Assembly: GCF_000720765.1 (NCBI RefSeq) | Contig: NZ_JODC01000023.1 | Location: 49,399-113,398, forward strand | Direction of reading: 5' to 3' | Origin: Streptomyces sp. NRRL S-646 | GTDB lineage: Bacteria; Actinomycetota; Actinomycetes; Streptomycetales; Streptomycetaceae | Length of the DNA stretch: 64,000 bases | Part shown: positions 1-64,000 of the stretch, piece by piece | Numbering within the stretch: position 1 is the stretch's first letter | Layout: each line of letters opens with the position of its first letter | The notes under the pieces: generated by a model | What the model was told of the DNA's origin: nothing | Database searches by the model: none | What the model saw: the letters and a program-made list of their open reading frames with translations, nothing else | Translations under genes and position numbers: made by a program

Positions 1-2
1 AC

Positions 3-110
3 GCCGGACCCGGCTTCCCTCGCCATGCCACGAGGGCCGGCAGCGAGTGCAGGGTGAAAGGCGCCTTCACCGAGTTCCACGAGGGGATCGTGGCCGGCCG
101 TGTCCGGTGA
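3..110 (+). CDS. possible 3' end of an upstream gene, product unknown
   Basis: The frame entering from the left edge stays open to a TGA at 108-110 and shows G/C-rich third positions, ending in the residues EFHEGIVAGRVR. It could be the tail of a gene preceding the fructosidase. The fragment is too short to assign a family, and another frame is also open here, so this is only a candidate. Confidence 0.25.
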   Translation, partial: AGPGFPRHATRAGSECRVKGAFTEFHEGIVAGRVR

Positions 111-156
111 CCGTCCGTCCTCGCATGCTCCGCTGCACATACCGAAAGGCACGCGT

Positions 157-1632
157 GTGTCCACCGCGCCCCGCGATCCGTACCGGCCCGTCGCACATCT
201 GCGCCCGCCCCGGAACTGGATCAACGACCCCAACGGGCTGGTCTTCCATGACGGCCACTACCACGTCTTCCACCAGTACAACCCCTCTGGCGCGACGCAC
301 GCGAACATGCACTGGGGTCACTTCCGCAGCCCCGACCTGCTGAGCTGGGAGCCGCTGCCGATCGCCCTGTCCCCGACCCCGGGCGGCGTGGACGCCGACG
401 GCTGCTTCTCCGGCAACGCCGTCTCCGACGGCGACCGGCTGGTCGCCTTCTACTCCGCGAACCGCTGGGACCGCTCGCCCCAGCACCAGCCGGTCACCAC
501 CGCCACCTCCAGCGACGGCGGCCGGACCTTCGGCCCTCGGGGCCAACTGGTCATCCCCACATGGCCCGAGGGCTGCACCATGTACCGCGACCCCTATGTG
601 TGGCGGGACGGCGAGCGCTGGCGGATGCTGGTCGGCGCCGCTCTCACGGACGGCCGCGGCGCGGCCCTGCTCTACACGTCGCCCGACCTGGAGACCTGGA
701 CCTACCTGGGCCCCTTCGACGCCCGCGCGCAGGAGCCGGTCGGCGACAGCGGCCTGCACACCGGCGAGGGCTGGGAGTGCCCCCAGTACCTGCCGCCGCA
801 GTCCGGACGGCCCGGTGCCCTGATCTTCAGCGCGTGGAACGACCACGACGGCGCGCGCTGCGTCACCGCCCTGGTCGGCGAGGAACACGGCAACGCCTTC
901 GAGGCCGGCCCGCCCGCCTTCGTGGACCACGGCCCGGACTGCTACGCGCCCGCCCTGCTGCGCGCACCGGGCGGCCGATGGCTGCTGTGGGGCTGGTCCC
1001 CGGAAGCCCGCGAGGAAGACTGGGTGGTCGCGGACGGATGGGCCGGCGTACTGACCCTTCCGCGCGAGATCTCGGTCGCTGCCGACGGCACACTGCACCA
1101 GCAGCCCGCCACCGAACTCCTTGCCCTGCACGGCGAGTCGGCGCTCCACTCGGAAGGCGTGGCGCAAGGCCCGCAGCCCGTGGAACTGGGCAGTGTGGGC
1201 CGCGCCTTCGACCTGACGGCCCGTCTGGAGACGACCGGCGCGGCGAGCCTGCGCCTGCTCACCGACCCCGAAGGCTCGGAGTACCTCGACATCCGCCTCG
1301 ACGCCGCCGCGGGCGAGCTGGTCGTCGACCGCGACCACGCCTCGCTGGACACCCGCGCCCACGGCGGCTCCTACCGGATGCCCTGCCCCACCGGACAGCC
1401 GGTCGAACTGCGCCTGGTCGTCGACCACTCCCTCGCCGAGATCTTCCTGACCTCCACCGGCCAGGTGCTCACCCTGCGCTTCTATCCGACAGGAATCGGC
1501 CCTTGGCGGCTGCAGGCCCACACCGCGCCGGGCGCGCACCTGAGCCACGCGGTCGACGCCTGGGAGCTGCTGCCCCTCGTGGTCAAGGAGCCGAGCACCG
1601 GTCCCGAACTGCCGCAGGGGCAGCCCACATGA
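157..1632 (+). CDS. glycoside hydrolase family 32 beta-fructosidase
   Basis: The protein hydrolyses beta-fructosidic bonds such as sucrose, fructo-oligosaccharides or levan/inulin. The GH32 signatures appear in order: NWINDPNG near the N-terminus (Asp24 as nucleophile), FSGNA, RDP in MYRDPYVWRD, and WECP carrying the acid/base Glu. A C-terminal beta-sandwich follows, ending around AEIFLTSTGQVLTLRFYP. About 490 residues is normal for the family. I chose the GTG at 157 because GAAAGG lies just upstream; a GTG at 100 would add 19 residues with no family support. There is no signal peptide, so the enzyme looks cytoplasmic. It heads the sugar ABC genes at 1741-4990 and probably acts on the sugar they import. 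The exact substrate cannot be fixed from sequence. Confidence 0.93.
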   Translation: MSTAPRDPYRPVAHLRPPRNWINDPNGLVFHDGHYHVFHQYNPSGATHANMHWGHFRSPDLLSWEPLPIALSPTPGGVDADGCFSGNAVSDGDRLVAFYSANRWDRSPQHQPVTTATSSDGGRTFGPRGQLVIPTWPEGCTMYRDPYVWRDGERWRMLVGAALTDGRGAALLYTSPDLETWTYLGPFDARAQEPVGDSGLHTGEGWECPQYLPPQSGRPGALIFSAWNDHDGARCVTALVGEEHGNAFEAGPPAFVDHGPDCYAPALLRAPGGRWLLWGWSPEAREEDWVVADGWAGVLTLPREISVAADGTLHQQPATELLALHGESALHSEGVAQGPQPVELGSVGRAFDLTARLETTGAASLRLLTDPEGSEYLDIRLDAAAGELVVDRDHASLDTRAHGGSYRMPCPTGQPVELRLVVDHSLAEIFLTSTGQVLTLRFYPTGIGPWRLQAHTAPGAHLSHAVDAWELLPLVVKEPSTGPELPQGQPT

Positions 1633-1740
1633 CGGAGTCGTCGCCCGCGTCGCCGTACCGGCACGTGCCGATCCCGAATCCCCCCCATGCACCTGAGTAC
1701 CACCCACCCTCGCCCGCACCACACACCGGAGGCACCCACG

Positions 1741-3084
1741 ATGAACGCCGGCACCACAAGAGCCCGACGGACGGCCTGTACGGCCCTGGCCCTCGCCCTT
1801 CCGCTGGCCGCGCTCGCCGCCTGCGGCGGGGGCAGCGGCACCGGCGCCTCCGCCGAGCAGGGCAGCGGCACGGGCACCATCACCGTCTGGGCCCACCAGG
1901 GTCAGGCGAGTGAGGCGGCCGCCCTGCAGAGCGCGGTGAAGACCTTCAACTCCTCGCAGAAGAAGGTCAAGGTCAAGCTGACACTGATCCCCGACACCGA
2001 CTACACCAAGACCATCACTGCCACGGAGGCGTCCAGGCTGCCGGACGTGATGGAGTTCGACGGCCCGACTATGGCCAACTTCGTCTACAACAAGAAGCTC
2101 GCCCCGATCGACAGCTACGTCTCCGCCAGGACGCTGTCCAACGCCACCCCCGCCATCAAGGCCGAGGGCCGGTTCGAGGGCAAGCAGTACGGCCTCGGCA
2201 TGTACGACTCCGGGCTCGGCATCTACGGCAACAAGAAGCTGCTGGACGCGGCCGGCATCAAGTACCCCACCGGTCCGTCCGACAACTGGACCGCCACCGA
2301 GTTCACCGCCGCGGTGAAGAAGCTGGCCGCCGGGGACTCCGACGGCAAGAGCCTGGACCTGCAGGAGAGCGGCGGGTTCGCCAACGAGTGGGGCACCTAC
2401 GGCTTCGCCCCGGTCGTCTGGTCGGCGGGCGGCTCCCTGCTGAAGAACGGCAAGGCCGAAGGCGCCCTGGACACCCCGGCCGTGGTATCGGCGCTGAAGA
2501 CCTTCCAGTCCTGGAAGAAGTACGTCGATCCCAATACCGACGGCAACGCCTTCGCCAAGGGCCGTGTCGCCCTCAGCTGGGTCGGCCACTGGATGTACCC
2601 CGCCTACGGCAAGGCGCTCGGCAAGGACCTGGTCGTGCTGCCGCTGCCCGACTTCGGCAACGGCCCCAAGACCGGCCAGGGTTCGTGGGCGTGGGGCATC
2701 GGCGCCGACACCAAGAACGGCAAGGCCGCCGGCGCCTTCCTCGACTCCCTGCTGAACGACACCAACGTCACCGCGATGACCACGGCCAACGGCGCCCCTC
2801 CCGGCACCAGGACCGCGCTGGCCAAGAGCACTCTGTACAAGCAGGGCGGCCCCCTGCAGCTCTACGCCGACCAGCTCGCCAAGGCCTGCGGTGACACGAA
2901 CATCGACAAGTCCTGCGTCGCCGTGACCCGCCCGGTCACCGCCGGATACCCCACGGTCACCGCCAAGTTCTCGCAGGCGCTGAGCGACGTCTACGGCGGC
3001 GCCGACCCGAAGTCCGCCCTGAACAAGGCCGCCCGCGCCATCGACCAGGACTTCTCGGACAACGACGGCTACAAGCTGCAGTAG
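1741..3084 (+). CDS. sugar ABC transporter substrate-binding lipoprotein
   Basis: This is an extracellular solute-binding protein (MalE-like family 1). The start is fixed by GGAGG 8 nt before ATG 1741. The N-terminus is a lipoprotein signal: twin arginine-rich start, hydrophobic stretch, lipobox LAAC with the lipidated Cys at residue 28, then a Gly/Ser-rich linker. The mature part begins GTITVWAHQG, typical of carbohydrate-binding members, and the total of 447 residues fits. It lies between the fructosidase and two permeases, so a fructose-containing oligosaccharide is the likely ligand (inferred). A strong hairpin directly downstream may set its level above that of the permeases. Confidence 0.93.
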   Translation: MNAGTTRARRTACTALALALPLAALAACGGGSGTGASAEQGSGTGTITVWAHQGQASEAAALQSAVKTFNSSQKKVKVKLTLIPDTDYTKTITATEASRLPDVMEFDGPTMANFVYNKKLAPIDSYVSARTLSNATPAIKAEGRFEGKQYGLGMYDSGLGIYGNKKLLDAAGIKYPTGPSDNWTATEFTAAVKKLAAGDSDGKSLDLQESGGFANEWGTYGFAPVVWSAGGSLLKNGKAEGALDTPAVVSALKTFQSWKKYVDPNTDGNAFAKGRVALSWVGHWMYPAYGKALGKDLVVLPLPDFGNGPKTGQGSWAWGIGADTKNGKAAGAFLDSLLNDTNVTAMTTANGAPPGTRTALAKSTLYKQGGPLQLYADQLAKACGDTNIDKSCVAVTRPVTAGYPTVTAKFSQALSDVYGGADPKSALNKAARAIDQDFSDNDGYKLQ

Positions 3085-3097
3085 CGGCATCCAGCAG

Positions 3098-3140
3098 CCG
3101 GGAGGGACGGACTCACTCTGACAGCGCCCGTCCCTCCCGG
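3098..3140 (+). terminator. intraoperonic hairpin between binding protein and permease genes
   Basis: A perfect 13-bp inverted repeat, CCGGGAGGGACGG at 3098-3110 and its complement at 3128-3140, encloses a 17-nt loop. It starts 13 nt after the binding-protein stop and ends 21 nt before the permease start. No U-run follows. In binding-protein operons such hairpins often protect or partly terminate the upstream mRNA so that binding protein exceeds permease; that role here is inferred. Confidence 0.6.
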
Positions 3141-3161
3141 CCGGGAAGAGGACACCCCACC

Positions 3162-4151
3162 GTGACCACCGTGAACCCCGCACCCGCCACGCCCGACCGG
3201 CGGAGGCCGAGCCCACCACCGCCGTCCGCCAAGCCCGTACGGCCTCGCCGCGCGAACCGCGACCGGGTGCACGGACTGCTGATGTCCGCACCCGCGCTCG
3301 GCGGACTGATCGCCTTCGTCGCCGTGCCGTTCGTGTACGCCGTCGTCCTGTCCTTCTACAACGTGCGGCTCGGCTCCCCGCTCCCGCCGCGCTTCTTCGG
3401 CATCGAGCAGTACCGGCGCATCTTCACCGACCCGGACATGTCCGGTCCGTTCCTGCGGGCCCTGCTGAACAACCTGACCTTCGCCGTGGTCGTCGTACCC
3501 CTGCAGACGGGGCTGGCCCTTGCCCTGGCGATCCTGCTCAACCGCAAACTCAAGGCGATCGGCGTCTTCCGGTCCCTTTTCTTCCTGCCGGTCGTCTTCC
3601 CCATGGCCCTCGTCGCGGTCATCTGGCGGCTCATCCTCGCCCGCAGCGGCGACGGCCTGCTCAACTCCGCGCTGCACGCGGTGAGTTTCGGCAACTGGGG
3701 CGCCTTCGACTGGCTCGGCGACGGCCTCACCGCCATGGCCTCGATCATCGTGCTGTCCGTGTGGCAGGGCGTCGGCTTCCAGATGGTCATCCTGCTCGCC
3801 GGCCTCCAGCAGATCCCCGGCGAACTCTACGAGGCCGCCCAACTCGACCGTGCCTCGCGCTGGCAGCAGTTCCGGAACGTCACCCTGCCCGGCATCCGCG
3901 GCACCCTCGTCTTCGTGGCCATGCTGACCTCCGTCCTCTCCTTCCGCGTCTTCGACCAGGTCTATGTCCTCGTCCACGGCGGCGGACTCGACGAGGACGC
4001 CACCCGCACCGTGATGTACCAGGCCGTCACCACCGCTTTCGACCAGAACAACATCGGCCAGGCGTCCGCGATCACCGTCGTCTTCTTCCTGATCGTCGTC
4101 GTTCTGACCCTCATCCAGCGCCGCGTCGTCCGCCCCGGCAACGAGGACTGA
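3162..4151 (+). CDS. sugar ABC transporter permease (MalF-type)
   Basis: This is an integral membrane permease of the carbohydrate uptake-1 group. It starts at a GTG preceded by GGGAAGAGGA. A Pro/Arg-rich cytoplasmic tail of about 35 residues precedes six predicted membrane segments. The EAA loop that docks the ATPase is clear: EAAQLDRASRWQQFRNVTLPGI. The next permease starts 2 nt after its stop, so the two are co-translated and form a heterodimer. No ATP-binding gene is present; streptomycetes commonly share the MsiK ATPase among such transporters. Confidence 0.93.
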   Translation: MTTVNPAPATPDRRRPSPPPPSAKPVRPRRANRDRVHGLLMSAPALGGLIAFVAVPFVYAVVLSFYNVRLGSPLPPRFFGIEQYRRIFTDPDMSGPFLRALLNNLTFAVVVVPLQTGLALALAILLNRKLKAIGVFRSLFFLPVVFPMALVAVIWRLILARSGDGLLNSALHAVSFGNWGAFDWLGDGLTAMASIIVLSVWQGVGFQMVILLAGLQQIPGELYEAAQLDRASRWQQFRNVTLPGIRGTLVFVAMLTSVLSFRVFDQVYVLVHGGGLDEDATRTVMYQAVTTAFDQNNIGQASAITVVFFLIVVVLTLIQRRVVRPGNED

Positions 4152-4153
4152 TC

Positions 4154-4990
4154 ATGACCAGCACACCCCTGCGCCGCTTCTTCGACTACGCCGTCCTCAG
4201 CGTCCTGGCGTTCGTCTTCGTCCTGCCGGTCCTCTACCTGGTCCTCGGCAGCTTCAAGCCGTCCGACCAGGTCCTCAGCGGCCTGACCGGCTTCCTCCCC
4301 ACCCACCTGTCGTTCGACAACTACCGCGCCGTGCTGAACAGCTTCGACTCCGACGCCACCGGCTACTTCTGGCGCTTCATGGGCATCTCACTGCTCGTGG
4401 CCACGGTCGTGGTGCTGGGCAACCTGATCGTCAACTCCATGGCCGCGTACGGCCTCACCCGTCTGCGCTGGCGCGGCCAGCGCGCCGTCTTCACCCTCGT
4501 GCTGGTGCTGATGCTGGTGCCGTTCGAAGCGGTCGCCGTCCCGCTGTTCTACATGCTCAACGACCAGCGCAACACCGTCTACATCCAGGCCCTCCCCTTC
4601 ATCGCCAACGCCTTCTCCATCTACCAGTTCGCGACGTTCTTCCGCGCGATCCCGCCGAGCATCGAAGAGGCCGCCCGCATCGACGGCGCCGGTCCCTGGC
4701 GCACCTTCTTCGCGATCATCGTCCCGATGTCGAAGCCGGTGTTCGCCTCGGTCGCGGTCCTGACGTTCCTCACCCAGTGGGGAGCCTTCCTGTGGCCGGT
4801 CCTGATGGTCTCCGACCCGTCGGTGCGCCCGCTGCCGCTGGAGATGAGCGTCTTCCAGGGCCAGATGCCCGTCGACTGGGGTCAGGTTCTCGCCTTCGGC
4901 GTCCTCCTCGTCCTGCCCGTGCTGATCGTCTTCGCGTTCTTCCAGCGCTGGTTCGTCCAGGGCGTGGCAAGCTCGGCCGTCAAGGGCTGA
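4154..4990 (+). CDS. sugar ABC transporter permease (MalG-type)
   Basis: Second permease subunit, 278 residues with six predicted membrane segments. The start ATG 4154 lies 2 nt after the stop of the preceding permease. The N-terminus runs into a membrane helix (YAVLSVLAFVFVLPVLYLVL), and the ATPase-docking EAA loop reads EEAARIDGAGPWRTFFAIIV. Together with the upstream permease and lipoprotein it makes an importer lacking only its ATPase. It is the last gene of the operon; a hairpin follows at 5008-5047. Confidence 0.93.
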   Translation: MTSTPLRRFFDYAVLSVLAFVFVLPVLYLVLGSFKPSDQVLSGLTGFLPTHLSFDNYRAVLNSFDSDATGYFWRFMGISLLVATVVVLGNLIVNSMAAYGLTRLRWRGQRAVFTLVLVLMLVPFEAVAVPLFYMLNDQRNTVYIQALPFIANAFSIYQFATFFRAIPPSIEEAARIDGAGPWRTFFAIIVPMSKPVFASVAVLTFLTQWGAFLWPVLMVSDPSVRPLPLEMSVFQGQMPVDWGQVLAFGVLLVLPVLIVFAFFQRWFVQGVASSAVKG

Positions 4991-5007
4991 GTTGCCGGGT
5001 GCGGGTC

Positions 5008-5047
5008 GCATGGCGTTCTGCGGGACTCCCCGGCAGCGACGCCATGC
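5008..5047 (+). terminator. candidate terminator of the sugar operon
   Basis: GCATGGCGT (5008-5016) pairs perfectly with ACGCCATGC (5039-5047). The enclosed sequence can extend the stem with CTGC-GGG against CCC-GCAG. It begins 17 nt after the last permease stop and has no U-tail, as is common for actinobacterial terminators. Confidence 0.6.
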
Positions 5048-5264
5048 GCTGCATTCCACCGCGGGGACCCTACGAAGATTTTGCGAACTCGCGGGGACCG
5101 CATGAACCGCCTACCACCTGCCTGAAGTCCCGTTTGTCCGGCTGTGCTTCGGGCCGGTAATCCCGTGTTCACCGACCTTCTCTTCCTGGGCGTTCTACGC
5201 GCGTGGTGTCATGCCCACGCTCACCCACCCCCCACGTGGGCATCAACTCGACCAGGAGTCACGC

Positions 5265-6257
5265 ATGCTGTGGAAGGTCATCGGGCGCGCGGGTGTCGCC
5301 CTGGCGGCCGGCGCCGCCGTCGTCGCCACCGCCGTCCCCGCGAACGCGGCGAGCTACACCGCGTTCGCCTTCTCTCAGAGCGGCAGCCAGCCGGACATCT
5401 ACGACTTCATCGACTCGGCCACCACCTCCCTCGACATGACCATGTACGAGCTGGAGGACACCACGGCCGTCAACGACCTCATAGCGCTGGAGAACAAGGG
5501 CGTCACCGTGCGGGTGGTCCTCGACCGCCAGCACAAGACCGCCAACAACTCGGCGTACACCGCCCTGACGAACGCGGGCGTGGGGGTGGTGTGGTCGTCG
5601 TCGAGCTTCGTCTACACCCACCAGAAGACGATCACGGTGGACGCCACCAAGTCGCTGGTCCTCACGGGCAATCTCACCTCGCAGTACTACGCGACCGGCC
5701 GCGACTACGGCGTCTTCACCGACGACACCCGTGACGTCGCCGCGATCGAGAAGGTCTTCAACGCCGACTACGCGGGCACCTCGATCACGCCGACCGACGG
5801 CGACCACCTGCTCTGGTCGCCCAACGACTCCCGCAGCCGCCTGCTGTCCGTGATCAACTCCGCCACCAAGACGCTCGACGTCGAGGAACTGGAGTTCAGC
5901 GACAGCACGGTGGTCGACGCCATCGCGGCAAGAGCGAAGGCGGGTGTGACCGTGCGGGTGGTCCTGGAGACGCCGGGCGACTACTCCAGCGAGGTCTCCG
6001 AGATCGAGGCGGCGGGCGGCACCGTCGTCGGCTACTCCGACCCCAACGGCTTCTACATCCACGCCAAGGCCATGGTCGCCGACTACGGGCTGTCCACCCA
6101 GGAGGTGGAGGCGGGCTCCATGAACATCAGCAGCAACTCCCTTTCCAACAATAGGGAGTTGGGCATCATCCTCACCGGCACGGGGGTGGCCCAGTCCGTG
6201 GCCACGACCGTGGAGACGACGTTCAACAGCGACTACGCGGGCGGTACCGCGGCGTAA
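5265..6257 (+). CDS. secreted phospholipase D-family protein with two HKD motifs
   Basis: The start ATG has AGGAG 8 nt upstream. A Sec signal peptide ends at an ANA site (PANA before ASYTAFAFS). Two HxKx4D catalytic motifs define the PLD superfamily: HQKTITVD in the first half and HAKAMVAD in the second, each followed by the expected Gly/Asn strand (LTGNLT, GSMNIS). The 330-residue, two-motif layout fits secreted PLD-like enzymes, including single-domain nucleases and cardiolipin-synthase relatives. Substrate cannot be told from sequence: phospholipid cleavage or extracellular nuclease are both possible. It is monocistronic and convergent with the response-regulator gene. Confidence 0.88.
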   Translation: MLWKVIGRAGVALAAGAAVVATAVPANAASYTAFAFSQSGSQPDIYDFIDSATTSLDMTMYELEDTTAVNDLIALENKGVTVRVVLDRQHKTANNSAYTALTNAGVGVVWSSSSFVYTHQKTITVDATKSLVLTGNLTSQYYATGRDYGVFTDDTRDVAAIEKVFNADYAGTSITPTDGDHLLWSPNDSRSRLLSVINSATKTLDVEELEFSDSTVVDAIAARAKAGVTVRVVLETPGDYSSEVSEIEAAGGTVVGYSDPNGFYIHAKAMVADYGLSTQEVEAGSMNISSNSLSNNRELGIILTGTGVAQSVATTVETTFNSDYAGGTAA

Positions 6258-6295
6258 GCGCTCCTCTGGGGGTGCGGGGTGACATTGCGGGCCAG

Positions 6296-6363
6296 TGGGG
6301 GCTGGTCGCGCCCACGCGGCGAAGCCGCATGTCGATATTGCCCCGCGCCCCTACGGGGGCGCT
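6296..6363 (+). repeat. dispersed intergenic palindromic repeat, copy 1
   Basis: The unit contains GCTGGTCGCGCCCACGCGGC, then a short GCCGCAT arm, then a GC-rich hairpin (GCGCCCCTACGGGGGCGC). The same unit recurs at 14799-14866 and, inverted, at 30649-30725. This copy lies between two convergent genes, where it could serve as a bidirectional terminator. Confidence 0.7.
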
Positions 6364-6378
6364 ACGGGTCGTCGGCGG

Positions 6379-7056
6379 TCACTCGAAGCGGTGATCCCCG
6401 CCGCGCGGCGCCACCAGCCCCGACTCATACGCGAACACCACCAACTGGGCCCGGTCCCGTGCCCCCAGTTTCGTCATCGCCCGGCTGATGTGGGTCTTCG
6501 CCGTGAGCGGGCTGATGACCATGTGCGCGGCGATCTCCTCGTTCGACAGACCACGCGCCGCCAGGGCCGTCACTTCGCGTTCGCGGCGGGTGAGGCAGTC
6601 CAGGCCGGGTGCCGTCGACCGGTCCGGTGGGCGGGAGACGAACTCGCCGATCAGGGTGCGGGTGACCGACGGTGAGAGCAGGGCCTCGCCGTGGGCCACT
6701 ACCTCGATGGCCTGGAGCAGGTCGGCCGGTTCGGTGTCCTTGAGGAGAAAGCCGCTGGCGCCCGCCCGCAGGGCCTCGAAGACGTACTCGTCGAGGCCGT
6801 AGTTGGTGAGGATCACGACGCGTACGGCGGACAGGGCGGGGTCGGCGGCGATCCGCCGGGTCGCCTCGATGCCCGTCATCACCGGCATCTGCACGTCGAT
6901 CAGTGCGATGTCCGGCAGATGTGCGCGGACGAGGGCCAGGCCCTGTTCGCCGTCCGCGGCCTCGCCGACCACCTCAAGGCCGTCCTCGGCCTCCAGCAGG
7001 GCCCGGAATCCGGCGCGCATGAGGGCCTGGTCGTCGACGAGGGCGACCCGGATCAT
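6379..7056 (-). CDS. NarL/LuxR-family response regulator
   Basis: DNA-binding response regulator of 225 residues. The receiver domain has the acidic pair Asp8/Asp9, phospho-acceptor Asp54 (ALIDVQMP), Thr84 and Lys106. The C-terminal LuxR-type helix-turn-helix runs from LTRREREV to the recognition segment TAKTHISRAMTKLG. It is the cognate partner of the histidine kinase upstream, whose stop overlaps this start by 4 nt (ATGA). Targets are not evident; the divergent AhpD-like/methyltransferase pair is the closest candidate. Confidence 0.93.
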   Translation of the reverse strand: MIRVALVDDQALMRAGFRALLEAEDGLEVVGEAADGEQGLALVRAHLPDIALIDVQMPVMTGIEATRRIAADPALSAVRVVILTNYGLDEYVFEALRAGASGFLLKDTEPADLLQAIEVVAHGEALLSPSVTRTLIGEFVSRPPDRSTAPGLDCLTRREREVTALAARGLSNEEIAAHMVISPLTAKTHISRAMTKLGARDRAQLVVFAYESGLVAPRGGDHRFE

Positions 7057-8156
7057 CGCGTCTCCCCCAGCGGCAGCCGGGCCCGCACCTCGAAGCCGCC
7101 CTCCGCTCTCGGCCCGGCGTGCAGGGTCCCGCCCAGCGCCGACACTCTCTCGCGCATGCCGGTGAGGCCCACGCCGGGTGCGGGCGGACGGTCCGGGTCG
7201 GCGCTGCCGTCGTCCTCGACTCGTATCGTCAAGTCATCGTCCCCATAGGCGAGTTGGACACCGACCTTGGCTGCTCCCGCGTGCCGGGCCGCGTTGGTCA
7301 GGGCCTCCTGGACGATGCGGTACACCGCACGGTCGACCGTCGCCGCCAGGGGCCGTTCCTCACCGGTCACCGTCAGCTCCACCGCGAGGCCCGCCGCGCA
7401 GGCGCGCTCCACCAGTAGAGCGGGCGTGCCGGTCGGCTCGTCTGTGCGCAGGATCTCCAGGGTGGCGCGCAGTTCGCGCATGGCCTCGCCGCTCGCGTCC
7501 TGGATGGCGAGCAGCGCGGGCGGTATCTCCTCGCCGCGCTTGCGGGCGAGGTGCACCGCGACTCCCGCCTGGAGCTTGACGATCGAGATGCTGTGGGTGA
7601 GCGAGTCGTGCAACTCGCGGGCTATGCGCAGGCGTTCCTCGCCCGCACGGCGCAGGGCCGCCTCCTCCCGGGTGCGTTCGGCCTCCAGGGCGCGCTGTTC
7701 GGTCTGGCGCAGATACGCCTGCCAGTTGCGGTCCGCCATGCCCGCGACCACCGCGGACAGGAACCAGCCCGCGAGCAGCGCGGTCCGTTCGACGACCTCC
7801 TGGGTAGTAGGCCCGGTCGCGAAGTATGCCGCCAGGAACACACCGCTCGTGGCGGCCGCATACCCGCGGTGCCCCAGCCGGACCGCCGTGAGCGCGGCCG
7901 CGAACACAGGCAGGGCGGAGACCGGTCCCGGGTGGGCGTGCAGGACGTAGGCGCCGCCGCTCGCCGCCGCCACGGCCAGAACTGCGCGCGGGGCGGCACG
8001 GTGGAACGCCAGGGCGGCCGAACTCACCGCGATCAGCGCGTAGTCGACGGCGGTGGTGTCCGAGTCGAAGGCGGCCGTGGTCATGACGAGGGCGCCGACG
8101 ACGACCGCGAGGGCCACGTCGGCGAGGTACCTGCGCAAGACCGGGTGCCCGCCCAT
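7053..8156 (-). CDS. sensor histidine kinase (HisKA_3/NarX-DesK type)
   Basis: Membrane sensor kinase of 367 residues. The N-terminal ~150 residues hold about five hydrophobic segments with no large extracytoplasmic domain. A dimerisation/phospho-acceptor helix with RELHDSLTHSISIVKLQ (His of ELHD) follows. The HATPase domain contains the N-box NAARHAG and the G-box region GVGLTGMRERVSALGG. Start chosen at ATG 8156; a longer frame would add about 59 non-homologous residues. It is coupled to the response regulator by a 4-nt overlap. The short loops suggest it senses membrane state or drugs (inference). Confidence 0.92.
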   Translation of the reverse strand: MGGHPVLRRYLADVALAVVVGALVMTTAAFDSDTTAVDYALIAVSSAALAFHRAAPRAVLAVAAASGGAYVLHAHPGPVSALPVFAAALTAVRLGHRGYAAATSGVFLAAYFATGPTTQEVVERTALLAGWFLSAVVAGMADRNWQAYLRQTEQRALEAERTREEAALRRAGEERLRIARELHDSLTHSISIVKLQAGVAVHLARKRGEEIPPALLAIQDASGEAMRELRATLEILRTDEPTGTPALLVERACAAGLAVELTVTGEERPLAATVDRAVYRIVQEALTNAARHAGAAKVGVQLAYGDDDLTIRVEDDGSADPDRPPAPGVGLTGMRERVSALGGTLHAGPRAEGGFEVRARLPLGETR

Positions 8157-8323
8157 GCACGCACAGTAGACGGCGGCACCGACAACGGCGTCAGACCTGT
8201 GGACGGCTCTGCGGCTACTCCTCCCGTAGTAGTGCCCTGGCCCGCCGCGCCCCTCAGTCGCAGTGCGGACTGTCTTCGGCCGTACGACGACCGCGCCCGC
8301 CCCCGAGGCGCACGCTGCTGCCC

Positions 8324-9325
8324 ATGTCCACACCCTTCCGCTTCACCGAACCCCTGCCGCCCAAGGCGGCCACCGGCCGCGTCGCCGAGGTGTACGAGCA
8401 GCTCTCCCGCGACTTCGGCATCGACAGGGCGGCCACCTTCGTGGTGCTGTCCTCCGCGCCCGAAATCCTCACCCCCGCCTGGGCGTTGATGCGCGAGTCA
8501 CTGATCGCCGGCCCGGGCAGCCGCACCGGCAAGGAGCTGGCGGCCTACGGGGTGTCGCGCGCCAACAAGTGCCCGTTCTGTGTGGACGCGCACACGGTCC
8601 TGCTGCACGCCACCGGCGACCACGCCCTCGCCGAACGACTGGCCCGGGGCGAGCAGCCGGAGCGCGAGGAGCACGCGCGCGTACTGACGTGGGGGCAGCA
8701 CACGCGCGTGCCGGGCGCCGGCCTGATGTCGTACCCGTTCCCGCACGAGCACGCCCCGGCCTACATCGGCACCGTGCTCGCCTTCCACTTCATCAACCGG
8801 ATCGTGTCGGCCCTGCTGACCGAGCAGTTGCTGCCGGGCAACGCCCAGCGGTGGCGCCCGGTACGGAGCCTCGCGGGCCGCTCGCTCGCCCGGACCGTAC
8901 GCCGGACCGCCGTGCCCGGCGCTGCTCTCGCCCTCCTCGACGATCCGGCCCCGGGACCGGCGTGGGCGGCCGGCACGACCGTCGGCCCGGCCTACGCCGC
9001 ACTCCGGTCGGCGACCGCGGCCGGCGCAGGCCTGCTCGACGCCGACGAGCAGGCCCTCGTACGGGAGACCCTGTGGGACTGGGACGGCTCGCACCCGCCC
9101 CTGGCGTGGGCCGGGCTCCCGGACCGCCGGGAGCACCCCGCAGCGCGGCTCGCGCTGCTGGCCGCCCTCGCGCCGTACCGCATCACCGAGGAGGACGTGA
9201 CGGCCTGGCGCCGGCCGGAGCACACCGACCACTGCCTCGTCCACCTCGTCTCCTACGGCGCCTTCGCCGCCGTGGACCGCATGGAGAGCTCGTTCAGTCT
9301 GCACGCCGCCCGGGAGACGTCATGA
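8324..9325 (+). CDS. AhpD-like/carboxymuconolactone decarboxylase-fold protein
   Basis: The 333-residue protein has an AhpD-type core with the motif NKCPFCVDAH; Cys83, Cys86 and His90 match the alkylhydroperoxidase redox/proton-relay centre. A second half repeats the fold more loosely (TDHCLVHLVSYGAFAAVDR near the end). The usual AhpD is about half this length, so this is a longer actinobacterial form. It is likely an antioxidant peroxidase-like enzyme. It is divergent from the two-component genes and overlaps the next gene by ATGA, so it and the methyltransferase form a unit. Confidence 0.8.
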   Translation: MSTPFRFTEPLPPKAATGRVAEVYEQLSRDFGIDRAATFVVLSSAPEILTPAWALMRESLIAGPGSRTGKELAAYGVSRANKCPFCVDAHTVLLHATGDHALAERLARGEQPEREEHARVLTWGQHTRVPGAGLMSYPFPHEHAPAYIGTVLAFHFINRIVSALLTEQLLPGNAQRWRPVRSLAGRSLARTVRRTAVPGAALALLDDPAPGPAWAAGTTVGPAYAALRSATAAGAGLLDADEQALVRETLWDWDGSHPPLAWAGLPDRREHPAARLALLAALAPYRITEEDVTAWRRPEHTDHCLVHLVSYGAFAAVDRMESSFSLHAARETS

Positions 9326-9855
9326 CCGCGATCGCCGACATCCGGCAGCCATACACCTGGAACGGCGTCCACGCTGCGCTCTTCGCGGCGGCGGCCGTCA
9401 AGCCCGCCGACCGTGTCCTCGACGTCGGCTGCGGCACCGGGGCCACGACCCGGATCGCCGCCCGGCTGGCCTCGCGGGGGCACGCGGTGGGCGTCGACAT
9501 CTCGGCGCCGTTGCTGCGCACGGCCCAGAAGCTGACGGCCGCCGAGAAGGTCTCGAACGCCTCGTACCAGGTGGCGGACGCGCAGGTCCACCCGTTCCCG
9601 CCGTGCGGCTACGACGTGATCGTCGGCCGGGGCGGCGTACTGTCCTTCGCGGACCCTGCGGCGACCTTCCGCAATCTGGCGCGGGCGCTGATGCCGGGCG
9701 GCCGGCTGGCGTTGGTGTGCCCCCGGTCCCGCTCCGGCCCCGACCGCGTCCGGGTGGTACTGGACGGCTGGGAGAACGTCGAGGTCGGGCTGCGCGGCGG
9801 CATCCGGCTCGTCACCGCCGAACGGCCGCGCCGCATGCCGACCGATGTTGACTGA
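9322..9855 (+). CDS. class I SAM-dependent methyltransferase
   Basis: Small methyltransferase of 177 residues. SAM motif I is VLDVGCGTGATT, followed by the acidic motif GVDIS that binds the ribose, and motif IV-like YDVIVGRGGVLSF. Its ATG overlaps the stop of the AhpD-like gene, so translation is coupled. The protein lacks the extra C-terminal strands of larger relatives and may act on a small molecule; the substrate is unknown. Confidence 0.85.
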   Translation: MTAIADIRQPYTWNGVHAALFAAAAVKPADRVLDVGCGTGATTRIAARLASRGHAVGVDISAPLLRTAQKLTAAEKVSNASYQVADAQVHPFPPCGYDVIVGRGGVLSFADPAATFRNLARALMPGGRLALVCPRSRSGPDRVRVVLDGWENVEVGLRGGIRLVTAERPRRMPTDVD

Positions 9856-9893
9856 AAAGTAACCGCGCGGCCACGGAGCGAGTTGGCACTTCC

Positions 9894-9917
9894 GTCTCAC
9901 AGGGACTCATGTGAGAC
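9894..9917 (+). terminator. small inverted repeat after the methyltransferase gene
   Basis: GTCTCAC (9894-9900) and GTGAGAC (9911-9917) form a perfect 7-bp inverted repeat with a 10-nt loop. It lies 40 nt past the methyltransferase stop and 60 nt before the next start. It could be a weak terminator or an operator; the sequence does not decide. Confidence 0.35.
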
Positions 9918-9977
9918 TGGCGCCCCGTCCGCAGTGCGGACCCCCTCCGCACACCGTCCCCCACCGAAAAGTGTGCC

Positions 9978-10637
9978 GTGCGCGATTTTCCTCTGCCGCT
10001 CGCTCTGACCGCGCGTCTGTCCCCGGTCGTCGTGCTGGCCGCGGCAGGCTGGGCACTGACCTCCGGCCCCGCGGCGACGACGACCGCCGAGCACAAGGAC
10101 GCAGCGAAGACCGGCAACCAGTCGGCCTCCGCCCCCTCCACGACCGCGCAGACCAAGACGTACGCCGCCGCCCCCGCACCATGCGGCAGCGTGGCCGAGA
10201 AGACGCTCAAGGCGCTCGTTCCGGGCGCCAAGACGGCCGGCAAGGAAATCCAGTCGACGGACGCGAAACTGCGCCGCACCTGCTCCTGGAACGCGCTCAA
10301 GGGCTACGACTACCGGTGGCTCGACGTCTCCTTCGAGGTAATGAACTCGGACGAAACGGCACAGAGCACATACAAGCAGCGAACTGCGGACAAGAGCGGC
10401 GGAGGGGCGGTTCCCGGACTCGGTGACCAGGCCTACTCCGTCGTCAATCTCACCACCGAGGACAAGCAGCAGACCCGCGAGGGCATGGTGTTCGCCCAGG
10501 TCTCCAACGTGCTGGTGGTCGTCACGTACAACGGCAGCGACTTCGAGACGAAGAAGGCGCCCAGTACGGACGAGATCAACAAGGGTGCGATCAAGGCGTC
10601 GAGGGACGCTGTGACAGCGCTGAAGGGCAGCCAGTAG
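9978..10637 (+). CDS. secreted or membrane-anchored protein, DUF3558-like
   Basis: The 219-residue protein starts at a GTG, with a hydrophobic N-terminus and then a Thr/Ser/Ala-rich low-complexity linker up to about residue 60. The globular part begins CGSVAEKTLKALVPGAK, contains a second Cys in RRTCSWN and ends with a hydrophobic strand (VLVVVTYNG) and a helix. The paired Cys plus the PGLGDQAY motif resemble DUF3558 surface proteins. No lipobox is seen. Function unknown. Confidence 0.7.
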   Translation: MRDFPLPLALTARLSPVVVLAAAGWALTSGPAATTTAEHKDAAKTGNQSASAPSTTAQTKTYAAAPAPCGSVAEKTLKALVPGAKTAGKEIQSTDAKLRRTCSWNALKGYDYRWLDVSFEVMNSDETAQSTYKQRTADKSGGGAVPGLGDQAYSVVNLTTEDKQQTREGMVFAQVSNVLVVVTYNGSDFETKKAPSTDEINKGAIKASRDAVTALKGSQ

Positions 10638-10650
10638 GACCGGCTGCCCT
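10624..10650 (+). terminator. bidirectional terminator between convergent genes
   Basis: AGGGCAGCC (10624-10632) pairs with GGCTGCCCT (10642-10650) around a 9-nt loop that contains the stop codon of the upstream gene. It lies between that gene and the 3' end of the convergent NCS1 permease gene. Confidence 0.6.
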
Positions 10651-10671
10651 CCGAGGCGCGCAGGCGAAGGC

Positions 10672-12198
<1,527 letters not shown>

Positions 12199-12250
12199 GG
12201 GCAGGCCAATCAATGAGGGGTGGTCCGGAAAGGCCGTGCGGGTCTCCGGT

Positions 12251-12276
12251 CCCCTCCCCGGGGAGGTGGGGAGGGG
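12251..12276 (-). terminator. hairpin between the luciferase-like and permease genes
   Basis: CCCCTCCCC (12251-12259) and GGGGAGGGG (12268-12276) form a 9-bp stem with an 8-nt loop in the 120-nt gap between two same-strand genes. It could attenuate read-through into the permease gene, or be a site of differential mRNA decay. Confidence 0.5.
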
Positions 12277-12318
12277 GGAACTGGAGTGGGGGGTGGGGAG
12301 GGAACTGGTAGGCGCAGG

Positions 12319-13338
12319 TCAGGAGTTGACCGCGGGGATGACCTGGGCGCCGTACGCGTCGATCACGGCCTCCTGCGCGTCGTGCATGTCGTACACGGCG
12401 AACTGGTCGACGCCCAGCTCGCGCAGCGCGTTCAGCTTCTCGATGTGCTTCTCGACCGGGCCGATGATGCAGAACCGGTCGACGATCTCGTCGGGTACGA
12501 ACTGGGTGTCCGGGTTGTCGGCGCGCCCGTGGTGGGAGTAGTCGTACCCCTCGCGCGCCTTGATGTAGTCCGTGAGCTCGTCGGGTACGGCGGCGGAGTG
12601 CTCGCCGTACTTGGAGACGAGGTCGGCGACGTGGTTGCCGACCATCCCGCCGAACCAGCGGCACTGGTCGCGCGCATGAGCCAGCGCCTCGGGCGAGTCG
12701 TCCTCGGTGACATAGGCCGGGGCGGCCACGCAGATCTTCACGGCGGAGGGATCACGACCCGCAGCGACGGCCGCCTCCTTGACCGCCTTCACCATGTACT
12801 CGGTGAGGTAGAGGTCGGAGAGCTGCAGGATGAACCCGTCGGCCTCCTCTCCGGTCATCTTCAGGGCCTTGGGGCCGTACGCCGCCATCCATACGGGGAG
12901 TTCGGCGCCCGGCTTGATCCACGGGAACCTGACCACCGTGCCGCCGAGGTCGGCCTCCTCTCCGCGGCCCAGCGCCCGGATGACCTTCATGGCCTCGCTG
13001 ATGCGTGCCAGGGTGTTGGGCTTGCGGCCCGCGACGCGCATCGCGGAGTCGCCGCGGCCGATGCCGCAGACGGTGCGGTTGCCGAACATGTCGTTGAGGG
13101 TGGCGAAGGTGGAGGCGGTGACCTCCCACGTGCGGGTGCCCGGGTTGGTGACCATCGGGCCGACCGTCAACTTGGTGGTGTTCGACAGGATCTGACTGTA
13201 GATCACGAACGGTTCCTGCCACAGCACGGCGGAGTCGAAGGTCCAGCCGTAGGTGAAGCCGTTGCGCTCGGCGCGCTTCATCAGGCTGACGACCTTCGAG
13301 GCCGGCGGGTCGGTCTGCAGGACGAGTCCGAAGTCCAT
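12319..13338 (-). CDS. luciferase-like (LLM) flavin/F420-dependent oxidoreductase
   Basis: TIM-barrel LLM-class enzyme of 339 residues, starting MDFGLVLQTDPPASKV. Typical features are the TFDSAVLWQEPFV segment, VGPMVTNPGTR, and IGRGDSAMRVAGRKP lining the cofactor site. It belongs to the subgroup often found beside dihydropyrimidinase genes. AGGAG precedes the ATG, which lies 11 nt after the dihydropyrimidinase stop, so the two are one transcript. It may oxidise a pyrimidine-derived or hydantoin intermediate; cofactor (FMN or F420) and substrate are not settled by sequence. Confidence 0.88.
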   Translation of the reverse strand: MDFGLVLQTDPPASKVVSLMKRAERNGFTYGWTFDSAVLWQEPFVIYSQILSNTTKLTVGPMVTNPGTRTWEVTASTFATLNDMFGNRTVCGIGRGDSAMRVAGRKPNTLARISEAMKVIRALGRGEEADLGGTVVRFPWIKPGAELPVWMAAYGPKALKMTGEEADGFILQLSDLYLTEYMVKAVKEAAVAAGRDPSAVKICVAAPAYVTEDDSPEALAHARDQCRWFGGMVGNHVADLVSKYGEHSAAVPDELTDYIKAREGYDYSHHGRADNPDTQFVPDEIVDRFCIIGPVEKHIEKLNALRELGVDQFAVYDMHDAQEAVIDAYGAQVIPAVNS

Positions 13339-13349
13339 GGGCGCCACTC

Positions 13350-14753
13350 CTAGTTGAGGTACTGACAGGTGGAGCGCGGGGTGTAGACACCGTGGCCGGC
13401 GTGTCCCGTGTACTCCCGCTCGTTGATGACGACTTCGCCGCGCGAGAGGACCGTCTCGACCCGGCCGGTGATCCGCTTGCCCTCGTAGGCCGAGTAGTCG
13501 ACGTTCATGTGGTGCGTCTCGACGGACAGCACCTGCTCGGCGTTCGGGTCGTAGATGACGACGTCGGCGTCGGCGCCGGGCGCGATCGTGCCCTTCTTCG
13601 GGTACATGCCGAACATACGGGCCGGGGTGGCGCAGGCGATCTCGATCCAGCGGCGTCGGGAGATGTGGCCCTCGACGACGGCCTGGTGGAGGAGGTCCAT
13701 GCGGTTCTCGACACCCGGAAGGCCGTTCGGGATCTTCGAGAAGTCCCCGCGGCCGAGTTCCTTCTGGCCCACGAAGCAGAAGGGGCAGTGGTCGGTGGAG
13801 ACGACCTGGAGGTCGTTGGTGCGCAGGCCCTGCCACAGCTTGGCCTGGTGCTCCTTGGGGCGGAGCGGCGTGCTGCACACGTACTTCGAACCCTCGAAGT
13901 CCGGCTCGGCGAGGTTGTCGGTGGACAGGAAGAGGTACTGCGGGCAGGTCTCGCCGAAGACGGGGAGACCCTCGTCGCGCGCCCGCGCCAGCTCGGCCAC
14001 TGCCTCCATGGCCGAGACGTGCACGACGTACAGCGGGGCGCCCGCCACCTGTGCGAGCTTGATGGCGCGGTGCGTGGCCTCGGCCTCCAGCAGGGCCTTG
14101 CGGACCTCACCGTGGTAGCGGGGGTCGGTCTCGCCGCGGGCCAGCGCCTGTTCCACCAGCACGTCGATCGCGATGCCGTTCTCGGCGTGCATCATGATCA
14201 GGCCGCCGTTGTCCGCGGAGCGCTGCATGGCGCGCAGGATCTGGCCGTCGTCGCTGTAGAAGACGCCGGGGTAGGCCATGAACTGCTTGAAGGAGGTGAC
14301 GCCTTCCTCGACGAGGTGGTCCATCTCCTTGAGCGTGCCCTCGTTCACATCGGAGATGATCATGTGGAAGCCGTAGTCGATCGCGCAGTTGCCCTCCGCC
14401 TTCGCGTGCCAGGCGTCGAGGCCCTCACGCAGGGAGTGGCCGACGCTCTGCACGGCGAAGTCGACGATCGTGGTCGTACCGCCCCAGGCTGCCGCCCGGG
14501 TACCGGTCTCGAAGGTGTCGGAGGCGAAGGTGCCGCCGAACGGCAGCTCCATGTGGGTGTGGGCGTCGACGCCGCCCGGGATGACGTACTTGCCGGTGGC
14601 GTCTATGGTCCGCTCGGCCGTCCAGGCCTCGGCGGCGGAAGTGCCGGCGGCAGCGATGGCGGCGATGCGGCCGTCCTCGATGAGGACGTCGGCGTGGAGT
14701 TCGTCGGATGCGGTGATGACGAGACCGCCGCGGATGACGGTACGGCCGACCAT
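13350..14753 (-). CDS. hydA: dihydropyrimidinase / D-hydantoinase
   Basis: Cyclic-amide hydrolase that opens dihydrouracil, dihydrothymine or 5-substituted hydantoins to N-carbamoyl amino acids. The amidohydrolase metal site is complete: HTH in GGVDAHTHMELPFGG, the carbamylated Lys in SFKQFMAYPG, His in MMHAENG and VVHVSAMEA, and the catalytic Asp in STDHCPF. Its 467 residues match the family. The products suit the carbamoyl-amidohydrolases encoded upstream (14882-15724 and 18753-19595). A copy of the dispersed repeat lies just upstream of its start. Confidence 0.92.
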   Translation of the reverse strand: MVGRTVIRGGLVITASDELHADVLIEDGRIAAIAAAGTSAAEAWTAERTIDATGKYVIPGGVDAHTHMELPFGGTFASDTFETGTRAAAWGGTTTIVDFAVQSVGHSLREGLDAWHAKAEGNCAIDYGFHMIISDVNEGTLKEMDHLVEEGVTSFKQFMAYPGVFYSDDGQILRAMQRSADNGGLIMMHAENGIAIDVLVEQALARGETDPRYHGEVRKALLEAEATHRAIKLAQVAGAPLYVVHVSAMEAVAELARARDEGLPVFGETCPQYLFLSTDNLAEPDFEGSKYVCSTPLRPKEHQAKLWQGLRTNDLQVVSTDHCPFCFVGQKELGRGDFSKIPNGLPGVENRMDLLHQAVVEGHISRRRWIEIACATPARMFGMYPKKGTIAPGADADVVIYDPNAEQVLSVETHHMNVDYSAYEGKRITGRVETVLSRGEVVINEREYTGHAGHGVYTPRSTCQYLN

Positions 14754-14798
14754 GGGTTCACGCTCCGTTCGGTTGTCGAAAAAGTGACGGTCGTCTGT

Positions 14799-14866
14799 GG
14801 CTGGTCGCGCCCACGCGGCGGAGCCGCATATGGACGCTGTCCCGCGCCCCTTTCAGGGCGCAGGGA
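14799..14866 (+). repeat. dispersed intergenic palindromic repeat, copy 2
   Basis: Same unit as at 6296-6363: GCTGGTCGCGCCCACGCGGC, GAGCCGCATAT, then the hairpin GCGCCCCTTTCAGGGCGC. Unlike the other two copies it lies between two same-strand genes, 3' of the carbamoyl-amidohydrolase and upstream of dihydropyrimidinase. Confidence 0.7.
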
Positions 14867-14881
14867 CTGCCCGTCGGCTGG

Positions 14882-15724
14882 TTACGGCGCCGTGAGCGGG
14901 CCGTACGCGTCCGGGCGGCGGTCTCGGAAGAACTGCCAGCGGTCGCGGACCTCGCGGAGCTTGGCCAGGTCCAGGTCGCGGACGACGAGTTCGGTCTCCT
15001 TGTCGCTCGCCACCTCGCCCACGAACTGCGCCTCCGGGTCGACGAAGTACGTCGTGCCGTAGAAGTCGTTGTCGCCCAGCTCCTCCACCCCGACCCGGTT
15101 GATCGCGCCGACGAAGTACTCGTTGGCGACGGCCGCCGCCGGCTGCTCCAGCTGCCACAGATAGGCGGACAGGCCGCGCGAGGTGGCCGACGGGTTGAAG
15201 ACGATCTCGGCACCCGCGAGCCCCAACGCCCGCCAGCCCTCCGGGAAGTGGCGGTCGTAGCAGATGTAGACGCCGATCTTCCCGACCTTGGTGTCGAAGA
15301 CGGGCCAGCCGGCGTTGCCGGGGCGGAAGTAGAACTTCTCCCAGAATCCCGGGACTTGGGGAATGTGGTGCTTGCGGTACTTGCCGAGGTACGAGCCGTC
15401 CGCGTCGATCACCGCGGCCGTGTTGTAGAGGACGCCGGGCTGCTCCTCCTCGTACATCGGCAGGATCAGGACGATGCCCAGTTCCTTGGCGAGGGCCTGG
15501 AAGCGCTTGACGATCGGGCCGTCCGGGATCGCTTCCGCGTACTCGTAGAACGCCTTGTCCTGGACCTGGCAGAAGTAGGGCCCGTAGAAAAGCTCCTGGA
15601 AGCACAGGACCTGAGCACCCTGCGCGGCCGCGTCGCGGGCCGCCTGCTCGTGTACCTGGATCATCGACTCCTTGTCGCCCGTCCACGCGGTCTGGAAGAG
15701 GGCGGCACGAATCACTCTGCTCAT
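14882..15724 (-). CDS. nitrilase-superfamily carbamoyl-amidohydrolase (beta-ureidopropionase-like), copy 1
   Basis: Carbon-nitrogen hydrolase of 280 residues with the Glu-Lys-Cys triad: Glu in CFQELFYGP, Lys in LGKYRKHHIPQ, and nucleophile Cys in VYICYDRHFPEGW. The C-terminal half has GAINRVGVEE and GTTYFVDPEA. These match N-carbamoyl-beta-alanine / N-carbamoyl-D-amino-acid amidohydrolases, which release CO2 and ammonia. It is about 70% identical by eye to the second copy at 18753-19595, so an old duplication split by PucR and the aminotransferase is likely. The two may prefer different carbamoyl substrates. Confidence 0.92.
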   Translation of the reverse strand: MSRVIRAALFQTAWTGDKESMIQVHEQAARDAAAQGAQVLCFQELFYGPYFCQVQDKAFYEYAEAIPDGPIVKRFQALAKELGIVLILPMYEEEQPGVLYNTAAVIDADGSYLGKYRKHHIPQVPGFWEKFYFRPGNAGWPVFDTKVGKIGVYICYDRHFPEGWRALGLAGAEIVFNPSATSRGLSAYLWQLEQPAAAVANEYFVGAINRVGVEELGDNDFYGTTYFVDPEAQFVGEVASDKETELVVRDLDLAKLREVRDRWQFFRDRRPDAYGPLTAP

Positions 15725-15879
15725 CGGGACCTCCGGTCGCTCGGTGTGCGAGAAGACTAGGAAGTCCGAAAACGGGCGTTGAGTTGCACGCTGTCACGTC
15801 TGCGGGCGTGCGGCGTGCCACGGTGTCACCCTTTCCCGAGCTCATGTTTCACCGCCGTTTTCCCAGGTCGTGGCATGTT

Positions 15880-17445
15880 TCAGCCCTGTTGCGCGTCGTG
15901 CGCGAGGAGCGCGATGTGCACCGAGGCGGCCTGCTCGAAGTCGTCGAGGTCCACACCGAGGCGACCCTGTATGGCCTCCAGGCGGCGGTACAGGGCAGGC
16001 CGGGAGACATGGTGGAGCTGGGCGGTGCGGGACTTGTTGCGTCCGGTGGCGAGATAGGTGCGCAGCACGGACAGCAGGTCCTCGTCGGCCGAGCACAGCA
16101 GCCCGTCCAGCTCCCGCTCCGCGAACGACTGCACATACGGATCGTCCCTCAGCAGCCGGATCAGGCCGCGCAGATGTACGTCCTTGAGGCGTACGACGGC
16201 CGGGAGGTCGAGGGCGGCCGAGGAGTCCGCCACGGCGTCGGCGACGTGCTGGGCCTCGCGCAGTCCGGCGGGCACGTCGTCCCAGGCGGTGCGCGGGTCG
16301 GCGGCGGCCACCACGGTCTTCGTCGACCCCGATTCCGTACGCAGCCGGGCCGCGAAGTGCGCGGTGAGGGCGGCCGCGTCCTGGTCGCGGGCGAGGCTGA
16401 GGAGCACGGCGGTGGCTTCGTCGGCGAGCTCCGCGACGAGTCCCGACAGGCCCAACAGGCGCAGCACGCGGTCCAGTTGGGCGAGATCGGCGTCCCGTAC
16501 CACCAGCGGTACGAAGGTGCGCCGGTTGACCGGCAGTCCGGCGGCACGCGCGCGTGGCAGCAGCTGCCTGGCCGGTACGACCCCGCTGACCAGGTCGGTG
16601 AGCAGGCTCTGCGCGGACTGCTCCTCCCAGGTGTGGGCCGAGGTGCCGCCGAGCATGCGGTGCAGGACGAGGGCCTCGGCGGCCCGGTCGGCGAGGAGGC
16701 GTCCGGTGGCGGTGTCGCCGCGGTAGCCGCAGAGCATGATCTGCCCCCAGCGCTCGCCGCGCCCGCCGAGCTCGGCGCGGATCCAGCCGTCACCCTCGCT
16801 GCCGCCGGCCTGCCGGGCGATGCGCTCCCAGTCGCGCAGCACGTCGTCCACGGCGGGCCGCTCCCCCGCGGTGGCGAGGACGCGGTGGGCGAGGTTGGTG
16901 ACGACGACCGGGCAGGCGCTGTGCTGGGCGATCTCGTCGAGGAGCCGCTGCAGGGGGGCGCCAGCGGTGATGAGTCCGGTGAGCGCCGTGCGGACGGACT
17001 CCGAAAGACTCACGGCGGCGAACTTCCGCCGTACCAGCCGGGCCTGGACCTCCTCCGTCAGCTCCGCGAACGGGAAGGGCCGGTGGAGGACGATCATCGG
17101 CAGCCCGCAGCGTTCGGCGACCCGGCGCATCACGTCCGGCGGGGAGGGGAAGGCCCGCCCGAGGCCGAGCACGACGGCAGCGGCCTCGGCGCGGTGCAGG
17201 GACCGGATGTACTCGGCCTGCTTCTCCTCGTCGCCGGCGAGCAGCACGCCGGTGGTGAGGACCATCTCGCCGCCGCTGAGCATGACGCCCACGTCGGGCG
17301 CCTCGGCGACATGCACCCAGCGCACGGGCCGGTCGAGCTGGGCCGCGCCGGCCACCACCTCGGGCTCCCCGGCGAGGACCCGTTCCAGGGTCAGCACCTG
17401 GCGCACCGACAGGGCGGGTTCGAGGGTCCCGAAGGTGGTGGTCAT
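15880..17445 (-). CDS. PucR-family transcriptional regulator
   Basis: The 521-residue regulator has an N-terminal PucR sensor domain (VRQVLTLERVLAGEPEVVAG, then LSGGEMVLTTGVLL), a central GGDEF-like region and a C-terminal PucR helix-turn-helix (RNKSRTAQLHHVSRPALYRRL). Family members control purine, pyrimidine and amine catabolism. It lies inside the catabolic cluster, 24 nt downstream of the aminotransferase on the same strand, so it is probably the pathway activator. The inverted repeat at 19624-19653 is a candidate site. Confidence 0.9.
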   Translation of the reverse strand: MTTTFGTLEPALSVRQVLTLERVLAGEPEVVAGAAQLDRPVRWVHVAEAPDVGVMLSGGEMVLTTGVLLAGDEEKQAEYIRSLHRAEAAAVVLGLGRAFPSPPDVMRRVAERCGLPMIVLHRPFPFAELTEEVQARLVRRKFAAVSLSESVRTALTGLITAGAPLQRLLDEIAQHSACPVVVTNLAHRVLATAGERPAVDDVLRDWERIARQAGGSEGDGWIRAELGGRGERWGQIMLCGYRGDTATGRLLADRAAEALVLHRMLGGTSAHTWEEQSAQSLLTDLVSGVVPARQLLPRARAAGLPVNRRTFVPLVVRDADLAQLDRVLRLLGLSGLVAELADEATAVLLSLARDQDAAALTAHFAARLRTESGSTKTVVAAADPRTAWDDVPAGLREAQHVADAVADSSAALDLPAVVRLKDVHLRGLIRLLRDDPYVQSFAERELDGLLCSADEDLLSVLRTYLATGRNKSRTAQLHHVSRPALYRRLEAIQGRLGVDLDDFEQAASVHIALLAHDAQQG

Positions 17446-17469
17446 GGCGGTCTTCCCTTGCTCAGCGCA

Positions 17470-18756
17470 CTACTGCGTAAGGCTCCTCAGAGCGCGTTCG
17501 AGGGTCGCGGCGCCCTCCTCGGCCTCCGCGACCGTCAGGGACAGGGGTGGGGCGACACGCAGGGCGCTGGTGTTGTGGCCGCCGCCCTTGCCGATCAGCA
17601 GCCCGTCCGCGCGGGTCGCTTCGAGGACGGCGGACGCGGCGTCCGGGTCGGCCTCGTCGGTCCCCGGTTTCACCAGCTCGATGCCGAGCATCAGGCCGCG
17701 GCCGCGCACCTCGCGTACGTGCGGGACCTGGGCGGCGACGGCCCGCAGCCGCTCGATGAGCAGCCCTCCGACGCGCCGGGCGTTGCCCTGCAGGTCGTGT
17801 TCCAGCAGGTAGGTGAGATTGGCGAGGCCGGCCGCCATGGTGATCTGGGTGCCGCCGAAGGTGGAGATGCTGTTGGAGTCGAGGCAGTTCATGATCTCGG
17901 CGCGGGCGACGACACCGCCGATGGAGCTGCCGTTGCCGATGCCCTTGGCGAAGGTGAGCATGTCCGGCGGGCCGCTCTGGCCGTGTGCCTGCCAGCCCCA
18001 GAAGTTGTCGCCCGTGCGGCCCCAGCCGGTCTGCACCTCGTCGGCGATCCAGAGGATGCCGCGCTCGGCGAGGACCTCGCGGAAGGCCGCGTACAGACCG
18101 TCCGGCCCGGAGGTGAAGCCGCCGACGCCCTGGATGGGCTCGGCGATCAGGGCCGCGGGCGGGCGGGTGTGGCCGAGCAGGTCCTTCAGGTCGTCGACGC
18201 AGGCCGCGATGAAGTCGTCGTCGCTGAGGGAGGCGTACGGGCCGCGGGTGCGGACGCCGCCGTGGACGTACAGCGTCTGGAGGGGTGACAGCGAGGTCGG
18301 GGACCAGCCGCGGTTGCCGGTGATGCCGACCGCGCTGAAGGAGCGGCCGTGGTAGCTGTTGCGCATCGCCAGGACGGTGTTGCTCTGCCGGTAGGTGGTG
18401 GCGAGCAGCAGGGCGGTGTCGTTGGCCTCGGTGCCGGAGGTGGTGAAGAAGACACGGGCGTCCGGGATGCCGCTCAACTGGGCGATCCGCTCGGCGAGTT
18501 CGACCATCGGGCGGTTGAGGTAGAGCGTGGACGAGTGGAGGATCCGCCCGGCCTGCTCGCTCACCGCCTTGGTGACCTCGGGCAGCGCGTGCGCGGTCAT
18601 CGTGGTGAGGATGCCGCCGAAGAAGTCGAGGTACTTGTTGCCGTCCGAGTCCCAGACGTACCGGCCCTCGCCGTGCGTGATCTCCAGCGGCTCCTCGTAG
18701 TAGAGGGCGAGCCAGTCGGGCAGGACCGACCTGTGGCGGGCGTAGAGGTCGGTCAC
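17470..18756 (-). CDS. class III aminotransferase (beta-alanine/omega-amino acid type)
   Basis: PLP-dependent transaminase of 428 residues. It shows the phosphate/ring region FTTSGTEANDTALLLA, the ring-stacking Asp in WIADEVQTGWGRTG and the Schiff-base Lys in TFAKGIGNG. Close relatives transfer the amino group of beta-alanine, beta-aminoisobutyrate or GABA to pyruvate or 2-oxoglutarate. Its start overlaps the stop of the second amidohydrolase by 4 nt, which fits converting beta-alanine to malonate semialdehyde as the last step of pyrimidine breakdown. Confidence 0.92.
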   Translation of the reverse strand: MTDLYARHRSVLPDWLALYYEEPLEITHGEGRYVWDSDGNKYLDFFGGILTTMTAHALPEVTKAVSEQAGRILHSSTLYLNRPMVELAERIAQLSGIPDARVFFTTSGTEANDTALLLATTYRQSNTVLAMRNSYHGRSFSAVGITGNRGWSPTSLSPLQTLYVHGGVRTRGPYASLSDDDFIAACVDDLKDLLGHTRPPAALIAEPIQGVGGFTSGPDGLYAAFREVLAERGILWIADEVQTGWGRTGDNFWGWQAHGQSGPPDMLTFAKGIGNGSSIGGVVARAEIMNCLDSNSISTFGGTQITMAAGLANLTYLLEHDLQGNARRVGGLLIERLRAVAAQVPHVREVRGRGLMLGIELVKPGTDEADPDAASAVLEATRADGLLIGKGGGHNTSALRVAPPLSLTVAEAEEGAATLERALRSLTQ

Positions 18757-19595
18757 GGCTGCACCAGCCCTTCGTAGGCGTCGGGTCGTCGGTCACGGTA
18801 GAACGCCCACTGCTGCCGCACTTCCTCGATCAGGTCGAAGTCGAGGTCGCGGACGAGGAGTTCCTCGGTCTTGTCGCTCGCGGTGTCACCGACGAACTGG
18901 CCGCGCGGGTCGACGAAGTACGACGTGCCGTAGAAGTCGTTGTCGCCGTACTCCTCGACCCCGACCCGGTTGATCGCGGCGACGAAGTACTCGTTGGCGA
19001 CGGCCGCGGCGGGCTGCTCCAGCCGCCACAGGTAGGAGGAGAGGCCGCGGTGGGTGGCCGACGGGTTGTAGACCAACTGGGCGCCGTTGAGGCCGAGCTG
19101 GCGCCAGCCCTCCGGGAAGTGGCGGTCGTAGCAGATGTACACGCCCACCTTGCCGACCGCCGTGTCGAAGACGGGCCAGCCGACGTTGCCGGGCTTGAAG
19201 TAGTACTTCTCCCAGAAGCCCTTGACCTGCGGGATGTGGTGCTTGCGGTACTTGCCGAGGAAGGTGCCGTCGGCGTCGATCACGGCGGCGGTGTTGTAGT
19301 AGAAGCCGGACTGCTCGACCTCGAAGACCGGCACGACGATCACCATGCCTGTTTCGCGGGCGAGATCCTGCATACGACTCACGGTCGGCCCCTCGGGCAC
19401 CTGCTCGGCCCAGCGGTAGTGCTCGGGTTCCTGGACCTGGCAGAAGTAGGGAGCGTTGAAGACCTCCTGGAACCCGATGATCTTCGCACCCTGTCGGGCC
19501 GCCTCGCGGGCGTGCTCCTCGTGTTTCGCCACCATGGACTCGGTGTCGCCGGTCCAGGTGGCCTGGACCAGAGCGGCACGTACGACGTTGGCCAT
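18753..19595 (-). CDS. nitrilase-superfamily carbamoyl-amidohydrolase (beta-ureidopropionase-like), copy 2
   Basis: Paralogue of the gene at 14882, same length (280 residues) and same triad: Glu in IGFQEVFNAP, Lys in GKYRKHHIPQVKGF, Cys in VYICYDRHFPEGWRQ. Differences cluster near the substrate pocket: FQEVFNAPYF here against FQELFYGPYF in the other copy, and INRVGVEEYGDNDF against INRVGVEELGDNDF. It is translationally coupled to the aminotransferase, so this copy is the better candidate for true beta-ureidopropionase. It is the first gene of this sub-operon. Confidence 0.92.
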   Translation of the reverse strand: MANVVRAALVQATWTGDTESMVAKHEEHAREAARQGAKIIGFQEVFNAPYFCQVQEPEHYRWAEQVPEGPTVSRMQDLARETGMVIVVPVFEVEQSGFYYNTAAVIDADGTFLGKYRKHHIPQVKGFWEKYYFKPGNVGWPVFDTAVGKVGVYICYDRHFPEGWRQLGLNGAQLVYNPSATHRGLSSYLWRLEQPAAAVANEYFVAAINRVGVEEYGDNDFYGTSYFVDPRGQFVGDTASDKTEELLVRDLDFDLIEEVRQQWAFYRDRRPDAYEGLVQP

Positions 19596-19623
19596 GAGCT
19601 GCTCCTTCGGCGGGTCGTCAGAG

Positions 19624-19653
19624 CCTCTACGCCCGTAGAACAGGCCGTAGAGG
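19624..19653 (-). promoter_or_regulatory. inverted-repeat operator candidate upstream of the amidohydrolase-aminotransferase operon
   Basis: CCTCTACG (19624-19631) and CGTAGAGG (19646-19653) form a perfect 8-bp inverted repeat with a 14-nt spacer, 29 nt upstream of the start of the operon's first gene. The spacing suits a dimeric regulator; PucR from the same cluster is the natural candidate (inference). Confidence 0.5.
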
Positions 19654-19774
19654 GATGAACGTAAGCCTCCGGGAGAGCCTTGCCAAGACCATCGCCGTTA
19701 ACCCGCGGAGTCGATCACGTTTCGCACTCCGGTGGAGGAGCGGAGGGGCCGGTGGGACGGGTGGAGGGGGTGTG

Positions 19775-21859
19775 TCAGGCGGTGAAGCCGGCGACCCGGA
19801 GAGCGTGCACCAGATCCCAGTGTCGCTCCTCCGAAACGCCCTGCGCCGCCTCCAGGAGCAGCGGGACGAGAGCCCGCGGGTCGGGCTCGGCGCTGCGGGC
19901 CGCCTCCTCGGGGGTGCGGACGCGGACGTATGCGTCGAGCAGCGCGCGCACCTCGCGGTCGCGCCCTTCGCCGGCCAGATCCAGGACGGCCCGCCCGATC
20001 TCGGTGGCGGGGCGGGCGACGCCCTGCCGCAGGATCTGCTCGCCGTCTTTCCCGCGCCCGGCCGCGACCAGGGCGTCCGCGGCGGCCACGAGCCGGTCGG
20101 CGGGCAGCGAGGCGGCCTCCCACAGCAGGGAAGCCCAGTCGGCGCCGAGCCCGGCGCGCTGCAGTTCCGCGGCGAGCAGCGGGAAACGGGCGGCGGGCCA
20201 GTGGGCGGCGTCGACGAGCAGCGCATGCGCCTCGCCGCTGCGCCCCTCGGCACGCAGTTGCACCAGCCGCTCGACGGCCCCGACGACCTCCCGCGGCCCT
20301 GCCGTGTCCAAGGGCTCGGCCTCCGGCTGCTGCGACCGCTCCGCCACCTCGGCAGCGCCTGCGAACCGCGCTCCGCGCGGGGTACGGCCGGTGGCCTTCG
20401 GAGTGGGCAGGACGGATGCATCGGTCGGCGGCACGACTACGGGAGCGGCCTCTTCCTCGACCATCCCGGCAAACCGGGCACTGCCTCGACGGCGCTTGCG
20501 CTGCTTGGGGGCGGGGGGTTCAGGGGCGGGCTGTGCCGCGCCGGAGGGACCCGGGCCGTCCGCGGGATTCGTGTGTGCGTCAGGCTGGGGCGCGCTCGGA
20601 AAGCCGCCGTCGTACGAGACAGGACGCGCCGCCTCGAACGGGCCACGGTGCTCTGACGCCCCACGGGCGCCGGACTCGTAGGAGCCACGCAGCCCGTCTG
20701 CGGCACCTGTGCGCGCCACTGCAGCACCGGAGTCCCGCACGTCTTGCCCCGCCCCTGCGGGACCACGGCCATACGACTCGTACGGCCTCGCCGAACCGGG
20801 GGCACCCGCCTCAAACGGACCGCCGCGCAACCCATCCACGCCACCGCGCGCCCCCACCGCACGCGAGCCGTGCGAGCCTTGCCCCGCCCCCGCTGGACCA
20901 CGGCCGTGCGGTTCGTACGGCCGCCCGGCACCGGAAGCAGCCGCCTCAAACGGGCCACCCTGCAACCCGTCCATGCCACCGCGCTCGTACGAACCACCGT
21001 GCGCCCCCGCAGGACCACGGCCGTGCGGTTCGTACGGCCGCCCGGCACCGGAGGCAGCAGCCTCGTAGGGGGCGGCCTGCTCGTTCCGGGCCCACGCAGG
21101 GCCACCGCCGTGCGTGTCCGGCGGCGGTGTGCCGGCCGGGGTGCTGGTCTCGTACGGCCCCTGTTGCCCGTCTGCGGGGCCGGGGTCGTACGAGCCGCGC
21201 TGGTGCGGGAAGGCCGGGTTGTGGGTCTCGCGGTCGTCCGAGGGGGTGTCGGTCGGCGGTGGCTCGTCGGGGGTGAACTCCCTGTCGATGCGGTAGACCG
21301 CGCCTTCCGCGATGCGGGCCCGGCGGATCGCCGCCGCCCGGCCGTCTGCCGTGCGGCTGTCCAAGTCGGCCATCCGGGCCCGGAGTTCGGCGCAGCGGGC
21401 GGTGGCCCGTTCGTGGTCGTCGCGGGCCCAGGCCAGGTCGAGGCGGAGTGCGTCGGCCTCCTGCCGGGTGGCGGCGGAGGCGAGCCGGTGGCCCAGTTCC
21501 GCCTGGCGTTCGGCGGCGTAGCGCTGCTCGCGGAGCATGACGTCGAGCCGGTCACCGAGGGCGTCCCGGCCGCCGGGCCGGGCGTCGTGCGCCGCGAGCG
21601 CTGCGGTGTGCAGCCCGCGGGCATGCTCCTTCTCCTGGGCGGCGGCGCCCGGACCGTACTCCGCGGCGAGGTCCTGCAGGAGGGCCTCGAGCACGTCCCA
21701 GGGGGGCAATTCACGGCCCTCGAGACAGGCCCGCATGCCGTCGGGGTCGCGCTGCCAGAAGACGGCGCACCAGCCGCCGCCCTGATCCAGGCGCGCCAGC
21801 AGGCCGTTCAGGTAGTTCACGAACTCCCGTACCCGGCCCGGGAGTTGATCCACAGCCAT
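19775..21859 (-). CDS. large conserved hypothetical with coiled coil, Gly/Pro repeats and helical C-terminus
   Basis: A 694-residue protein that I cannot assign to a named family. The N-terminus (MAVDQLPGRVREFVNYLNGL, with FWQRDPDGM) looks globular. Residues about 110-170 are rich in Glu/Arg/Ala and probably coiled coil. Residues about 260-400 hold imperfect repeats with GRPYEPHGRGPAGA. A basic patch (KQRKRRRGSARFAG) follows, then about 160 residues of helical hairpins resembling TPR-type repeats. Start chosen at ATG 21859. The order suggests a scaffold with a disordered middle. No signal peptide or membrane segment. Confidence 0.7.
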   Translation of the reverse strand: MAVDQLPGRVREFVNYLNGLLARLDQGGGWCAVFWQRDPDGMRACLEGRELPPWDVLEALLQDLAAEYGPGAAAQEKEHARGLHTAALAAHDARPGGRDALGDRLDVMLREQRYAAERQAELGHRLASAATRQEADALRLDLAWARDDHERATARCAELRARMADLDSRTADGRAAAIRRARIAEGAVYRIDREFTPDEPPPTDTPSDDRETHNPAFPHQRGSYDPGPADGQQGPYETSTPAGTPPPDTHGGGPAWARNEQAAPYEAAASGAGRPYEPHGRGPAGAHGGSYERGGMDGLQGGPFEAAASGAGRPYEPHGRGPAGAGQGSHGSRAVGARGGVDGLRGGPFEAGAPGSARPYESYGRGPAGAGQDVRDSGAAVARTGAADGLRGSYESGARGASEHRGPFEAARPVSYDGGFPSAPQPDAHTNPADGPGPSGAAQPAPEPPAPKQRKRRRGSARFAGMVEEEAAPVVVPPTDASVLPTPKATGRTPRGARFAGAAEVAERSQQPEAEPLDTAGPREVVGAVERLVQLRAEGRSGEAHALLVDAAHWPAARFPLLAAELQRAGLGADWASLLWEAASLPADRLVAAADALVAAGRGKDGEQILRQGVARPATEIGRAVLDLAGEGRDREVRALLDAYVRVRTPEEAARSAEPDPRALVPLLLEAAQGVSEERHWDLVHALRVAGFTA
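20660..21080 (-). repeat. tandem imperfect repeats inside the coding sequence
   Basis: The phrase GGACCACGGCCGTGCGGTTC (near-identical starts at about 20760, 20892 and 21012) marks units of about 120-130 bp within the hypothetical gene. They encode the GRPYE(P/S)(H/Y)GRGPAGA motif. High identity at the DNA level implies recent expansion, or gene conversion, of a flexible linker. Confidence 0.65.
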
Positions 21860-22006
21860 CGCCCAACTCCCGCCAGACCGGAGCACTCCGGTCCGTTAGA
21901 CAACACGAGCCGTGTTACAGGAGCGCTACGAGAAGTTTTCCGACGGAACGCAGAGTACGCCCTGCCTGCCGGAACGTGACGAGCGCGTGGGCAGCTCTTG
22001 GGGAAC

Positions 22007-22258
22007 TCACACCGCGACCGGTGCGCAGGCCCCGGCGAGTTCGTCCATCGACAGGCCGAGCGCTCGGGCCAGTGCGGCGACCGTGAAGAAGGCCGGCGTC
22101 GGAGCCCGGCCCGTCTCGATCTTCCGCAGGGTCTCCGCGGAGATTCCGGCGTCCGCCGCGACGTCCGTCATGCTCCGTCCGCCGCGGGCCTCGCGGAGCA
22201 GTCGGCCGAGCCGCTCGCCGCGTTCACGTTCTTCGGGGGTGAGAGGGGTGCGCACCAT
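22007..22258 (-). CDS. small XRE-family helix-turn-helix regulator
   Basis: The 83-residue protein is almost entirely a Cro/CI-type HTH domain: RLGRLLREARGGRSMTDVAA, AGISAETLRKIETGR, then AALARALGLSMDELA. It has no sensor domain. It is divergent from the methionine aminopeptidase gene with only 32 nt between the starts, and a perfect palindrome lies midway, so it most likely represses both itself and that gene. Confidence 0.85.
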   Translation of the reverse strand: MVRTPLTPEERERGERLGRLLREARGGRSMTDVAADAGISAETLRKIETGRAPTPAFFTVAALARALGLSMDELAGACAPVAV

Positions 22259-22264
22259 GCCGTC

Positions 22265-22283
22265 ATTCTAATACCGGTATAGT
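22265..22283. promoter_or_regulatory. overlapping divergent promoters with central palindrome
   Basis: The palindrome ATACCGGTAT (22271-22280) lies in the 32-nt gap. TATAGT at 22278-22283 is a good -10 for the aminopeptidase, 7 nt before its ATG. On the other strand TAGAAT (22270-22265) lies 6 nt before the XRE ATG. Both spacings imply leaderless mRNAs, and the palindrome overlaps the plus-strand -10, as expected for an autorepressor site. Confidence 0.6.
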
Positions 22284-22290
22284 AATTGGC

Positions 22291-23067
22291 ATGGTGGAGC
22301 TGAAGACAGACACATCGATCGACGCCATGTACGAGGCGGGGCAGGTGGTCGGGCGCGCGCTGACGGCCGTACGAAAGGCCGCCGACATGGGTGTTTCCCT
22401 GCTGGAGCTGGACGAGGTGGCCCGCGGGGTGCTGCGCGAGGCGGGAGCGTCCTCCCCGTTCCTCGGCTACCGCCCCTCCTTCGCCCCCGTCCCCTTCCCC
22501 GCCGTCATCTGCGCCTCGGTGAACGACGCGATCGTGCACGGCATCCCGACCGGCTACCGGTTGCGCGACGGCGACCTGGTCTCCATCGACTGCGGCGCCG
22601 AACTGGGCGGCTGGGTCGGCGACTCGGCGACCAGTTTCGTGGTCGGCGAGCCGCGCCCGGCGGACGTACGGCTGATCGAGACGGCGGAACAGGCACTTGC
22701 GGCGGCCATCGAGGCGGCAGTGGTCGGCAACCGCATCGGCGACATCGCGCACGCGATCGGCTCGGTGTGCCGCGCGGCGGGCTACGGCATCCCGGACGGG
22801 TTCGGCGGACACGGCATCGGGCGCCGTATGCACGAGGACCCGGGGGTACCCAACGAGGGCCGCCCCGGCCGCGGTTTCCCGTTGCGCGCGGGCATGGCCC
22901 TCGCCATCGAGCCCATGCTCATCGCGGGCGGCCGGGACGACTACCACGCGGCGGCGGACGGCTGGACCCTGCGCACGAACGACGGCTCACGCGCGGCACA
23001 CGTGGAGCACACGGTGGCGATCACGGAGGACGGCCCCCGGATCCTCACCGCCAGGGAAGCTCTCTGA
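22291..23067 (+). CDS. map: type I methionine aminopeptidase
   Basis: Removes N-terminal Met from new proteins. The 258-residue catalytic domain has all five metal ligands: Asp in SIDCGAE, Asp in GDSATSF, His in FGGHGIG, Glu in AIEPM and Glu in VEHTVAI. Substrate-pocket residues in ICASVNDAIVHGIP also fit. No zinc-finger extension. There is no ribosome-binding site: the start lies 7 nt after a -10, so the message is probably leaderless. Streptomycetes usually encode more than one such enzyme; this one, paired with a dedicated XRE regulator, looks like an accessory copy. Confidence 0.92.
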   Translation: MVELKTDTSIDAMYEAGQVVGRALTAVRKAADMGVSLLELDEVARGVLREAGASSPFLGYRPSFAPVPFPAVICASVNDAIVHGIPTGYRLRDGDLVSIDCGAELGGWVGDSATSFVVGEPRPADVRLIETAEQALAAAIEAAVVGNRIGDIAHAIGSVCRAAGYGIPDGFGGHGIGRRMHEDPGVPNEGRPGRGFPLRAGMALAIEPMLIAGGRDDYHAAADGWTLRTNDGSRAAHVEHTVAITEDGPRILTAREAL

Positions 23068-23401
23068 GCGAGCCACCATGACCCCGCCCACACCGAACAT
23101 GGTGCGTGCCGACCGGGCCGCGCGCTCCGGCGGCTCCCTTCCCGGATTCTGTGCGCGGTGCGCGCCGGTCAGAGCGAGGCACAGATGGGAACGTTTCTTC
23201 ACGCATGCGTACGGCAAATTGCGAACAGTCGTACCCCCCTCACGCCAGGCACGTGCGCCGACGTCAGACCAGAGGCATCTGCTTTTTCATACCGTCATAC
23301 TTTCACGCTGCGTCTTGCCCCTTCTTCACGTTCGGCAGCTAGCTGGTCCTGCGCCCACTCCCCACCCGGGGTCTGGGACACCACCGCAGTGAGGAGTAGT
23401 C
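23068..23401. other. 334-nt leader region upstream of the lasso precursor
   Basis: No credible gene here. GC content falls locally at about 23265-23330 (runs such as CTTTTTCATACC), marking the probable promoter of the lasso operon. GAGGAG at 23391-23396 is the precursor's ribosome-binding site. I see no firm -35/-10 pair or strong terminator for the aminopeptidase gene. Confidence 0.5.
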
Positions 23402-23512
23402 ATGAAGAAGGCATACGAAGCGCCGACACTCGTCCGGCTCGGTACGTTCCGCAAGGAGACGGGGCTCCTGGGAGAGCACGGCAACGACCGGCTGATCCTG
23501 AGCAAGAACTGA
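23402..23512 (+). CDS. lasso peptide precursor, citrulassin-like
   Basis: A 36-residue peptide with GAGGAG upstream. The leader has the YxxP motif recognised by the RRE (YEAPTLVRLGTF) and a Thr two residues before the predicted cleavage site (KETG). The core is then LLGEHGNDRLILSKN. Leu1-to-Asp8 isopeptide bonding gives an eight-residue ring, and GND-RL-(V/I)LSKN matches the citrulassin pattern (citrulassin A is LLGLAGNDRLVLSKN). Positions 4, 5 and 11 (Glu, His, Ile) differ from that peptide. Arg9, deiminated to citrulline in citrulassins, is present. It is followed by cyclase, RRE, protease and exporter genes in order. Confidence 0.93.
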   Translation: MKKAYEAPTLVRLGTFRKETGLLGEHGNDRLILSKN

Positions 23513-23537
23513 CGGGCGACGGCGCAGATCCGACGTC

Positions 23538-25385
23538 ATGACTGAACTGCACGCAAGTGCGGGGACGGGCCCCGGCGACGCGGACTTCGCGGTCTTCACC
23601 GACCACGAGGACGCGGCCGCCGTGGCCCGCTCCTTCGCCCCGCCCGGCAGCCGCACCCTCACCCACTCCTCAGGCCGGCCGTGGCTGGTCGGCCACTGGC
23701 ACGACGACGAGATCGTCACGGCGAGCGCCGGTGACGCCGCCCTCGCGGTCATCGGCTGCTGTCCCGTCGAGGCGGACGAACTGCGCCGCAGGGCCGCACG
23801 GCTGAGGGACCTCGCGGAGCTCGACGCGCTGGCCCGTTCCCTCCCCGGCAGCTTCCACCTCGTCGCCGCCCTCGACGGGCGGATCCGGGTGCAGGGCACC
23901 GCCTCGGGCCTGCGGCTGGTCTTCCACGCGGAGATCGACGGCGTACGGGTGGCGGCAAGCCGCGCCGACACGCTCGCCGCCGCCCTCGACCTCGACCCCG
24001 ATCCCCAGGAGCTCGCCGTCCGGCTGCTGTGGCCGGCCCCGTACCCCCTGTTCGAGACCTCCCTGTGGCGCCCGGTCACCGCCGTGCCCCCGCACGACGC
24101 CGTGATCGTCGCCGCGGACGGGCGCTCCGCACGGCACACCCGCTGGTGGACCCCGCCGGAGCCGGTCCGTTCCCTCGCCGAGTCGGCGCCGCTGATCCGG
24201 ACGGCGCTCCAGGAAGCCGTCGACGCGCGGACCCGGCAGGGCGGCGTGGTCAGCTGCGACCTGTCCGGCGGGCTGGACTCCACCTCCGTCTGCTTCCTCG
24301 CCGACCGCTCCCCAGCCCGCGTGGTGGCCAGCACCTGGCCGGGCCGCGATCCGGCGGACACCGACCTGCACTGGGCCGAGCTGGCCGCGCGGCACCTCCC
24401 GGACGTCGAGCACGTCATCTGGGACGCGGACGCCTCACCCCTGGTCTACGAGGACCTGCTCGGCATCGACGACCTCCTCGACGAGCCCACCATCGGCGTC
24501 ATGGACCGCTCCCGGGCCCTGCACCACCTGCCGGCCCTCGCCGCACGCGGCAGCCGGGTCCACCTGACCGGCATCGGCGGCGACCACGTGGCCTGGTGCT
24601 CCGAGGCCTACTACCACCGGCTGGTGCGCACCCGTCCGCTGTTCGCCCTGCGGCAGCTGCGCGGGTTCCGGGCCCTGTGGCGCTGGCCGCTCGGCGGCAC
24701 CGTCAGCGCCCTGGCGGACTCCCGTCCGTACGGCAGGTGGCTCGCCGACGCGGCGGCCCGGCTGCGCGACCCGTCGCCCTCCTCCTCCGTGGCCACGGGG
24801 CTGGGCTGGGGCATGGCACCGCGGCTGTTCGGCTGGGTGACACAGGACGCCGAGCGGCTGGCACGCCGGGCGCTGCTCGACGCCGCGGCGAAGGTGGCAC
24901 CGCTGCACCCGGACCGGGGGATGCACACGGACCTGGAGCAGATCCGCTCGACCACGCGCGTCATCCGCCAGTGGGACGCGATGGCGGCCCGCGCCGGTCT
25001 GCCGATGGCCTCGCCCTTCCTCGACGACCGTGTCATCGAGGCGTGTCTGGCCGTACGGCCCGGCGAGCGCGTCACCCCGTGGGCGTACAAGCCGGTGCTG
25101 ACCGCCGCGATGAGCGGCCGGGTGCCCGAGGAGTGCCTGCGGCGCACCACCAAGGCCGCGGCCTCGATGGACGCCGCCAACGGCCTGCGCGATCACCGCG
25201 CCGACCTGCTGGCGCTGTGGGAGGACTCCCACCTCGCCCGGCTCGGCCTGGTGGACGGCGCCGAGCTGCGCCGCCTCGCCCGGCGGCCCGCCTCTCCCGG
25301 CCTGTCCGACGCCATCCTCTACTCCACCATCGCCGCCGAGGTGTGGCTGCGGGGACGCTCCCGCAGCCGTGCCCGCACCCCTTGA
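23538..25385 (+). CDS. lasso peptide macrolactam synthetase (asparagine synthetase-like)
   Basis: This enzyme adenylates the ring Asp side chain of the core and forms the isopeptide bond to Leu1. The 615-residue protein has an N-terminal glutaminase-like domain without a catalytic Cys2, and a C-terminal synthetase domain with the ATP-pyrophosphatase loop SGGLDS (residues 243-248). GIGGDHVAW and SPFLDDRVIEACL are typical of lasso C proteins. It begins 25 nt after the precursor stop. Confidence 0.93.
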   Translation: MTELHASAGTGPGDADFAVFTDHEDAAAVARSFAPPGSRTLTHSSGRPWLVGHWHDDEIVTASAGDAALAVIGCCPVEADELRRRAARLRDLAELDALARSLPGSFHLVAALDGRIRVQGTASGLRLVFHAEIDGVRVAASRADTLAAALDLDPDPQELAVRLLWPAPYPLFETSLWRPVTAVPPHDAVIVAADGRSARHTRWWTPPEPVRSLAESAPLIRTALQEAVDARTRQGGVVSCDLSGGLDSTSVCFLADRSPARVVASTWPGRDPADTDLHWAELAARHLPDVEHVIWDADASPLVYEDLLGIDDLLDEPTIGVMDRSRALHHLPALAARGSRVHLTGIGGDHVAWCSEAYYHRLVRTRPLFALRQLRGFRALWRWPLGGTVSALADSRPYGRWLADAAARLRDPSPSSSVATGLGWGMAPRLFGWVTQDAERLARRALLDAAAKVAPLHPDRGMHTDLEQIRSTTRVIRQWDAMAARAGLPMASPFLDDRVIEACLAVRPGERVTPWAYKPVLTAAMSGRVPEECLRRTTKAAASMDAANGLRDHRADLLALWEDSHLARLGLVDGAELRRLARRPASPGLSDAILYSTIAAEVWLRGRSRSRARTP

Positions 25386-25415
25386 GAATCCCCACCGCGT
25401 CAGAAAGGCGAGCAC

Positions 25416-25670
25416 ATGCCCTTGCGGTTCGACGCACACATCTCCACGGCCGAGACCGACTACGGCACCGTTCTGCTGGACGAACGGGCCGGCACCTACT
25501 GGGAGTTGAACCCGACCGCGACCCTGGTGGTCCGCACGCTGCTGGACGGCGGCGAGGAGACGGACGCGGCCGCCGCGCTGGTCCGTGAGTTCGACATCGA
25601 CCGGGCGCAGGCCCAGCAGGACGTCGAGGTGCTGGTCGGTCACCTGCGCGAGGCGGGGCTGGCCTCATGA
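25416..25670 (+). CDS. PqqD-like RiPP recognition element (lasso B1)
   Basis: The 84-residue stand-alone RRE binds the precursor leader and presents it to the protease and cyclase. It has the winged-helix PqqD signature (LLDERAGTYWELNPTATLVV, then helices ending VEVLVGHLREAGL). The stop overlaps the start of the protease gene (ATGA), so the two are co-translated, as expected for the split B1/B2 arrangement of actinobacterial lasso clusters. Confidence 0.93.
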   Translation: MPLRFDAHISTAETDYGTVLLDERAGTYWELNPTATLVVRTLLDGGEETDAAAALVREFDIDRAQAQQDVEVLVGHLREAGLAS

Positions 25671-26092
25671 CGACACCCAGCGCGCTGGAGCGCCCCACCG
25701 GTGTGTCCCTGGGCCTCCGCCTGGCCGCCCGCCTCATGCTGCTCCCCGCCGTCGTGCTCGCTCTGCTGCCGCCCCGGCGCATCCGTGCCGTCCTGGGTGT
25801 CCTGCGCCACGGGGCGACGCCCGCCACCACTGTGCAGGCCCAGGCCGCCCGGGACGCCATGTGCGCCGTCAGCCTGCGCTGCACCGGGCCGAAGGGGTGC
25901 CTGCCGCGTTCACTGGGGGCCGCGCTGCTGTGCCGGCTCCGGGGGACCTGGCCCACATGGTGCGCCGGGGTCCGTGTCGTCCCACCCTTCACCGCGCATG
26001 CCTGGATCGAGACGGAGGGCCGCCCCGTCGGCGAGGGCGTACCGGACGGCTACTTCGCCCGGCTGCTGGCCGTCGAGCCGACGCACCGGTGA
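25667..26092 (+). CDS. lasso peptide leader peptidase (transglutaminase-like, B2)
   Basis: Cysteine protease of 141 residues that removes the leader after the Thr-Gly pair. Cys78 in GPKGCLPRS and His111 in TAHAWIE are the catalytic pair. The usual third residue, Asp 12 positions after the His, is Glu123 here (GRPVGEG), a conservative change. A short hydrophobic N-terminal segment precedes the domain. Both flanking genes overlap by 4 nt, giving tight coupling with the RRE and exporter. Confidence 0.93.
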   Translation: MTTPSALERPTGVSLGLRLAARLMLLPAVVLALLPPRRIRAVLGVLRHGATPATTVQAQAARDAMCAVSLRCTGPKGCLPRSLGAALLCRLRGTWPTWCAGVRVVPPFTAHAWIETEGRPVGEGVPDGYFARLLAVEPTHR

Positions 26093-27924
26093 GCAGCGGT
26101 ACGGCGCCGGACGAGCCCCCTGGCGAGGACCGGTCGACCCGCGCGGCCGTGGCCACGCTGTTCCGGCTCACCGGCGGGCACCGGGCCGCGGTGGCCGCGG
26201 CCACCGCTCTGACACTGGCCGGCTCCGCCCTGGGGCTGGCCCAGCCGCTCGTGGCCCGGCACGCTGTGGACGCGGGTGGCCGCGGACAGGTCCTCTGGCC
26301 ACTGCTGGCACTCCTCGGTGCGCTGTTCCTCGTCGAGGCGGCCATCGGGTCGGTGGGGCGCTTCCTGCTGGAGCGGATGGGCGAGGGTGTCGTACGGCAG
26401 CTCCGCATGGGTTTGGTCGGACGTCTGCTCCGGCTGGAGATGCGGGAGTACGACCGGCACCGCAGCGGCGACCTCGTCTCCCGGGTCACCGCGGACACGA
26501 CCCTGTTGCGCGAGGTCGTGTCACAGGCGCTCGTCGACCTGGTGACCGGAAGCCTCGTCGCTGCCGGGGCGCTGGTCCTGATGGCGTGGCTCGACCCGCT
26601 GCTGCTGCTTCTGGTCGCCCTCACCGTGGCCGTGGCGGCAGCCGTGGTCACCTCGCTGCTCCAGGGCATCCGGCGCGCCTCCGAGCGTATGCAGGACTCG
26701 GTCGGCGCGGTCGCCGCGGACCTGGAACGGGCGCTGGGCGCCCTGCCGATGGTCCGGGTGCACCGCGCCGAGGATCGCGAGGCGGCCCGCATCGGGGCCA
26801 GGGTCGAGGAGGCGTACGAGGCGGGGGTGAGCACAGCGCGGCTCGCGTCCGTCATGAGTCCCGCCGTCGAACTCGCCGTCCAGGGCTCCTTCCTCGTCGT
26901 CCTCGTCGTCGGGGGCCTGCGCGTCGGCGGTCACGCCGGCTCCCTCGGAGATCTCGTCGCGTTCCTGCTGTACGCCTCGTACCTGGTCATGCCGCTCTCC
27001 TCCGTCTTCCACGCGGTGGGACTGATCCAGCGCGGCATGGGCGCCTACCGGCGCGTCGACCAGGCGCTGCGCCTCCCCACCGAACAAACGGACCCGCTGG
27101 TCGCGCAGGACCGCCCCCTCCCCCGGCCCGTCTCACCCGCGGCACCCGGCTCGCCCGCGCTCGCGCTGGACGACGTCCGGTTCGGCTACGCTCCGGGCCG
27201 TCGGGTGCTCTCCGGTGTGTCCTTCACCGTGCCCCACCACCGGCAGGTGGCCCTCGTGGGCCCCTCGGGCGCGGGCAAGAGCACCGTCTTCGCGCTCGTC
27301 GCGCGGTTCTACGAACCCGACTCGGGGGCCGTGCTGTTCGACGGGCGGCCCGCCACCGAGCTCGGCCGCGACGCCTGCCGCCGGCGCATCGCCGTGGTCG
27401 ACCAGAACACCCATGTCGTCCACGGCACCCTGCGGGAGAACATCACCTACGCCGTCCCCGACGCCCCGGAGGCCGAGGTACGGCGGGTCCTCGCGCTGGC
27501 CCGGCTGGAGGAACTCGTCGACCGGCTGCCCGGCGGCCTGGACGCCGTCATCGGTGAACGCGGGAGCACCCTCTCGGGCGGCGAACGCCAACGCGTCGCC
27601 CTGGCCCGCGCCCTGCTCGCCCGCCCCGCGCTGCTCCTGCTGGACGAGCCCACCTCGCATCTCGACGCGATCAACGAAGCCGCGCTGACCACCGTGATGA
27701 AGGAGATCGCCCAGGAATGCGCCCTGCTGGTCATCGCCCACCGACTCTCGACCGTGCAGCACGCCGACCGCATCGTCGTACTCCATGAGGGCCGCAGCGT
27801 CGCAGCCGGCGACCACGAGGAACTGCTCGCCCACAACCCCCTCTACCGCGACCTGGCCACAAGCCAGATGCTGCGCCCCGGCGCACCGTCCGCCGACCGT
27901 GGGGGCCGTCGGACGAACGGCTGA
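26089..27924 (+). CDS. lasso peptide ABC exporter (fused membrane and ATPase domains)
   Basis: The 611-residue half-transporter exports the mature lasso peptide and probably gives self-immunity. Six membrane helices span about residues 30-300. The ATPase domain has Walker A GPSGAGKST, signature LSGGERQ, Walker B LLLLDEPTSHLD and a switch His in VIAHRLST. The GTG start at 26089 overlaps the protease stop (GTGA). It is the last gene of the lasso operon. Confidence 0.92.
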   Translation: MSSGTAPDEPPGEDRSTRAAVATLFRLTGGHRAAVAAATALTLAGSALGLAQPLVARHAVDAGGRGQVLWPLLALLGALFLVEAAIGSVGRFLLERMGEGVVRQLRMGLVGRLLRLEMREYDRHRSGDLVSRVTADTTLLREVVSQALVDLVTGSLVAAGALVLMAWLDPLLLLLVALTVAVAAAVVTSLLQGIRRASERMQDSVGAVAADLERALGALPMVRVHRAEDREAARIGARVEEAYEAGVSTARLASVMSPAVELAVQGSFLVVLVVGGLRVGGHAGSLGDLVAFLLYASYLVMPLSSVFHAVGLIQRGMGAYRRVDQALRLPTEQTDPLVAQDRPLPRPVSPAAPGSPALALDDVRFGYAPGRRVLSGVSFTVPHHRQVALVGPSGAGKSTVFALVARFYEPDSGAVLFDGRPATELGRDACRRRIAVVDQNTHVVHGTLRENITYAVPDAPEAEVRRVLALARLEELVDRLPGGLDAVIGERGSTLSGGERQRVALARALLARPALLLLDEPTSHLDAINEAALTTVMKEIAQECALLVIAHRLSTVQHADRIVVLHEGRSVAAGDHEELLAHNPLYRDLATSQMLRPGAPSADRGGRRTNG

Positions 27925-27965
27925 GGAAGACGTGCCGGGCAGGCGCTGGAGGTGCCCCGGGCCAC

Positions 27966-28027
27966 CCTTCGTGCGAAGGTGTTCTATGGGCGTGCGCCAA
28001 GGTGTAACCGGCTCTCACCCGGGTTAC
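27966..28027 (+). promoter_or_regulatory. two inverted repeats upstream of the ClpC-like gene
   Basis: The segment carries CCTTCG-TG-CGAAGG (27966-27979) and GTAACC (28004-28009) facing GGTTAC (28022-28027). They lie in the 168-nt gap between the lasso exporter and the ClpC-like gene. Either could be a terminator for the lasso operon or an operator for the stress gene. The sequence does not clearly match the known HspR or ClgR boxes. Confidence 0.4.
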
Positions 28028-28092
28028 CCGACTGCGGCACGTCGATCAGCGAGGGCGTCCCGGGCCCCGCAGGGACGCCGGATGGGAAGGCC

Positions 28093-30630
<2,538 letters not shown>

Positions 30631-30648
30631 TGACCAGGCGGGGCCTGA

Positions 30649-30725
30649 GCGCCCCGAAAGGGGCGCGGGGCTGTATCGATATGCGGCTCCGCCGCGTGGG
30701 CGCGACCAGCCCCCACGCACCCGCA
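30649..30725 (-). repeat. dispersed intergenic palindromic repeat, copy 3 (inverted)
   Basis: Minus-strand copy of the unit seen at 6296 and 14799. It retains GCTGGTCGCGCCCACGCGGC, GAGCCGCATATCGATA and the hairpin GCGCCCCTTTCGGGGCGC. It fills the gap between the convergent ClpC-like and gamma-glutamyltransferase genes. Confidence 0.75.
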
Positions 30726-30730
30726 GACGA

Positions 30731-32542
30731 CTAGGGCGCCGGATACACCACCATCGCCGAGCCCCCGCCCCGCCGCACCTTCTCGGCGGCCGCCAGCCAC
30801 TCGCCGTTCGGCAACCGCTGCACACCGGTCGCCGCACCGATCTCCGGGTTCAACTTGAACGAGTGCCCAATGGCCTCCAGCTGCGCCCGCAGACTCCCGG
30901 CACCGGTGTCGTTGTAGAGCGCGGGCTCCAGTTCAGTCTGCGCAGCGTTCCGCTGGCTGGCCCGCGGCGCCGCGATCGCGTCGACAAGCGGCAGATGGCG
31001 GTCGAGGAACTCGGTGAGCGTCTGCAGCACGGTGGTGATGATCGTCGCCCCACCGGGCGAACCGAGCGCCACCACCGGCTTGTTGTGCTTGTCGAGCACG
31101 ATCGTCGGCGAGATCGAGGACCGCGGCCGCTTGCCCGGACCGGGCAGGTTCGGGTCGTGCACGGCCGGGTTGGCCGGGGTGAAGGAGAAGTCCGTCAGCT
31201 CGTTGTTGAGGATGAACCCACGGCCGGGCACGGTGATCGCGCTGCCGCCGGTCTGCTCGATGGTCAGCGTGTAGGAGACGACGTTGCCCCACTTGTCGGC
31301 CACGGTCAGGTGCGTGGTGTTCTCACCCTCGTACGTCGTCGGCGCCGCCGTACCGCCGGATGCGCACGCAGCAGGGTTCCGCGGATCCCCCGGCGCCACC
31401 GGGCTCGTCAGCACCGCGTCGTCCTTGATGAGGCAGGCCCGCGAGTCGGCGTACTTCTGCGAGAGCAGTTCCTTCGTCGGTACGTCCTCGAAGGCGGGGT
31501 CGCCGACCCAGCGCCCGCGGTCCGCGAACGCGATCCGGCTGGCCTCGATGTAGTGGTGCAGGTACTGGACCTCGCTCGCCTTCGAAAGGTCCGTCTTCTC
31601 CAGGATGTTGAGGGCTTCGCCGACGGTCGTGCCGCCGGAGGAGGAGGGCGCGATGGAGTAGACGCCGAGTCCGCGGTACGAGGTCTTCGTGGGCGCCTGG
31701 AGCTTGGCGCGGTAGGCCGCGAGGTCCTTGTCGGACAGCTTGCCGGGGCGGGCGTTCCAGCCGGAACTCGGGTCCACCGGCGGCTTGTTCACGGTGCGGA
31801 CGATGTCGTCGCCGAGGTCGCCGTCGTAGATGGCGCCGACCCCCTTCCTGCCCAACTCCTCGTAAGTCTTGGCAAGTTCGGGGTTCTTGAAGGTGGAGCC
31901 GACCACCGGGAGCTGCCCGCCCGGCAGGAACAGCTTGGCCGTGTCCGGGAAGTAGCGGAACCGGGTCTCGTTGGAGGCGGTCTGCGAGCGGAAGGTGTCG
32001 TCGACCGTGAAGCCGTCTCGGGCGATCCGCTCGGCGGGCTTCAGCACCGTGCCGAGTCTTCTGCTGCCCCAGTTGTCGAGCGCCGTCTGCCAGGTGGCGG
32101 GCGTGCCCGGCGTGCCGACGCTCAGGCCGCTGCTGACGGCGTCGGCGAAGGCGAGCGGCTTGCCGTTCTCCACGAAGAGGTGGGAGTCGGCAGTCAGCGG
32201 CGCGGTCTCGCGGCCGTCGATCGTGTGCACCGTACGGGACTTGGCGTCGTAGTAGACGAAGTAGCCGCCTCCGCCGACGCCGGAGGAGTAGGGCTCGGTG
32301 ACGCCGAGCGCAGCCGCGGTGGCGACGGCCGCGTCGACCGCGTTGCCGCCCTTCCTCAGGACCTCGATGCCGGCGGCGGAGGCGTCCGCGTCGACGCTTG
32401 CGACGGCGCCGCCGTAGCCGACGGCGACGGGCACCTTCTGCGGTGTCGTCGTCGCCGTGGTCGGCGGTGCTGCCGCCCCGACCGACAACACGGCGGCAGA
32501 GACCGCCAGGATCGAGAGTTTCCGCGCGACAGGGCGACGCAT
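30731..32542 (-). CDS. ggt: secreted gamma-glutamyltransferase
   Basis: Self-processing N-terminal-nucleophile hydrolase that transfers or hydrolyses the gamma-glutamyl group of glutathione and relatives. The 603-residue precursor has a signal peptide (VARKLSILAVSAAVLSVGAAA). The autoprocessing/nucleophile Thr is in ENTTHLTVADKWGNVVSYT, and the substrate-binding PGKRPRSSISPTIV and GSPGGATI motifs are present. Acts outside the cell. Divergent from the unknown gene at 32685. Confidence 0.93.
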   Translation of the reverse strand: MRRPVARKLSILAVSAAVLSVGAAAPPTTATTTPQKVPVAVGYGGAVASVDADASAAGIEVLRKGGNAVDAAVATAAALGVTEPYSSGVGGGGYFVYYDAKSRTVHTIDGRETAPLTADSHLFVENGKPLAFADAVSSGLSVGTPGTPATWQTALDNWGSRRLGTVLKPAERIARDGFTVDDTFRSQTASNETRFRYFPDTAKLFLPGGQLPVVGSTFKNPELAKTYEELGRKGVGAIYDGDLGDDIVRTVNKPPVDPSSGWNARPGKLSDKDLAAYRAKLQAPTKTSYRGLGVYSIAPSSSGGTTVGEALNILEKTDLSKASEVQYLHHYIEASRIAFADRGRWVGDPAFEDVPTKELLSQKYADSRACLIKDDAVLTSPVAPGDPRNPAACASGGTAAPTTYEGENTTHLTVADKWGNVVSYTLTIEQTGGSAITVPGRGFILNNELTDFSFTPANPAVHDPNLPGPGKRPRSSISPTIVLDKHNKPVVALGSPGGATIITTVLQTLTEFLDRHLPLVDAIAAPRASQRNAAQTELEPALYNDTGAGSLRAQLEAIGHSFKLNPEIGAATGVQRLPNGEWLAAAEKVRRGGGSAMVVYPAP

Positions 32543-32684
32543 CCGTACCTCCAGTCAGGGACGTCCGCGCAGCGTAACCGCATCTCCGGGGCCCCAACAG
32601 CCCCCTTCCGGCTGCTGTCATACGAATGCCATGGATCGAACACCGGTACGTACCAGCCATATCGGCCCGCTAGCATGCGCGCCC

Positions 32685-33443
32685 ATGAATGACGACGTGC
32701 GCAACATCGTCCTGGGCGTGGTCGCGGCGGGCATCAGTGCCGCACTCGGCTGGCTGGCCCGTACCTACCTGTGGAAGCGGAAACTCCGCCGCAAACAGGC
32801 GTTCTTCGGGCTGCCCGACCACTCCGAGTCGCTGCTCGTCGTCAACCGCGACGCAGGCAGCCCGGACCTCGCGGTGCACCGCTACGACGTGTTCGCGCTC
32901 CTGGAACTCGCCGCGCTCATCAAGGACTGCGGCGCACATGCCGAGGTGATCACCCAGGACGCGGCCCGGCAGGGCTTCGGCGAACGGACCGAGTTCTGCG
33001 TCGGCGGGCCGGGGTCGAACCGGCGCATGGCGGCCCACCTGCACGCCATGCTGCCCGGAGTGCGCGTGAACACCGACCCGGAGCCGGGCCCGGACCGGCT
33101 GGCGTTCCAGATCGGCAGCGAGCGCTACCGCATGGAGAAGGGCCTGTCCGAATACGTGCTGCTGGCACGGCTGACTGCCGGACAGCCCGGCCTGACCCGC
33201 CCCGTCTTCCTCTTCAGCGGCCAGACCGCGATCACCAACCAGGCCGCGACCCGCTACCTCGCCCGCAACCACGAGCGACTGGCCCGCAAGTACGGCGACA
33301 ACACGTTCGTCCTGCTGCTGAAGGTGGTCAACTCACAGGCGTACGGCCCGGACGTCGCCGAGCTCGTCGCGGACGTGACCCGCGCGGCACAGGCACCCCT
33401 GCCGACACCCGCCGCTCCGCGCAACTCCCACCGTGCCTCCTGA
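32685..33443 (+). CDS. membrane-anchored conserved hypothetical
   Basis: The 252-residue protein has one N-terminal membrane segment (IVLGVVAAGISAALGWLA) followed by a basic stretch, so the soluble domain is probably cytoplasmic. That domain alternates strands and helices, with FCVGGPGSNRRMAAHL and PVFLFSGQTAITNQAATRYLARN as its most distinctive parts, suggesting a Rossmann-like fold. I do not recognise the family. It is divergent from ggt; the 142-nt gap must hold both promoters. Confidence 0.7.
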   Translation: MNDDVRNIVLGVVAAGISAALGWLARTYLWKRKLRRKQAFFGLPDHSESLLVVNRDAGSPDLAVHRYDVFALLELAALIKDCGAHAEVITQDAARQGFGERTEFCVGGPGSNRRMAAHLHAMLPGVRVNTDPEPGPDRLAFQIGSERYRMEKGLSEYVLLARLTAGQPGLTRPVFLFSGQTAITNQAATRYLARNHERLARKYGDNTFVLLLKVVNSQAYGPDVAELVADVTRAAQAPLPTPAAPRNSHRAS

Positions 33444-33465
33444 ATTCATTCACATGCCAACAATC

Positions 33466-33520
33466 GTTACTGGCACGTAACTTACCGACGGGTTACCTCC
33501 AGTAAAGGAGCGAGGTTACC
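33466..33520 (+). promoter_or_regulatory. TTAC-rich repeat cluster upstream of the S15-type esterase gene
   Basis: GTTAC-N6-GTAAC (33466-33481) is followed by two direct GGTTACC copies (33491-33497 and 33514-33520), 23 nt apart. They sit 40-95 nt before the GTG start of the secreted esterase, a plausible regulator-binding array. Confidence 0.4.
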
Positions 33521-33559
33521 GTCTGGTCACTTTGCACTGACACGAGTGAGGAGTGACCC

Positions 33560-35125
33560 GTGGGAACCCATCGCAAGGCCCTGCGCACGACCGCCGTGGG
33601 CGCCGTCTCCGCGACTTTGATCGCCGGTGGCGCCCTCGGGCTCGCCCCCGCCGCACAGGCCGCGGACGCCGTCCGCTTCGTCGACATCACCGGCGACGGC
33701 GGCACCGTCCTCAAGGCGAACGTCGTCATGCCCGCGGGCGCCGACGGCGCGCACCGCTACCCGCTGCTCGTGCTCCCCACGAGCTGGGGCCTGCCCCAGG
33801 TCGAGTACCTCGCCCAGGCCCAGAAGCTCGCCGACTCCGGCTACATCGTCGTCAGTTACAACGTACGGGGCTTCTGGCAGTCCGGCGGGGAGATAGAAGT
33901 GGCGGGGCCTCCGGACATAGCCGACGCGTCCAAGGTCATCGACTGGGCTCTCGCCAACACCCCGGCGGACTCGCAGCACATCGGCATGGCGGGCGTCTCC
34001 TATGGCGCCGGCATCAGCCTGATCGCCGCCGCGCACGACAAGCGGATCAAGGCGGTCGCCTCCCTCAGCGGCTGGGCCGACCTGATCGACTCGATCTACT
34101 CCGGCCGCACCCAGCACGTCCAGGCCGCGGCCCTGCTGGACGGCGCAAGCCTGGTCACCGGCCGCCAGAGCCCCGAAATCCGGCAGATCTTCGACGACTT
34201 CTACGCCTCCAACCTGTCCAAGGAACAGGACATGATCAATTGGGGGAAGAAACGTTCGGCCGCAACATACGTGGACCAACTGAACAAGAACGGCGCCGCG
34301 GTCATGATGGCCAACGCCTGGGGCGACACGATCTTCGCGCCCAACCAGTACGCGAACTTCTACGAGAAGCTGACCGGCCCGAAGAGACTGGAGTTCCGCC
34401 CCGGCGACCACGCGACCGCCGAGCTGACCGGACTGTTCGGCCTGCCCAACGATGTGTGGACCGACACCGAGCGCTGGTTCGACCACTACCTCAAGGGCGA
34501 GGACAACGGCATCAACCGTGAGGAGCCGGTCCAGCTCAAGTCCCGTTCCACGGGCGGCTACGAGGGCTACCCGGACTGGAAGTCGGTCGCCGCGACGGAG
34601 CGGAAGATCGCCCTCGGCGGCACGACCACGATCCACACCAACGTCGACTCGGGGGCGGACGGCGGAATCGTCTTCCTGTCGAGCATCCTCGACCAGATCG
34701 CCCAGCTGCCCCCGATGGCCTCGATCCCGCTGCTCCCCCGCCGCTGGGCCGCCGTATGGCAGTCGGAGAAGTACGCCGCCGCCCAGCAGATCCGCGGTAC
34801 GGCCGAGTTGCACACCACGGTCACCCCGACCAAGGAGAGCGGCACCCTCGTCGCCTATCTCTACGACGTGGGGCCGCTCGGCCTCGGCAAGCTGGTCAGC
34901 AACGCGCCGTACACCTTCCACGGGCGCACACCCGGAGAGCCGTTCGGTCTCGACCTGGATCTGTTCTCCACGGCCTACGACGTCCCGGCAGGGCACCGGC
35001 TGGCCCTGGTCGTCGACACGGTCGACCCGCTCTACATCGAGCACAACCCGTCCGGCGCTCAGCTGACCTTCTCCTCGCCGGCGAACGACCCGTCGTACGT
35101 GTCGATTCCGCTGCGCAAGCAGTGA
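33560..35125 (+). CDS. secreted S15/CocE-type alpha/beta-hydrolase
   Basis: Secreted hydrolase of 521 residues, GTG start with GAGGAGTG upstream. The signal peptide ends PAAQAAD. The alpha/beta-hydrolase core has nucleophile Ser in GVSYGAG, Asp in NAWGDTIF and His in PGDHATAEL. A C-terminal jelly-roll (from about residue 380) is typical of X-Pro dipeptidyl-peptidase and cocaine-esterase relatives. The substrate could be a peptide or an ester; the family is mixed. Confidence 0.85.
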   Translation: MGTHRKALRTTAVGAVSATLIAGGALGLAPAAQAADAVRFVDITGDGGTVLKANVVMPAGADGAHRYPLLVLPTSWGLPQVEYLAQAQKLADSGYIVVSYNVRGFWQSGGEIEVAGPPDIADASKVIDWALANTPADSQHIGMAGVSYGAGISLIAAAHDKRIKAVASLSGWADLIDSIYSGRTQHVQAAALLDGASLVTGRQSPEIRQIFDDFYASNLSKEQDMINWGKKRSAATYVDQLNKNGAAVMMANAWGDTIFAPNQYANFYEKLTGPKRLEFRPGDHATAELTGLFGLPNDVWTDTERWFDHYLKGEDNGINREEPVQLKSRSTGGYEGYPDWKSVAATERKIALGGTTTIHTNVDSGADGGIVFLSSILDQIAQLPPMASIPLLPRRWAAVWQSEKYAAAQQIRGTAELHTTVTPTKESGTLVAYLYDVGPLGLGKLVSNAPYTFHGRTPGEPFGLDLDLFSTAYDVPAGHRLALVVDTVDPLYIEHNPSGAQLTFSSPANDPSYVSIPLRKQ

Positions 35126-35161
35126 TCTCCGGCTGCCGCCGGCCGGGCATGGCTCTGTCGC

Positions 35162-35905
<744 letters not shown>

Positions 35906-36035
35906 TCGCAGCCCTACTCACTCTCAGCTGTGTCGTGGTTGCCGCAAACTATCCGGACGGGAGTTGACTTACGTCACGACACGCACTTTTCGGGCATAAG
36001 CCGTATTTACGTCGATCTTAGGTCGGTCCCTCCCC

Positions 36036-36443
36036 TCATGTCTCCGCGACCTCCCCGTACAGCTGCGAGAGCTCGGGCACCCCGCTGGCCGCCCACTCGT
36101 GCCCGGAGGTCACGACGTCGAACTCGCGGCCCGAGGCGAGCCGTACGACGGGCTGGCCGTCCGGCCAGATCTCCCAGGCGGCGCCGGGCACGGTACGCAC
36201 GATGACGGTGCCCAGATAGAGGCCCGCGTCGTTGCCGAGCCAGTGCAGCACCTCGGGGTCGTCCCGCCAGCGCGGCAGCAGCTGGTCGAGGGCCTCCAAC
36301 GAGGCTGCGGAATCGTCGAGTTGGACGCCCTCCTGGGACGCCTGCGAGCGGAGGAGTTCGCACTCGGAGAGGAGTTCGGCGATGCCCTCCGGGTCGGGGA
36401 TGCCGTGCTTCTCATGCCGGTGGCCCAGAAAAGGGATCTTCAT
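36036..36443 (-). CDS. conserved hypothetical (DUF6278-like)
   Basis: A 135-residue soluble protein starting MKIPFLGHRHEKHG, with GGGAGG just before the ATG (a longer frame has no such site). It has a helical N-half and a strand-rich C-half (GLYLGTVIVRTVPGAAWEIW, then PVVRLASGREFDV). It resembles streptomycete proteins grouped as DUF6278; function unknown. Confidence 0.75.
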   Translation of the reverse strand: MKIPFLGHRHEKHGIPDPEGIAELLSECELLRSQASQEGVQLDDSAASLEALDQLLPRWRDDPEVLHWLGNDAGLYLGTVIVRTVPGAAWEIWPDGQPVVRLASGREFDVVTSGHEWAASGVPELSQLYGEVAET

Positions 36444-36609
36444 ACCTCCCAGCGTGTCATTCGCACCGGCGTGCGCACCACAGGCGCGCGGGCGGTCACT
36501 TCGGGTCGATTTCGCGTCGACTCCGTGCATGGCTCGTTGACGGGCCCCTCACGTCTCTCTAGCTTCGCGATGCGTCTTTCGTCCCACCGGTGAGCGGGAG
36601 GAGTCGGCC

Positions 36610-38376
36610 GTGCGTCGACATGTGCGGGGATTCGCGGTTGCCATCGTCTCGTTCGCCTTCCTGGCGCCGGCCGTGTCGGCAGGAGCTGCTGCCGACGAGA
36701 GGGCACAACCACAGCCGCTGCAGCGGCTCTTCGACAGCGTCGCGGTCAGCGACAACGCCCGTCCGGGCCTGGCGAACCTCGACGGCTACGGCGGTTCCCT
36801 GTCGGCACAGGACCTGCAGGCCGCGGGCTGGACGCCCGGCCGCGCGCTCACCGTGCAGGGGGCCCGGCTGACCTGGCCGCGGCGGCTGCCGGGCGAGCCG
36901 GACAACGTACTCGCCGACGGACAGTCCGTACGCGTCGGCGGACGCGGCGACGCGCTCGCCTTCCTGGTGGCGGGCACGGGCGGGGCCGGCGCGAGCGGCA
37001 CGGGCTCGGTCTCGTACCGGGACGGCACCCGCTCCTCGTACGCGCTGACCGCTCCCGACTGGCGCGCCGGCCCGCTCGCCACGAAGGCGGTGGCACTGCC
37101 GCACATCAACACACCCGGCGGTCAACTCACCGAGCAGGCACGGCTGTACGTGGTGACCGTGCCGCTGGTCCGGGGGCTCCAGGTCGCCTCCGTGCGGCTG
37201 CCGCGCGCAGCCGGTCTGCATGTCTTCGCGCTGGCGGTGCGAGCCTCGGGCGGGGGCTGGACCGGCAGTTGGGCGGCGGCGACCTCCGGTGTCCGGGCCG
37301 TGGGGCCGTGGAGTGACCGGACGGTACGGCTGGTGGTGCACACGTCGGCGGGCGGGTCGCGGGTGCGGCTGCGGTTCGACAACACCTTCGCGGCGGCGCC
37401 GGTACGGATCGGTGGCGCGACTGTGGCCGTGCAGCAGGAGGGGGCTACGGCGCGGGGCGTGCCGGTGCCGCTGTCGTTCCGGGGCGCGGCGGGGGTCGAG
37501 ATCCCGGCCGGGGCTCAGGCGTTCAGCGATCCGCTCGGCTTCGTGGTGCCCTCGGATGCGAATCTGCTGGTCAGTTTCCATCTGCCCGGGCCGGTGGCGG
37601 CTGCGCCCGTGCACCAGCTGGCGGTGCAGCGGTCGTATGTGAGCACCGCGGGCGACCATACGGCGGAGGGCTCCGGGGCGGCGTACACCACGACCCTGAC
37701 CAGGTGGCCCCTGCTGACGGGTGTGGACGTGGGCGGTGGGCCGGGGTCGGTGGTGCTGCTCGGGGACTCGATCACCGACGGGGACAAGTCCACCACGGGC
37801 GCCAACCGGCGGTGGCCCGACGTGCTGGCCGGACGGCTGCTGAAGCAGCGTGGGGTACCGCGTTATGGGGTGCTCAACCAGGGAATCTCCGGGAACCGGG
37901 TGGTCACCGACCGGTATCCCGGTGACGGGGTCTCCACGGACATGGCCGGGGTCAGCGCCCTGAACCGGTTCGACCGCGACGTCCTCGCCCAGACCTCGGC
38001 ACGCACCGCGGTCGTCTTCGAGGGCGTGAACGACCTGCGGGCGCAGACCACGGCGCAGCAGATCGTCGCGGGGCTGCAGGAGATCGCGGACCGGGGGCAT
38101 GCGCGGGGCCTGCGGATGCTGGCGGCCACGATCCTGCCCTGCGGGGGCGAGGCGCGGTGCACGGCTGCGGTCGAAGCGGAGCGGTCCGCGGTGAACGCGT
38201 GGATCCGGGGTGCCGGGGTGTTCGATGCCGTGCTCGACTTCGATGCGGTGGTGCGGGATCCCGGGCAGCCGGGTCGGATGCTGCCTGCTTACGACAGTGG
38301 GGATCATCTGCATCCGGGGGATGCGGGGCTCGCCGCGATGGCGCGCTCGGTGGATCTGCGTGCGTTGGTGCCGTGA
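36610..38376 (+). CDS. secreted SGNH/GDSL hydrolase with N-terminal beta-sandwich
   Basis: The 588-residue protein starts at a GTG with GGGAGGAG upstream. The signal peptide ends in SAGAAAD. Residues about 40-350 form a strand-rich domain with PWSDRTVRLVVHTSAGGSR. The SGNH hydrolase domain follows: block I Ser in GDSITDG, block II Gly in GISGNR, block III Asn in EGVNDL, block V Asp/His in DHLHPGDAG. The family cleaves esters of lipids or of acetylated polysaccharide; the N-terminal domain may bind a carbohydrate surface (inference). Confidence 0.88.
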   Translation: MRRHVRGFAVAIVSFAFLAPAVSAGAAADERAQPQPLQRLFDSVAVSDNARPGLANLDGYGGSLSAQDLQAAGWTPGRALTVQGARLTWPRRLPGEPDNVLADGQSVRVGGRGDALAFLVAGTGGAGASGTGSVSYRDGTRSSYALTAPDWRAGPLATKAVALPHINTPGGQLTEQARLYVVTVPLVRGLQVASVRLPRAAGLHVFALAVRASGGGWTGSWAAATSGVRAVGPWSDRTVRLVVHTSAGGSRVRLRFDNTFAAAPVRIGGATVAVQQEGATARGVPVPLSFRGAAGVEIPAGAQAFSDPLGFVVPSDANLLVSFHLPGPVAAAPVHQLAVQRSYVSTAGDHTAEGSGAAYTTTLTRWPLLTGVDVGGGPGSVVLLGDSITDGDKSTTGANRRWPDVLAGRLLKQRGVPRYGVLNQGISGNRVVTDRYPGDGVSTDMAGVSALNRFDRDVLAQTSARTAVVFEGVNDLRAQTTAQQIVAGLQEIADRGHARGLRMLAATILPCGGEARCTAAVEAERSAVNAWIRGAGVFDAVLDFDAVVRDPGQPGRMLPAYDSGDHLHPGDAGLAAMARSVDLRALVP

Positions 38377-38380
38377 CCGC

Positions 38381-38449
38381 CTGGGGGCTGCGCCCCCGGA
38401 CCCCGCTTCGGCCTGAACGGCCTCGTCCTCAAACGCCGGACGGGCTGAA
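38381..38449 (+). repeat. Streptomyces-type intergenic repeat, second family
   Basis: The sequence CTGGGGGCTGCGCCCCCGGA forms a GGGGGC/GCCCCC hairpin, followed by the tract CTCAAACGCCGGACGGGCTG. This arrangement is very common between Streptomyces genes. Here it lies between convergent genes and probably acts as a transcription end. Confidence 0.7.
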
Positions 38450-38501
38450 ATGCCTGCCTCGCGTACGTCCGTCGGGCCGAAGAGGGGCTGGAGGCGACGC
38501 T

Positions 38502-39281
38502 CTACACCTCCAGGTCGACCACCACCGGTGCATGGTCCGATGCGCCCTTGCCCTTGCGTTCCTCGCGGTCCACGTAGGCGTCCGTGACCGCCTTGGCGAA
38601 CGGGGCGTTGCCGTAGACCAGGTCGATGCGCATGCCGCGGTTCTTGGGGAAGCAGAGCTGGCGGTAGTCCCAGTAGGTGAAGGGGTGCTCGTACTTGAGG
38701 GGGCGCGGGACCACGTCCGAGAGGCCGGCCTCGCGCAGGGACGCCAGGGCCGCGCGCTCGGCGGGGGTGACGTGGGTGAGGCCCTCGAAGGCGGCCACGT
38801 CGTAGACGTCGTCGTCCGTCGGGGCCACGTTGTAGTCGCCGAGCACGGCGAAGGGGCGGCTGCCGGCCGCGTCGCCGGCGACAGCGGCCTTGAGGGCCTC
38901 GAACCACTGGAGCTTGTAGGCGTAGTGGGGGTGGTCCACCTCGCGGCCGTTCGGCACGTACACCGACCAGACGCGGACCGGGCCGCAGGTCGCCGAGATG
39001 GCTCGGGGCTCCGCACCGCCGTCGTAACCGGGGTCGCCGGGCAGACCCTTGACCACTTCCTTGAGGCCGACGCGGGAGAGCACCGCCACGCCGTTCCACC
39101 GGCCGGTCGCGTTCACCGCCGCCTCGTAGCCGAGGTCGCGCAGTTGGTCGAACGGGAACTGCTCCTCGGCCAGCTTGGCCTCCTGGAGGCAGAGCACGTC
39201 CGTGCCGCTGCTCTCCAGCCAGGCCAGGAGCCTCGGCAGGCGGGCGGTGATCGAGTTCACGTTCCAGGTCGCAATGCGCAT
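38502..39281 (-). CDS. xth: exodeoxyribonuclease III / AP endonuclease
   Basis: Mg2+-dependent DNA repair enzyme of 259 residues that cleaves at abasic sites and removes 3'-blocking groups. The motifs are RIATWNVNSI, LCLQEAKL (metal-binding Glu), YVPNGREV, LGDYNVAP (Asp/Asn pair), GMRIDLVYG and the terminal SDHAPVVVDLEV (Asp-His). Convergent with the GDSL gene; the metallo-hydrolase gene ends upstream on the same strand. Confidence 0.93.
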   Translation of the reverse strand: MRIATWNVNSITARLPRLLAWLESSGTDVLCLQEAKLAEEQFPFDQLRDLGYEAAVNATGRWNGVAVLSRVGLKEVVKGLPGDPGYDGGAEPRAISATCGPVRVWSVYVPNGREVDHPHYAYKLQWFEALKAAVAGDAAGSRPFAVLGDYNVAPTDDDVYDVAAFEGLTHVTPAERAALASLREAGLSDVVPRPLKYEHPFTYWDYRQLCFPKNRGMRIDLVYGNAPFAKAVTDAYVDREERKGKGASDHAPVVVDLEV

Positions 39282-39343
39282 GCCTCACAACCTACCGGGC
39301 CGGTCTGACAACGCGGCCGGCCCGCCCGCCGGGCATCGGGTCC

Positions 39344-39979
39344 TCAGACCTCCGCCGAGTCCCCCGGGGTCAGCCGCAGGTGCTCCGAGCCGCCGAGCCC
39401 GCCGATCTGGCGGTCGTAGACGGGGCGGGCCAGGTCGGTGAGGAGGGCGTCGTGGATGTCGTAGGCGCGCTGCGGCTTGACCTCGCGGACGTAGTCGATG
39501 ACCTCGGAGATCTTGCTCCAGGGCGCCTGCACCGGGAGCATCAGCGTCTCGACCGGGTGGTCGGGGACGGTGAGGGCGTCGCCGGGGTGGAAGACCTTGC
39601 CGCCGTCGACGAGGTAGCCGACGTTCGTGATGCGTGGGATGTCCGGGTGGATGACGGCGTGCAGCTCGCCGTGGACCTGGATGTCGAAGCCCGCGGCGGT
39701 GAACGTGTCGCCGTGGCCGACGGTGTGCACGCGGCCCGGGAAGGCGGCGGAGATCTGTTCCGCGACGGAGGCGAGGGTCCAGATCTCGGCGGCCTGGTTG
39801 GCCTCCATGGCCGCCCGCAGCCGGCCCTCGTCGAAGTGGTCGGGGTGCTCGTGCGTGACGAGGATCGCATCCGCGTCGAGCGCGGCGTCCTGCTCGCTGA
39901 ACCCGCCGGGGTCGAGGACGAGCGTGCGCCCGTCCTTCTCGAGACGGACGCAGGCGTGCGACTTCTTCGTGAGCTTCAT
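39344..39979 (-). CDS. metallo-beta-lactamase-fold hydrolase (UlaG-like)
   Basis: The 211-residue protein has the MBL zinc motif THEHPDHF, with further ligands in GELHAVIHPD and HPGDALTVP. It belongs to the short UlaG-like group lacking extra domains. Start ATG 39979 preferred; an ATG three codons earlier is possible. The substrate is unknown; such proteins are mostly cytoplasmic hydrolases of phosphoesters or lactones. Confidence 0.88.
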   Translation of the reverse strand: MKLTKKSHACVRLEKDGRTLVLDPGGFSEQDAALDADAILVTHEHPDHFDEGRLRAAMEANQAAEIWTLASVAEQISAAFPGRVHTVGHGDTFTAAGFDIQVHGELHAVIHPDIPRITNVGYLVDGGKVFHPGDALTVPDHPVETLMLPVQAPWSKISEVIDYVREVKPQRAYDIHDALLTDLARPVYDRQIGGLGGSEHLRLTPGDSAEV

Positions 39980-40050
39980 GGCTACCATCCTGCCCCGGTC
40001 CGGGGAGGCTCGGGCGGCTGAGACTGGTGCTTTCGCTGCCCGGCTGACGA

Positions 40051-41361
40051 TCACTCGGTGGGGGTCGTTTCCTCTCTTATGATCTGCTGGGCCACCTTGA
40101 ACGCGCTGTTCGCCGCCGGCAGGCCGCAGTAGACGGCCGTCTGCATCAGTACTTCCTTGATCTCGCTCGGCGTGAGGCCGTTGCGCAGGGCGGCGCGGGT
40201 GTGGAAGGCGAGTTCCTCCAGGTGGCCGCCCGCGACCAGGGTGGCCAGCGTCACGCAGCTGCGGGCACGCCGGTCGAGACCGGGACGGTCCCAGATCTCA
40301 CCCCACGCATACCGGGTGATGAACTCCTGGAAGTCCCCGGAGAACTCGTCCGCCTGCGCCAGCGCGCGGTCGACGTGCGCGTCGCCGAGCACCTCGCGGC
40401 GCACCTTGAGGCCCGCGTCGTAGGGGTCGGGACGTCCGTTCACCGGTGGGGGTACGACGGCGGCCGGGGCTATCTCGGCGATCGGCGCGGGCTGATGAGG
40501 CTGCGGGGACGGTGCGATCACGGGCTTGACGGGGGCGGCCGGGATGGCGATCTGGCCCGTGGACGACTCGACGTAGCCGGGCTGCCAGGCGGTGGAGAAG
40601 TGCCGGACCAGTAGGTCGGTGACGGCGGCGGGCTGCTCCACCGGCACCAGGTGGGAGGCCCCGGGGACGACGGCCAGGCGCGCGTCGGGTATGCCGGCGA
40701 CCAGGGTGCGGGCCTCGGCGGGGCCGGTGACCTTGTCCTCCGAGCCGACGAGCACGAGGGTGGGCACGCCGACGCGGCCGAGTTCGGGCCGTACGTCGAA
40801 GGCGGCCAGGGCCTCGCAGGCGGCGATGTAGCAGCCGGGGTCGGTGGTGCGGACCATCTGCACGGCCCAGTCGGTGATCGCGGGCTGCGCGGCGGCGAAC
40901 CCGCCGGTGAACCAGCGGTCGGGCGAGGTACGGGCTATCGGGTCGAGCCCGTTCGTGCGGACTATCACCCCGCGCTGCCGGAACTCGTCGGCCGTGCCGA
41001 AGCGGGGCGAGGCGGCGATCACCGCGAGCGAGGCGAGCCGCTCGGGGTGGCGCAGGGCCAGCTCGAGACCGATCGCACCGCCGAGTGCACAGCCCGCGTA
41101 GCCGAAGCGCTGCACGCCGAGCGCGTCGAGCGTGGCCAGCAGCCGGGAGGCGAGTTCGCCCACGGAACCCACCGGGTGGGCGGGCGCGCCGCCGTGCCCC
41201 GGCAGGTCGAAGCGGAAGACGCGCCACTGCTTCGCCAGCTCGGGCACCTGGCGGTCCCACATGTGCCATGTGGTACCCAGTGAGGGACCGAGGATCAGGA
41301 CAGGAGCGTCTTCTGGCCCGTCAAAGCGGTATTGCAGGGTGTTCATCGGTGGCTCACTCAC
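40051..41361 (-). CDS. pcaL: fused 3-oxoadipate enol-lactonase / 4-carboxymuconolactone decarboxylase (PcaL-like)
   Basis: Two domains in 436 residues. The N-terminal alpha/beta-hydrolase (about 1-260) has GPSLGTTW, HGGAPAHP, acid in GSEDKVTG and His in GASHLVP. A Pro/Ala linker follows, then a carboxymuconolactone decarboxylase domain (YAWGEIWDRPGLDRRARSCV, GGHLEELAFH). The pair catalyses consecutive steps of protocatechuate breakdown. Unusually, the nucleophile elbow reads GYAGCALGG: Cys91 stands where Ser is expected. GTG 41361 chosen because GAGAGG precedes it. No other pca genes are nearby. Confidence 0.85.
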   Translation of the reverse strand: MSEPPMNTLQYRFDGPEDAPVLILGPSLGTTWHMWDRQVPELAKQWRVFRFDLPGHGGAPAHPVGSVGELASRLLATLDALGVQRFGYAGCALGGAIGLELALRHPERLASLAVIAASPRFGTADEFRQRGVIVRTNGLDPIARTSPDRWFTGGFAAAQPAITDWAVQMVRTTDPGCYIAACEALAAFDVRPELGRVGVPTLVLVGSEDKVTGPAEARTLVAGIPDARLAVVPGASHLVPVEQPAAVTDLLVRHFSTAWQPGYVESSTGQIAIPAAPVKPVIAPSPQPHQPAPIAEIAPAAVVPPPVNGRPDPYDAGLKVRREVLGDAHVDRALAQADEFSGDFQEFITRYAWGEIWDRPGLDRRARSCVTLATLVAGGHLEELAFHTRAALRNGLTPSEIKEVLMQTAVYCGLPAANSAFKVAQQIIREETTPTE

Positions 41362-41621
41362 CCGCCCGAGCCTCTCATCTGTCACGAGATGTCACATCGC
41401 CGGGGTGGACGTAGCGGGCCTTGCCCCGCTCCGGCACCGCCGGACCTGCTCACGAGAGCCCAGGTATACGTTCTCCGGCATGTACTCGTGCCAGTGTCGG
41501 CAGTGGGCCCTCCGGGCACGCACCCTCCTTCAGTCGCCGCGAGCAACGCATTTCTCGTTGATCACAGCCTCCAGCGGTTCGCGTTGCAGCAGCAAGTGTG
41601 GTGGCACGGAGGAGGCTCGGC

Positions 41622-41816
41622 GTGAATCGCCTAGAAATCTTCGGGAATCCCACCCAACAGCAGCTTGGAACACCAAACGGTGAACGCTTGGTAGAAGCCT
41701 TGGCCGTAGCCGGATGCTCTCCGTACAGCCGCTGGTCCAAAACCAGCAAGCGGACCCTCGAATCCACGTCGCCCCAATCCTGCTGGCCATACGGCTCGCA
41801 GTCGCTCGGCCGCTAG
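41622..41816 (+). CDS. small open frame ending at the IS target site, uncertain
   Basis: A GTG at 41622 follows GGAGGAGG and opens a 64-codon frame whose TAG lies within the CTAG abutting the IS left end. Codon use is unlike a normal Streptomyces gene (many A/T third positions), and no family is recognised. On the other strand a different frame ending about 41635 also looks protein-like (GFYQAFTVWCSKLLLGG). The 41362-41812 stretch is probably a scrambled remnant; I see no certain gene in it. Confidence 0.25.
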   Translation: MNRLEIFGNPTQQQLGTPNGERLVEALAVAGCSPYSRWSKTSKRTLESTSPQSCWPYGSQSLGR

Positions 41817-41863
41817 GGCCTGTCCGGCGGATCATGTGACCGTTGCGGGTTTGACTCGTTGGC

Positions 41864-42750
41864 ATGTCCATGGGTCGGGGAGATCTAACGAACGAGGAAT
41901 GGGCCCGGCTGAGGCCGCATCTGCCGAAGTCCGGTAAGCGGGGAGGCCGTTGGGCGAGCCATCGCAGGGTGATCAACGGGATCTTGTACCGGATCCGCAC
42001 AGGAGTGCCCTGGCGGGATCTGCCTGCACGTTTCGGCAAGTGGAAGACCGCATACGAGCGGCACCGACGCTGGTCGGCAGACGGCACATGGGACAGGCTC
42101 TTCGCGGCCGTCCTGGCCGACGCCGATGCAGAGGACCGCATCGACTGGTCGATGGTGAGCGTGGACTCCACCTCCTGCCGGGCCCACCAGCACGCCGCCG
42201 GGGCCCGCAGGAGACGCCCACGAGTACCGGGAAAAGAACGACGCCCCGGCAGCACCGCCCCGACGAGGGACTCGGACGCTCCCGGGGCGGCCTTACCTGC
42301 AAGATCCACCTCGCCGGTGAAGGCGGACGTCGCCCGCTGGCCTTGCTGATCACGCCGGGCCAGTGGGGCGACGCCCCGCAGCTCATCCCCGTAATGGAAC
42401 GCATCCGAGTTGCCCGTCTCGATGGTGGGCGCCCGCGCACCCGGCCGGCCCATCTCGGCGGCGACAAGGCGTATTCCTCCCGCCGCAACCGCCACTACCT
42501 GCGGCGACGCCAAATCAAGCACACCATCCCCGAACCGAAGAGTCAGCGGGCCAACCGCCAGCGCCGGGGCAGCAGGGGCGGCCGGCCCACCGGCTTCGAC
42601 AAGACGAGCTACAAGAGGAGGAACGAAGTCGAGCGAACGATCAATGCCCTCAAGAACTCCCGGGCTGTCGCCACGAGGTTCGACAAGCCTGCCTACGTCT
42701 TCCACGGCACCGTCACCGTCGCTTCGATCAGACTCTGGCTCCGCTTGTGA
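41864..42750 (+). CDS. IS5-family DDE transposase made by -1 frameshifting
   Basis: The first frame (from ATG 41864, DLTNEEWARLRPHLP) carries the HTH region and the first catalytic Asp (SVDSTSC). The second frame, -1 relative, carries LTCKIHLAGEGG, the second Asp (GGDKAYSS) and the Glu (RRNEVERTINALK). The slip site GGGAAAA at 42229-42235 joins them into about 295 residues. All three DDE residues are present, so the element may be active. Frame one alone ends at 42349. Confidence 0.88.
42229..42235 (+). other. -1 ribosomal frameshift heptamer
   Basis: GGGAAAA read as G-GGA-AAA in the first transposase frame is a canonical X-XXY-YYZ slippery heptamer. After slipping back one base, the codons are GGG-AAA-AGA and continue in the second frame. 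It lies where protein similarity passes from one frame to the other. Confidence 0.75.
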
Positions 42751-42764
42751 CCAGCTGAAGGGAG

Positions 42765-43280
42765 CTAGACGCCGGTCCGTCCGTCGACGAGCTCTCGCAC
42801 GATGTCGAGATGCCCGTTGTGTCGGGAGATCTCTTCGATGAGGTGGAGGATTACCCAACGGAGGTCCACGTGGCGACCGTCACTGATGGGACGCTTGGCC
42901 CTTGCGTTCAAGTCGTGGTCGGACAGCAGGCGACGGTAGCGGTCGCTCTGCTCTTCGTATGCGGCGAGAAGCTGGGGCAACGGGATGTCGACAGCTGTCC
43001 GCATCTCGGGGTCGGGGTCGTCGTCACTCGCCTGCGTGAGCGGACCCGCTGGTTCCTCCCCCAGGAACATCACTTGGACCCAGTGGTACTCGACCCACCG
43101 CAGATGGCTGATCAGCCCACACAGGGTCATCAGCGGTGAGTTTGGAAGCGGGGCCCTGCGGGCGTCTTCCACAGACACGCCCTCGCACTTGGCTCGCGCC
43201 GTGTCACGAGCGTAGTCCAGGAAGGTGATCAGCTGCGTGCGCTCGTCCCAGGTGGGAGGCGTATCGGTTCGTTGCGTCAT
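42765..43280 (-). CDS. DinB/DUF664-family protein, IS passenger
   Basis: A 171-residue four-helix protein with spaced His residues for a metal site: ISHLRWVEYHW in the first half and HLIEEISRHNGHLDIVREL at the C-terminus. It belongs to the DinB/DUF664 group, which includes an uncharacterised ~19-kDa protein of the S. coelicolor minicircle. Start ATG 43280 preceded by GGGAGA. It lies wholly between the inverted repeats of the IS5 element, on the opposite strand to the transposase. Possible role: thiol-dependent detoxification by analogy (inference). Confidence 0.85.
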   Translation of the reverse strand: MTQRTDTPPTWDERTQLITFLDYARDTARAKCEGVSVEDARRAPLPNSPLMTLCGLISHLRWVEYHWVQVMFLGEEPAGPLTQASDDDPDPEMRTAVDIPLPQLLAAYEEQSDRYRRLLSDHDLNARAKRPISDGRHVDLRWVILHLIEEISRHNGHLDIVRELVDGRTGV

Positions 43281-43397
43281 CGCGGGGAGTCTCCCGCAGG
43301 TCGTAGGGGCGCGCGAGTGATTAATGAACACCACCCCGTCGAGTACTGCCTCATCCACCCTGGGCACGTCGGCCCGGCAAGATCCGCCGGACAGGCT

Positions 43398-43571
43398 CTA
43401 GTCCCTGACGGGCCCAGCCAGTTCCTCCTCACCTACACCGCCGAGCCCCACTCACCCTCGCAGGACGCCCGGAACCTGCTGGCCAGCTGGGCTGCGACCG
43501 ACGACGGCATTGAGCGATCCGCACCGGCCAACGACTCCCAGCCTGTCGACTCGGGCGAGACACCGGACTGA
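43398..43571 (+). pseudogene. C-terminal fragment of an XRE/MmyB-type regulator
   Basis: Directly right of the IS, the frame LVPDGPSQFLLTYTAEP then SPSQDARNLLASWAA matches the C-terminal strand-helix of MmyB-like ligand-binding domains of XRE regulators. The HTH and most of the ligand domain are missing. The DNA left of the IS does not supply them, so insertion was accompanied by loss or rearrangement. Confidence 0.6.
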
Positions 43572-43629
43572 ACGACGGGCCACGCGAGGCGACATGCCCG
43601 CCCGCGAACACGACAACTGACCACCCGGT

Positions 43630-43878
43630 CGCCCGCCCCGACCATTCATACGCGGCCCACTCCTCCGCGGGCACCTTCACCTGCTGGGCGACGTACGACA
43701 CCGCCGGCACCGGGATCTCCCCGGCGTCCTCCGGGAACCGGGCCTCCACCTCGAAGAACTTCAGCAGCAGCGCGAACCCCAACCGGTTCGCCCCCGACTT
43801 GTTCCGCAGTCGCTCCTGGTCCTCCTCCAGCAGCGTCCAGACCTCGATCAGGTCCTCCGGCTCCCACTCCTGCCGCAC
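43630..43878 (-). pseudogene. N-terminal fragment of a Tn3-family transposase
   Basis: From GTG 43878 (AAGGAG upstream) about 83 residues match the N-terminal domain of Tn3-type transposases: EWEPEDLIEVWTLLEEDQER, NKSGANRLGFALLLKFFE, VAQQVKVPAEEWAAY. Similarity stops near 43630 and the remaining ~900 residues are absent. It is cut off against the MmyB fragment on the other strand. Confidence 0.75.
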
Positions 43879-44026
43879 CCCGGGCTCCTTCCGGTCGTCA
43901 TGACCGGACCAAACTCGCCGAGCAGGTCCCTCGATGAGCCCAGAAGATCCAAACTCTGACAAGCAGACCCCGGATCCGCTACAGAGAGCTACTTGTCACT
44001 TCGTAGCAGCTTCGGGAGTACAGGGC

Positions 44027-45010
44027 CTATGGGAGGATGTTGAGCAGGATGCGGCCGTGGCCACCGCGGGCGTCGACGTGGTCGTGGGCCTTGGCGATGT
44101 CGTCCAGCGGGTGACGGTCGCCGACGGCGACGGTGAGGGCGCCGGCGGCGGCTGCGGAGGTGAGGTCGCGGGCGGCCTGGCGCTTGGCCTCGGCGGGGAA
44201 GTCGTCGCTGCCGAGCAGCCGCAGGGTGACGTTGTTGAACAGCAGCGGCCAGAAGGGGATCTCCGTGCGGTCCGTGCGGGTGGCGTAGGCGGCGATGACG
44301 GCGTCGTTGGCGGCGACGGCGTTGTCGAGATCGGCGTTGTCGGACAGCGCGACCTCGACGATCCGGTCGACGCCCCGCGGCGCGTACGAGCGGATGGCAG
44401 CGGCGGGGTCGCCGGTGTCCAGGGCGACGGCGTGGGAGACGACGGCCGCGTCGACGCGGTTGAGGTCGGCGGTTCGGCGGACGGTCGCGATCACAGTGGC
44501 GCCGGCCCAGTGGGCGAGCTGGGCGGCCAGGGAGCCGACACCGCCGAGAACTCCGTGGACCAGGACCAGTTGGCCTTCGACCGGGCCGTCGGCGAAGACG
44601 GTGCGGTGGGCGGTGATGCCGGGGATGCCGAGGCTCGCCCCCAGCTCATCACTCAGATGATCTGGCAGAGGTACGGCTTGGTGGTCAGGTACGACGGTGT
44701 ACTGGGCGGCGGTGCCGAAGGGGCGGTAGGACTGGGCGCCGTATACCCAGACCCGTTGTCCGACGCGGCGGGCGTCGACTTGGGCGCCCACGGCGTCGAT
44801 GACTCCGGCGCCGTCGCTGTGCGGGATCACCCGCGGGAAGGGCATGGACGAGCCGAGCCAGCCGCGCCGTTTCTTGGTGTCGCCGGGGTTGACGCCCGAG
44901 ACGGTGACGCGGACGCGGACCTCGCCGGGGCCGGGGACGGGATCAGGGAGTTCACCGACGTGCAGGACATCGGCGGCGGGGCCCTGGTCGTCGTACCAGG
45001 AAGCAAGCAT
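44027..45010 (-). CDS. zinc-independent MDR-family quinone oxidoreductase
   Basis: NADPH-dependent MDR enzyme of 327 residues. The N-terminal GroES-like part has GVNPGDTKKR and IPHSDGAGVI. The nucleotide-binding loop is VHGVLGGVGSLAAQLA, and no structural zinc Cys cluster is present, so it is of the quinone oxidoreductase type. It starts 20 nt after the PadR stop on the same strand, forming a two-gene operon that PadR probably controls. It likely reduces electrophilic quinones or enones. Confidence 0.9.
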   Translation of the reverse strand: MLASWYDDQGPAADVLHVGELPDPVPGPGEVRVRVTVSGVNPGDTKKRRGWLGSSMPFPRVIPHSDGAGVIDAVGAQVDARRVGQRVWVYGAQSYRPFGTAAQYTVVPDHQAVPLPDHLSDELGASLGIPGITAHRTVFADGPVEGQLVLVHGVLGGVGSLAAQLAHWAGATVIATVRRTADLNRVDAAVVSHAVALDTGDPAAAIRSYAPRGVDRIVEVALSDNADLDNAVAANDAVIAAYATRTDRTEIPFWPLLFNNVTLRLLGSDDFPAEAKRQAARDLTSAAAAGALTVAVGDRHPLDDIAKAHDHVDARGGHGRILLNILP

Positions 45011-45030
45011 GGGGGTACCTCCGTGGACAG

Positions 45031-45609
45031 TCAGCTCGCGGGAGCAGCGGGCGCATGCGGATCGCTGTCGGTGTATCCGGCGTCGAATACGGGCGGTTCC
45101 TCCCCGAGGGTCTCGCGCAGCCAGGTCCGTTCGGCGCGGCTGGTGGCGCGGGCGGTGAGCAGCATGCCCCGCCGGTAGGGGTCGGCGATCTCCTCGGCAC
45201 GCAGGGGCCGCTCGTTGTCGTAGAAGAAACTCGCCGGTTCTTCCAGGAACTCCAGCCGTCTGCGCAGCACCGCGTGCTGTTCGGCCACGTCGGGCAGGCG
45301 GGAGAGGAAGGCCAGGACGACGTAGAACCGGGTGAAGTCGGTGATCTCGTGGTCGGCGGGCTTGCGCAGGCGCTGAAGCATTTCGGCCCGCCCGGCCGCA
45401 GTCAGGCTGAGCACGTACCGGGCCGCCCCCGCGGCCGGGTCGGCGCGCCGCTCGATCAAACCCGCCCTGGTCAGGCGATTGATCGCCGGATACAGGCTGC
45501 CGTCACTGACCGGCCGCGTATAGCCGGTCAGCTGTGAGACGCGGCGGCGCAGCTCGTGTCCAGGCAGGGGTCCCTCGGCGAGGAAGCCGAGTATCGCGAG
45601 TTCCAGCAT
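45031..45609 (-). CDS. PadR-family transcriptional regulator
   Basis: The 192-residue regulator has a winged-helix N-terminus (LELAILGFLAEGPLPGHEL, then SDGSLYPAINRLTRAGLIE) and a longer C-terminal helical dimerisation domain (PADHEITDFTRFYVVLAFL), as in subfamily 1. PadR proteins repress detoxification genes until a phenolic or drug ligand binds. The strong double palindrome 20 nt upstream is the presumed operator; the divergent SnoaL-like gene and the downstream oxidoreductase would be its targets. Confidence 0.9.
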   Translation of the reverse strand: MLELAILGFLAEGPLPGHELRRRVSQLTGYTRPVSDGSLYPAINRLTRAGLIERRADPAAGAARYVLSLTAAGRAEMLQRLRKPADHEITDFTRFYVVLAFLSRLPDVAEQHAVLRRRLEFLEEPASFFYDNERPLRAEEIADPYRRGMLLTARATSRAERTWLRETLGEEPPVFDAGYTDSDPHAPAAPAS

Positions 45610-45628
45610 GAGCCCATCTTCGCACGTG

Positions 45629-45662
45629 AACATCGAATCGATGTAAACATCGATTCGATGTT
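45629..45662. promoter_or_regulatory. double palindromic PadR operator
   Basis: Two perfect 15-bp palindromes, ACATCGAATCGATGT (45630-45644) and ACATCGATTCGATGT (45647-45661), are separated by AA. The whole 34-bp block is itself symmetric except for the central AA. Each half fits the PadR ATGT...ACAT style. It sits between the divergent PadR and SnoaL-like genes. Confidence 0.75.
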
Positions 45663-45708
45663 ACGCTCACTGGTACCCGTCCAAACGTCTCTGGAGAGGC
45701 ACAGCAAG

Positions 45709-46128
45709 ATGTCATCGCAGTCCACCGCGTCAGTGATGAACCGTTTCGTCGAGTTCATCAACACGGGCAACGAGGATCTCGCCCGCGAGGTCATTTCTCC
45801 GGACGCGGTGTTCCACGCGCCAAGCCACCCGGAACCACTGCGAGGGCCCGATGGGTACATGGAAGTCATCGGGATGATGCGCAGTGCCTTCCCCGACGTC
45901 CAGTGGACGCTGAAGGAGACAGTCACCGAAGGCGACACCGTGGCCGCGCGGTTCACCATGCGGGGAACCCACGACGGTGAATTCTTCGGGATCCCGGCGA
46001 GCGGCAACAAGATCTCGGTGCAGGCCATGAACTTCTACTACCTGGCCGACGGCCGGATCGTCGGCGAACGGGGCCAGCCCGATCTCCTCGGGGTGATGCA
46101 GCAGATCGGTGCCGTACCGGCGCCGTGA
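45709..46128 (+). CDS. SnoaL-like ester cyclase/NTF2-fold protein
   Basis: Small alpha+beta-barrel protein of 139 residues with the SnoaL layout: helix MNRFVEFINTGNEDLAREVI, SPDAVFHAP, then MEVIGMMRSAFPDVQWTLKE and FTMRGTHDGEFFGIPASG. This matches the short ester-cyclase group rather than true polyketide cyclases; no polyketide genes are nearby. GGAGAGG precedes the ATG. It is divergent from PadR and shares its operator, so it probably belongs to the same induced response. Confidence 0.85.
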   Translation: MSSQSTASVMNRFVEFINTGNEDLAREVISPDAVFHAPSHPEPLRGPDGYMEVIGMMRSAFPDVQWTLKETVTEGDTVAARFTMRGTHDGEFFGIPASGNKISVQAMNFYYLADGRIVGERGQPDLLGVMQQIGAVPAP

Positions 46129-46772
46129 ACCTCGTAGCGCCGGGTGAGCCTTCTGCCGCGCGGGATTGCCGCTGTCGGGAGGGGGCCGTACGGCGCGGTG
46201 GCAGAGGGCGAAGGCCCGCACCGGAGCGCGGGCGGCCGGCGCGGGTTCACCGCAAGAGGCCGGTCTTCTTCTTGCTCCGGCGTCTTCGCGCAGACAGCGC
46301 CCGTTCGGCGAGAGCTTTACACCGTGTCACCGCTGACGTGACCGAGCCGGGTACGGAACTGCTTGCTCTACGGCGAATACTGCAACCCTCGAATACCGAC
46401 AGTCCACCAGTGCCTGTACCCGGGAGACGACCCCTCGGTCCTCATCGCCCGCATCCCGCGCGCTGTCCACACCCACGGCGTCTTCTTACGGCACCCGCAC
46501 CCTTGTGTATAGGCGGTCAGTGACCGAGCTGTGTAAGCGGTACGGCAGCGCGCACGGCTTATCGCCTTGCTGGGACACGGGTTACGGTCACTCGGCGCAC
46601 TCGCGTCGGGCGGGAGGCCGACCCCGCCCGGCTCGGCCGTAACCTAGTCGAGCGTGCCGGCCTGTGCCTGCGTCCAGGTAGTCGCGGGGCCGGTCGAAGA
46701 AGGGTCCGCGGTCGATGGCGAAGCCGGTGCCGTCTTCCCGAGCCGGGCGGCCCCGAAGGAACTGCGCGGCGC
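46129..46772. other. 644-nt stretch with no confident gene
   Basis: The sequence has mixed composition with A/T-rich patches (CTTGTGTATAGG). An ATG at 46776 overlaps the stop of the next minus-strand gene (ATGA) and opens a 62-codon minus-strand frame to 46588 (SAAQFLRGRPAREDGTG). It could be a truncated gene but has no recognisable family. Nothing else convincing is seen. Confidence 0.3.
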
Positions 46773-47141
46773 TCATCGGGCTCTGGGGCGGTCGCCTATC
46801 GGCAGCTGCTCGGCGGCCAGGTCGTAGGAATCCTCGACCGCGTCGGTGATCAGCCGCTCGGTGATGCCGGGGCCCGGCCCCAGCGAGATCCAGTGGCGCT
46901 TGTCGAGGTAGCGGCCCGGGGTGATCGAGGCATGGCCGCGCTGCAGTGCCCGCGCGTGCTCGGGTTCGCACTTGATCGTGATGATCTGGTCGTCCGGGTG
47001 CTCGGTGACGATCAGGAACACCTTGCCCGCGACCTTGTACACGTCGAGTCCCGGGGTGAAGGGGTGGCCGTGGCTGACGTCGGGGAGGGACAGGGCCGTC
47101 TGGCGGGCGGTGTCCTGGAGGCGGTCACCGGCCGCGCTCAC
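46773..47141 (-). CDS. MmcQ/YjbR-family protein, copy 1
   Basis: A 122-residue protein of the YjbR/CyaY-like fold. It shows the family blocks LSLPDVSHGHPFTPGLDVYKVAGKVF-like N-terminal half (two short motifs: SLPDVSHGHPF and VYKVAGKVF) and RYLDKRHWISL in the second half. The GTG start at 47141 overlaps the stop of the second MmcQ gene (GTGA), so the pair is co-translated. The family has no settled function; DNA binding has been proposed. Confidence 0.82.
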   Translation of the reverse strand: MSAAGDRLQDTARQTALSLPDVSHGHPFTPGLDVYKVAGKVFLIVTEHPDDQIITIKCEPEHARALQRGHASITPGRYLDKRHWISLGPGPGITERLITDAVEDSYDLAAEQLPIGDRPRAR

Positions 47142-47527
47142 CGGGCCGGCCCGGTGCCGTAGGTGTGCGGGTCGACGGGCTGCTCGGCCTTGGGCAGATG
47201 GGCGACGACGAGCCGGTAGGAGTCGGTTACGAGCTCCCTGACGAGCTCCGTGTCGACGCCTTCTCCGCCCTCCACGGTGATCCAGTGCTTCTTGTTCATG
47301 TGGTAGCCGGGGGTGATGTGGCGGTACTGCTCCCGCGGGGCGTGGGCCTCTCCGGGGTCCGCCTTGAGGATCACGACGGGCCGCCCCGGCACTTCGGTCA
47401 TCAGCATGAACACCTTGCCGCGCACCTTGAAGACCTCCCAGTCGGGGCCGAAGGGGTGCTCCAGGTGAGCTCCGGGAAGTTCCTCGGCGCAGTCGGCGGC
47501 GGTCTTGTGCAGGGCCGATCCGTTCAT
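47138..47527 (-). CDS. MmcQ/YjbR-family protein, copy 2
   Basis: A 129-residue paralogue of the preceding gene: ELPGAHLEHPFGPDWEVFKV, GKVFMLMTEVPGRPVVILKA and YHMNKKHWITVEGGEGVD. It is tandem with copy 1 and coupled to it by a 4-nt overlap. The two copies are only moderately similar, so the duplication is old and they may work as a heterodimer. Divergent from the AraC-type gene with about 130 nt between. Confidence 0.85.
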   Translation of the reverse strand: MNGSALHKTAADCAEELPGAHLEHPFGPDWEVFKVRGKVFMLMTEVPGRPVVILKADPGEAHAPREQYRHITPGYHMNKKHWITVEGGEGVDTELVRELVTDSYRLVVAHLPKAEQPVDPHTYGTGPAR

Positions 47528-47658
47528 GGGGCGTTGCCTTCCTCAGGTGGTGACGGACTGTGGCATCGAAGGACGCGGAGGGTGCGCCGCGCGGGCGCGG
47601 TGGCACGTCCATCCTTCCGCCGCAGCCGAGCAGAAGGGCGGTAGGCTGCGGACACGTG

Positions 47659-48585
47659 ATGGTCGACAAGCGACACCCCGGCCCGAGCGGAAACGCGGCC
47701 AGTCCGGCCGCGGTTCCGCTGTTCGCTTTCCAGCCTCCGGTCGGTACCCCGTACGGCCTTGAGGTGAGTACCGTCGAGGACTTCTTCGCCCACCACGACG
47801 ACTGGCCGTGGAACCCGCCCCGTCCGGGCCGTGCCACCTTCCACTACCTCATCGCGGTCACCGAGGGTGAGCTGCTGCATGACGTCGACCACGTCACGCG
47901 GACCGTCGCGCCCGGTCAGTGGCTGTGGGTGCGTCCCGGGCATGCTCAGTGCTGGCATCCGCCCGGCGCGGCCCGCGGCCCGTTCATCCTGTTCGAACCG
48001 GACGTGCTGCGGCCCGACCTCGCCCGTCTCCTGGCCCCACTCACCGCGCACGAGGCCCCTGCCGTGCTGACCCCGCACCCCGACGACACCGCCTGGCTCC
48101 GGCAGACGGCACTCCAGCTCCTGGACGAACACCGCGCACTGGGGCGCCGTCCCCTCGACATCCACCACGCCCTGCGGCGCAGCCTGCTCGAATCGCTGCT
48201 GCTGCGCCTGGCCAACTCCCCGGGCATCGCCCCCGTCGGCACTGCCACGGCCCACGCGGGCCGCGCCGACCGGTACGGACGCTTCCTGGACGCCTTGGAG
48301 CTGCACTTTCGCGAGCTGCACCAAGCCGCGGACTACGCCGAGTTGCTCGGCTGCTCGGTCCGCACCCTGAGCCGTGCCGCCCGGGACGCCACCGGCAAGG
48401 GTGTACGCGAGCTCATCGACGAGCGGCGCCTGCTGGAAGCCCGGCGCCTGCTGGGAGTTGCCCGGTGGGATGCCCGGTCTGTGGCCGTCCACCTCGGCTT
48501 CAGTGATCCCGCGAACTTCGGTCGCTTCTTCCGCGACCGCACCGGCCTCACCCCGGCCGCCTTCGCGGCCGGCGAGGCCGACTGA
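47659..48585 (+). CDS. AraC-family transcriptional regulator
   Basis: The 308-residue regulator has an N-terminal cupin-like sensor (FHYLIAVTEGELLHDVDHV, GQWLWVRPGHAQCWHPPG) and a C-terminal AraC HTH pair: YAELLGCSVRTLSRAARDAT and VAVHLGFSDPANFGRFFRDR. No ribosome-binding site precedes the ATG. A TAGGCT -10-like box ends 8 nt before a GTG one codon upstream, so the mRNA may be leaderless. It probably controls the nearby cyclophilin-like/oxidoreductase/esterase genes. Confidence 0.9.
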   Translation: MVDKRHPGPSGNAASPAAVPLFAFQPPVGTPYGLEVSTVEDFFAHHDDWPWNPPRPGRATFHYLIAVTEGELLHDVDHVTRTVAPGQWLWVRPGHAQCWHPPGAARGPFILFEPDVLRPDLARLLAPLTAHEAPAVLTPHPDDTAWLRQTALQLLDEHRALGRRPLDIHHALRRSLLESLLLRLANSPGIAPVGTATAHAGRADRYGRFLDALELHFRELHQAADYAELLGCSVRTLSRAARDATGKGVRELIDERRLLEARRLLGVARWDARSVAVHLGFSDPANFGRFFRDRTGLTPAAFAAGEAD

Positions 48586-48612
48586 CGGTTCTCGGTGGTT
48601 TCCGGGCGGGGC

Positions 48613-48972
48613 TCAGTCGATGGCCTCGATGGTGACGTCGACCGTGCTGTCGTACTTGTTGAAGGCATCGGCCCCCGAGTCGATTTGGCCGAGGATGACG
48701 ATGCCGGGGTCGGGGATGGACTGGCCGTCGTGGGCATAGAAGAGGGCGATGTCGGGACCGGGTGACCAGTAGGCGATGTTGCCGATCTCGTAGCCGAACT
48801 GCGGCTTGCCCCCTGCGGTCAGAGACCGGGGCAGGTGACCGTACTTCTCGCGCGTGAGCAGGTCGTCCATCTGCAGCGTCAGCGGAAGCAGCGAGGCGAA
48901 GTCGCGTGCCGTCGCGTTGTCGTCGAGGGTTGCGGTGAGGACGGTCTCTCGGGCGGTCAGTCGGATTCTCAT
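48613..48972 (-). CDS. cyclophilin-like fold protein (TM1367-type)
   Basis: The 119-residue protein has the TM1367-like cyclophilin fold: TARETVLTATLDDNATARDF, LTLQMDDLLTREKYGHLPRS, GYEIGNIAYWSPGPDIALFY. Residues for prolyl isomerase activity are not conserved in this group, so it is probably not a cyclophilin enzyme. It ends convergent to the AraC gene, 27 nt away. Function unknown. Confidence 0.8.
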   Translation of the reverse strand: MRIRLTARETVLTATLDDNATARDFASLLPLTLQMDDLLTREKYGHLPRSLTAGGKPQFGYEIGNIAYWSPGPDIALFYAHDGQSIPDPGIVILGQIDSGADAFNKYDSTVDVTIEAID

Positions 48973-49007
48973 ATGGATCCTGCTCTCTGGGGTGTTGCTG
49001 GCAGCGG

Positions 49008-49133
49008 GTACGGGAACTCATCGACGAGCGGCGCCTGGTGGAAGCCCGGCGCCTGCTGGCAGGCGCCGGGTGGGATGCCCGGGCTGGGCCGTCCATCAAG
49101 GACTTCTCCAACTCCTGTGCCGGTTCCTCTTAG
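49008..49133 (+). pseudogene. fragment duplicating the AraC HTH segment
   Basis: The 88 nt at 49008-49095 nearly repeat 48403-48490, coding VRELIDERRLVEARRLL (Leu-to-Val at one place). The second HTH helix is absent, and the frame ends at TAG 49131 after about 12 unrelated residues. It is either a leftover of a second AraC gene or a partial duplication. Confidence 0.6.
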
Positions 49134-49207
49134 GGATGTTGTGGCCGGCTGTCGTCGACCGGCAGGCATCGTGCGCGGTTGTTTGTCGTTTCAGAGTTGC
49201 CCAGGTC

Positions 49208-50230
49208 TCAGTCGTCCAGGACGACGACGTGCTTGCCCGGCGTGGTGCCGGACTCGACGTCGGCCGGGGCGTCACGGACCTGTTCCAGGCCCTGGTAGAC
49301 CTTCGCGACCGGGACTTTGAGGCGCCCTGCGGCGATGGCCTGGAGCTGGCTGGCGAAGACGTCGGCCGGGAGGTCTGCGGCCTGACCGCCGTAGGACGTC
49401 AGCCGCACCCCGCCCGGGATCATGAACGGGCTGAAGTCGGGGATCGTCCACTGGCCCGCGAGGGCTCCGGTGAAGCAGACCGTGCCTCGCCGGCGGACGG
49501 CGTCGAGGGTGTCGGCGAGGACCGAGCAGCCCACCAGCTCCAGTGCGGCGTCGACACCCTCCGGCATCAGCTCGCGCACCTGGTCGGCGATCGTGCCGCT
49601 GTCGACGAGGGGATGGTCGACGCCCGCAGCCCGCAGGTCCCCGGCTCTTCCCGGGCTGCGGGTGGTGGACAGCACGGTGGCTCCGAGGTCCTTCGCGATC
49701 GTGGCCGCGCTCAGCCCGACAGTGGAGGTGCCGCCGCGGATCAGCAGCGTCTGCCCGGCCTTGAGGTCCAGGCCGGTGGTCAGCGATCCGTAGGCGGCCT
49801 GGAACATCTCCGGCAGCGCACCGACGACCTCCCACGGCAGGCCGGAATCAAACGGGATGACCTGCGCCGCCGGGACCGTCACGTACTGGGCGTACGCGCC
49901 GTCGTACGAGCGGCCCATGCCGCCCGTCATCGTGGCCACCTGCTGTCCCGGCCGCAGCCCGCTGTCCACGTCGGCCTCATCGACCACGCCGACGCCCTCG
50001 ATGCCGGGTACACGCGGGTAGGTGACCTCGGCGTCCGACTCGCCCTTGCGGGTGGTGACTTCGGACTCGTTGACGCCGAACGCCTTCACCCTGATCCGCA
50101 CCCAGCCGGGCTTGCGCACGGGCACCGGCACATCCTTGATCTCCAGTGCGTCGGGACCGCCGGGCCGGGTGACGACGACGGCCCGCATCGTCCCCGGCGT
50201 GGCGTCACCGGCTGCTGACGGTTGGCTCAT
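49208..50230 (-). CDS. MDR-family zinc-type alcohol dehydrogenase/quinone oxidoreductase
   Basis: A 340-residue MDR protein: FGVNESEVTTRKGES, PRVPGIEGVGVV, nucleotide-binding loop IRGGTSTVGLSAATIAK, and C-terminal PVAKVYQGLEQVRDA. No structural-zinc Cys cluster, so quinone-reductase type. Start ATG 50230 chosen, with a GGGA-rich stretch upstream. The esterase gene is 50 nt upstream on the same strand, so the two form an operon. It likely reduces an enone or quinone product of ester cleavage (inference). Confidence 0.88.
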   Translation of the reverse strand: MSQPSAAGDATPGTMRAVVVTRPGGPDALEIKDVPVPVRKPGWVRIRVKAFGVNESEVTTRKGESDAEVTYPRVPGIEGVGVVDEADVDSGLRPGQQVATMTGGMGRSYDGAYAQYVTVPAAQVIPFDSGLPWEVVGALPEMFQAAYGSLTTGLDLKAGQTLLIRGGTSTVGLSAATIAKDLGATVLSTTRSPGRAGDLRAAGVDHPLVDSGTIADQVRELMPEGVDAALELVGCSVLADTLDAVRRRGTVCFTGALAGQWTIPDFSPFMIPGGVRLTSYGGQAADLPADVFASQLQAIAAGRLKVPVAKVYQGLEQVRDAPADVESGTTPGKHVVVLDD

Positions 50231-50280
50231 GTCGAGTTCCCTACTCCCTGGTGCGCAGTTGCGTAATCGTCCGACGGCCG

Positions 50281-51717
50281 TCAGGGGCGGGCGATGTTCT
50301 CGAACAGGTCGAGGACCTCCTGATAGTGGGCGCTGGGCTCGTAGGGAAGGCTGCCGATACTTCCCGAGGTGGGCCGGTCCGTGACGGCGGGCCACAGGCG
50401 CCTCTGCTCGCCGGTGACGAAGTCGAGGACGATGTCGCGGATACGGGTGTCACGGTCGGCCTGTTCGGGGCTGCGGCCCGGCTTTTCCTGGCCGACCAGG
50501 GCGTACATCTCGGTGCCGTGCACGGCAGGCGCGCCCTCGGCGGGCCCGATCGCGAGGAGATGGGCGTTCCCGCCCGCGGCGGCGTGGGCCAGAGCGCCGC
50601 GGGCGGCGGGGAGCGTGAAGATGTAGTCCGTCAGGGACGCGGCGCGGACCTCGGCAGGGCTGCGGCCGCCCTGGTCGTAGATGTCGACGATTTTCTTGGC
50701 ACGGGAGCGGGGAATGCGCCACCCCGCGAATTCGTCGGTGACGCGCTCGACGGTGTGCGGGTCGAACCGGTCGAGGTCGTTCGCCACCCACCAGCCCATC
50801 TCGTCACTGGCCGTGCTCAGGAGCACGTCGATGCCCCGGTGCGAGCCCGAGGCCAGGACGTCCAGGGGGTGGGCGTGCACCACCCCGCCGGGCTGTCCGG
50901 CGTCCAGGACGACACCGAGACTCTGGTTGTCCATCCCGCCGCGGACTCCGAGGTCCGTCGGACAGACCGTGTGGAGGGCGGCCACCAGGGAGGCGGCGTC
51001 GAGATCGATCAGCTTGTCGGGGTTGCCCGCGACACCGAGTTCGGTGACGAACCGCTCCGCGAGCTCCTCGGCCCACCATGCCGGGACGAGGCGCGAGGGC
51101 GCGCCGGAGAGCCCGGCCAGTCGCCGGTACAGGCCGTCCGCGGAGGACGCCCCGAGCAGCCCGAGGGTGGTGTAGGCGCCGGCGCTGTGGCCGAAGACGG
51201 TGACCTCGTCGGGGTCGCCACCGAAGGAGGCGATGTTGTGCTTGACCCAGGTGAGGGCGGTGATGACGTCCTGCAGACCCAGGTTGCTGGCCTCGGCGAG
51301 CCGCCCGCCGTACTGGGAGAGCGAGAGCGCGCCCAGGGCGCCGAGCCGGTAGTTGACCGAGACGCTCACCACGCGTCCCGTCGCGGCGAGACCGGCGGCG
51401 TTCGAGGTGGTCTGCGTGTTCGCGCCGTACTCGAATCCGCCGCCATGAATGTACACGGCCACCGGAAGCGCCTTCCCGGCCGGCTGCTCGGGAGCCCACA
51501 CGTTCAGGTTCAGGCAGTCCTCGCCCATCCCGCTGTCTGCTTCGAGCCAGTCGCCGGCATCGGGCTGGACGGGGACGACGCCCTTGCGGTCATACGGGCG
51601 GTCCGGAGTGAAGTCCGCGACCACGGGGCGGCGGTATCGCTCGGCGGTGGCGTACGGGATTCCCCACCAGGACCGCACCCCTGGTGCAGTCGGAGCCTTG
51701 GGCGCGGTCGCGGTCAT
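50281..51717 (-). CDS. type B carboxylesterase
   Basis: A 478-residue alpha/beta-hydrolase. Oxyanion hole YIHGGGFEYG, nucleophile Ser in FGHSAGAYTT, and the type B signature EDCLNLNVWAPE. The Glu and His regions are in the second half (LSTASDEMGWW, VHGTEMYALVG). It lacks a signal peptide and is cytoplasmic. First gene of the two-gene operon; it may hydrolyse aromatic esters or lactones, releasing a substrate for the downstream oxidoreductase. Confidence 0.9.
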   Translation of the reverse strand: MTATAPKAPTAPGVRSWWGIPYATAERYRRPVVADFTPDRPYDRKGVVPVQPDAGDWLEADSGMGEDCLNLNVWAPEQPAGKALPVAVYIHGGGFEYGANTQTTSNAAGLAATGRVVSVSVNYRLGALGALSLSQYGGRLAEASNLGLQDVITALTWVKHNIASFGGDPDEVTVFGHSAGAYTTLGLLGASSADGLYRRLAGLSGAPSRLVPAWWAEELAERFVTELGVAGNPDKLIDLDAASLVAALHTVCPTDLGVRGGMDNQSLGVVLDAGQPGGVVHAHPLDVLASGSHRGIDVLLSTASDEMGWWVANDLDRFDPHTVERVTDEFAGWRIPRSRAKKIVDIYDQGGRSPAEVRAASLTDYIFTLPAARGALAHAAAGGNAHLLAIGPAEGAPAVHGTEMYALVGQEKPGRSPEQADRDTRIRDIVLDFVTGEQRRLWPAVTDRPTSGSIGSLPYEPSAHYQEVLDLFENIARP

Positions 51718-51809
51718 GGCGTGAGATTCCTTCCGGTGCGGTCGAGGTAGTGCGCGCGGCGTGTCGGCGGCTGATCGCTCGCCGTGACGCTCTCCAAGCA
51801 TTCCCTGGA

Positions 51810-51859
51810 CTTTGACAAAGTGCCGTGCGGACAGCGGTCATCTGGTGGTCATCAGGTGA
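51810..51859 (-). promoter_or_regulatory. operator candidates upstream of the esterase operon
   Basis: CTTTGACAAAG (51810-51820) is a perfect palindrome whose minus strand contains TTGTCA, a good -35. Farther upstream are two direct copies of TCATC(T/A)GGTG (about 51839-51859). No -10 can be pinned down. These are possible sites for the AraC-type regulator. Confidence 0.35.
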
Positions 51860-51953
51860 CACCTCTCCTCACCTCGTTCTCGTCACCGGGGCCGCTGCGG
51901 CGACCCGGACGGCCTGAGGTCCTGCTGTCAGCGCGCCCGGTGGATTTTGGCCA

Positions 51954-52223
51954 GGGAGCCTGCTGTTCACAGGCGGTGGTCTCGCGCTGTCCCCCCACCC
52001 GCAATTCGCGTCGCTGTCCGTCGGCAAGGCCGCGCTTCGCGCGTACGTACAAGCACTGCATGCACAGCTGGCGGGAACGGGCGTGCATGCGACCAGTGTC
52101 ACCATTGCCGGAGCGATCGGCGGCGGTGAAACGCGTTTCGATCCGGCCGTGCTCGCCCAGGCATACCTTGACCTGCACCATCAGCCGGAGAGCGAATGGC
52201 AGCACGAGCTGCTGCGCGACTGA
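51954..52223 (+). pseudogene. C-terminal fragment of a short-chain dehydrogenase
   Basis: The frame GSLLFTGGGLALSPHPQF, SVGKAALRAYVQALHAQL and VTIAGAIGG reads as the second half of an SDR protein, ending at TGA 52221. The Tyr of YxxxK is not seen: the residues are FASLSVGK, so Phe or Ala fills the position. The nucleotide-binding N-terminal half is absent. Decayed relic with no start. Confidence 0.7.
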
Positions 52224-52241
52224 GCCTTCCATGATCCGCTT

Positions 52242-52284
52242 GCAGTGAGGGGCTCCACGCCGAGGACGTGGAGCCCCTCACTGC
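52242..52284 (+). terminator. strong 18-bp hairpin terminator
   Basis: GCAGTGAGGGGCTCCACG (52242-52259) pairs perfectly with its complement at 52267-52284 around a 7-nt loop. It lies 18 nt past the SDR fragment, before the recombinase-like pseudogene, and is the most stable hairpin seen in this half of the window. Confidence 0.75.
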
Positions 52285-52323
52285 GCTGTCCGCGATGACT
52301 GCTCAGAGCTCGGTGCCTGTCGC

Positions 52324-54778
52324 ATGAGCGGCCGGCGTCTGCAGAAGGCGGTCCCGACGTCCCGTCGTAGACGGCGCGGTGCGGTTGCTGCCGCTGGCAG
52401 TGGTACCAGTACCCGCCCCTGGCCTGTGAGCGCATCCTCTCCGACGGCTCCGTCAACTGTTGCCCGGCTCGCCGCGCAGGCAGCCCGCTTGGAGGCCGCG
52501 ACGGCCGCCGCCGTCGGCCACCTCACCTCGGCTCTGCCGTCGCTCGGCCGCAAGGAGGCTGACGCCGCGCTGGTGACCGCGGTGCCGATCCCCACCCGCG
52601 GGGCAGCTCGCTACCTGGAAGAACTGGCCGGTCACCTCGCTGCCCACCCCGACGCGCTGACGTCAGGCAGCTCGGTCTGTCCACCCGTCCTGCTTCGGCT
52701 CGCTGAAGTCCTACACGATGCCGGGCACTCTGTGGTCCGTCCCGGATGCGCACACTGCGGAAAGATCGGTCTGACCTGCGGCAACTTCGCCCTGAGGGGC
52801 GGCTCTGCGGTTCGTGCGACGCCCGAAGCCGCCGACGCGAAACCTGCGCGCGGTGCCAGCGCGAAGGCCAGCGCGTCGTCGCCCGGCGCCCCGAGGGGCC
52901 GACCTGCAACCGTTGTTACCGCGCCGACCCCGCCACGTTCGAGGAGTGCGCCGAGTGCGGGCAACTCCGACACCCGGTGGTACGACGGGACGACGGCCGA
53001 GGGCTGTGCATCAAGTGCTGGAAACGCCCCATGCACACCTGCGTGAGCTGCGGAAAGACCGCAGCCGCCGCCCTCGTTGACGACGACGGCGCGCTGTGCC
53101 ACCTCTGCTATAACGGCGGCTCTGCGGTCGGTGCGGGCAGCTCAAGCGCATCGCCCGCAACGCGCGCGACGGGCAACCGGACCTCTGCGACGGCTGCTAC
53201 CAGGGCCCCGACGCGACCTGTTCGTTTTGCAGCCGGGTCCGCCCCTGCGCCAGCCGTGACGAACAGGGACAGCCAGTCTGCGCCACCTGCTATCAGCGTC
53301 ATCGCACCGGCGAGCCGTGCGCCCGCTGCGGCCGGACCAAACCGGTCAACACCCGTTGGCCGATCGGGCCGGTCTGCGTGACGTGCTACACCGCCGTGCT
53401 CCGCTCACCGGCCGAGTGCCCGCGCTGCGGCATGGTCCAGCCACTGATCGCGCGGGATGACGACGGCGCCGAGGTCTGCGGACCATGTGTCGGATTCGCC
53501 GCCGACTACACCTGCAAGCAGTGCGGCCGGGCCGGCAATCCTCACAGCCGCGGCCGATGCGCTCACTGCGTCCTCGCCGAGCGGGTCAACGCCCTGCTGG
53601 CCGGGCCCGACGGCACGGTCGCCCCGCAGCTGGAACCGCTCGCGGCCGCGCTGGCGGACGCTCCCTCGCCGTTCCCCGCCATTCAGTGGCTCAAGGAGAG
53701 CCCGAACACCAAGCTCCTCGCTCGGCTGGCGTCCGAAGGGCACGAGCTCAGCCACCAGCTGCTGGATGAGCTCCCGCCCAGCCGGAACCAGCGCTACGTC
53801 CGCCAACTCCTCGTCCACACCCGCGTCTTGGAGGAACGCAACGAGGACCTCGAACGCATCCCGGGCTGGCTGGAGCACGAGCTTGCGGACAAGCCGGCCG
53901 CGCACGCCAGCCTCGCCCGTCCGTTCCTGAACTGGTTCCTGCTCCGACGCGCCCGCCAACGGGCCGCCATGCGCCGCCACCCTGCCTCCGCCGACCGTGA
54001 CCTGCGGCGCCGCGTCAGCGTGGCCCTGGACTTCCTGCCCTTGATGGACCAACGCGGCCTGGCTCTCGCCGACCTTGCCCAGGAGCACATCGACGACTGG
54101 ATCGCCGGGGCCACCAGCCAGCGGCGCTACCTGATCCGTTATTTCCTGAAGTGGACCACGAGCCGTCGGCTCACCCGCGAACTGACCGTCCCCTCCATCC
54201 CGAGCCAGGAGCCCCAGGACCTGCTCGACGACGACGATCGCTGGCAGCTCCTCCAACGCTGCCTGATGGACGATGCCTTGCCGACCGACGTCCGGGCCAG
54301 CGGCGCGATCACCCTGCTGTTCGGCACGTCCACCGAACGCCTTTGCCACTTGACGTCTGAACACCTCAAGTTCGGTGACAAGCACGCCCACCTGGTCCTG
54401 GGCCGCCACCCCGTCCTGCTGCCTCCACGGCTCGCCGAACTCCTTCGGCAACTTGCCGAACAGCCCCAACCGCGGCCGCAGCTCTCACAAGCCCACCCAG
54501 GTCCCCAGTGGCTGTTCCCGGGCATGGTCCCGGGCAAGCCGATCTCGACGCACGGCATGACCCAGAAACTCAACCGGCACGGAATCATGGTTCGCACCGC
54601 GCGCAACGGGGCGTTGGCCGCCCTCGCTGCTGATCTCCCCGGCCCGATCCTCGCCGACGTGACCGGGATGCACCGCCACACCGCGCTCCGCTGGGTCGCC
54701 TACGCCCGACGCGACTGGGCCGGGTACCTCGCAGCCCGGGCAGCAGATGACTCGGCCCCGAGGCGGCTGCCCAAATGA
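52324..54778 (+). pseudogene. zinc-ribbon/tyrosine-recombinase-like gene broken by two frameshifts
   Basis: One continuous protein is spread over three frames. The first (to about 52775) ends CAHCGK. The second (about 52770-53115) carries LCGSCDAR, CARCQRE, CNRCYRAD, CAECGQ, CVSCGK and CHLCY. The third (about 53115 to 54778) carries CGQLKR, CDGCYQ, CSFCSR, CATCYQ, CARCGR, CPRCGM, CKQCGR, then a long C-terminal helical domain ending RNGALAALAADLPGPI and a WVAYARRDWAGYLAARA tail, like actinobacterial XerD-type proteins. The rows of CxxC pairs suggest many zinc ribbons. Single-base indels rather than stops cause the breaks, so recent decay or assembly error are both possible. Confidence 0.75.
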
Positions 54779-54830
54779 TGTTGCGTCTGTCCGGGGTGTC
54801 GTGGAGCCTCTCACGCCGGAGGTGGTCACA

Positions 54831-55319
54831 GTGACCGACATCAGGATCTCCCTGTCCGTGCGCGATCTCACCCACGAAGACCTGCCCTCGTGCGACTGGT
54901 CGGGCTCCGCCATGCACGTGAGGCAGATCGCCGAGCAGTTGCGCCGGGCCGAGCGCGGCGAGGTCGACTACCTGGCCGTTTGCGGGCCCTCAGACGTGCC
55001 GGTGGCGATCGGCGGCGTCGACTACGTGCTCAAGAGTGGTGCCGGCACGCTCTGGCAGCTCGGTGTCCATCCGGCGCTTCAGTCGTGCGGCATCGGCACC
55101 CTGCTGATCAGCTCCGCAGAGGCTCGGATCACAGCCCGTGGTCTGGCGGTGGCCGAACTGGGCGTGGAGGAGAGCAACCCCAGAGCCCGAGCCCTCTACG
55201 AGCGATTGGGCTACCGGCCCTACGGCCGTGAGCTGGACTCCTGGGACGTGGAGACCGAAGAGGGCTCGATCAAGCGGTACGAAACCATGTGCACGTTGAT
55301 GCGCAAGGACCTGACATAG
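54831..55319 (+). CDS. GNAT-family N-acetyltransferase
   Basis: Acetyl-CoA-dependent acyltransferase of 162 residues. The start GTG 54831 has GGAGGT 8 nt upstream. The GNAT core is intact: strand 4 LWQLGVHPAL, acetyl-CoA loop QSCGIGTLLI, and NPRARALYERLGY for motif B. The acceptor is unknown. It is an isolated intact gene between two pseudogenes. Confidence 0.88.
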   Translation: MTDIRISLSVRDLTHEDLPSCDWSGSAMHVRQIAEQLRRAERGEVDYLAVCGPSDVPVAIGGVDYVLKSGAGTLWQLGVHPALQSCGIGTLLISSAEARITARGLAVAELGVEESNPRARALYERLGYRPYGRELDSWDVETEEGSIKRYETMCTLMRKDLT

Positions 55320-55439
55320 CCAGGGGGTCGCCAACAATCCGAGCGAACATCGGGCGACGCAGCGGCGAAGCAACGGCATGGAAGACGGGGAATAGTGCAC
55401 GGTCGGAATAACCCCCTCCCGCCAGTAGTCCTCGGCCTG

Positions 55440-58220
55440 CGCAGCGGCTGCATCTCCACCGGCACGCAGAGCAAGACGGTCACCGTCTACCTGCGAGGAA
55501 TGAACGGGGACCGGGTCCTTGGCTCGGACGGTAAGACCCCGGACCAGGACGCCCGCAAGACGGTGAAGGTCTCCGGCATCAAGGCCGGCGAGATCACCGA
55601 CTCCGACCAGTTCGCGGGCTTCACCCGCGAGACCGTCACCTACGACGGCAACAACGAGGTCGGGGGCACGGTCAACGCCCCGTGGTCGAAGCGGACCGCG
55701 ACCCAGCACAAGTCGTACGCCGACATCGAGGCGTACTACGTCCGCACCGGCGCCACCCATACGCGCACCAACATCACCAGCAAGCTGACCCCGTCCGACC
55801 GTGTGCGCACGGTGAAGACCACCTTCGACGACTACGGCATGGCCGAAACCGTCGAAGACCTGGGCGACGACGCCGTCACCGGTGACGAGAAGTGCAACCG
55901 CACCTGGTACGCGCGCAATGACGACAAGGGCATCAACTCCCTTGTCTCCCGCACCCGTACGGTGTCCAAGAGCTGCTCCATTGCGGACTCGAGCCTGGAC
56001 CTTCCGGCGGACTCCACCCGTTCCGGCGACATAGTCGCTGACACCGCTGTCGTCTACGACGACGCCGCGGCGACGACCTGGTCGGCCACCCAGAAGCCGA
56101 CCAAGGGCGACCCGACCTGGACCGGACGCGCCAAGGGCTACGGCAGCGACGACGCGCCCACCTGGCAGAAGGTCTCGACGACGACGTACGACACGCTCGG
56201 CCGCCCGTCCATCACCAAGGACACCAACGGCCTGCAGGTCTCAAAGACGACCTACACGCCTACCGCAGCGGGACCCCTGACGTCGACCGTCGTCGAAAAC
56301 GCCAAACTGTACAAGTCAACAACCTCGATCGACTTCGCCACGGCCTCGCCGCTCAAAGTCACCGACCCCAACAACAAGGTCACGGAAACCGAGTACGACA
56401 GCCTCGGCCGCCTCACCAAGGTATGGCTGCCCAACCGCTCCAAGGTCCTGAACAAGACGCCCAATTACGTCTACGACTACAAGGTCACCAGTACCTCCAT
56501 GTCCTGGGTGTCCACCAGCACCCTCAAGGGCGACGGATCCGGCTACAACACCAGCTACACCTTCTACGACTCGCTGCTGCGGACCCGGCAGACCCAGTCC
56601 CCCACCCCGCAGGGCGGCCGGCTCATCTCCCTGACCCTCTACGACACCCGAGGGCTCGCAGTCAGCCAGCAGTCGGACATCTGGGACAGCACCTCGACTC
56701 CCAGCTCCACCGCCGTGGAGACCTCGGAGGGCCAGGCCCCCATCCAGACGGACACGACCTACGACGGCGCAGGGCGTCCGATCAAGGCCGTCACCAAGAC
56801 ACACTCCACCACCCGTTGGACCATCAACACCAGTTACACGGGTGACACGGTCTCCACCAGCGCGCCGAACGGCGGCCAGGCCACGGCCGTCGTCACGGAC
56901 GCCCTGGGGCAGACGACGGAACGCCGTGATACGCGGGCTCGACCCCGACCGGCACCGGCTACACCACGACCAGATACACGTACACGCCCGCAGGCCAGCA
57001 GGAAACCATCACCGGCCCCGACAAGGCCAAGTGGTCGTACACGTATGACCTGTTCGGCCGTCAGGCAACGGCCACGGACCCGGACAAGGGCAAGAGCGCC
57101 ACCGAGTACAACAATCTCGATCAAGTCGTCAGCACCACCCCCAACGACGACCAGACCAAGAAACTGCTGTACGAGTACGACGATCTCGGCCGCAAGACGG
57201 GCATGTGGCAGGTCTCCAAGACCGACACCAACAAGCTCGCGGCCTGGACCTTCGACTCGCTGGCCAAGGGACAGCAGGACACTGCCGTGCGCTACGACGG
57301 CGGCGTGACCGGCAAGGCGTCCACGCAGAAGGTCACGGCATACGACGCGCTGTACCGGGCAACTGCCAACCAGCTGATCCTGCCTGACGCCGAACCGCTG
57401 GTCGCGGACGGGTACGTGGCCAAGACCTTGTCATTCAGCACGGGTTACAACCTGGATGGCACGGTCAGCCAGACCGCTGCTCCGGCAGTGGGCGGCTTGT
57501 CGGCGGAAACGGTCTCCTACACCTACGACGCAACCGGCCACCAACTCACCGCAAAGGGCACAACCGGCTATCTCCAGGGCGCCGCGTTCAGTCCGCAGGG
57601 CGACCTGCGCCAGCTCAGCCTGGGCATGGACGGCAGCAGTTCGGCGAAGAAGGCGTACATCACCTGGTCCTACGAGGACGGCACGCGCCGCCTGACTCGG
57701 GCTCAGGTCACGGACGATGTACACAGCTACTCGATCCAGGACCTGAACTTCACCCAGGACGACGCGGGCAACGTCAAGTCCATCTTCGACACGAGCACGC
57801 AGGGCGGCACAGCGAAGGCTGACTACCAGTGCTTCGACTACGACGGCTACAGCCGACTGACCGAGTCCTGGACCCGAAGACCGCGGACTGTGCCGCTTCC
57901 GGCCGCACTATGTCCAACATCGACGGCGCGGCCCCGTACTGGACGTCGTACGCGTACACCGACGGCGGACAGCGCAAGACGGAAACGCAGCACACGTCGT
58001 CGGGCGACAAGACCACGACGTACACCTACGACCACACGACGGCTGACGCCAAGCCGCACACGCTGGACAAGACCAGAGGTGCCCGAGCCGGCTCCTACGG
58101 ATACGACAGCAGCGGCAACACCACCTCCCGACCGGGTCCGAGCGCGCAGCAGGCGCTGGCGTGGAACGCCGAGGGCGACCTGAGCAAGCTCACCGAGAGC
58201 ACCAAGGAGACCCGACTCAC
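55440..58220 (+). pseudogene. Rhs/YD-repeat protein, truncated at both ends and frameshifted twice
   Basis: YD-repeat shell protein of an Rhs/polymorphic toxin. Repeats such as ETEYDSLGRLTKVW, TTYDGAGRPIKAV, YTYDLFGRQATATD and YEYDDLGRKTG are clear. The 5' end (signal peptide and first shell half) is missing. The frame changes at about 56928 and in the CCC run at 57873-57875, each consistent with a one-base deletion. The 3' end stops short of the hypervariable toxin tip at about 58220 and passes into an ankyrin frame. Confidence 0.85.
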
Positions 58221-58508
58221 CAGGCAATTGAAGACGGCGATGCGGCAGAGCTGGCTCGTCTTTTGGATTCGGGAGTCGATCCGGATGAAGCTTGTAGCGG
58301 AATGACTCTACTGGCCCACGCGATTGACTACGAGAGCGACGTGGCGATTCAGGCTGGCCGCGACATGGGGGTCACGCTCATCGCAGTACTCCTTTGTTAT
58401 GGGGCGTCACCGCAAAAGGCTACCCTTGAAGGGAAAACCCCGCTCGAGTTGGCTGATGAGTATCAGCATTCGATGGCCAAGAGGCTCCTCATGCGCTTCA
58501 TCCATTAA
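58221..58508 (+). pseudogene. ankyrin-repeat immunity-like protein lacking its 5' end
   Basis: From about 58221 a frame reads QAIEDGDAAELARLLDSGVD, then MTLLAHAIDYE, VLLCYGASPQKATLEG and KTPLELADEYQ, ending at TAA 58506. These are two to three ankyrin units. Its codons are much richer in A/T than the neighbours, as usual for immunity genes. It abuts the Rhs fragment with no gap or start, so a deletion removed the toxin tip and the start of this gene. Confidence 0.65.
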
Positions 58509-58670
58509 CCATTTCCCCAAACGTCTCTTCGCTCAATGCTACGTGGCATGAGTTGATCACGCTGTGAGCCTGGACCCACCGTGTGACGTGTGGCCTGTGG
58601 GCTTCGAGCGAGCCGACGAAATTGGAGTTGAAGCTCCTGCTTGCGGCGAAGCATGCCGCAATGGCCTCCC

Positions 58671-59100
58671 TGGCAGCGGGACGAGCGCGGTGATCCGATG
58701 TCGCCATTGCTGTGGACGGTGAAGTCGACCCGCACGTTGGCGCGGGAGCTGGCCCGGGCCGGGCACAAAGTCAGTGCAGACACCATCGCCGATCTGCCGC
58801 GGGAGGAAGGCTTCAGCCTGCAGGCCAACGCCAAGACCATCGAGGGAAGCCAACATCCAGACCGGGATGCCCAGTTCCGCTATCTCAACGAGCAGGCGGA
58901 CGCCCGGTGACCAGCCACGAAGTCATCGTCCAGTCCATCGCCGCGACCACCACCCGCACCGGACTACGCGTCATGGCCGAGCTGGACACCAACACCTACC
59001 CAACCGGAGTCCGGATCGGCGACGCGGAGATGGCGGCCCTGCCACTGACCCGACACGCCTTCCACGGCGACTGGAACTATGTCCTCCACCCTCAGCCCCG
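58671..59100 (+). pseudogene. ISAzo13-family transposase remnant with internal deletion
   Basis: Part one (WTVKSTRTLARELARAGHKV, EEGFSLQANAKTIEGSQH, DAQFRYLNEQ) ends in TGA at 58908. Part two starts at once (TSHEVIVQSIAATTTRTGL, AELDTNTYPTGVRI, RHAFHGDWNYVLHP). Together they match the middle and C-terminus of ISAzo13 transposases with the catalytic core between them missing. The downstream open stretch to about 59270 has no clear match. Confidence 0.75.
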
Positions 59101-59276
59101 CCCGGTCATCCCAGCACCCCGGGCTCCGCAGAAGCCGGCCCCGGAGTGGGACCACGCTCTACTGTCCGATCCCGCTCTGACCGGTATGTTCCGGCAGCAA
59201 TTGATCGATCTCACCGAAACTTTGGCCCTCGACGGCGACGTCAAGCGCGGCCGCCCGCCCCGGCTCGCCTTCTTTC

Positions 59277-59445
59277 TGGCGCGCTTTCTGCCTCGCCCTG
59301 CGCCGCGCCGGCTACGACGACGTCCTGAGCATCGAGCACGAGGACGTTCTTGTGGCCCCCGTCGAGGGCGTCACCAAAAACCGTCGACCTCCTGCGCCGC
59401 GTCATCCTGCGCGACCCCAGCTCCTACAAGCCCCAGGAGATCTGA
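59277..59445 (+). pseudogene. C-terminal fragment of a sugar phosphate isomerase/epimerase
   Basis: The frame FCLALRRAGYDDVLSIEHED then VLVAPVEGVTK matches the C-terminal end of xylose-isomerase-like TIM-barrel proteins. An extra A in the AAAAA run (59376-59380) shifts the frame, after which TVDLLRRVILRDPSSYKPQEI-type residues end at TGA 59443. The N-terminal barrel is absent. Confidence 0.65.
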
Positions 59446-59631
59446 GCCGTCCGAAGCCGCACGGAAACAAGTTCCGCGCGACTGGGTCCGCCAGGCCGAG
59501 GTCGACCGCGGCGAGCGGGACGACGGGTGACCACCGCCGAGCATGAGGAACTGAGAGTGCGGGATGTGAGCTGATGTCCGTTTCGGGGTTGGGCCTGGGT
59601 TTGGGACAATGCTGTTGCTTTACGCGTTCGC

Positions 59632-59880
59632 GCGTTGAGGCTCCACCCGCGTTCGCTGCAGCGGTCCCTGTCCAAGGAGGGCACGACCTTCAGCGGCGTC
59701 GTCGACCGCGTTCGCAGGACTCAGGCCTTGACCTGATCACGGCGGCCGACCTGTCGTTCTCGCGCATCGCGGCCGCGCTGGGAATGCACGAACAGTCCAG
59801 CCTCACTCGTGGGTACGTCGCTGGTTCGACACGTCACCTTCCAGACTGCGACGCGCAGCACAGGAGCCGAAAGGCCACTC
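59632..59880 (+). pseudogene. C-terminal AraC-family HTH remnant, frameshifted
   Basis: LRLHPRSLQRSLSKEGTTFS is followed in another frame by DLSFSRIAAALGMHEQSSLT and then, after a further shift, RWFDTSPSRLRRAAQEP. These are the two helix-turn-helices of an AraC-type regulator in order. The sensor domain is missing. Confidence 0.65.
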
Positions 59881-60074
59881 CCCTTTGATCGACCCATGGC
59901 TCCGCCATCGGCTTGTGTCGCGAGGGCGTGCTCCCGCGTTCTCGCCGAGCCCGGCACTGGGCCTGGACCTGTCCTCAGCAGCGACGGTGCCCGGCCCGCG
60001 CGCCCCGGGGGCCGAGGTGCCACGGCACGCCTGACCAGAGCCGGGCGCACAGTGGAGGCACGGGGCCGGGCGGG

Positions 60075-60399
60075 TGCGCCGCTGTGCACCGCGCCACGGT
60101 CTACCGGCGTTGGCGCGATGCCGGCGGCCTGCTCGTCGACCTCATTGACGCCTCCGGCGAGATCGACTGGCAGCCGCCGGACACCTGCTCCCTGCGCGGA
60201 GACCTGACGGCCCTCAACCAGGAGATCCAGGAGTTGCTAGTCGGCCGTCGTTCACTGTCGCCTGATGGCCGCCTCGTTCCACTGCGAACAGGCCGCGCGG
60301 GCTCAGACACAACTATGGACGGACGGGTACGCCAGTGCGAGATCCTCGTCGAGCGAACACGGCTACCGGCCCGGCTTCACCGAGGAGCTGGCTGCATAG
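60075..60399 (+). pseudogene. TetR/AcrR-type regulator remnant, frameshifted
   Basis: HRATVYRRWRDAGGLLVDLI is the second half of a TetR HTH, followed by WQPPDTCSLRGDLTALNQEI of the ligand domain. After a shift near 60247 the frame MAASFHCEQAARAQTQLWTD continues to TAG 60397. The HTH's first helices are not recovered. Confidence 0.6.
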
Positions 60400-60533
60400 G
60401 AAGGTCTCCACGAAACCGGCGCACTGACATCGGGACTGATGCTGAACTCGACAGAGACCGCCAACCCGTCCTCGGAGGCCTCCAGCCAATGGAGGCGGTG
60501 CGGTGGATCAGCTGCGGAGCCACGCCGGTGCGG

Positions 60534-60986
60534 TCACTCCCAGTCGCTGTCCGATGGCGCCGTCGCTGTCGGCGCCGTTTCTTGGGCGGCCGCTTGCTTG
60601 TTGTGCTCGATGAGGGCCGTGGTACCGGCCACAACTGCAGAAAGAGCCACGGCGGCCGACAGCATGGTCGACTTACGGCTGACGTCGCCCCGCAGGCCCG
60701 CGGCCAGGAAAGCGGCGGCATCCACCGAGTCCATGACGATGTTCACCGCAAGAAACTGCTGCTGCTGAGGCCGGGTGAGACCGTCCATCCGTTGCAGTCC
60801 AAGCCCGAGAGCAGCGTTGCGGATCGCGAACATCCGCGAATAAGGGATCGCGGGGGTACCGCTGGCCGTGAGCTGGAAAACCCGCGCAGCCAGCCGCGGG
60901 GTGAACAAGTGGGTGGCCGCGACGATGAAGCGCCCAGTCGTCAGCGCTCTGCGGGAAGGAACCAGGTGGAGGGGGAATTTGGGCAT
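60534..60986 (-). CDS. small membrane protein, conserved hypothetical
   Basis: A 150-residue protein starting MPKFPLHLVPSRRAL, with AAGGA upstream of the ATG. Hydrophobic stretches are FIVAATHLFTPRLAARVF, FLAVNIVMDSVDAAAFLAAG and STMLSAAVALSAVVAGTTAL, suggesting three to four membrane segments with a Gln/Ala/Thr tail. It is intact despite the decayed surroundings. Unknown family; possibly linked to the SDR gene upstream on the same strand. Confidence 0.65.
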   Translation of the reverse strand: MPKFPLHLVPSRRALTTGRFIVAATHLFTPRLAARVFQLTASGTPAIPYSRMFAIRNAALGLGLQRMDGLTRPQQQQFLAVNIVMDSVDAAAFLAAGLRGDVSRKSTMLSAAVALSAVVAGTTALIEHNKQAAAQETAPTATAPSDSDWE

Positions 60987-61275
60987 GGAGAATCCTTTCA
61001 ATCCGTAACGGGCCGGTCAGTTGTTCAGGATTGGCGGGTCAGGAATTCGACCTGGTCCGCAACGACGGTCGCCGAACCGACCCGCCCCTCCCCGGAGGGC
61101 ACCAAGCCGCTTCCGCGCCCTCTGCACCGCCCACAGCTGACCCCGGCGAGATCACCAACACAGTCACGGCATTGGCCCTGGGTCGAAACGGCTACTTGCC
61201 TTCGGCTTCGCGGGAGATGGGAGCCCACTCGGCCCGCTCGGTGAGGTGTTGCTGGGGGAGGGTTTTCTGTGGGGT

Positions 61276-61995
61276 TCAGAGCTCGGCGACGACGCGTCGC
61301 AGTGTGCCCGGCGCGATGCGCAGCATGGCGGGCATGACTTTCGTCTGACCGGGGAATGCCATGTTCCGCCCCCGCCGAAGAGCCTTCATCGTGACCGCCG
61401 CCACCTGCTCGGGAGTCAGTTTCTTCCCCGTGGCTTCGGCGTTCATGGGCGTGTCCGTAGACGGTGGGAGGACCTCGAGGACATGGGTGCCCTGCGGGGC
61501 GAGTTGACGGCGCAAGCCGTCCGCAAAGCCGTGCAGGCCGGCCTTCACCGCGCCGTGGGTGGGCGCGCGAGTGGGCGAGACCAAAGCGAACCCCGAGGTG
61601 ATGAATACGATCGCGTCGGGCGATGGCCATCGCTCGAGCACTTCACCCGTCAAGTGGATGGGGGCGGTGAGATTCAACGCCACCTCGTCATCGAGAGTCG
61701 CATTGGGGTTCTTGCCGGCGGCATAGTCTCGTTCCTCGAACGTACCGGCGTTGTTGACCAACACGTCCAGACGCCCAAAGCGATCAGCGACTGCTTGCAG
61801 CAACGCTGCCCGGTCAGCTGCGTTCGTCACATCAGCCTGCACGGCCAGCGCCTGCGGGTGCGCCTGCGCGAATCGGTCAAGCGCAGCCTGCGAACGTCCG
61901 CAAACGACGACAGACGCCCCGAGTTCCACGAAGGATTGCGCGAGGCTCAAGCCGATGCCTGAGGTTCCGCCAGTGATGAGTACGGTCTGTGACAT
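61276..61995 (-). CDS. DltE-like short-chain dehydrogenase with His in place of catalytic Tyr
   Basis: The 239-residue SDR protein has the Rossmann motif ITGGTSGIG, NNAG, and Ser in FITSGFALVS. The usual YxxxK reads HGAVK (APTHGAVKAGLHGF): His replaces Tyr through one transition (CAC for TAC). Otherwise it is a full-length DltE-like oxidoreductase. It is divergent from a TetR regulator with two palindromes between, so expression is probably TetR-controlled. Confidence 0.85.
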   Translation of the reverse strand: MSQTVLITGGTSGIGLSLAQSFVELGASVVVCGRSQAALDRFAQAHPQALAVQADVTNAADRAALLQAVADRFGRLDVLVNNAGTFEERDYAAGKNPNATLDDEVALNLTAPIHLTGEVLERWPSPDAIVFITSGFALVSPTRAPTHGAVKAGLHGFADGLRRQLAPQGTHVLEVLPPSTDTPMNAEATGKKLTPEQVAAVTMKALRRGRNMAFPGQTKVMPAMLRIAPGTLRRVVAEL

Positions 61996-62016
61996 GTTGC
62001 CACCTCTCCGTTTACC

Positions 62017-62063
62017 GTACCGATTGGTACGAAACACGCTAGCACATCCGTACCGATCGGTAC
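62017..62063. promoter_or_regulatory. paired TetR operators
   Basis: GTACCGATTGGTAC (62017-62030, one mismatch) and GTACCGATCGGTAC (62050-62063, perfect) lie in the gap between SDR and TetR genes. Their centres are 33 bp apart, about three helical turns, so two dimers could bind on one face. TACCGATNGGTA is typical of TetR-type half-sites. Confidence 0.75.
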
Positions 62064-62083
62064 CGAAGGGGTAGGATGAAGAA

Positions 62084-62692
62084 ATGCGCTCGACGACACC
62101 GGTCCCTCCTGGCAGGCCCCGCGCGTTCGACATCGACGAGGCACTCGATCGTGCAGTCCTGGTGTTCTGGTCAAAGGGTTTCGAGGGCTCCAGCCTTGAC
62201 GACCTCACCGAAGCGATGGGTATCAGCCGCCCAAGCCTGTACAGGGCGTTCGGCAGCAAAGAAGACCTCTTCTACAAGGCGCTGGAGCGGTACACCGAGG
62301 GCTTGACCTCCTACTTCGCTCGAGCTCTGGCAGAGCCCACAAGTCGAGCAGTGGCTACTGCTGTGCTCCACGGGACGGTCGAGGCGGCAACCATGCCGGG
62401 GTTGCCCACGGGCTGTCTTGGCGTGCAGGGTGCGTTGGCTACCGGGGATGAGAGCCGCCAAGTCCGAGACGCACTCATCGCATGGCGTGAGGAGGGGATA
62501 GCCCACTTGACGCGCCGGTTTCAACAGGCAGTGGACGCCGGTGACCTTCCGCCTTCCACAGATCCTCATCTGCTTGCGCTCTACCTGAGAACAGTCGCCA
62601 ATGGGATCGCCGTCCAGGCCGCGAGTGGTAGTTCCCGCCCTGAGCTGCTGCAGGTCGCGAACCTCGCGTTGGGCAGCTGGCCAAAGCTGTAG
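62084..62692 (+). CDS. TetR/AcrR-family transcriptional regulator
   Basis: A 202-residue repressor. The N-terminal HTH is complete: ALDRAVLVFWSKGFEGSSLD, DLTEAMGISRPSLYRAFGSK. The ligand-binding part (from about residue 85) includes TGCLGVQGALATGDES, typical of the group with a Cys near the pocket. It is divergent from the SDR gene and should bind the paired palindromes at 62017-62063, repressing both. Confidence 0.92.
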   Translation: MRSTTPVPPGRPRAFDIDEALDRAVLVFWSKGFEGSSLDDLTEAMGISRPSLYRAFGSKEDLFYKALERYTEGLTSYFARALAEPTSRAVATAVLHGTVEAATMPGLPTGCLGVQGALATGDESRQVRDALIAWREEGIAHLTRRFQQAVDAGDLPPSTDPHLLALYLRTVANGIAVQAASGSSRPELLQVANLALGSWPKL

Positions 62693-62697
62693 TCAGC

Positions 62698-63054
62698 TAG
62701 TTGGCCCGGGATCTGCGCACGTACTTCGACTTTCTGTGGTTCGCGCGAGGCCGGCGTGACTGGCGCGACGCGTCCATGGATGACCAGGCGACGTACGAGT
62801 GGTGGAGTCGTCGCGACGAGCGTGGACCTCGTCTGTAAGACACGAGCTGGGACCGGGAGGTGTCCACGGTCAACGGGCTCACGGAACCGCCGCGACGGGT
62901 GGAGGAGCTGCGGGTGCGTCACCTGGAGCGGTACCTGATGTCGACGCGGCAGACGTGCGGGGAGAAGTCAGCCCGCCGGAACCTGTACGAGGAGGCCATC
63001 CGCCAGCCGGCCATCGAAAACGACGCCCTGCGCAGTGAGTGGTGTGCATCGTGA
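62698..63054 (+). pseudogene. tyrosine-recombinase/integrase remnant with in-frame stop
   Basis: LARDLRTYFDFLWFARGRRD, DWRDASMDDQATYEWW and DREVSTVN match the core-binding domain of actinobacterial integrases. An in-frame TAA interrupts the frame at about 62838. The frame then continues as RVRHLERYLMSTRQTCGEKS and NLYEEAIRQPAIENDALR to TGA 63052. The catalytic domain is missing, so an internal deletion is likely. Confidence 0.55.
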
Positions 63055-63302
63055 AGTAGCAGGTCGCGGGCCTGGTGTGCGGCGGCGTCGGGGTGCTCAC
63101 GCTGGTTGTGGGCGGGTGACTTGGGTGGAGATCGTCGGTCAGCGGGCGACTTCCCGGTTCGTCAGGACCAGCAGGGCCCGCACCTGCGCTTGGTAGGCTA
63201 CCGGACCCTCCACGACCGCATCACCGAGGCGGTCGAGATCATCACTGCCGAAGCCAAGCGCCCCTCCACCGCCCGACCCGGCACGATGGCGTAACTGGAG
63301 GC

Positions 63303-63355
63303 CCCTCGGCGGCAGTTGAGTTTGGTGCGAAGAAAAACAACAGTCTCGCCGAGGG
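63303..63355 (+). repeat. inverted repeat at the left end of the IS5 remnant
   Basis: CCCTCGGCG (63303-63311) and CGCCGAGGG (63347-63355) face each other just upstream of the transposase fragment. The A-rich spacer AGAAAAACAAC between them and its position suggest it belongs to the IS end. Confidence 0.5.
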
Positions 63356-63368
63356 CCCCGATGGTCTT

Positions 63369-63706
63369 GTCTGCACCGCCCGCCTGCCGCTGTCGAGCGC
63401 CACCTTGAAGTGGCTCGCCGACCTCATCCGCAGCCACCTGAGGAAGATCGGATCGCGGTGGCGGGCCCTGCCCGCGGGGAAGATCGCGGGCATCGTGCTG
63501 GCTGTGCTGCGCTGTGACCAGCGGCCCGGCGACCCGGCCGGCGGGAACGGGGTGCACCGCATCGCGGTGTCACGGTGGGTGCGGGAAGTTGTCGGGCTGC
63601 TGGCCGCCCGCGCCCCGCGCCTGGACCGCGCGCTGAAGAAGATCACCCGATCGGGTGGCGGGATGGTACTGCCGGACGGCTCTTTGATCCGCACCCGCCG
63701 CCGCAG
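63369..63706 (+). pseudogene. N-terminal fragment of an IS5-family transposase
   Basis: CTARLPLSSATLKWLADLIR, HLRKIGSRWRALPAGKIAGI, VSRWVREVVGLLAARAPRLD and LPDGSLIRTRRR are the HTH part of a common Streptomyces IS5 transposase. It is cut at about 63705, exactly where the ABC transporter sequence on the other strand begins, so the remainder was lost in a recombination event. Confidence 0.75.
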
Positions 63707-64000
63707 AGGAGGTTGATGCAGCGCATCAAGGTGGTCTTGCCGCCTCCGCTCTGCCCGATGACGCTGACGATGCGGCCGCGGTCGACCTCCAGGTTCACGT
63801 CGTCGAGCACCAGGCGGTCGTCGAAGGACTTGAGCAGGTCGACCAGCATGGTGTTGGTGCCGGGCAGGGCCTGGCGTACGGCCTGCGGCAGGACGACATG
63901 GGCGAAGATGCCCGCCTTGCCCAGTCCGAGCGCCTCGCCCGCCTCGGTCTGTCCGGCGTGCACGCCGCTGATCGCGGCACGGAAGATCTCGGACAGGTAG
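63706..64000 (-). pseudogene. amino-acid ABC permease/ATPase fragment, cut by the IS remnant
   Basis: Read from the right edge: YLSEIFRAAISGVHAGQTEA and LGLGKAGIFAHVVLPQAVRQ are a HisM-type permease loop. After TMLVDLLKSF the frame passes directly to LVLDDVNLEVDRGRIVSVIG and the Walker A GQSGGGKTT of an ATPase. Similarity ends at MRCINLL near 63712. The permease lacks its last membrane segments, so it is either a natural fusion or a deletion joint; the ATPase is certainly truncated. Confidence 0.6.

Follow-up and report, generated by a model that had tools for sequence, protein, structure and literature searches.

A citrulassin-type lasso peptide gene cluster of Streptomyces sp. NRRL S-646 with a predicted arginine-bearing product

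Which peptide is encoded at positions 23402-27924 of the analysed DNA of Streptomyces sp. NRRL S-646 (the window, 64,000 nucleotides), and are all genes for its formation present? Very probably, the locus is a complete and probably working class II lasso peptide cluster of the citrulassin type, and its predicted product most likely keeps arginine at core position 9. The genes, the core and its variation, and the fate of Arg9 were examined by comparison with related genomes.

Genes, surroundings and conservation of the cluster

Five genes with intact frames were found on the plus strand in the order precursor, cyclase, RRE, B2 protease and ABC exporter (23402-27924). The lasso precursor (23402-23512, 36 aa) was matched by PF19397 with 49.9 bits (cut-off 22.6) and by NF033521 with 25.9 bits (cut-off 19). 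Its translation is MKKAYEAPTLVRLGTFRKETG followed by LLGEHGNDRLILSKN. The leader (23402-23464, 21 aa) carries YEAP, a YxxP motif, at leader positions 5-8 and threonine at position -2; the core (23465-23509) is followed by the stop codon (23510-23512). Length, leader motif and Thr at -2 agree with the original prediction for this DNA. The asparagine-synthetase-like lasso cyclase (23538-25385, 615 aa) was recognized by PF00733 (Asn_synthase, 169.6 bits, E 2e-49), and its best NCBIfam model, NF033561, scored 250.2 bits, under the cut-off of 300. The RRE, a PqqD-like leader-binding protein of 84 aa (25416-25670), matched NF033530 with 112.9 bits (cut-off 70). In a sequence search of the PDB it matched the TfuB1 structure 6jx3_B (E 1.4e-20); no match was obtained in this way for cyclase and protease. 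For the transglutaminase-like B2 leader peptidase (25667-26092, 141 aa), PF13471 and NF033537 (111.7 bits, cut-off 33) were found, and no second NF033537 match at E <= 0.001 was detected in the genome, so this protease is the sole one found. The ABC exporter (26089-27924, 611 aa) starts with GTG and comprises permease and ATPase (PF00664 ABC_membrane, PF00005 ABC_tran). No Rfam match for structured RNA reached the gathering score anywhere in the window. Thus, a YxxP/Thr-2 precursor is combined with cyclase, RRE and B2 protease, as expected of a lasso cluster, and the predicted completeness and gene order are borne out by family-model matches to all five genes. The 4-nt overlaps, predicted for all junctions, exist between RRE and protease (25667-25670) and between protease and exporter (26089-26092), but precursor and cyclase are separated by 25 nt and cyclase and RRE by 30 nt.

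According to general knowledge of lasso pathways, the RRE would bind the YxxP leader, the B2 protease would cleave after Gly-1 and the ABC protein would export the product. The cyclase is predicted to form a lariat by linking the Leu1 amine with the Asp8 side chain, so that the ring encloses the threaded tail. Known lasso rings consist of 7-9 residues, the acceptor being an Asp or Glu at one of core positions 7-9. Asp8, invariant in all 46 cores compared below, is the predicted acceptor because it is the sole carboxylate giving a ring of 7-9 residues. Ring closure via Glu4 was rejected; it would make a ring of four residues, outside this range.

For the distribution of the precursor, 392 genomes of the same genus, the source genome included, were searched at E <= 0.001. 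Besides the source genome, 46 of the 391 others gave a match (47 genomes). G219, with Glu at position 9, and G383, with one weak match, were dropped, as were the additional weak hits, with other cores, in G381 and G388; citrulassin-type precursors remained in 45 of 392 genomes, with 47 cores. Two such precursors with different cores were found in G006 (L022, L043) and likewise in G251 (L023, L044). The related precursor of G219 (L060, G219:C2:118176-118280) has the core LLGLRGNDELVLDKHV; with Glu in place of Arg at position 9, no Arg9 is available for deimination.

Stretches of 20 kb were taken from 12 relatives, a non-random choice among the best-scoring carriers. All four enzymes were matched beside the precursor in each of them. 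The exporter showed 77.5-83.4% identity, and the cyclase 83.6-86.5% (in L070 the cyclase match spans residues 129-615 only). The cyclase values refer to relatives with citrulassin-type cores, and not to CitC, to which more than 45% identity is taken as a citrulassin criterion in PMC12971885. Since 46 of 391 other genomes match the precursor and all 12 stretches keep the enzymes adjacent, the cluster is not a chance pattern.

A promoter-like element, TTGCC-N18-GCTAGCT (23315-23344, plus strand), starts 87 nt before the precursor start and has no mismatch here. With at most one mismatch it was present in 20 of 44 upstream regions, in 18 of these 20 with a spacer of exactly 18, while 50 Markov resamplings gave a mean of 0.36 and a maximum of 3 regions; the motif was derived from the regions in which it was counted, and kinship was ignored. 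The set covers 44 of 47 regions (those of G082, G198 and G213 were left out, and that of L058 is one codon off). Another 18 of the 44 have the element with two or three mismatches only, a level at which resampled sequences average 18.3 of 44 matches, and from six it is wholly absent. It also precedes clusters at different chromosomal places. A sigma-70 scan found no site at the element, and it is regarded as a promoter candidate only.

Outside the cluster, a methionine aminopeptidase-like gene (22291-23067, plus strand; PF00557 Peptidase_M24, 149.8 bits) lies to the left and a Clp ATPase gene, a ClpC-like paralogue (28093-30630, plus strand; AAA_2, AAA_lid_9, ClpB_D2-small, Clp_N), to the right. 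The open reading frame listed for the latter (27952-30630) probably starts too early, 28093 being the probable start: in three relatives with Clp beside the cluster the alignment begins at codon 48 (28093), and among further relatives several align from about this codon and others from earlier ones. The two flanking genes are neighbours in relatives, too. In G334 and G306 the cluster lies between the same two genes, and in G211 it has the same Clp side, the aminopeptidase gene not being found within the stretch taken. The remaining nine of the 12 relatives have it at other chromosomal places. The Clp site was viewed in 29 relatives, top-scoring and thus non-random picks. In 24 of them the aminopeptidase gene lies within about 1 kb and no cluster gene was matched; in four the aminopeptidase gene was not clearly matched within the stretch. 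The last one, G104 (L084 4184-4362), has scraps between the aminopeptidase and Clp genes that match 25798-25888 of the protease, in opposite direction, and 26726-26759 and 27836-27883 of the exporter. Judged by these matches, they are what is left of a similar cluster after scrambling.

Lassomycin acts on ClpC1. By this analogy a functional link between the Clp gene and the cluster was considered and rejected: among 121 genomes searched, 34 besides the source have a Clp match of at least 80% identity, and only three of these (G049, G016, G026) possess a citrulassin-type precursor. In G049 both genes are about 240 kb apart, and Clp stands beside the cluster in just three of the 12 relatives taken.

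The remnant of G104, with nothing but protease and exporter scraps at the same chromosomal site, and the 24 of 29 relatives viewed without any cluster gene there would fit a cluster that is silent or decaying and yields no product. This is very unlikely for the present locus, whose five frames are intact, whose upstream element has zero mismatches and whose core has the commonest residues everywhere outside residues 3-5.

Core peptide and residue 4

The core fits LLxxxGNDRLxLSKN with Arg9 and is of the citrulassin type. The prediction of a citrulassin-like core and cluster is therefore supported, the type belonging to a family known since 2017 (PMC12971885). For the linear peptide a mass of 1677.916 was computed, for the neutral lasso 1659.906 and for the deiminated lasso 1660.890; the Arg9-bearing lasso would give [M+2H]2+ at 830.960. 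Recomputation thus confirmed the earlier values (1677.9 linear, 1659.9 lasso, about 1660.9 deiminated).

Position counts were made with 46 of the 47 cores, that of G082 (LLGRSGNDRLLLSKN) being left out. Eight positions are invariant (2, 6, 8, 9, 10, 13, 14 and 15). The entropy amounts to 1.90-2.27 bits at residues 3, 4 and 5 and to at most 0.64 bits elsewhere, which suggests that residues 3-5 form a variable face of the ring. At all other positions the present core carries the residue found most often in the sample. Residue 4 is Arg in 22 cores, Ser in 11, Lys and Phe in three each, Glu and Asn in two each, and Asp, His and Thr in one each. Glu4, His5 and Ile11 had been named as differences from citrulassin A. 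These differences are real, yet Glu4 alone is rare (2/46, present core counted); His5 (12/46) and Ile11 (41/46) are common. A charge in the ring is also common in the family, as by Arg4 in 22 of 46 cores; the oddity of the present core is the sign of the charge.

The exact 15-mer LLGEHGNDRLILSKN is absent among the 34 predicted citrulassin cores of Table 1 in PMC12971885, found using the citrulassin A cyclase. It was not found in the main texts of the papers searched either; supplementary precursor lists could contain it. Among the genomes, the exact core of 15 residues ending in Asn was seen in the source only. However, Streptomyces sp. IMTB 2501 encodes it with an additional Ser, and published cores one residue away exist (PMC12971885, Table 1). 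The original observation is sound and its family assignment correct, but novelty of the core was overstated.

A pattern scan for an acidic residue 4 in the GTDB 220 species genomes, from which the records of the source genome itself were possibly excluded, hit three stretches, namely Streptomyces sp. NRRL S-455 (LLGDAGNDRLILSKN), Streptomyces sp. IMTB 2501 (LLGEHGNDRLILSKNS) and L042. No citrulassin-like frame was found in L042 (Erysipelotrichaceae), and this hit was taken as chance. Residue 4 is Asp in NRRL S-455 and Glu in IMTB 2501 and the present core. In a tree built with the four enzymes of 13 clusters, the cluster of NRRL S-646 groups with those of G334, G306 and G211 (support 100/100), whose residues 3-5 are GRS, GRA and GRA, all three with Arg4. 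The IMTB 2501 cluster (G146) sits among QRH and GDA cores in a fork of five rows (99/98), nearest to a cluster with a QRH core (84/93). Glu4 seems to have replaced another residue, probably Arg, in the source lineage. It probably arose twice, because both clusters are found on separate branches of the enzyme tree, unless precursor genes were swapped between clusters. A far-reaching interpretation would regard residues 3-5 as a surface that diversifies for recognition; the recurrence of an acidic residue at position 4 would then mark a change of target or partner, possibly in those lineages that keep a charged Arg9. We consider this improbable. A link between acidic residue 4 and the absence of a peptidylarginine deiminase (PAD) was considered and dropped: two of the three cases are without PAD match, numbers too small for any statement.

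Arginine 9 and peptidylarginine deiminase

In known cases the PAD gene is located outside the cluster (PMC12971885, PMC9266682, PMC8498205), and actinobacterial PADs are included under the PAD_C model (PMC8826395). A PAD elsewhere in the genome, as expected for a citrulassin proper, was not found in the draft genome of the source: a profile search with PF03068 gave no match at E <= 1. The PAD of a relative (737-aa frame) produced only one partial hit of 17.9 bits there, covering residues 34-119 outside the PF03068 part. Lack of pad is tied to an Arg-bearing product in reviews (PMC9266682, PMC8498205). Since no PAD was found, Arg9, whose deimination the original prediction had left undecided, is expected to stay unmodified; the product most likely keeps it and would be a peptide of the des-citrulassin type. 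For the same reason the locus is filed as citrulassin-type with an expected Arg9 product, and not as source of a citrulline peptide.

Among the 392 sampled genomes, 65 have a PF03068 match at E <= 0.001, short or interrupted matches (G104, G128, G290, G319) included; a weak control hit in Synechococcus elongatus, seen at E <= 1 and under the cut-off, was not counted. The match in G104, the genome with the cluster scraps, is short, and no other was found there. In the citrulassin carrier G329, the PAD frame (L036 1489-3702, minus strand) shows by eye, close to the probable start, an apparent signal peptide. Deimination could happen extracellularly if this PAD is exported.

Deimination of the product at Arg9 as in citrulassin A would need a PAD missed in the draft or an unrelated deiminase. 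The source assembly consists of 163 contigs, its completeness being given as 100, so a gap could hide such a gene. Citrulassin producers carry pad with one exception (PMC9266682), and this producer suggests that another enzyme may exist. Arg9 itself is invariant (46/46 cores), and genomes with a citrulassin-type precursor have a PAD match more often (16/45) than those without (49/347; Fisher p 0.0009, kinship ignored). Nevertheless, 29 of the 45 carriers are without PAD match, therefore absence is the commoner state among them. Together with the missing PF03068 match and the missing long PAD match in the source genome, and with G334, G306 and G211, the genomes whose clusters are nearest in the tree and which all lack a PF03068 match, this makes a deiminated product improbable, and the Arg9-bearing peptide is preferred.

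Comparison with known citrulassins

In general, the present core adds one citrulassin-type member in which the charge of ring residue 4 is reversed and underlines that nearly all citrulassin variation falls in residues 3-5. Its main use is that of a test case probably bearing Arg9 naturally. In the literature passages searched, no account of the natural role of citrulassins was found. For citrulassin N only weak activity was described, with a MIC of 40 ug/ml towards S. aureus and >50 for three other strains (PMC12971885).

Citrulassin A (LLGLAGNDRLVLSKN, quoted in PMC6856326) has the same core type, Arg9 and tail pattern. The present core differs by Glu4, His5 and Ile11, and the product of citrulassin A contains citrulline at position 9. 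Citrulassin N (LLQSSGNDRLILSKN) of Streptomyces sp. NAX00255, for which the ring Leu1-Asp8 and Cit9 were reported, resembles the present peptide in the predicted 8-residue ring closed at Asp8, in Arg9 and in the tail RLILSKN; residues 3-5 are QSS instead of GEH, and its strain possesses a PAD homologue, whereas none was found in the source genome (PMC12971885). Closer in sequence are the predicted citrulassins LLGRHGNDRLILSKN, LLGKHGNDRLILSKN and LLGHHGNDRLILSKN, which share 14 of 15 residues with the present core and have Arg, Lys or His in place of Glu at residue 4 (PMC12971885, Table 1). In the core of the IMTB 2501 cluster (L041, G146), residues 1-15 are identical, including Glu4-His5, and G146 is also without PF03068 match. 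This cluster differs in the extra C-terminal Ser, in the end of the leader (FRNQTG instead of FRKETG), in its flanking genes and in its separate branch of the tree.
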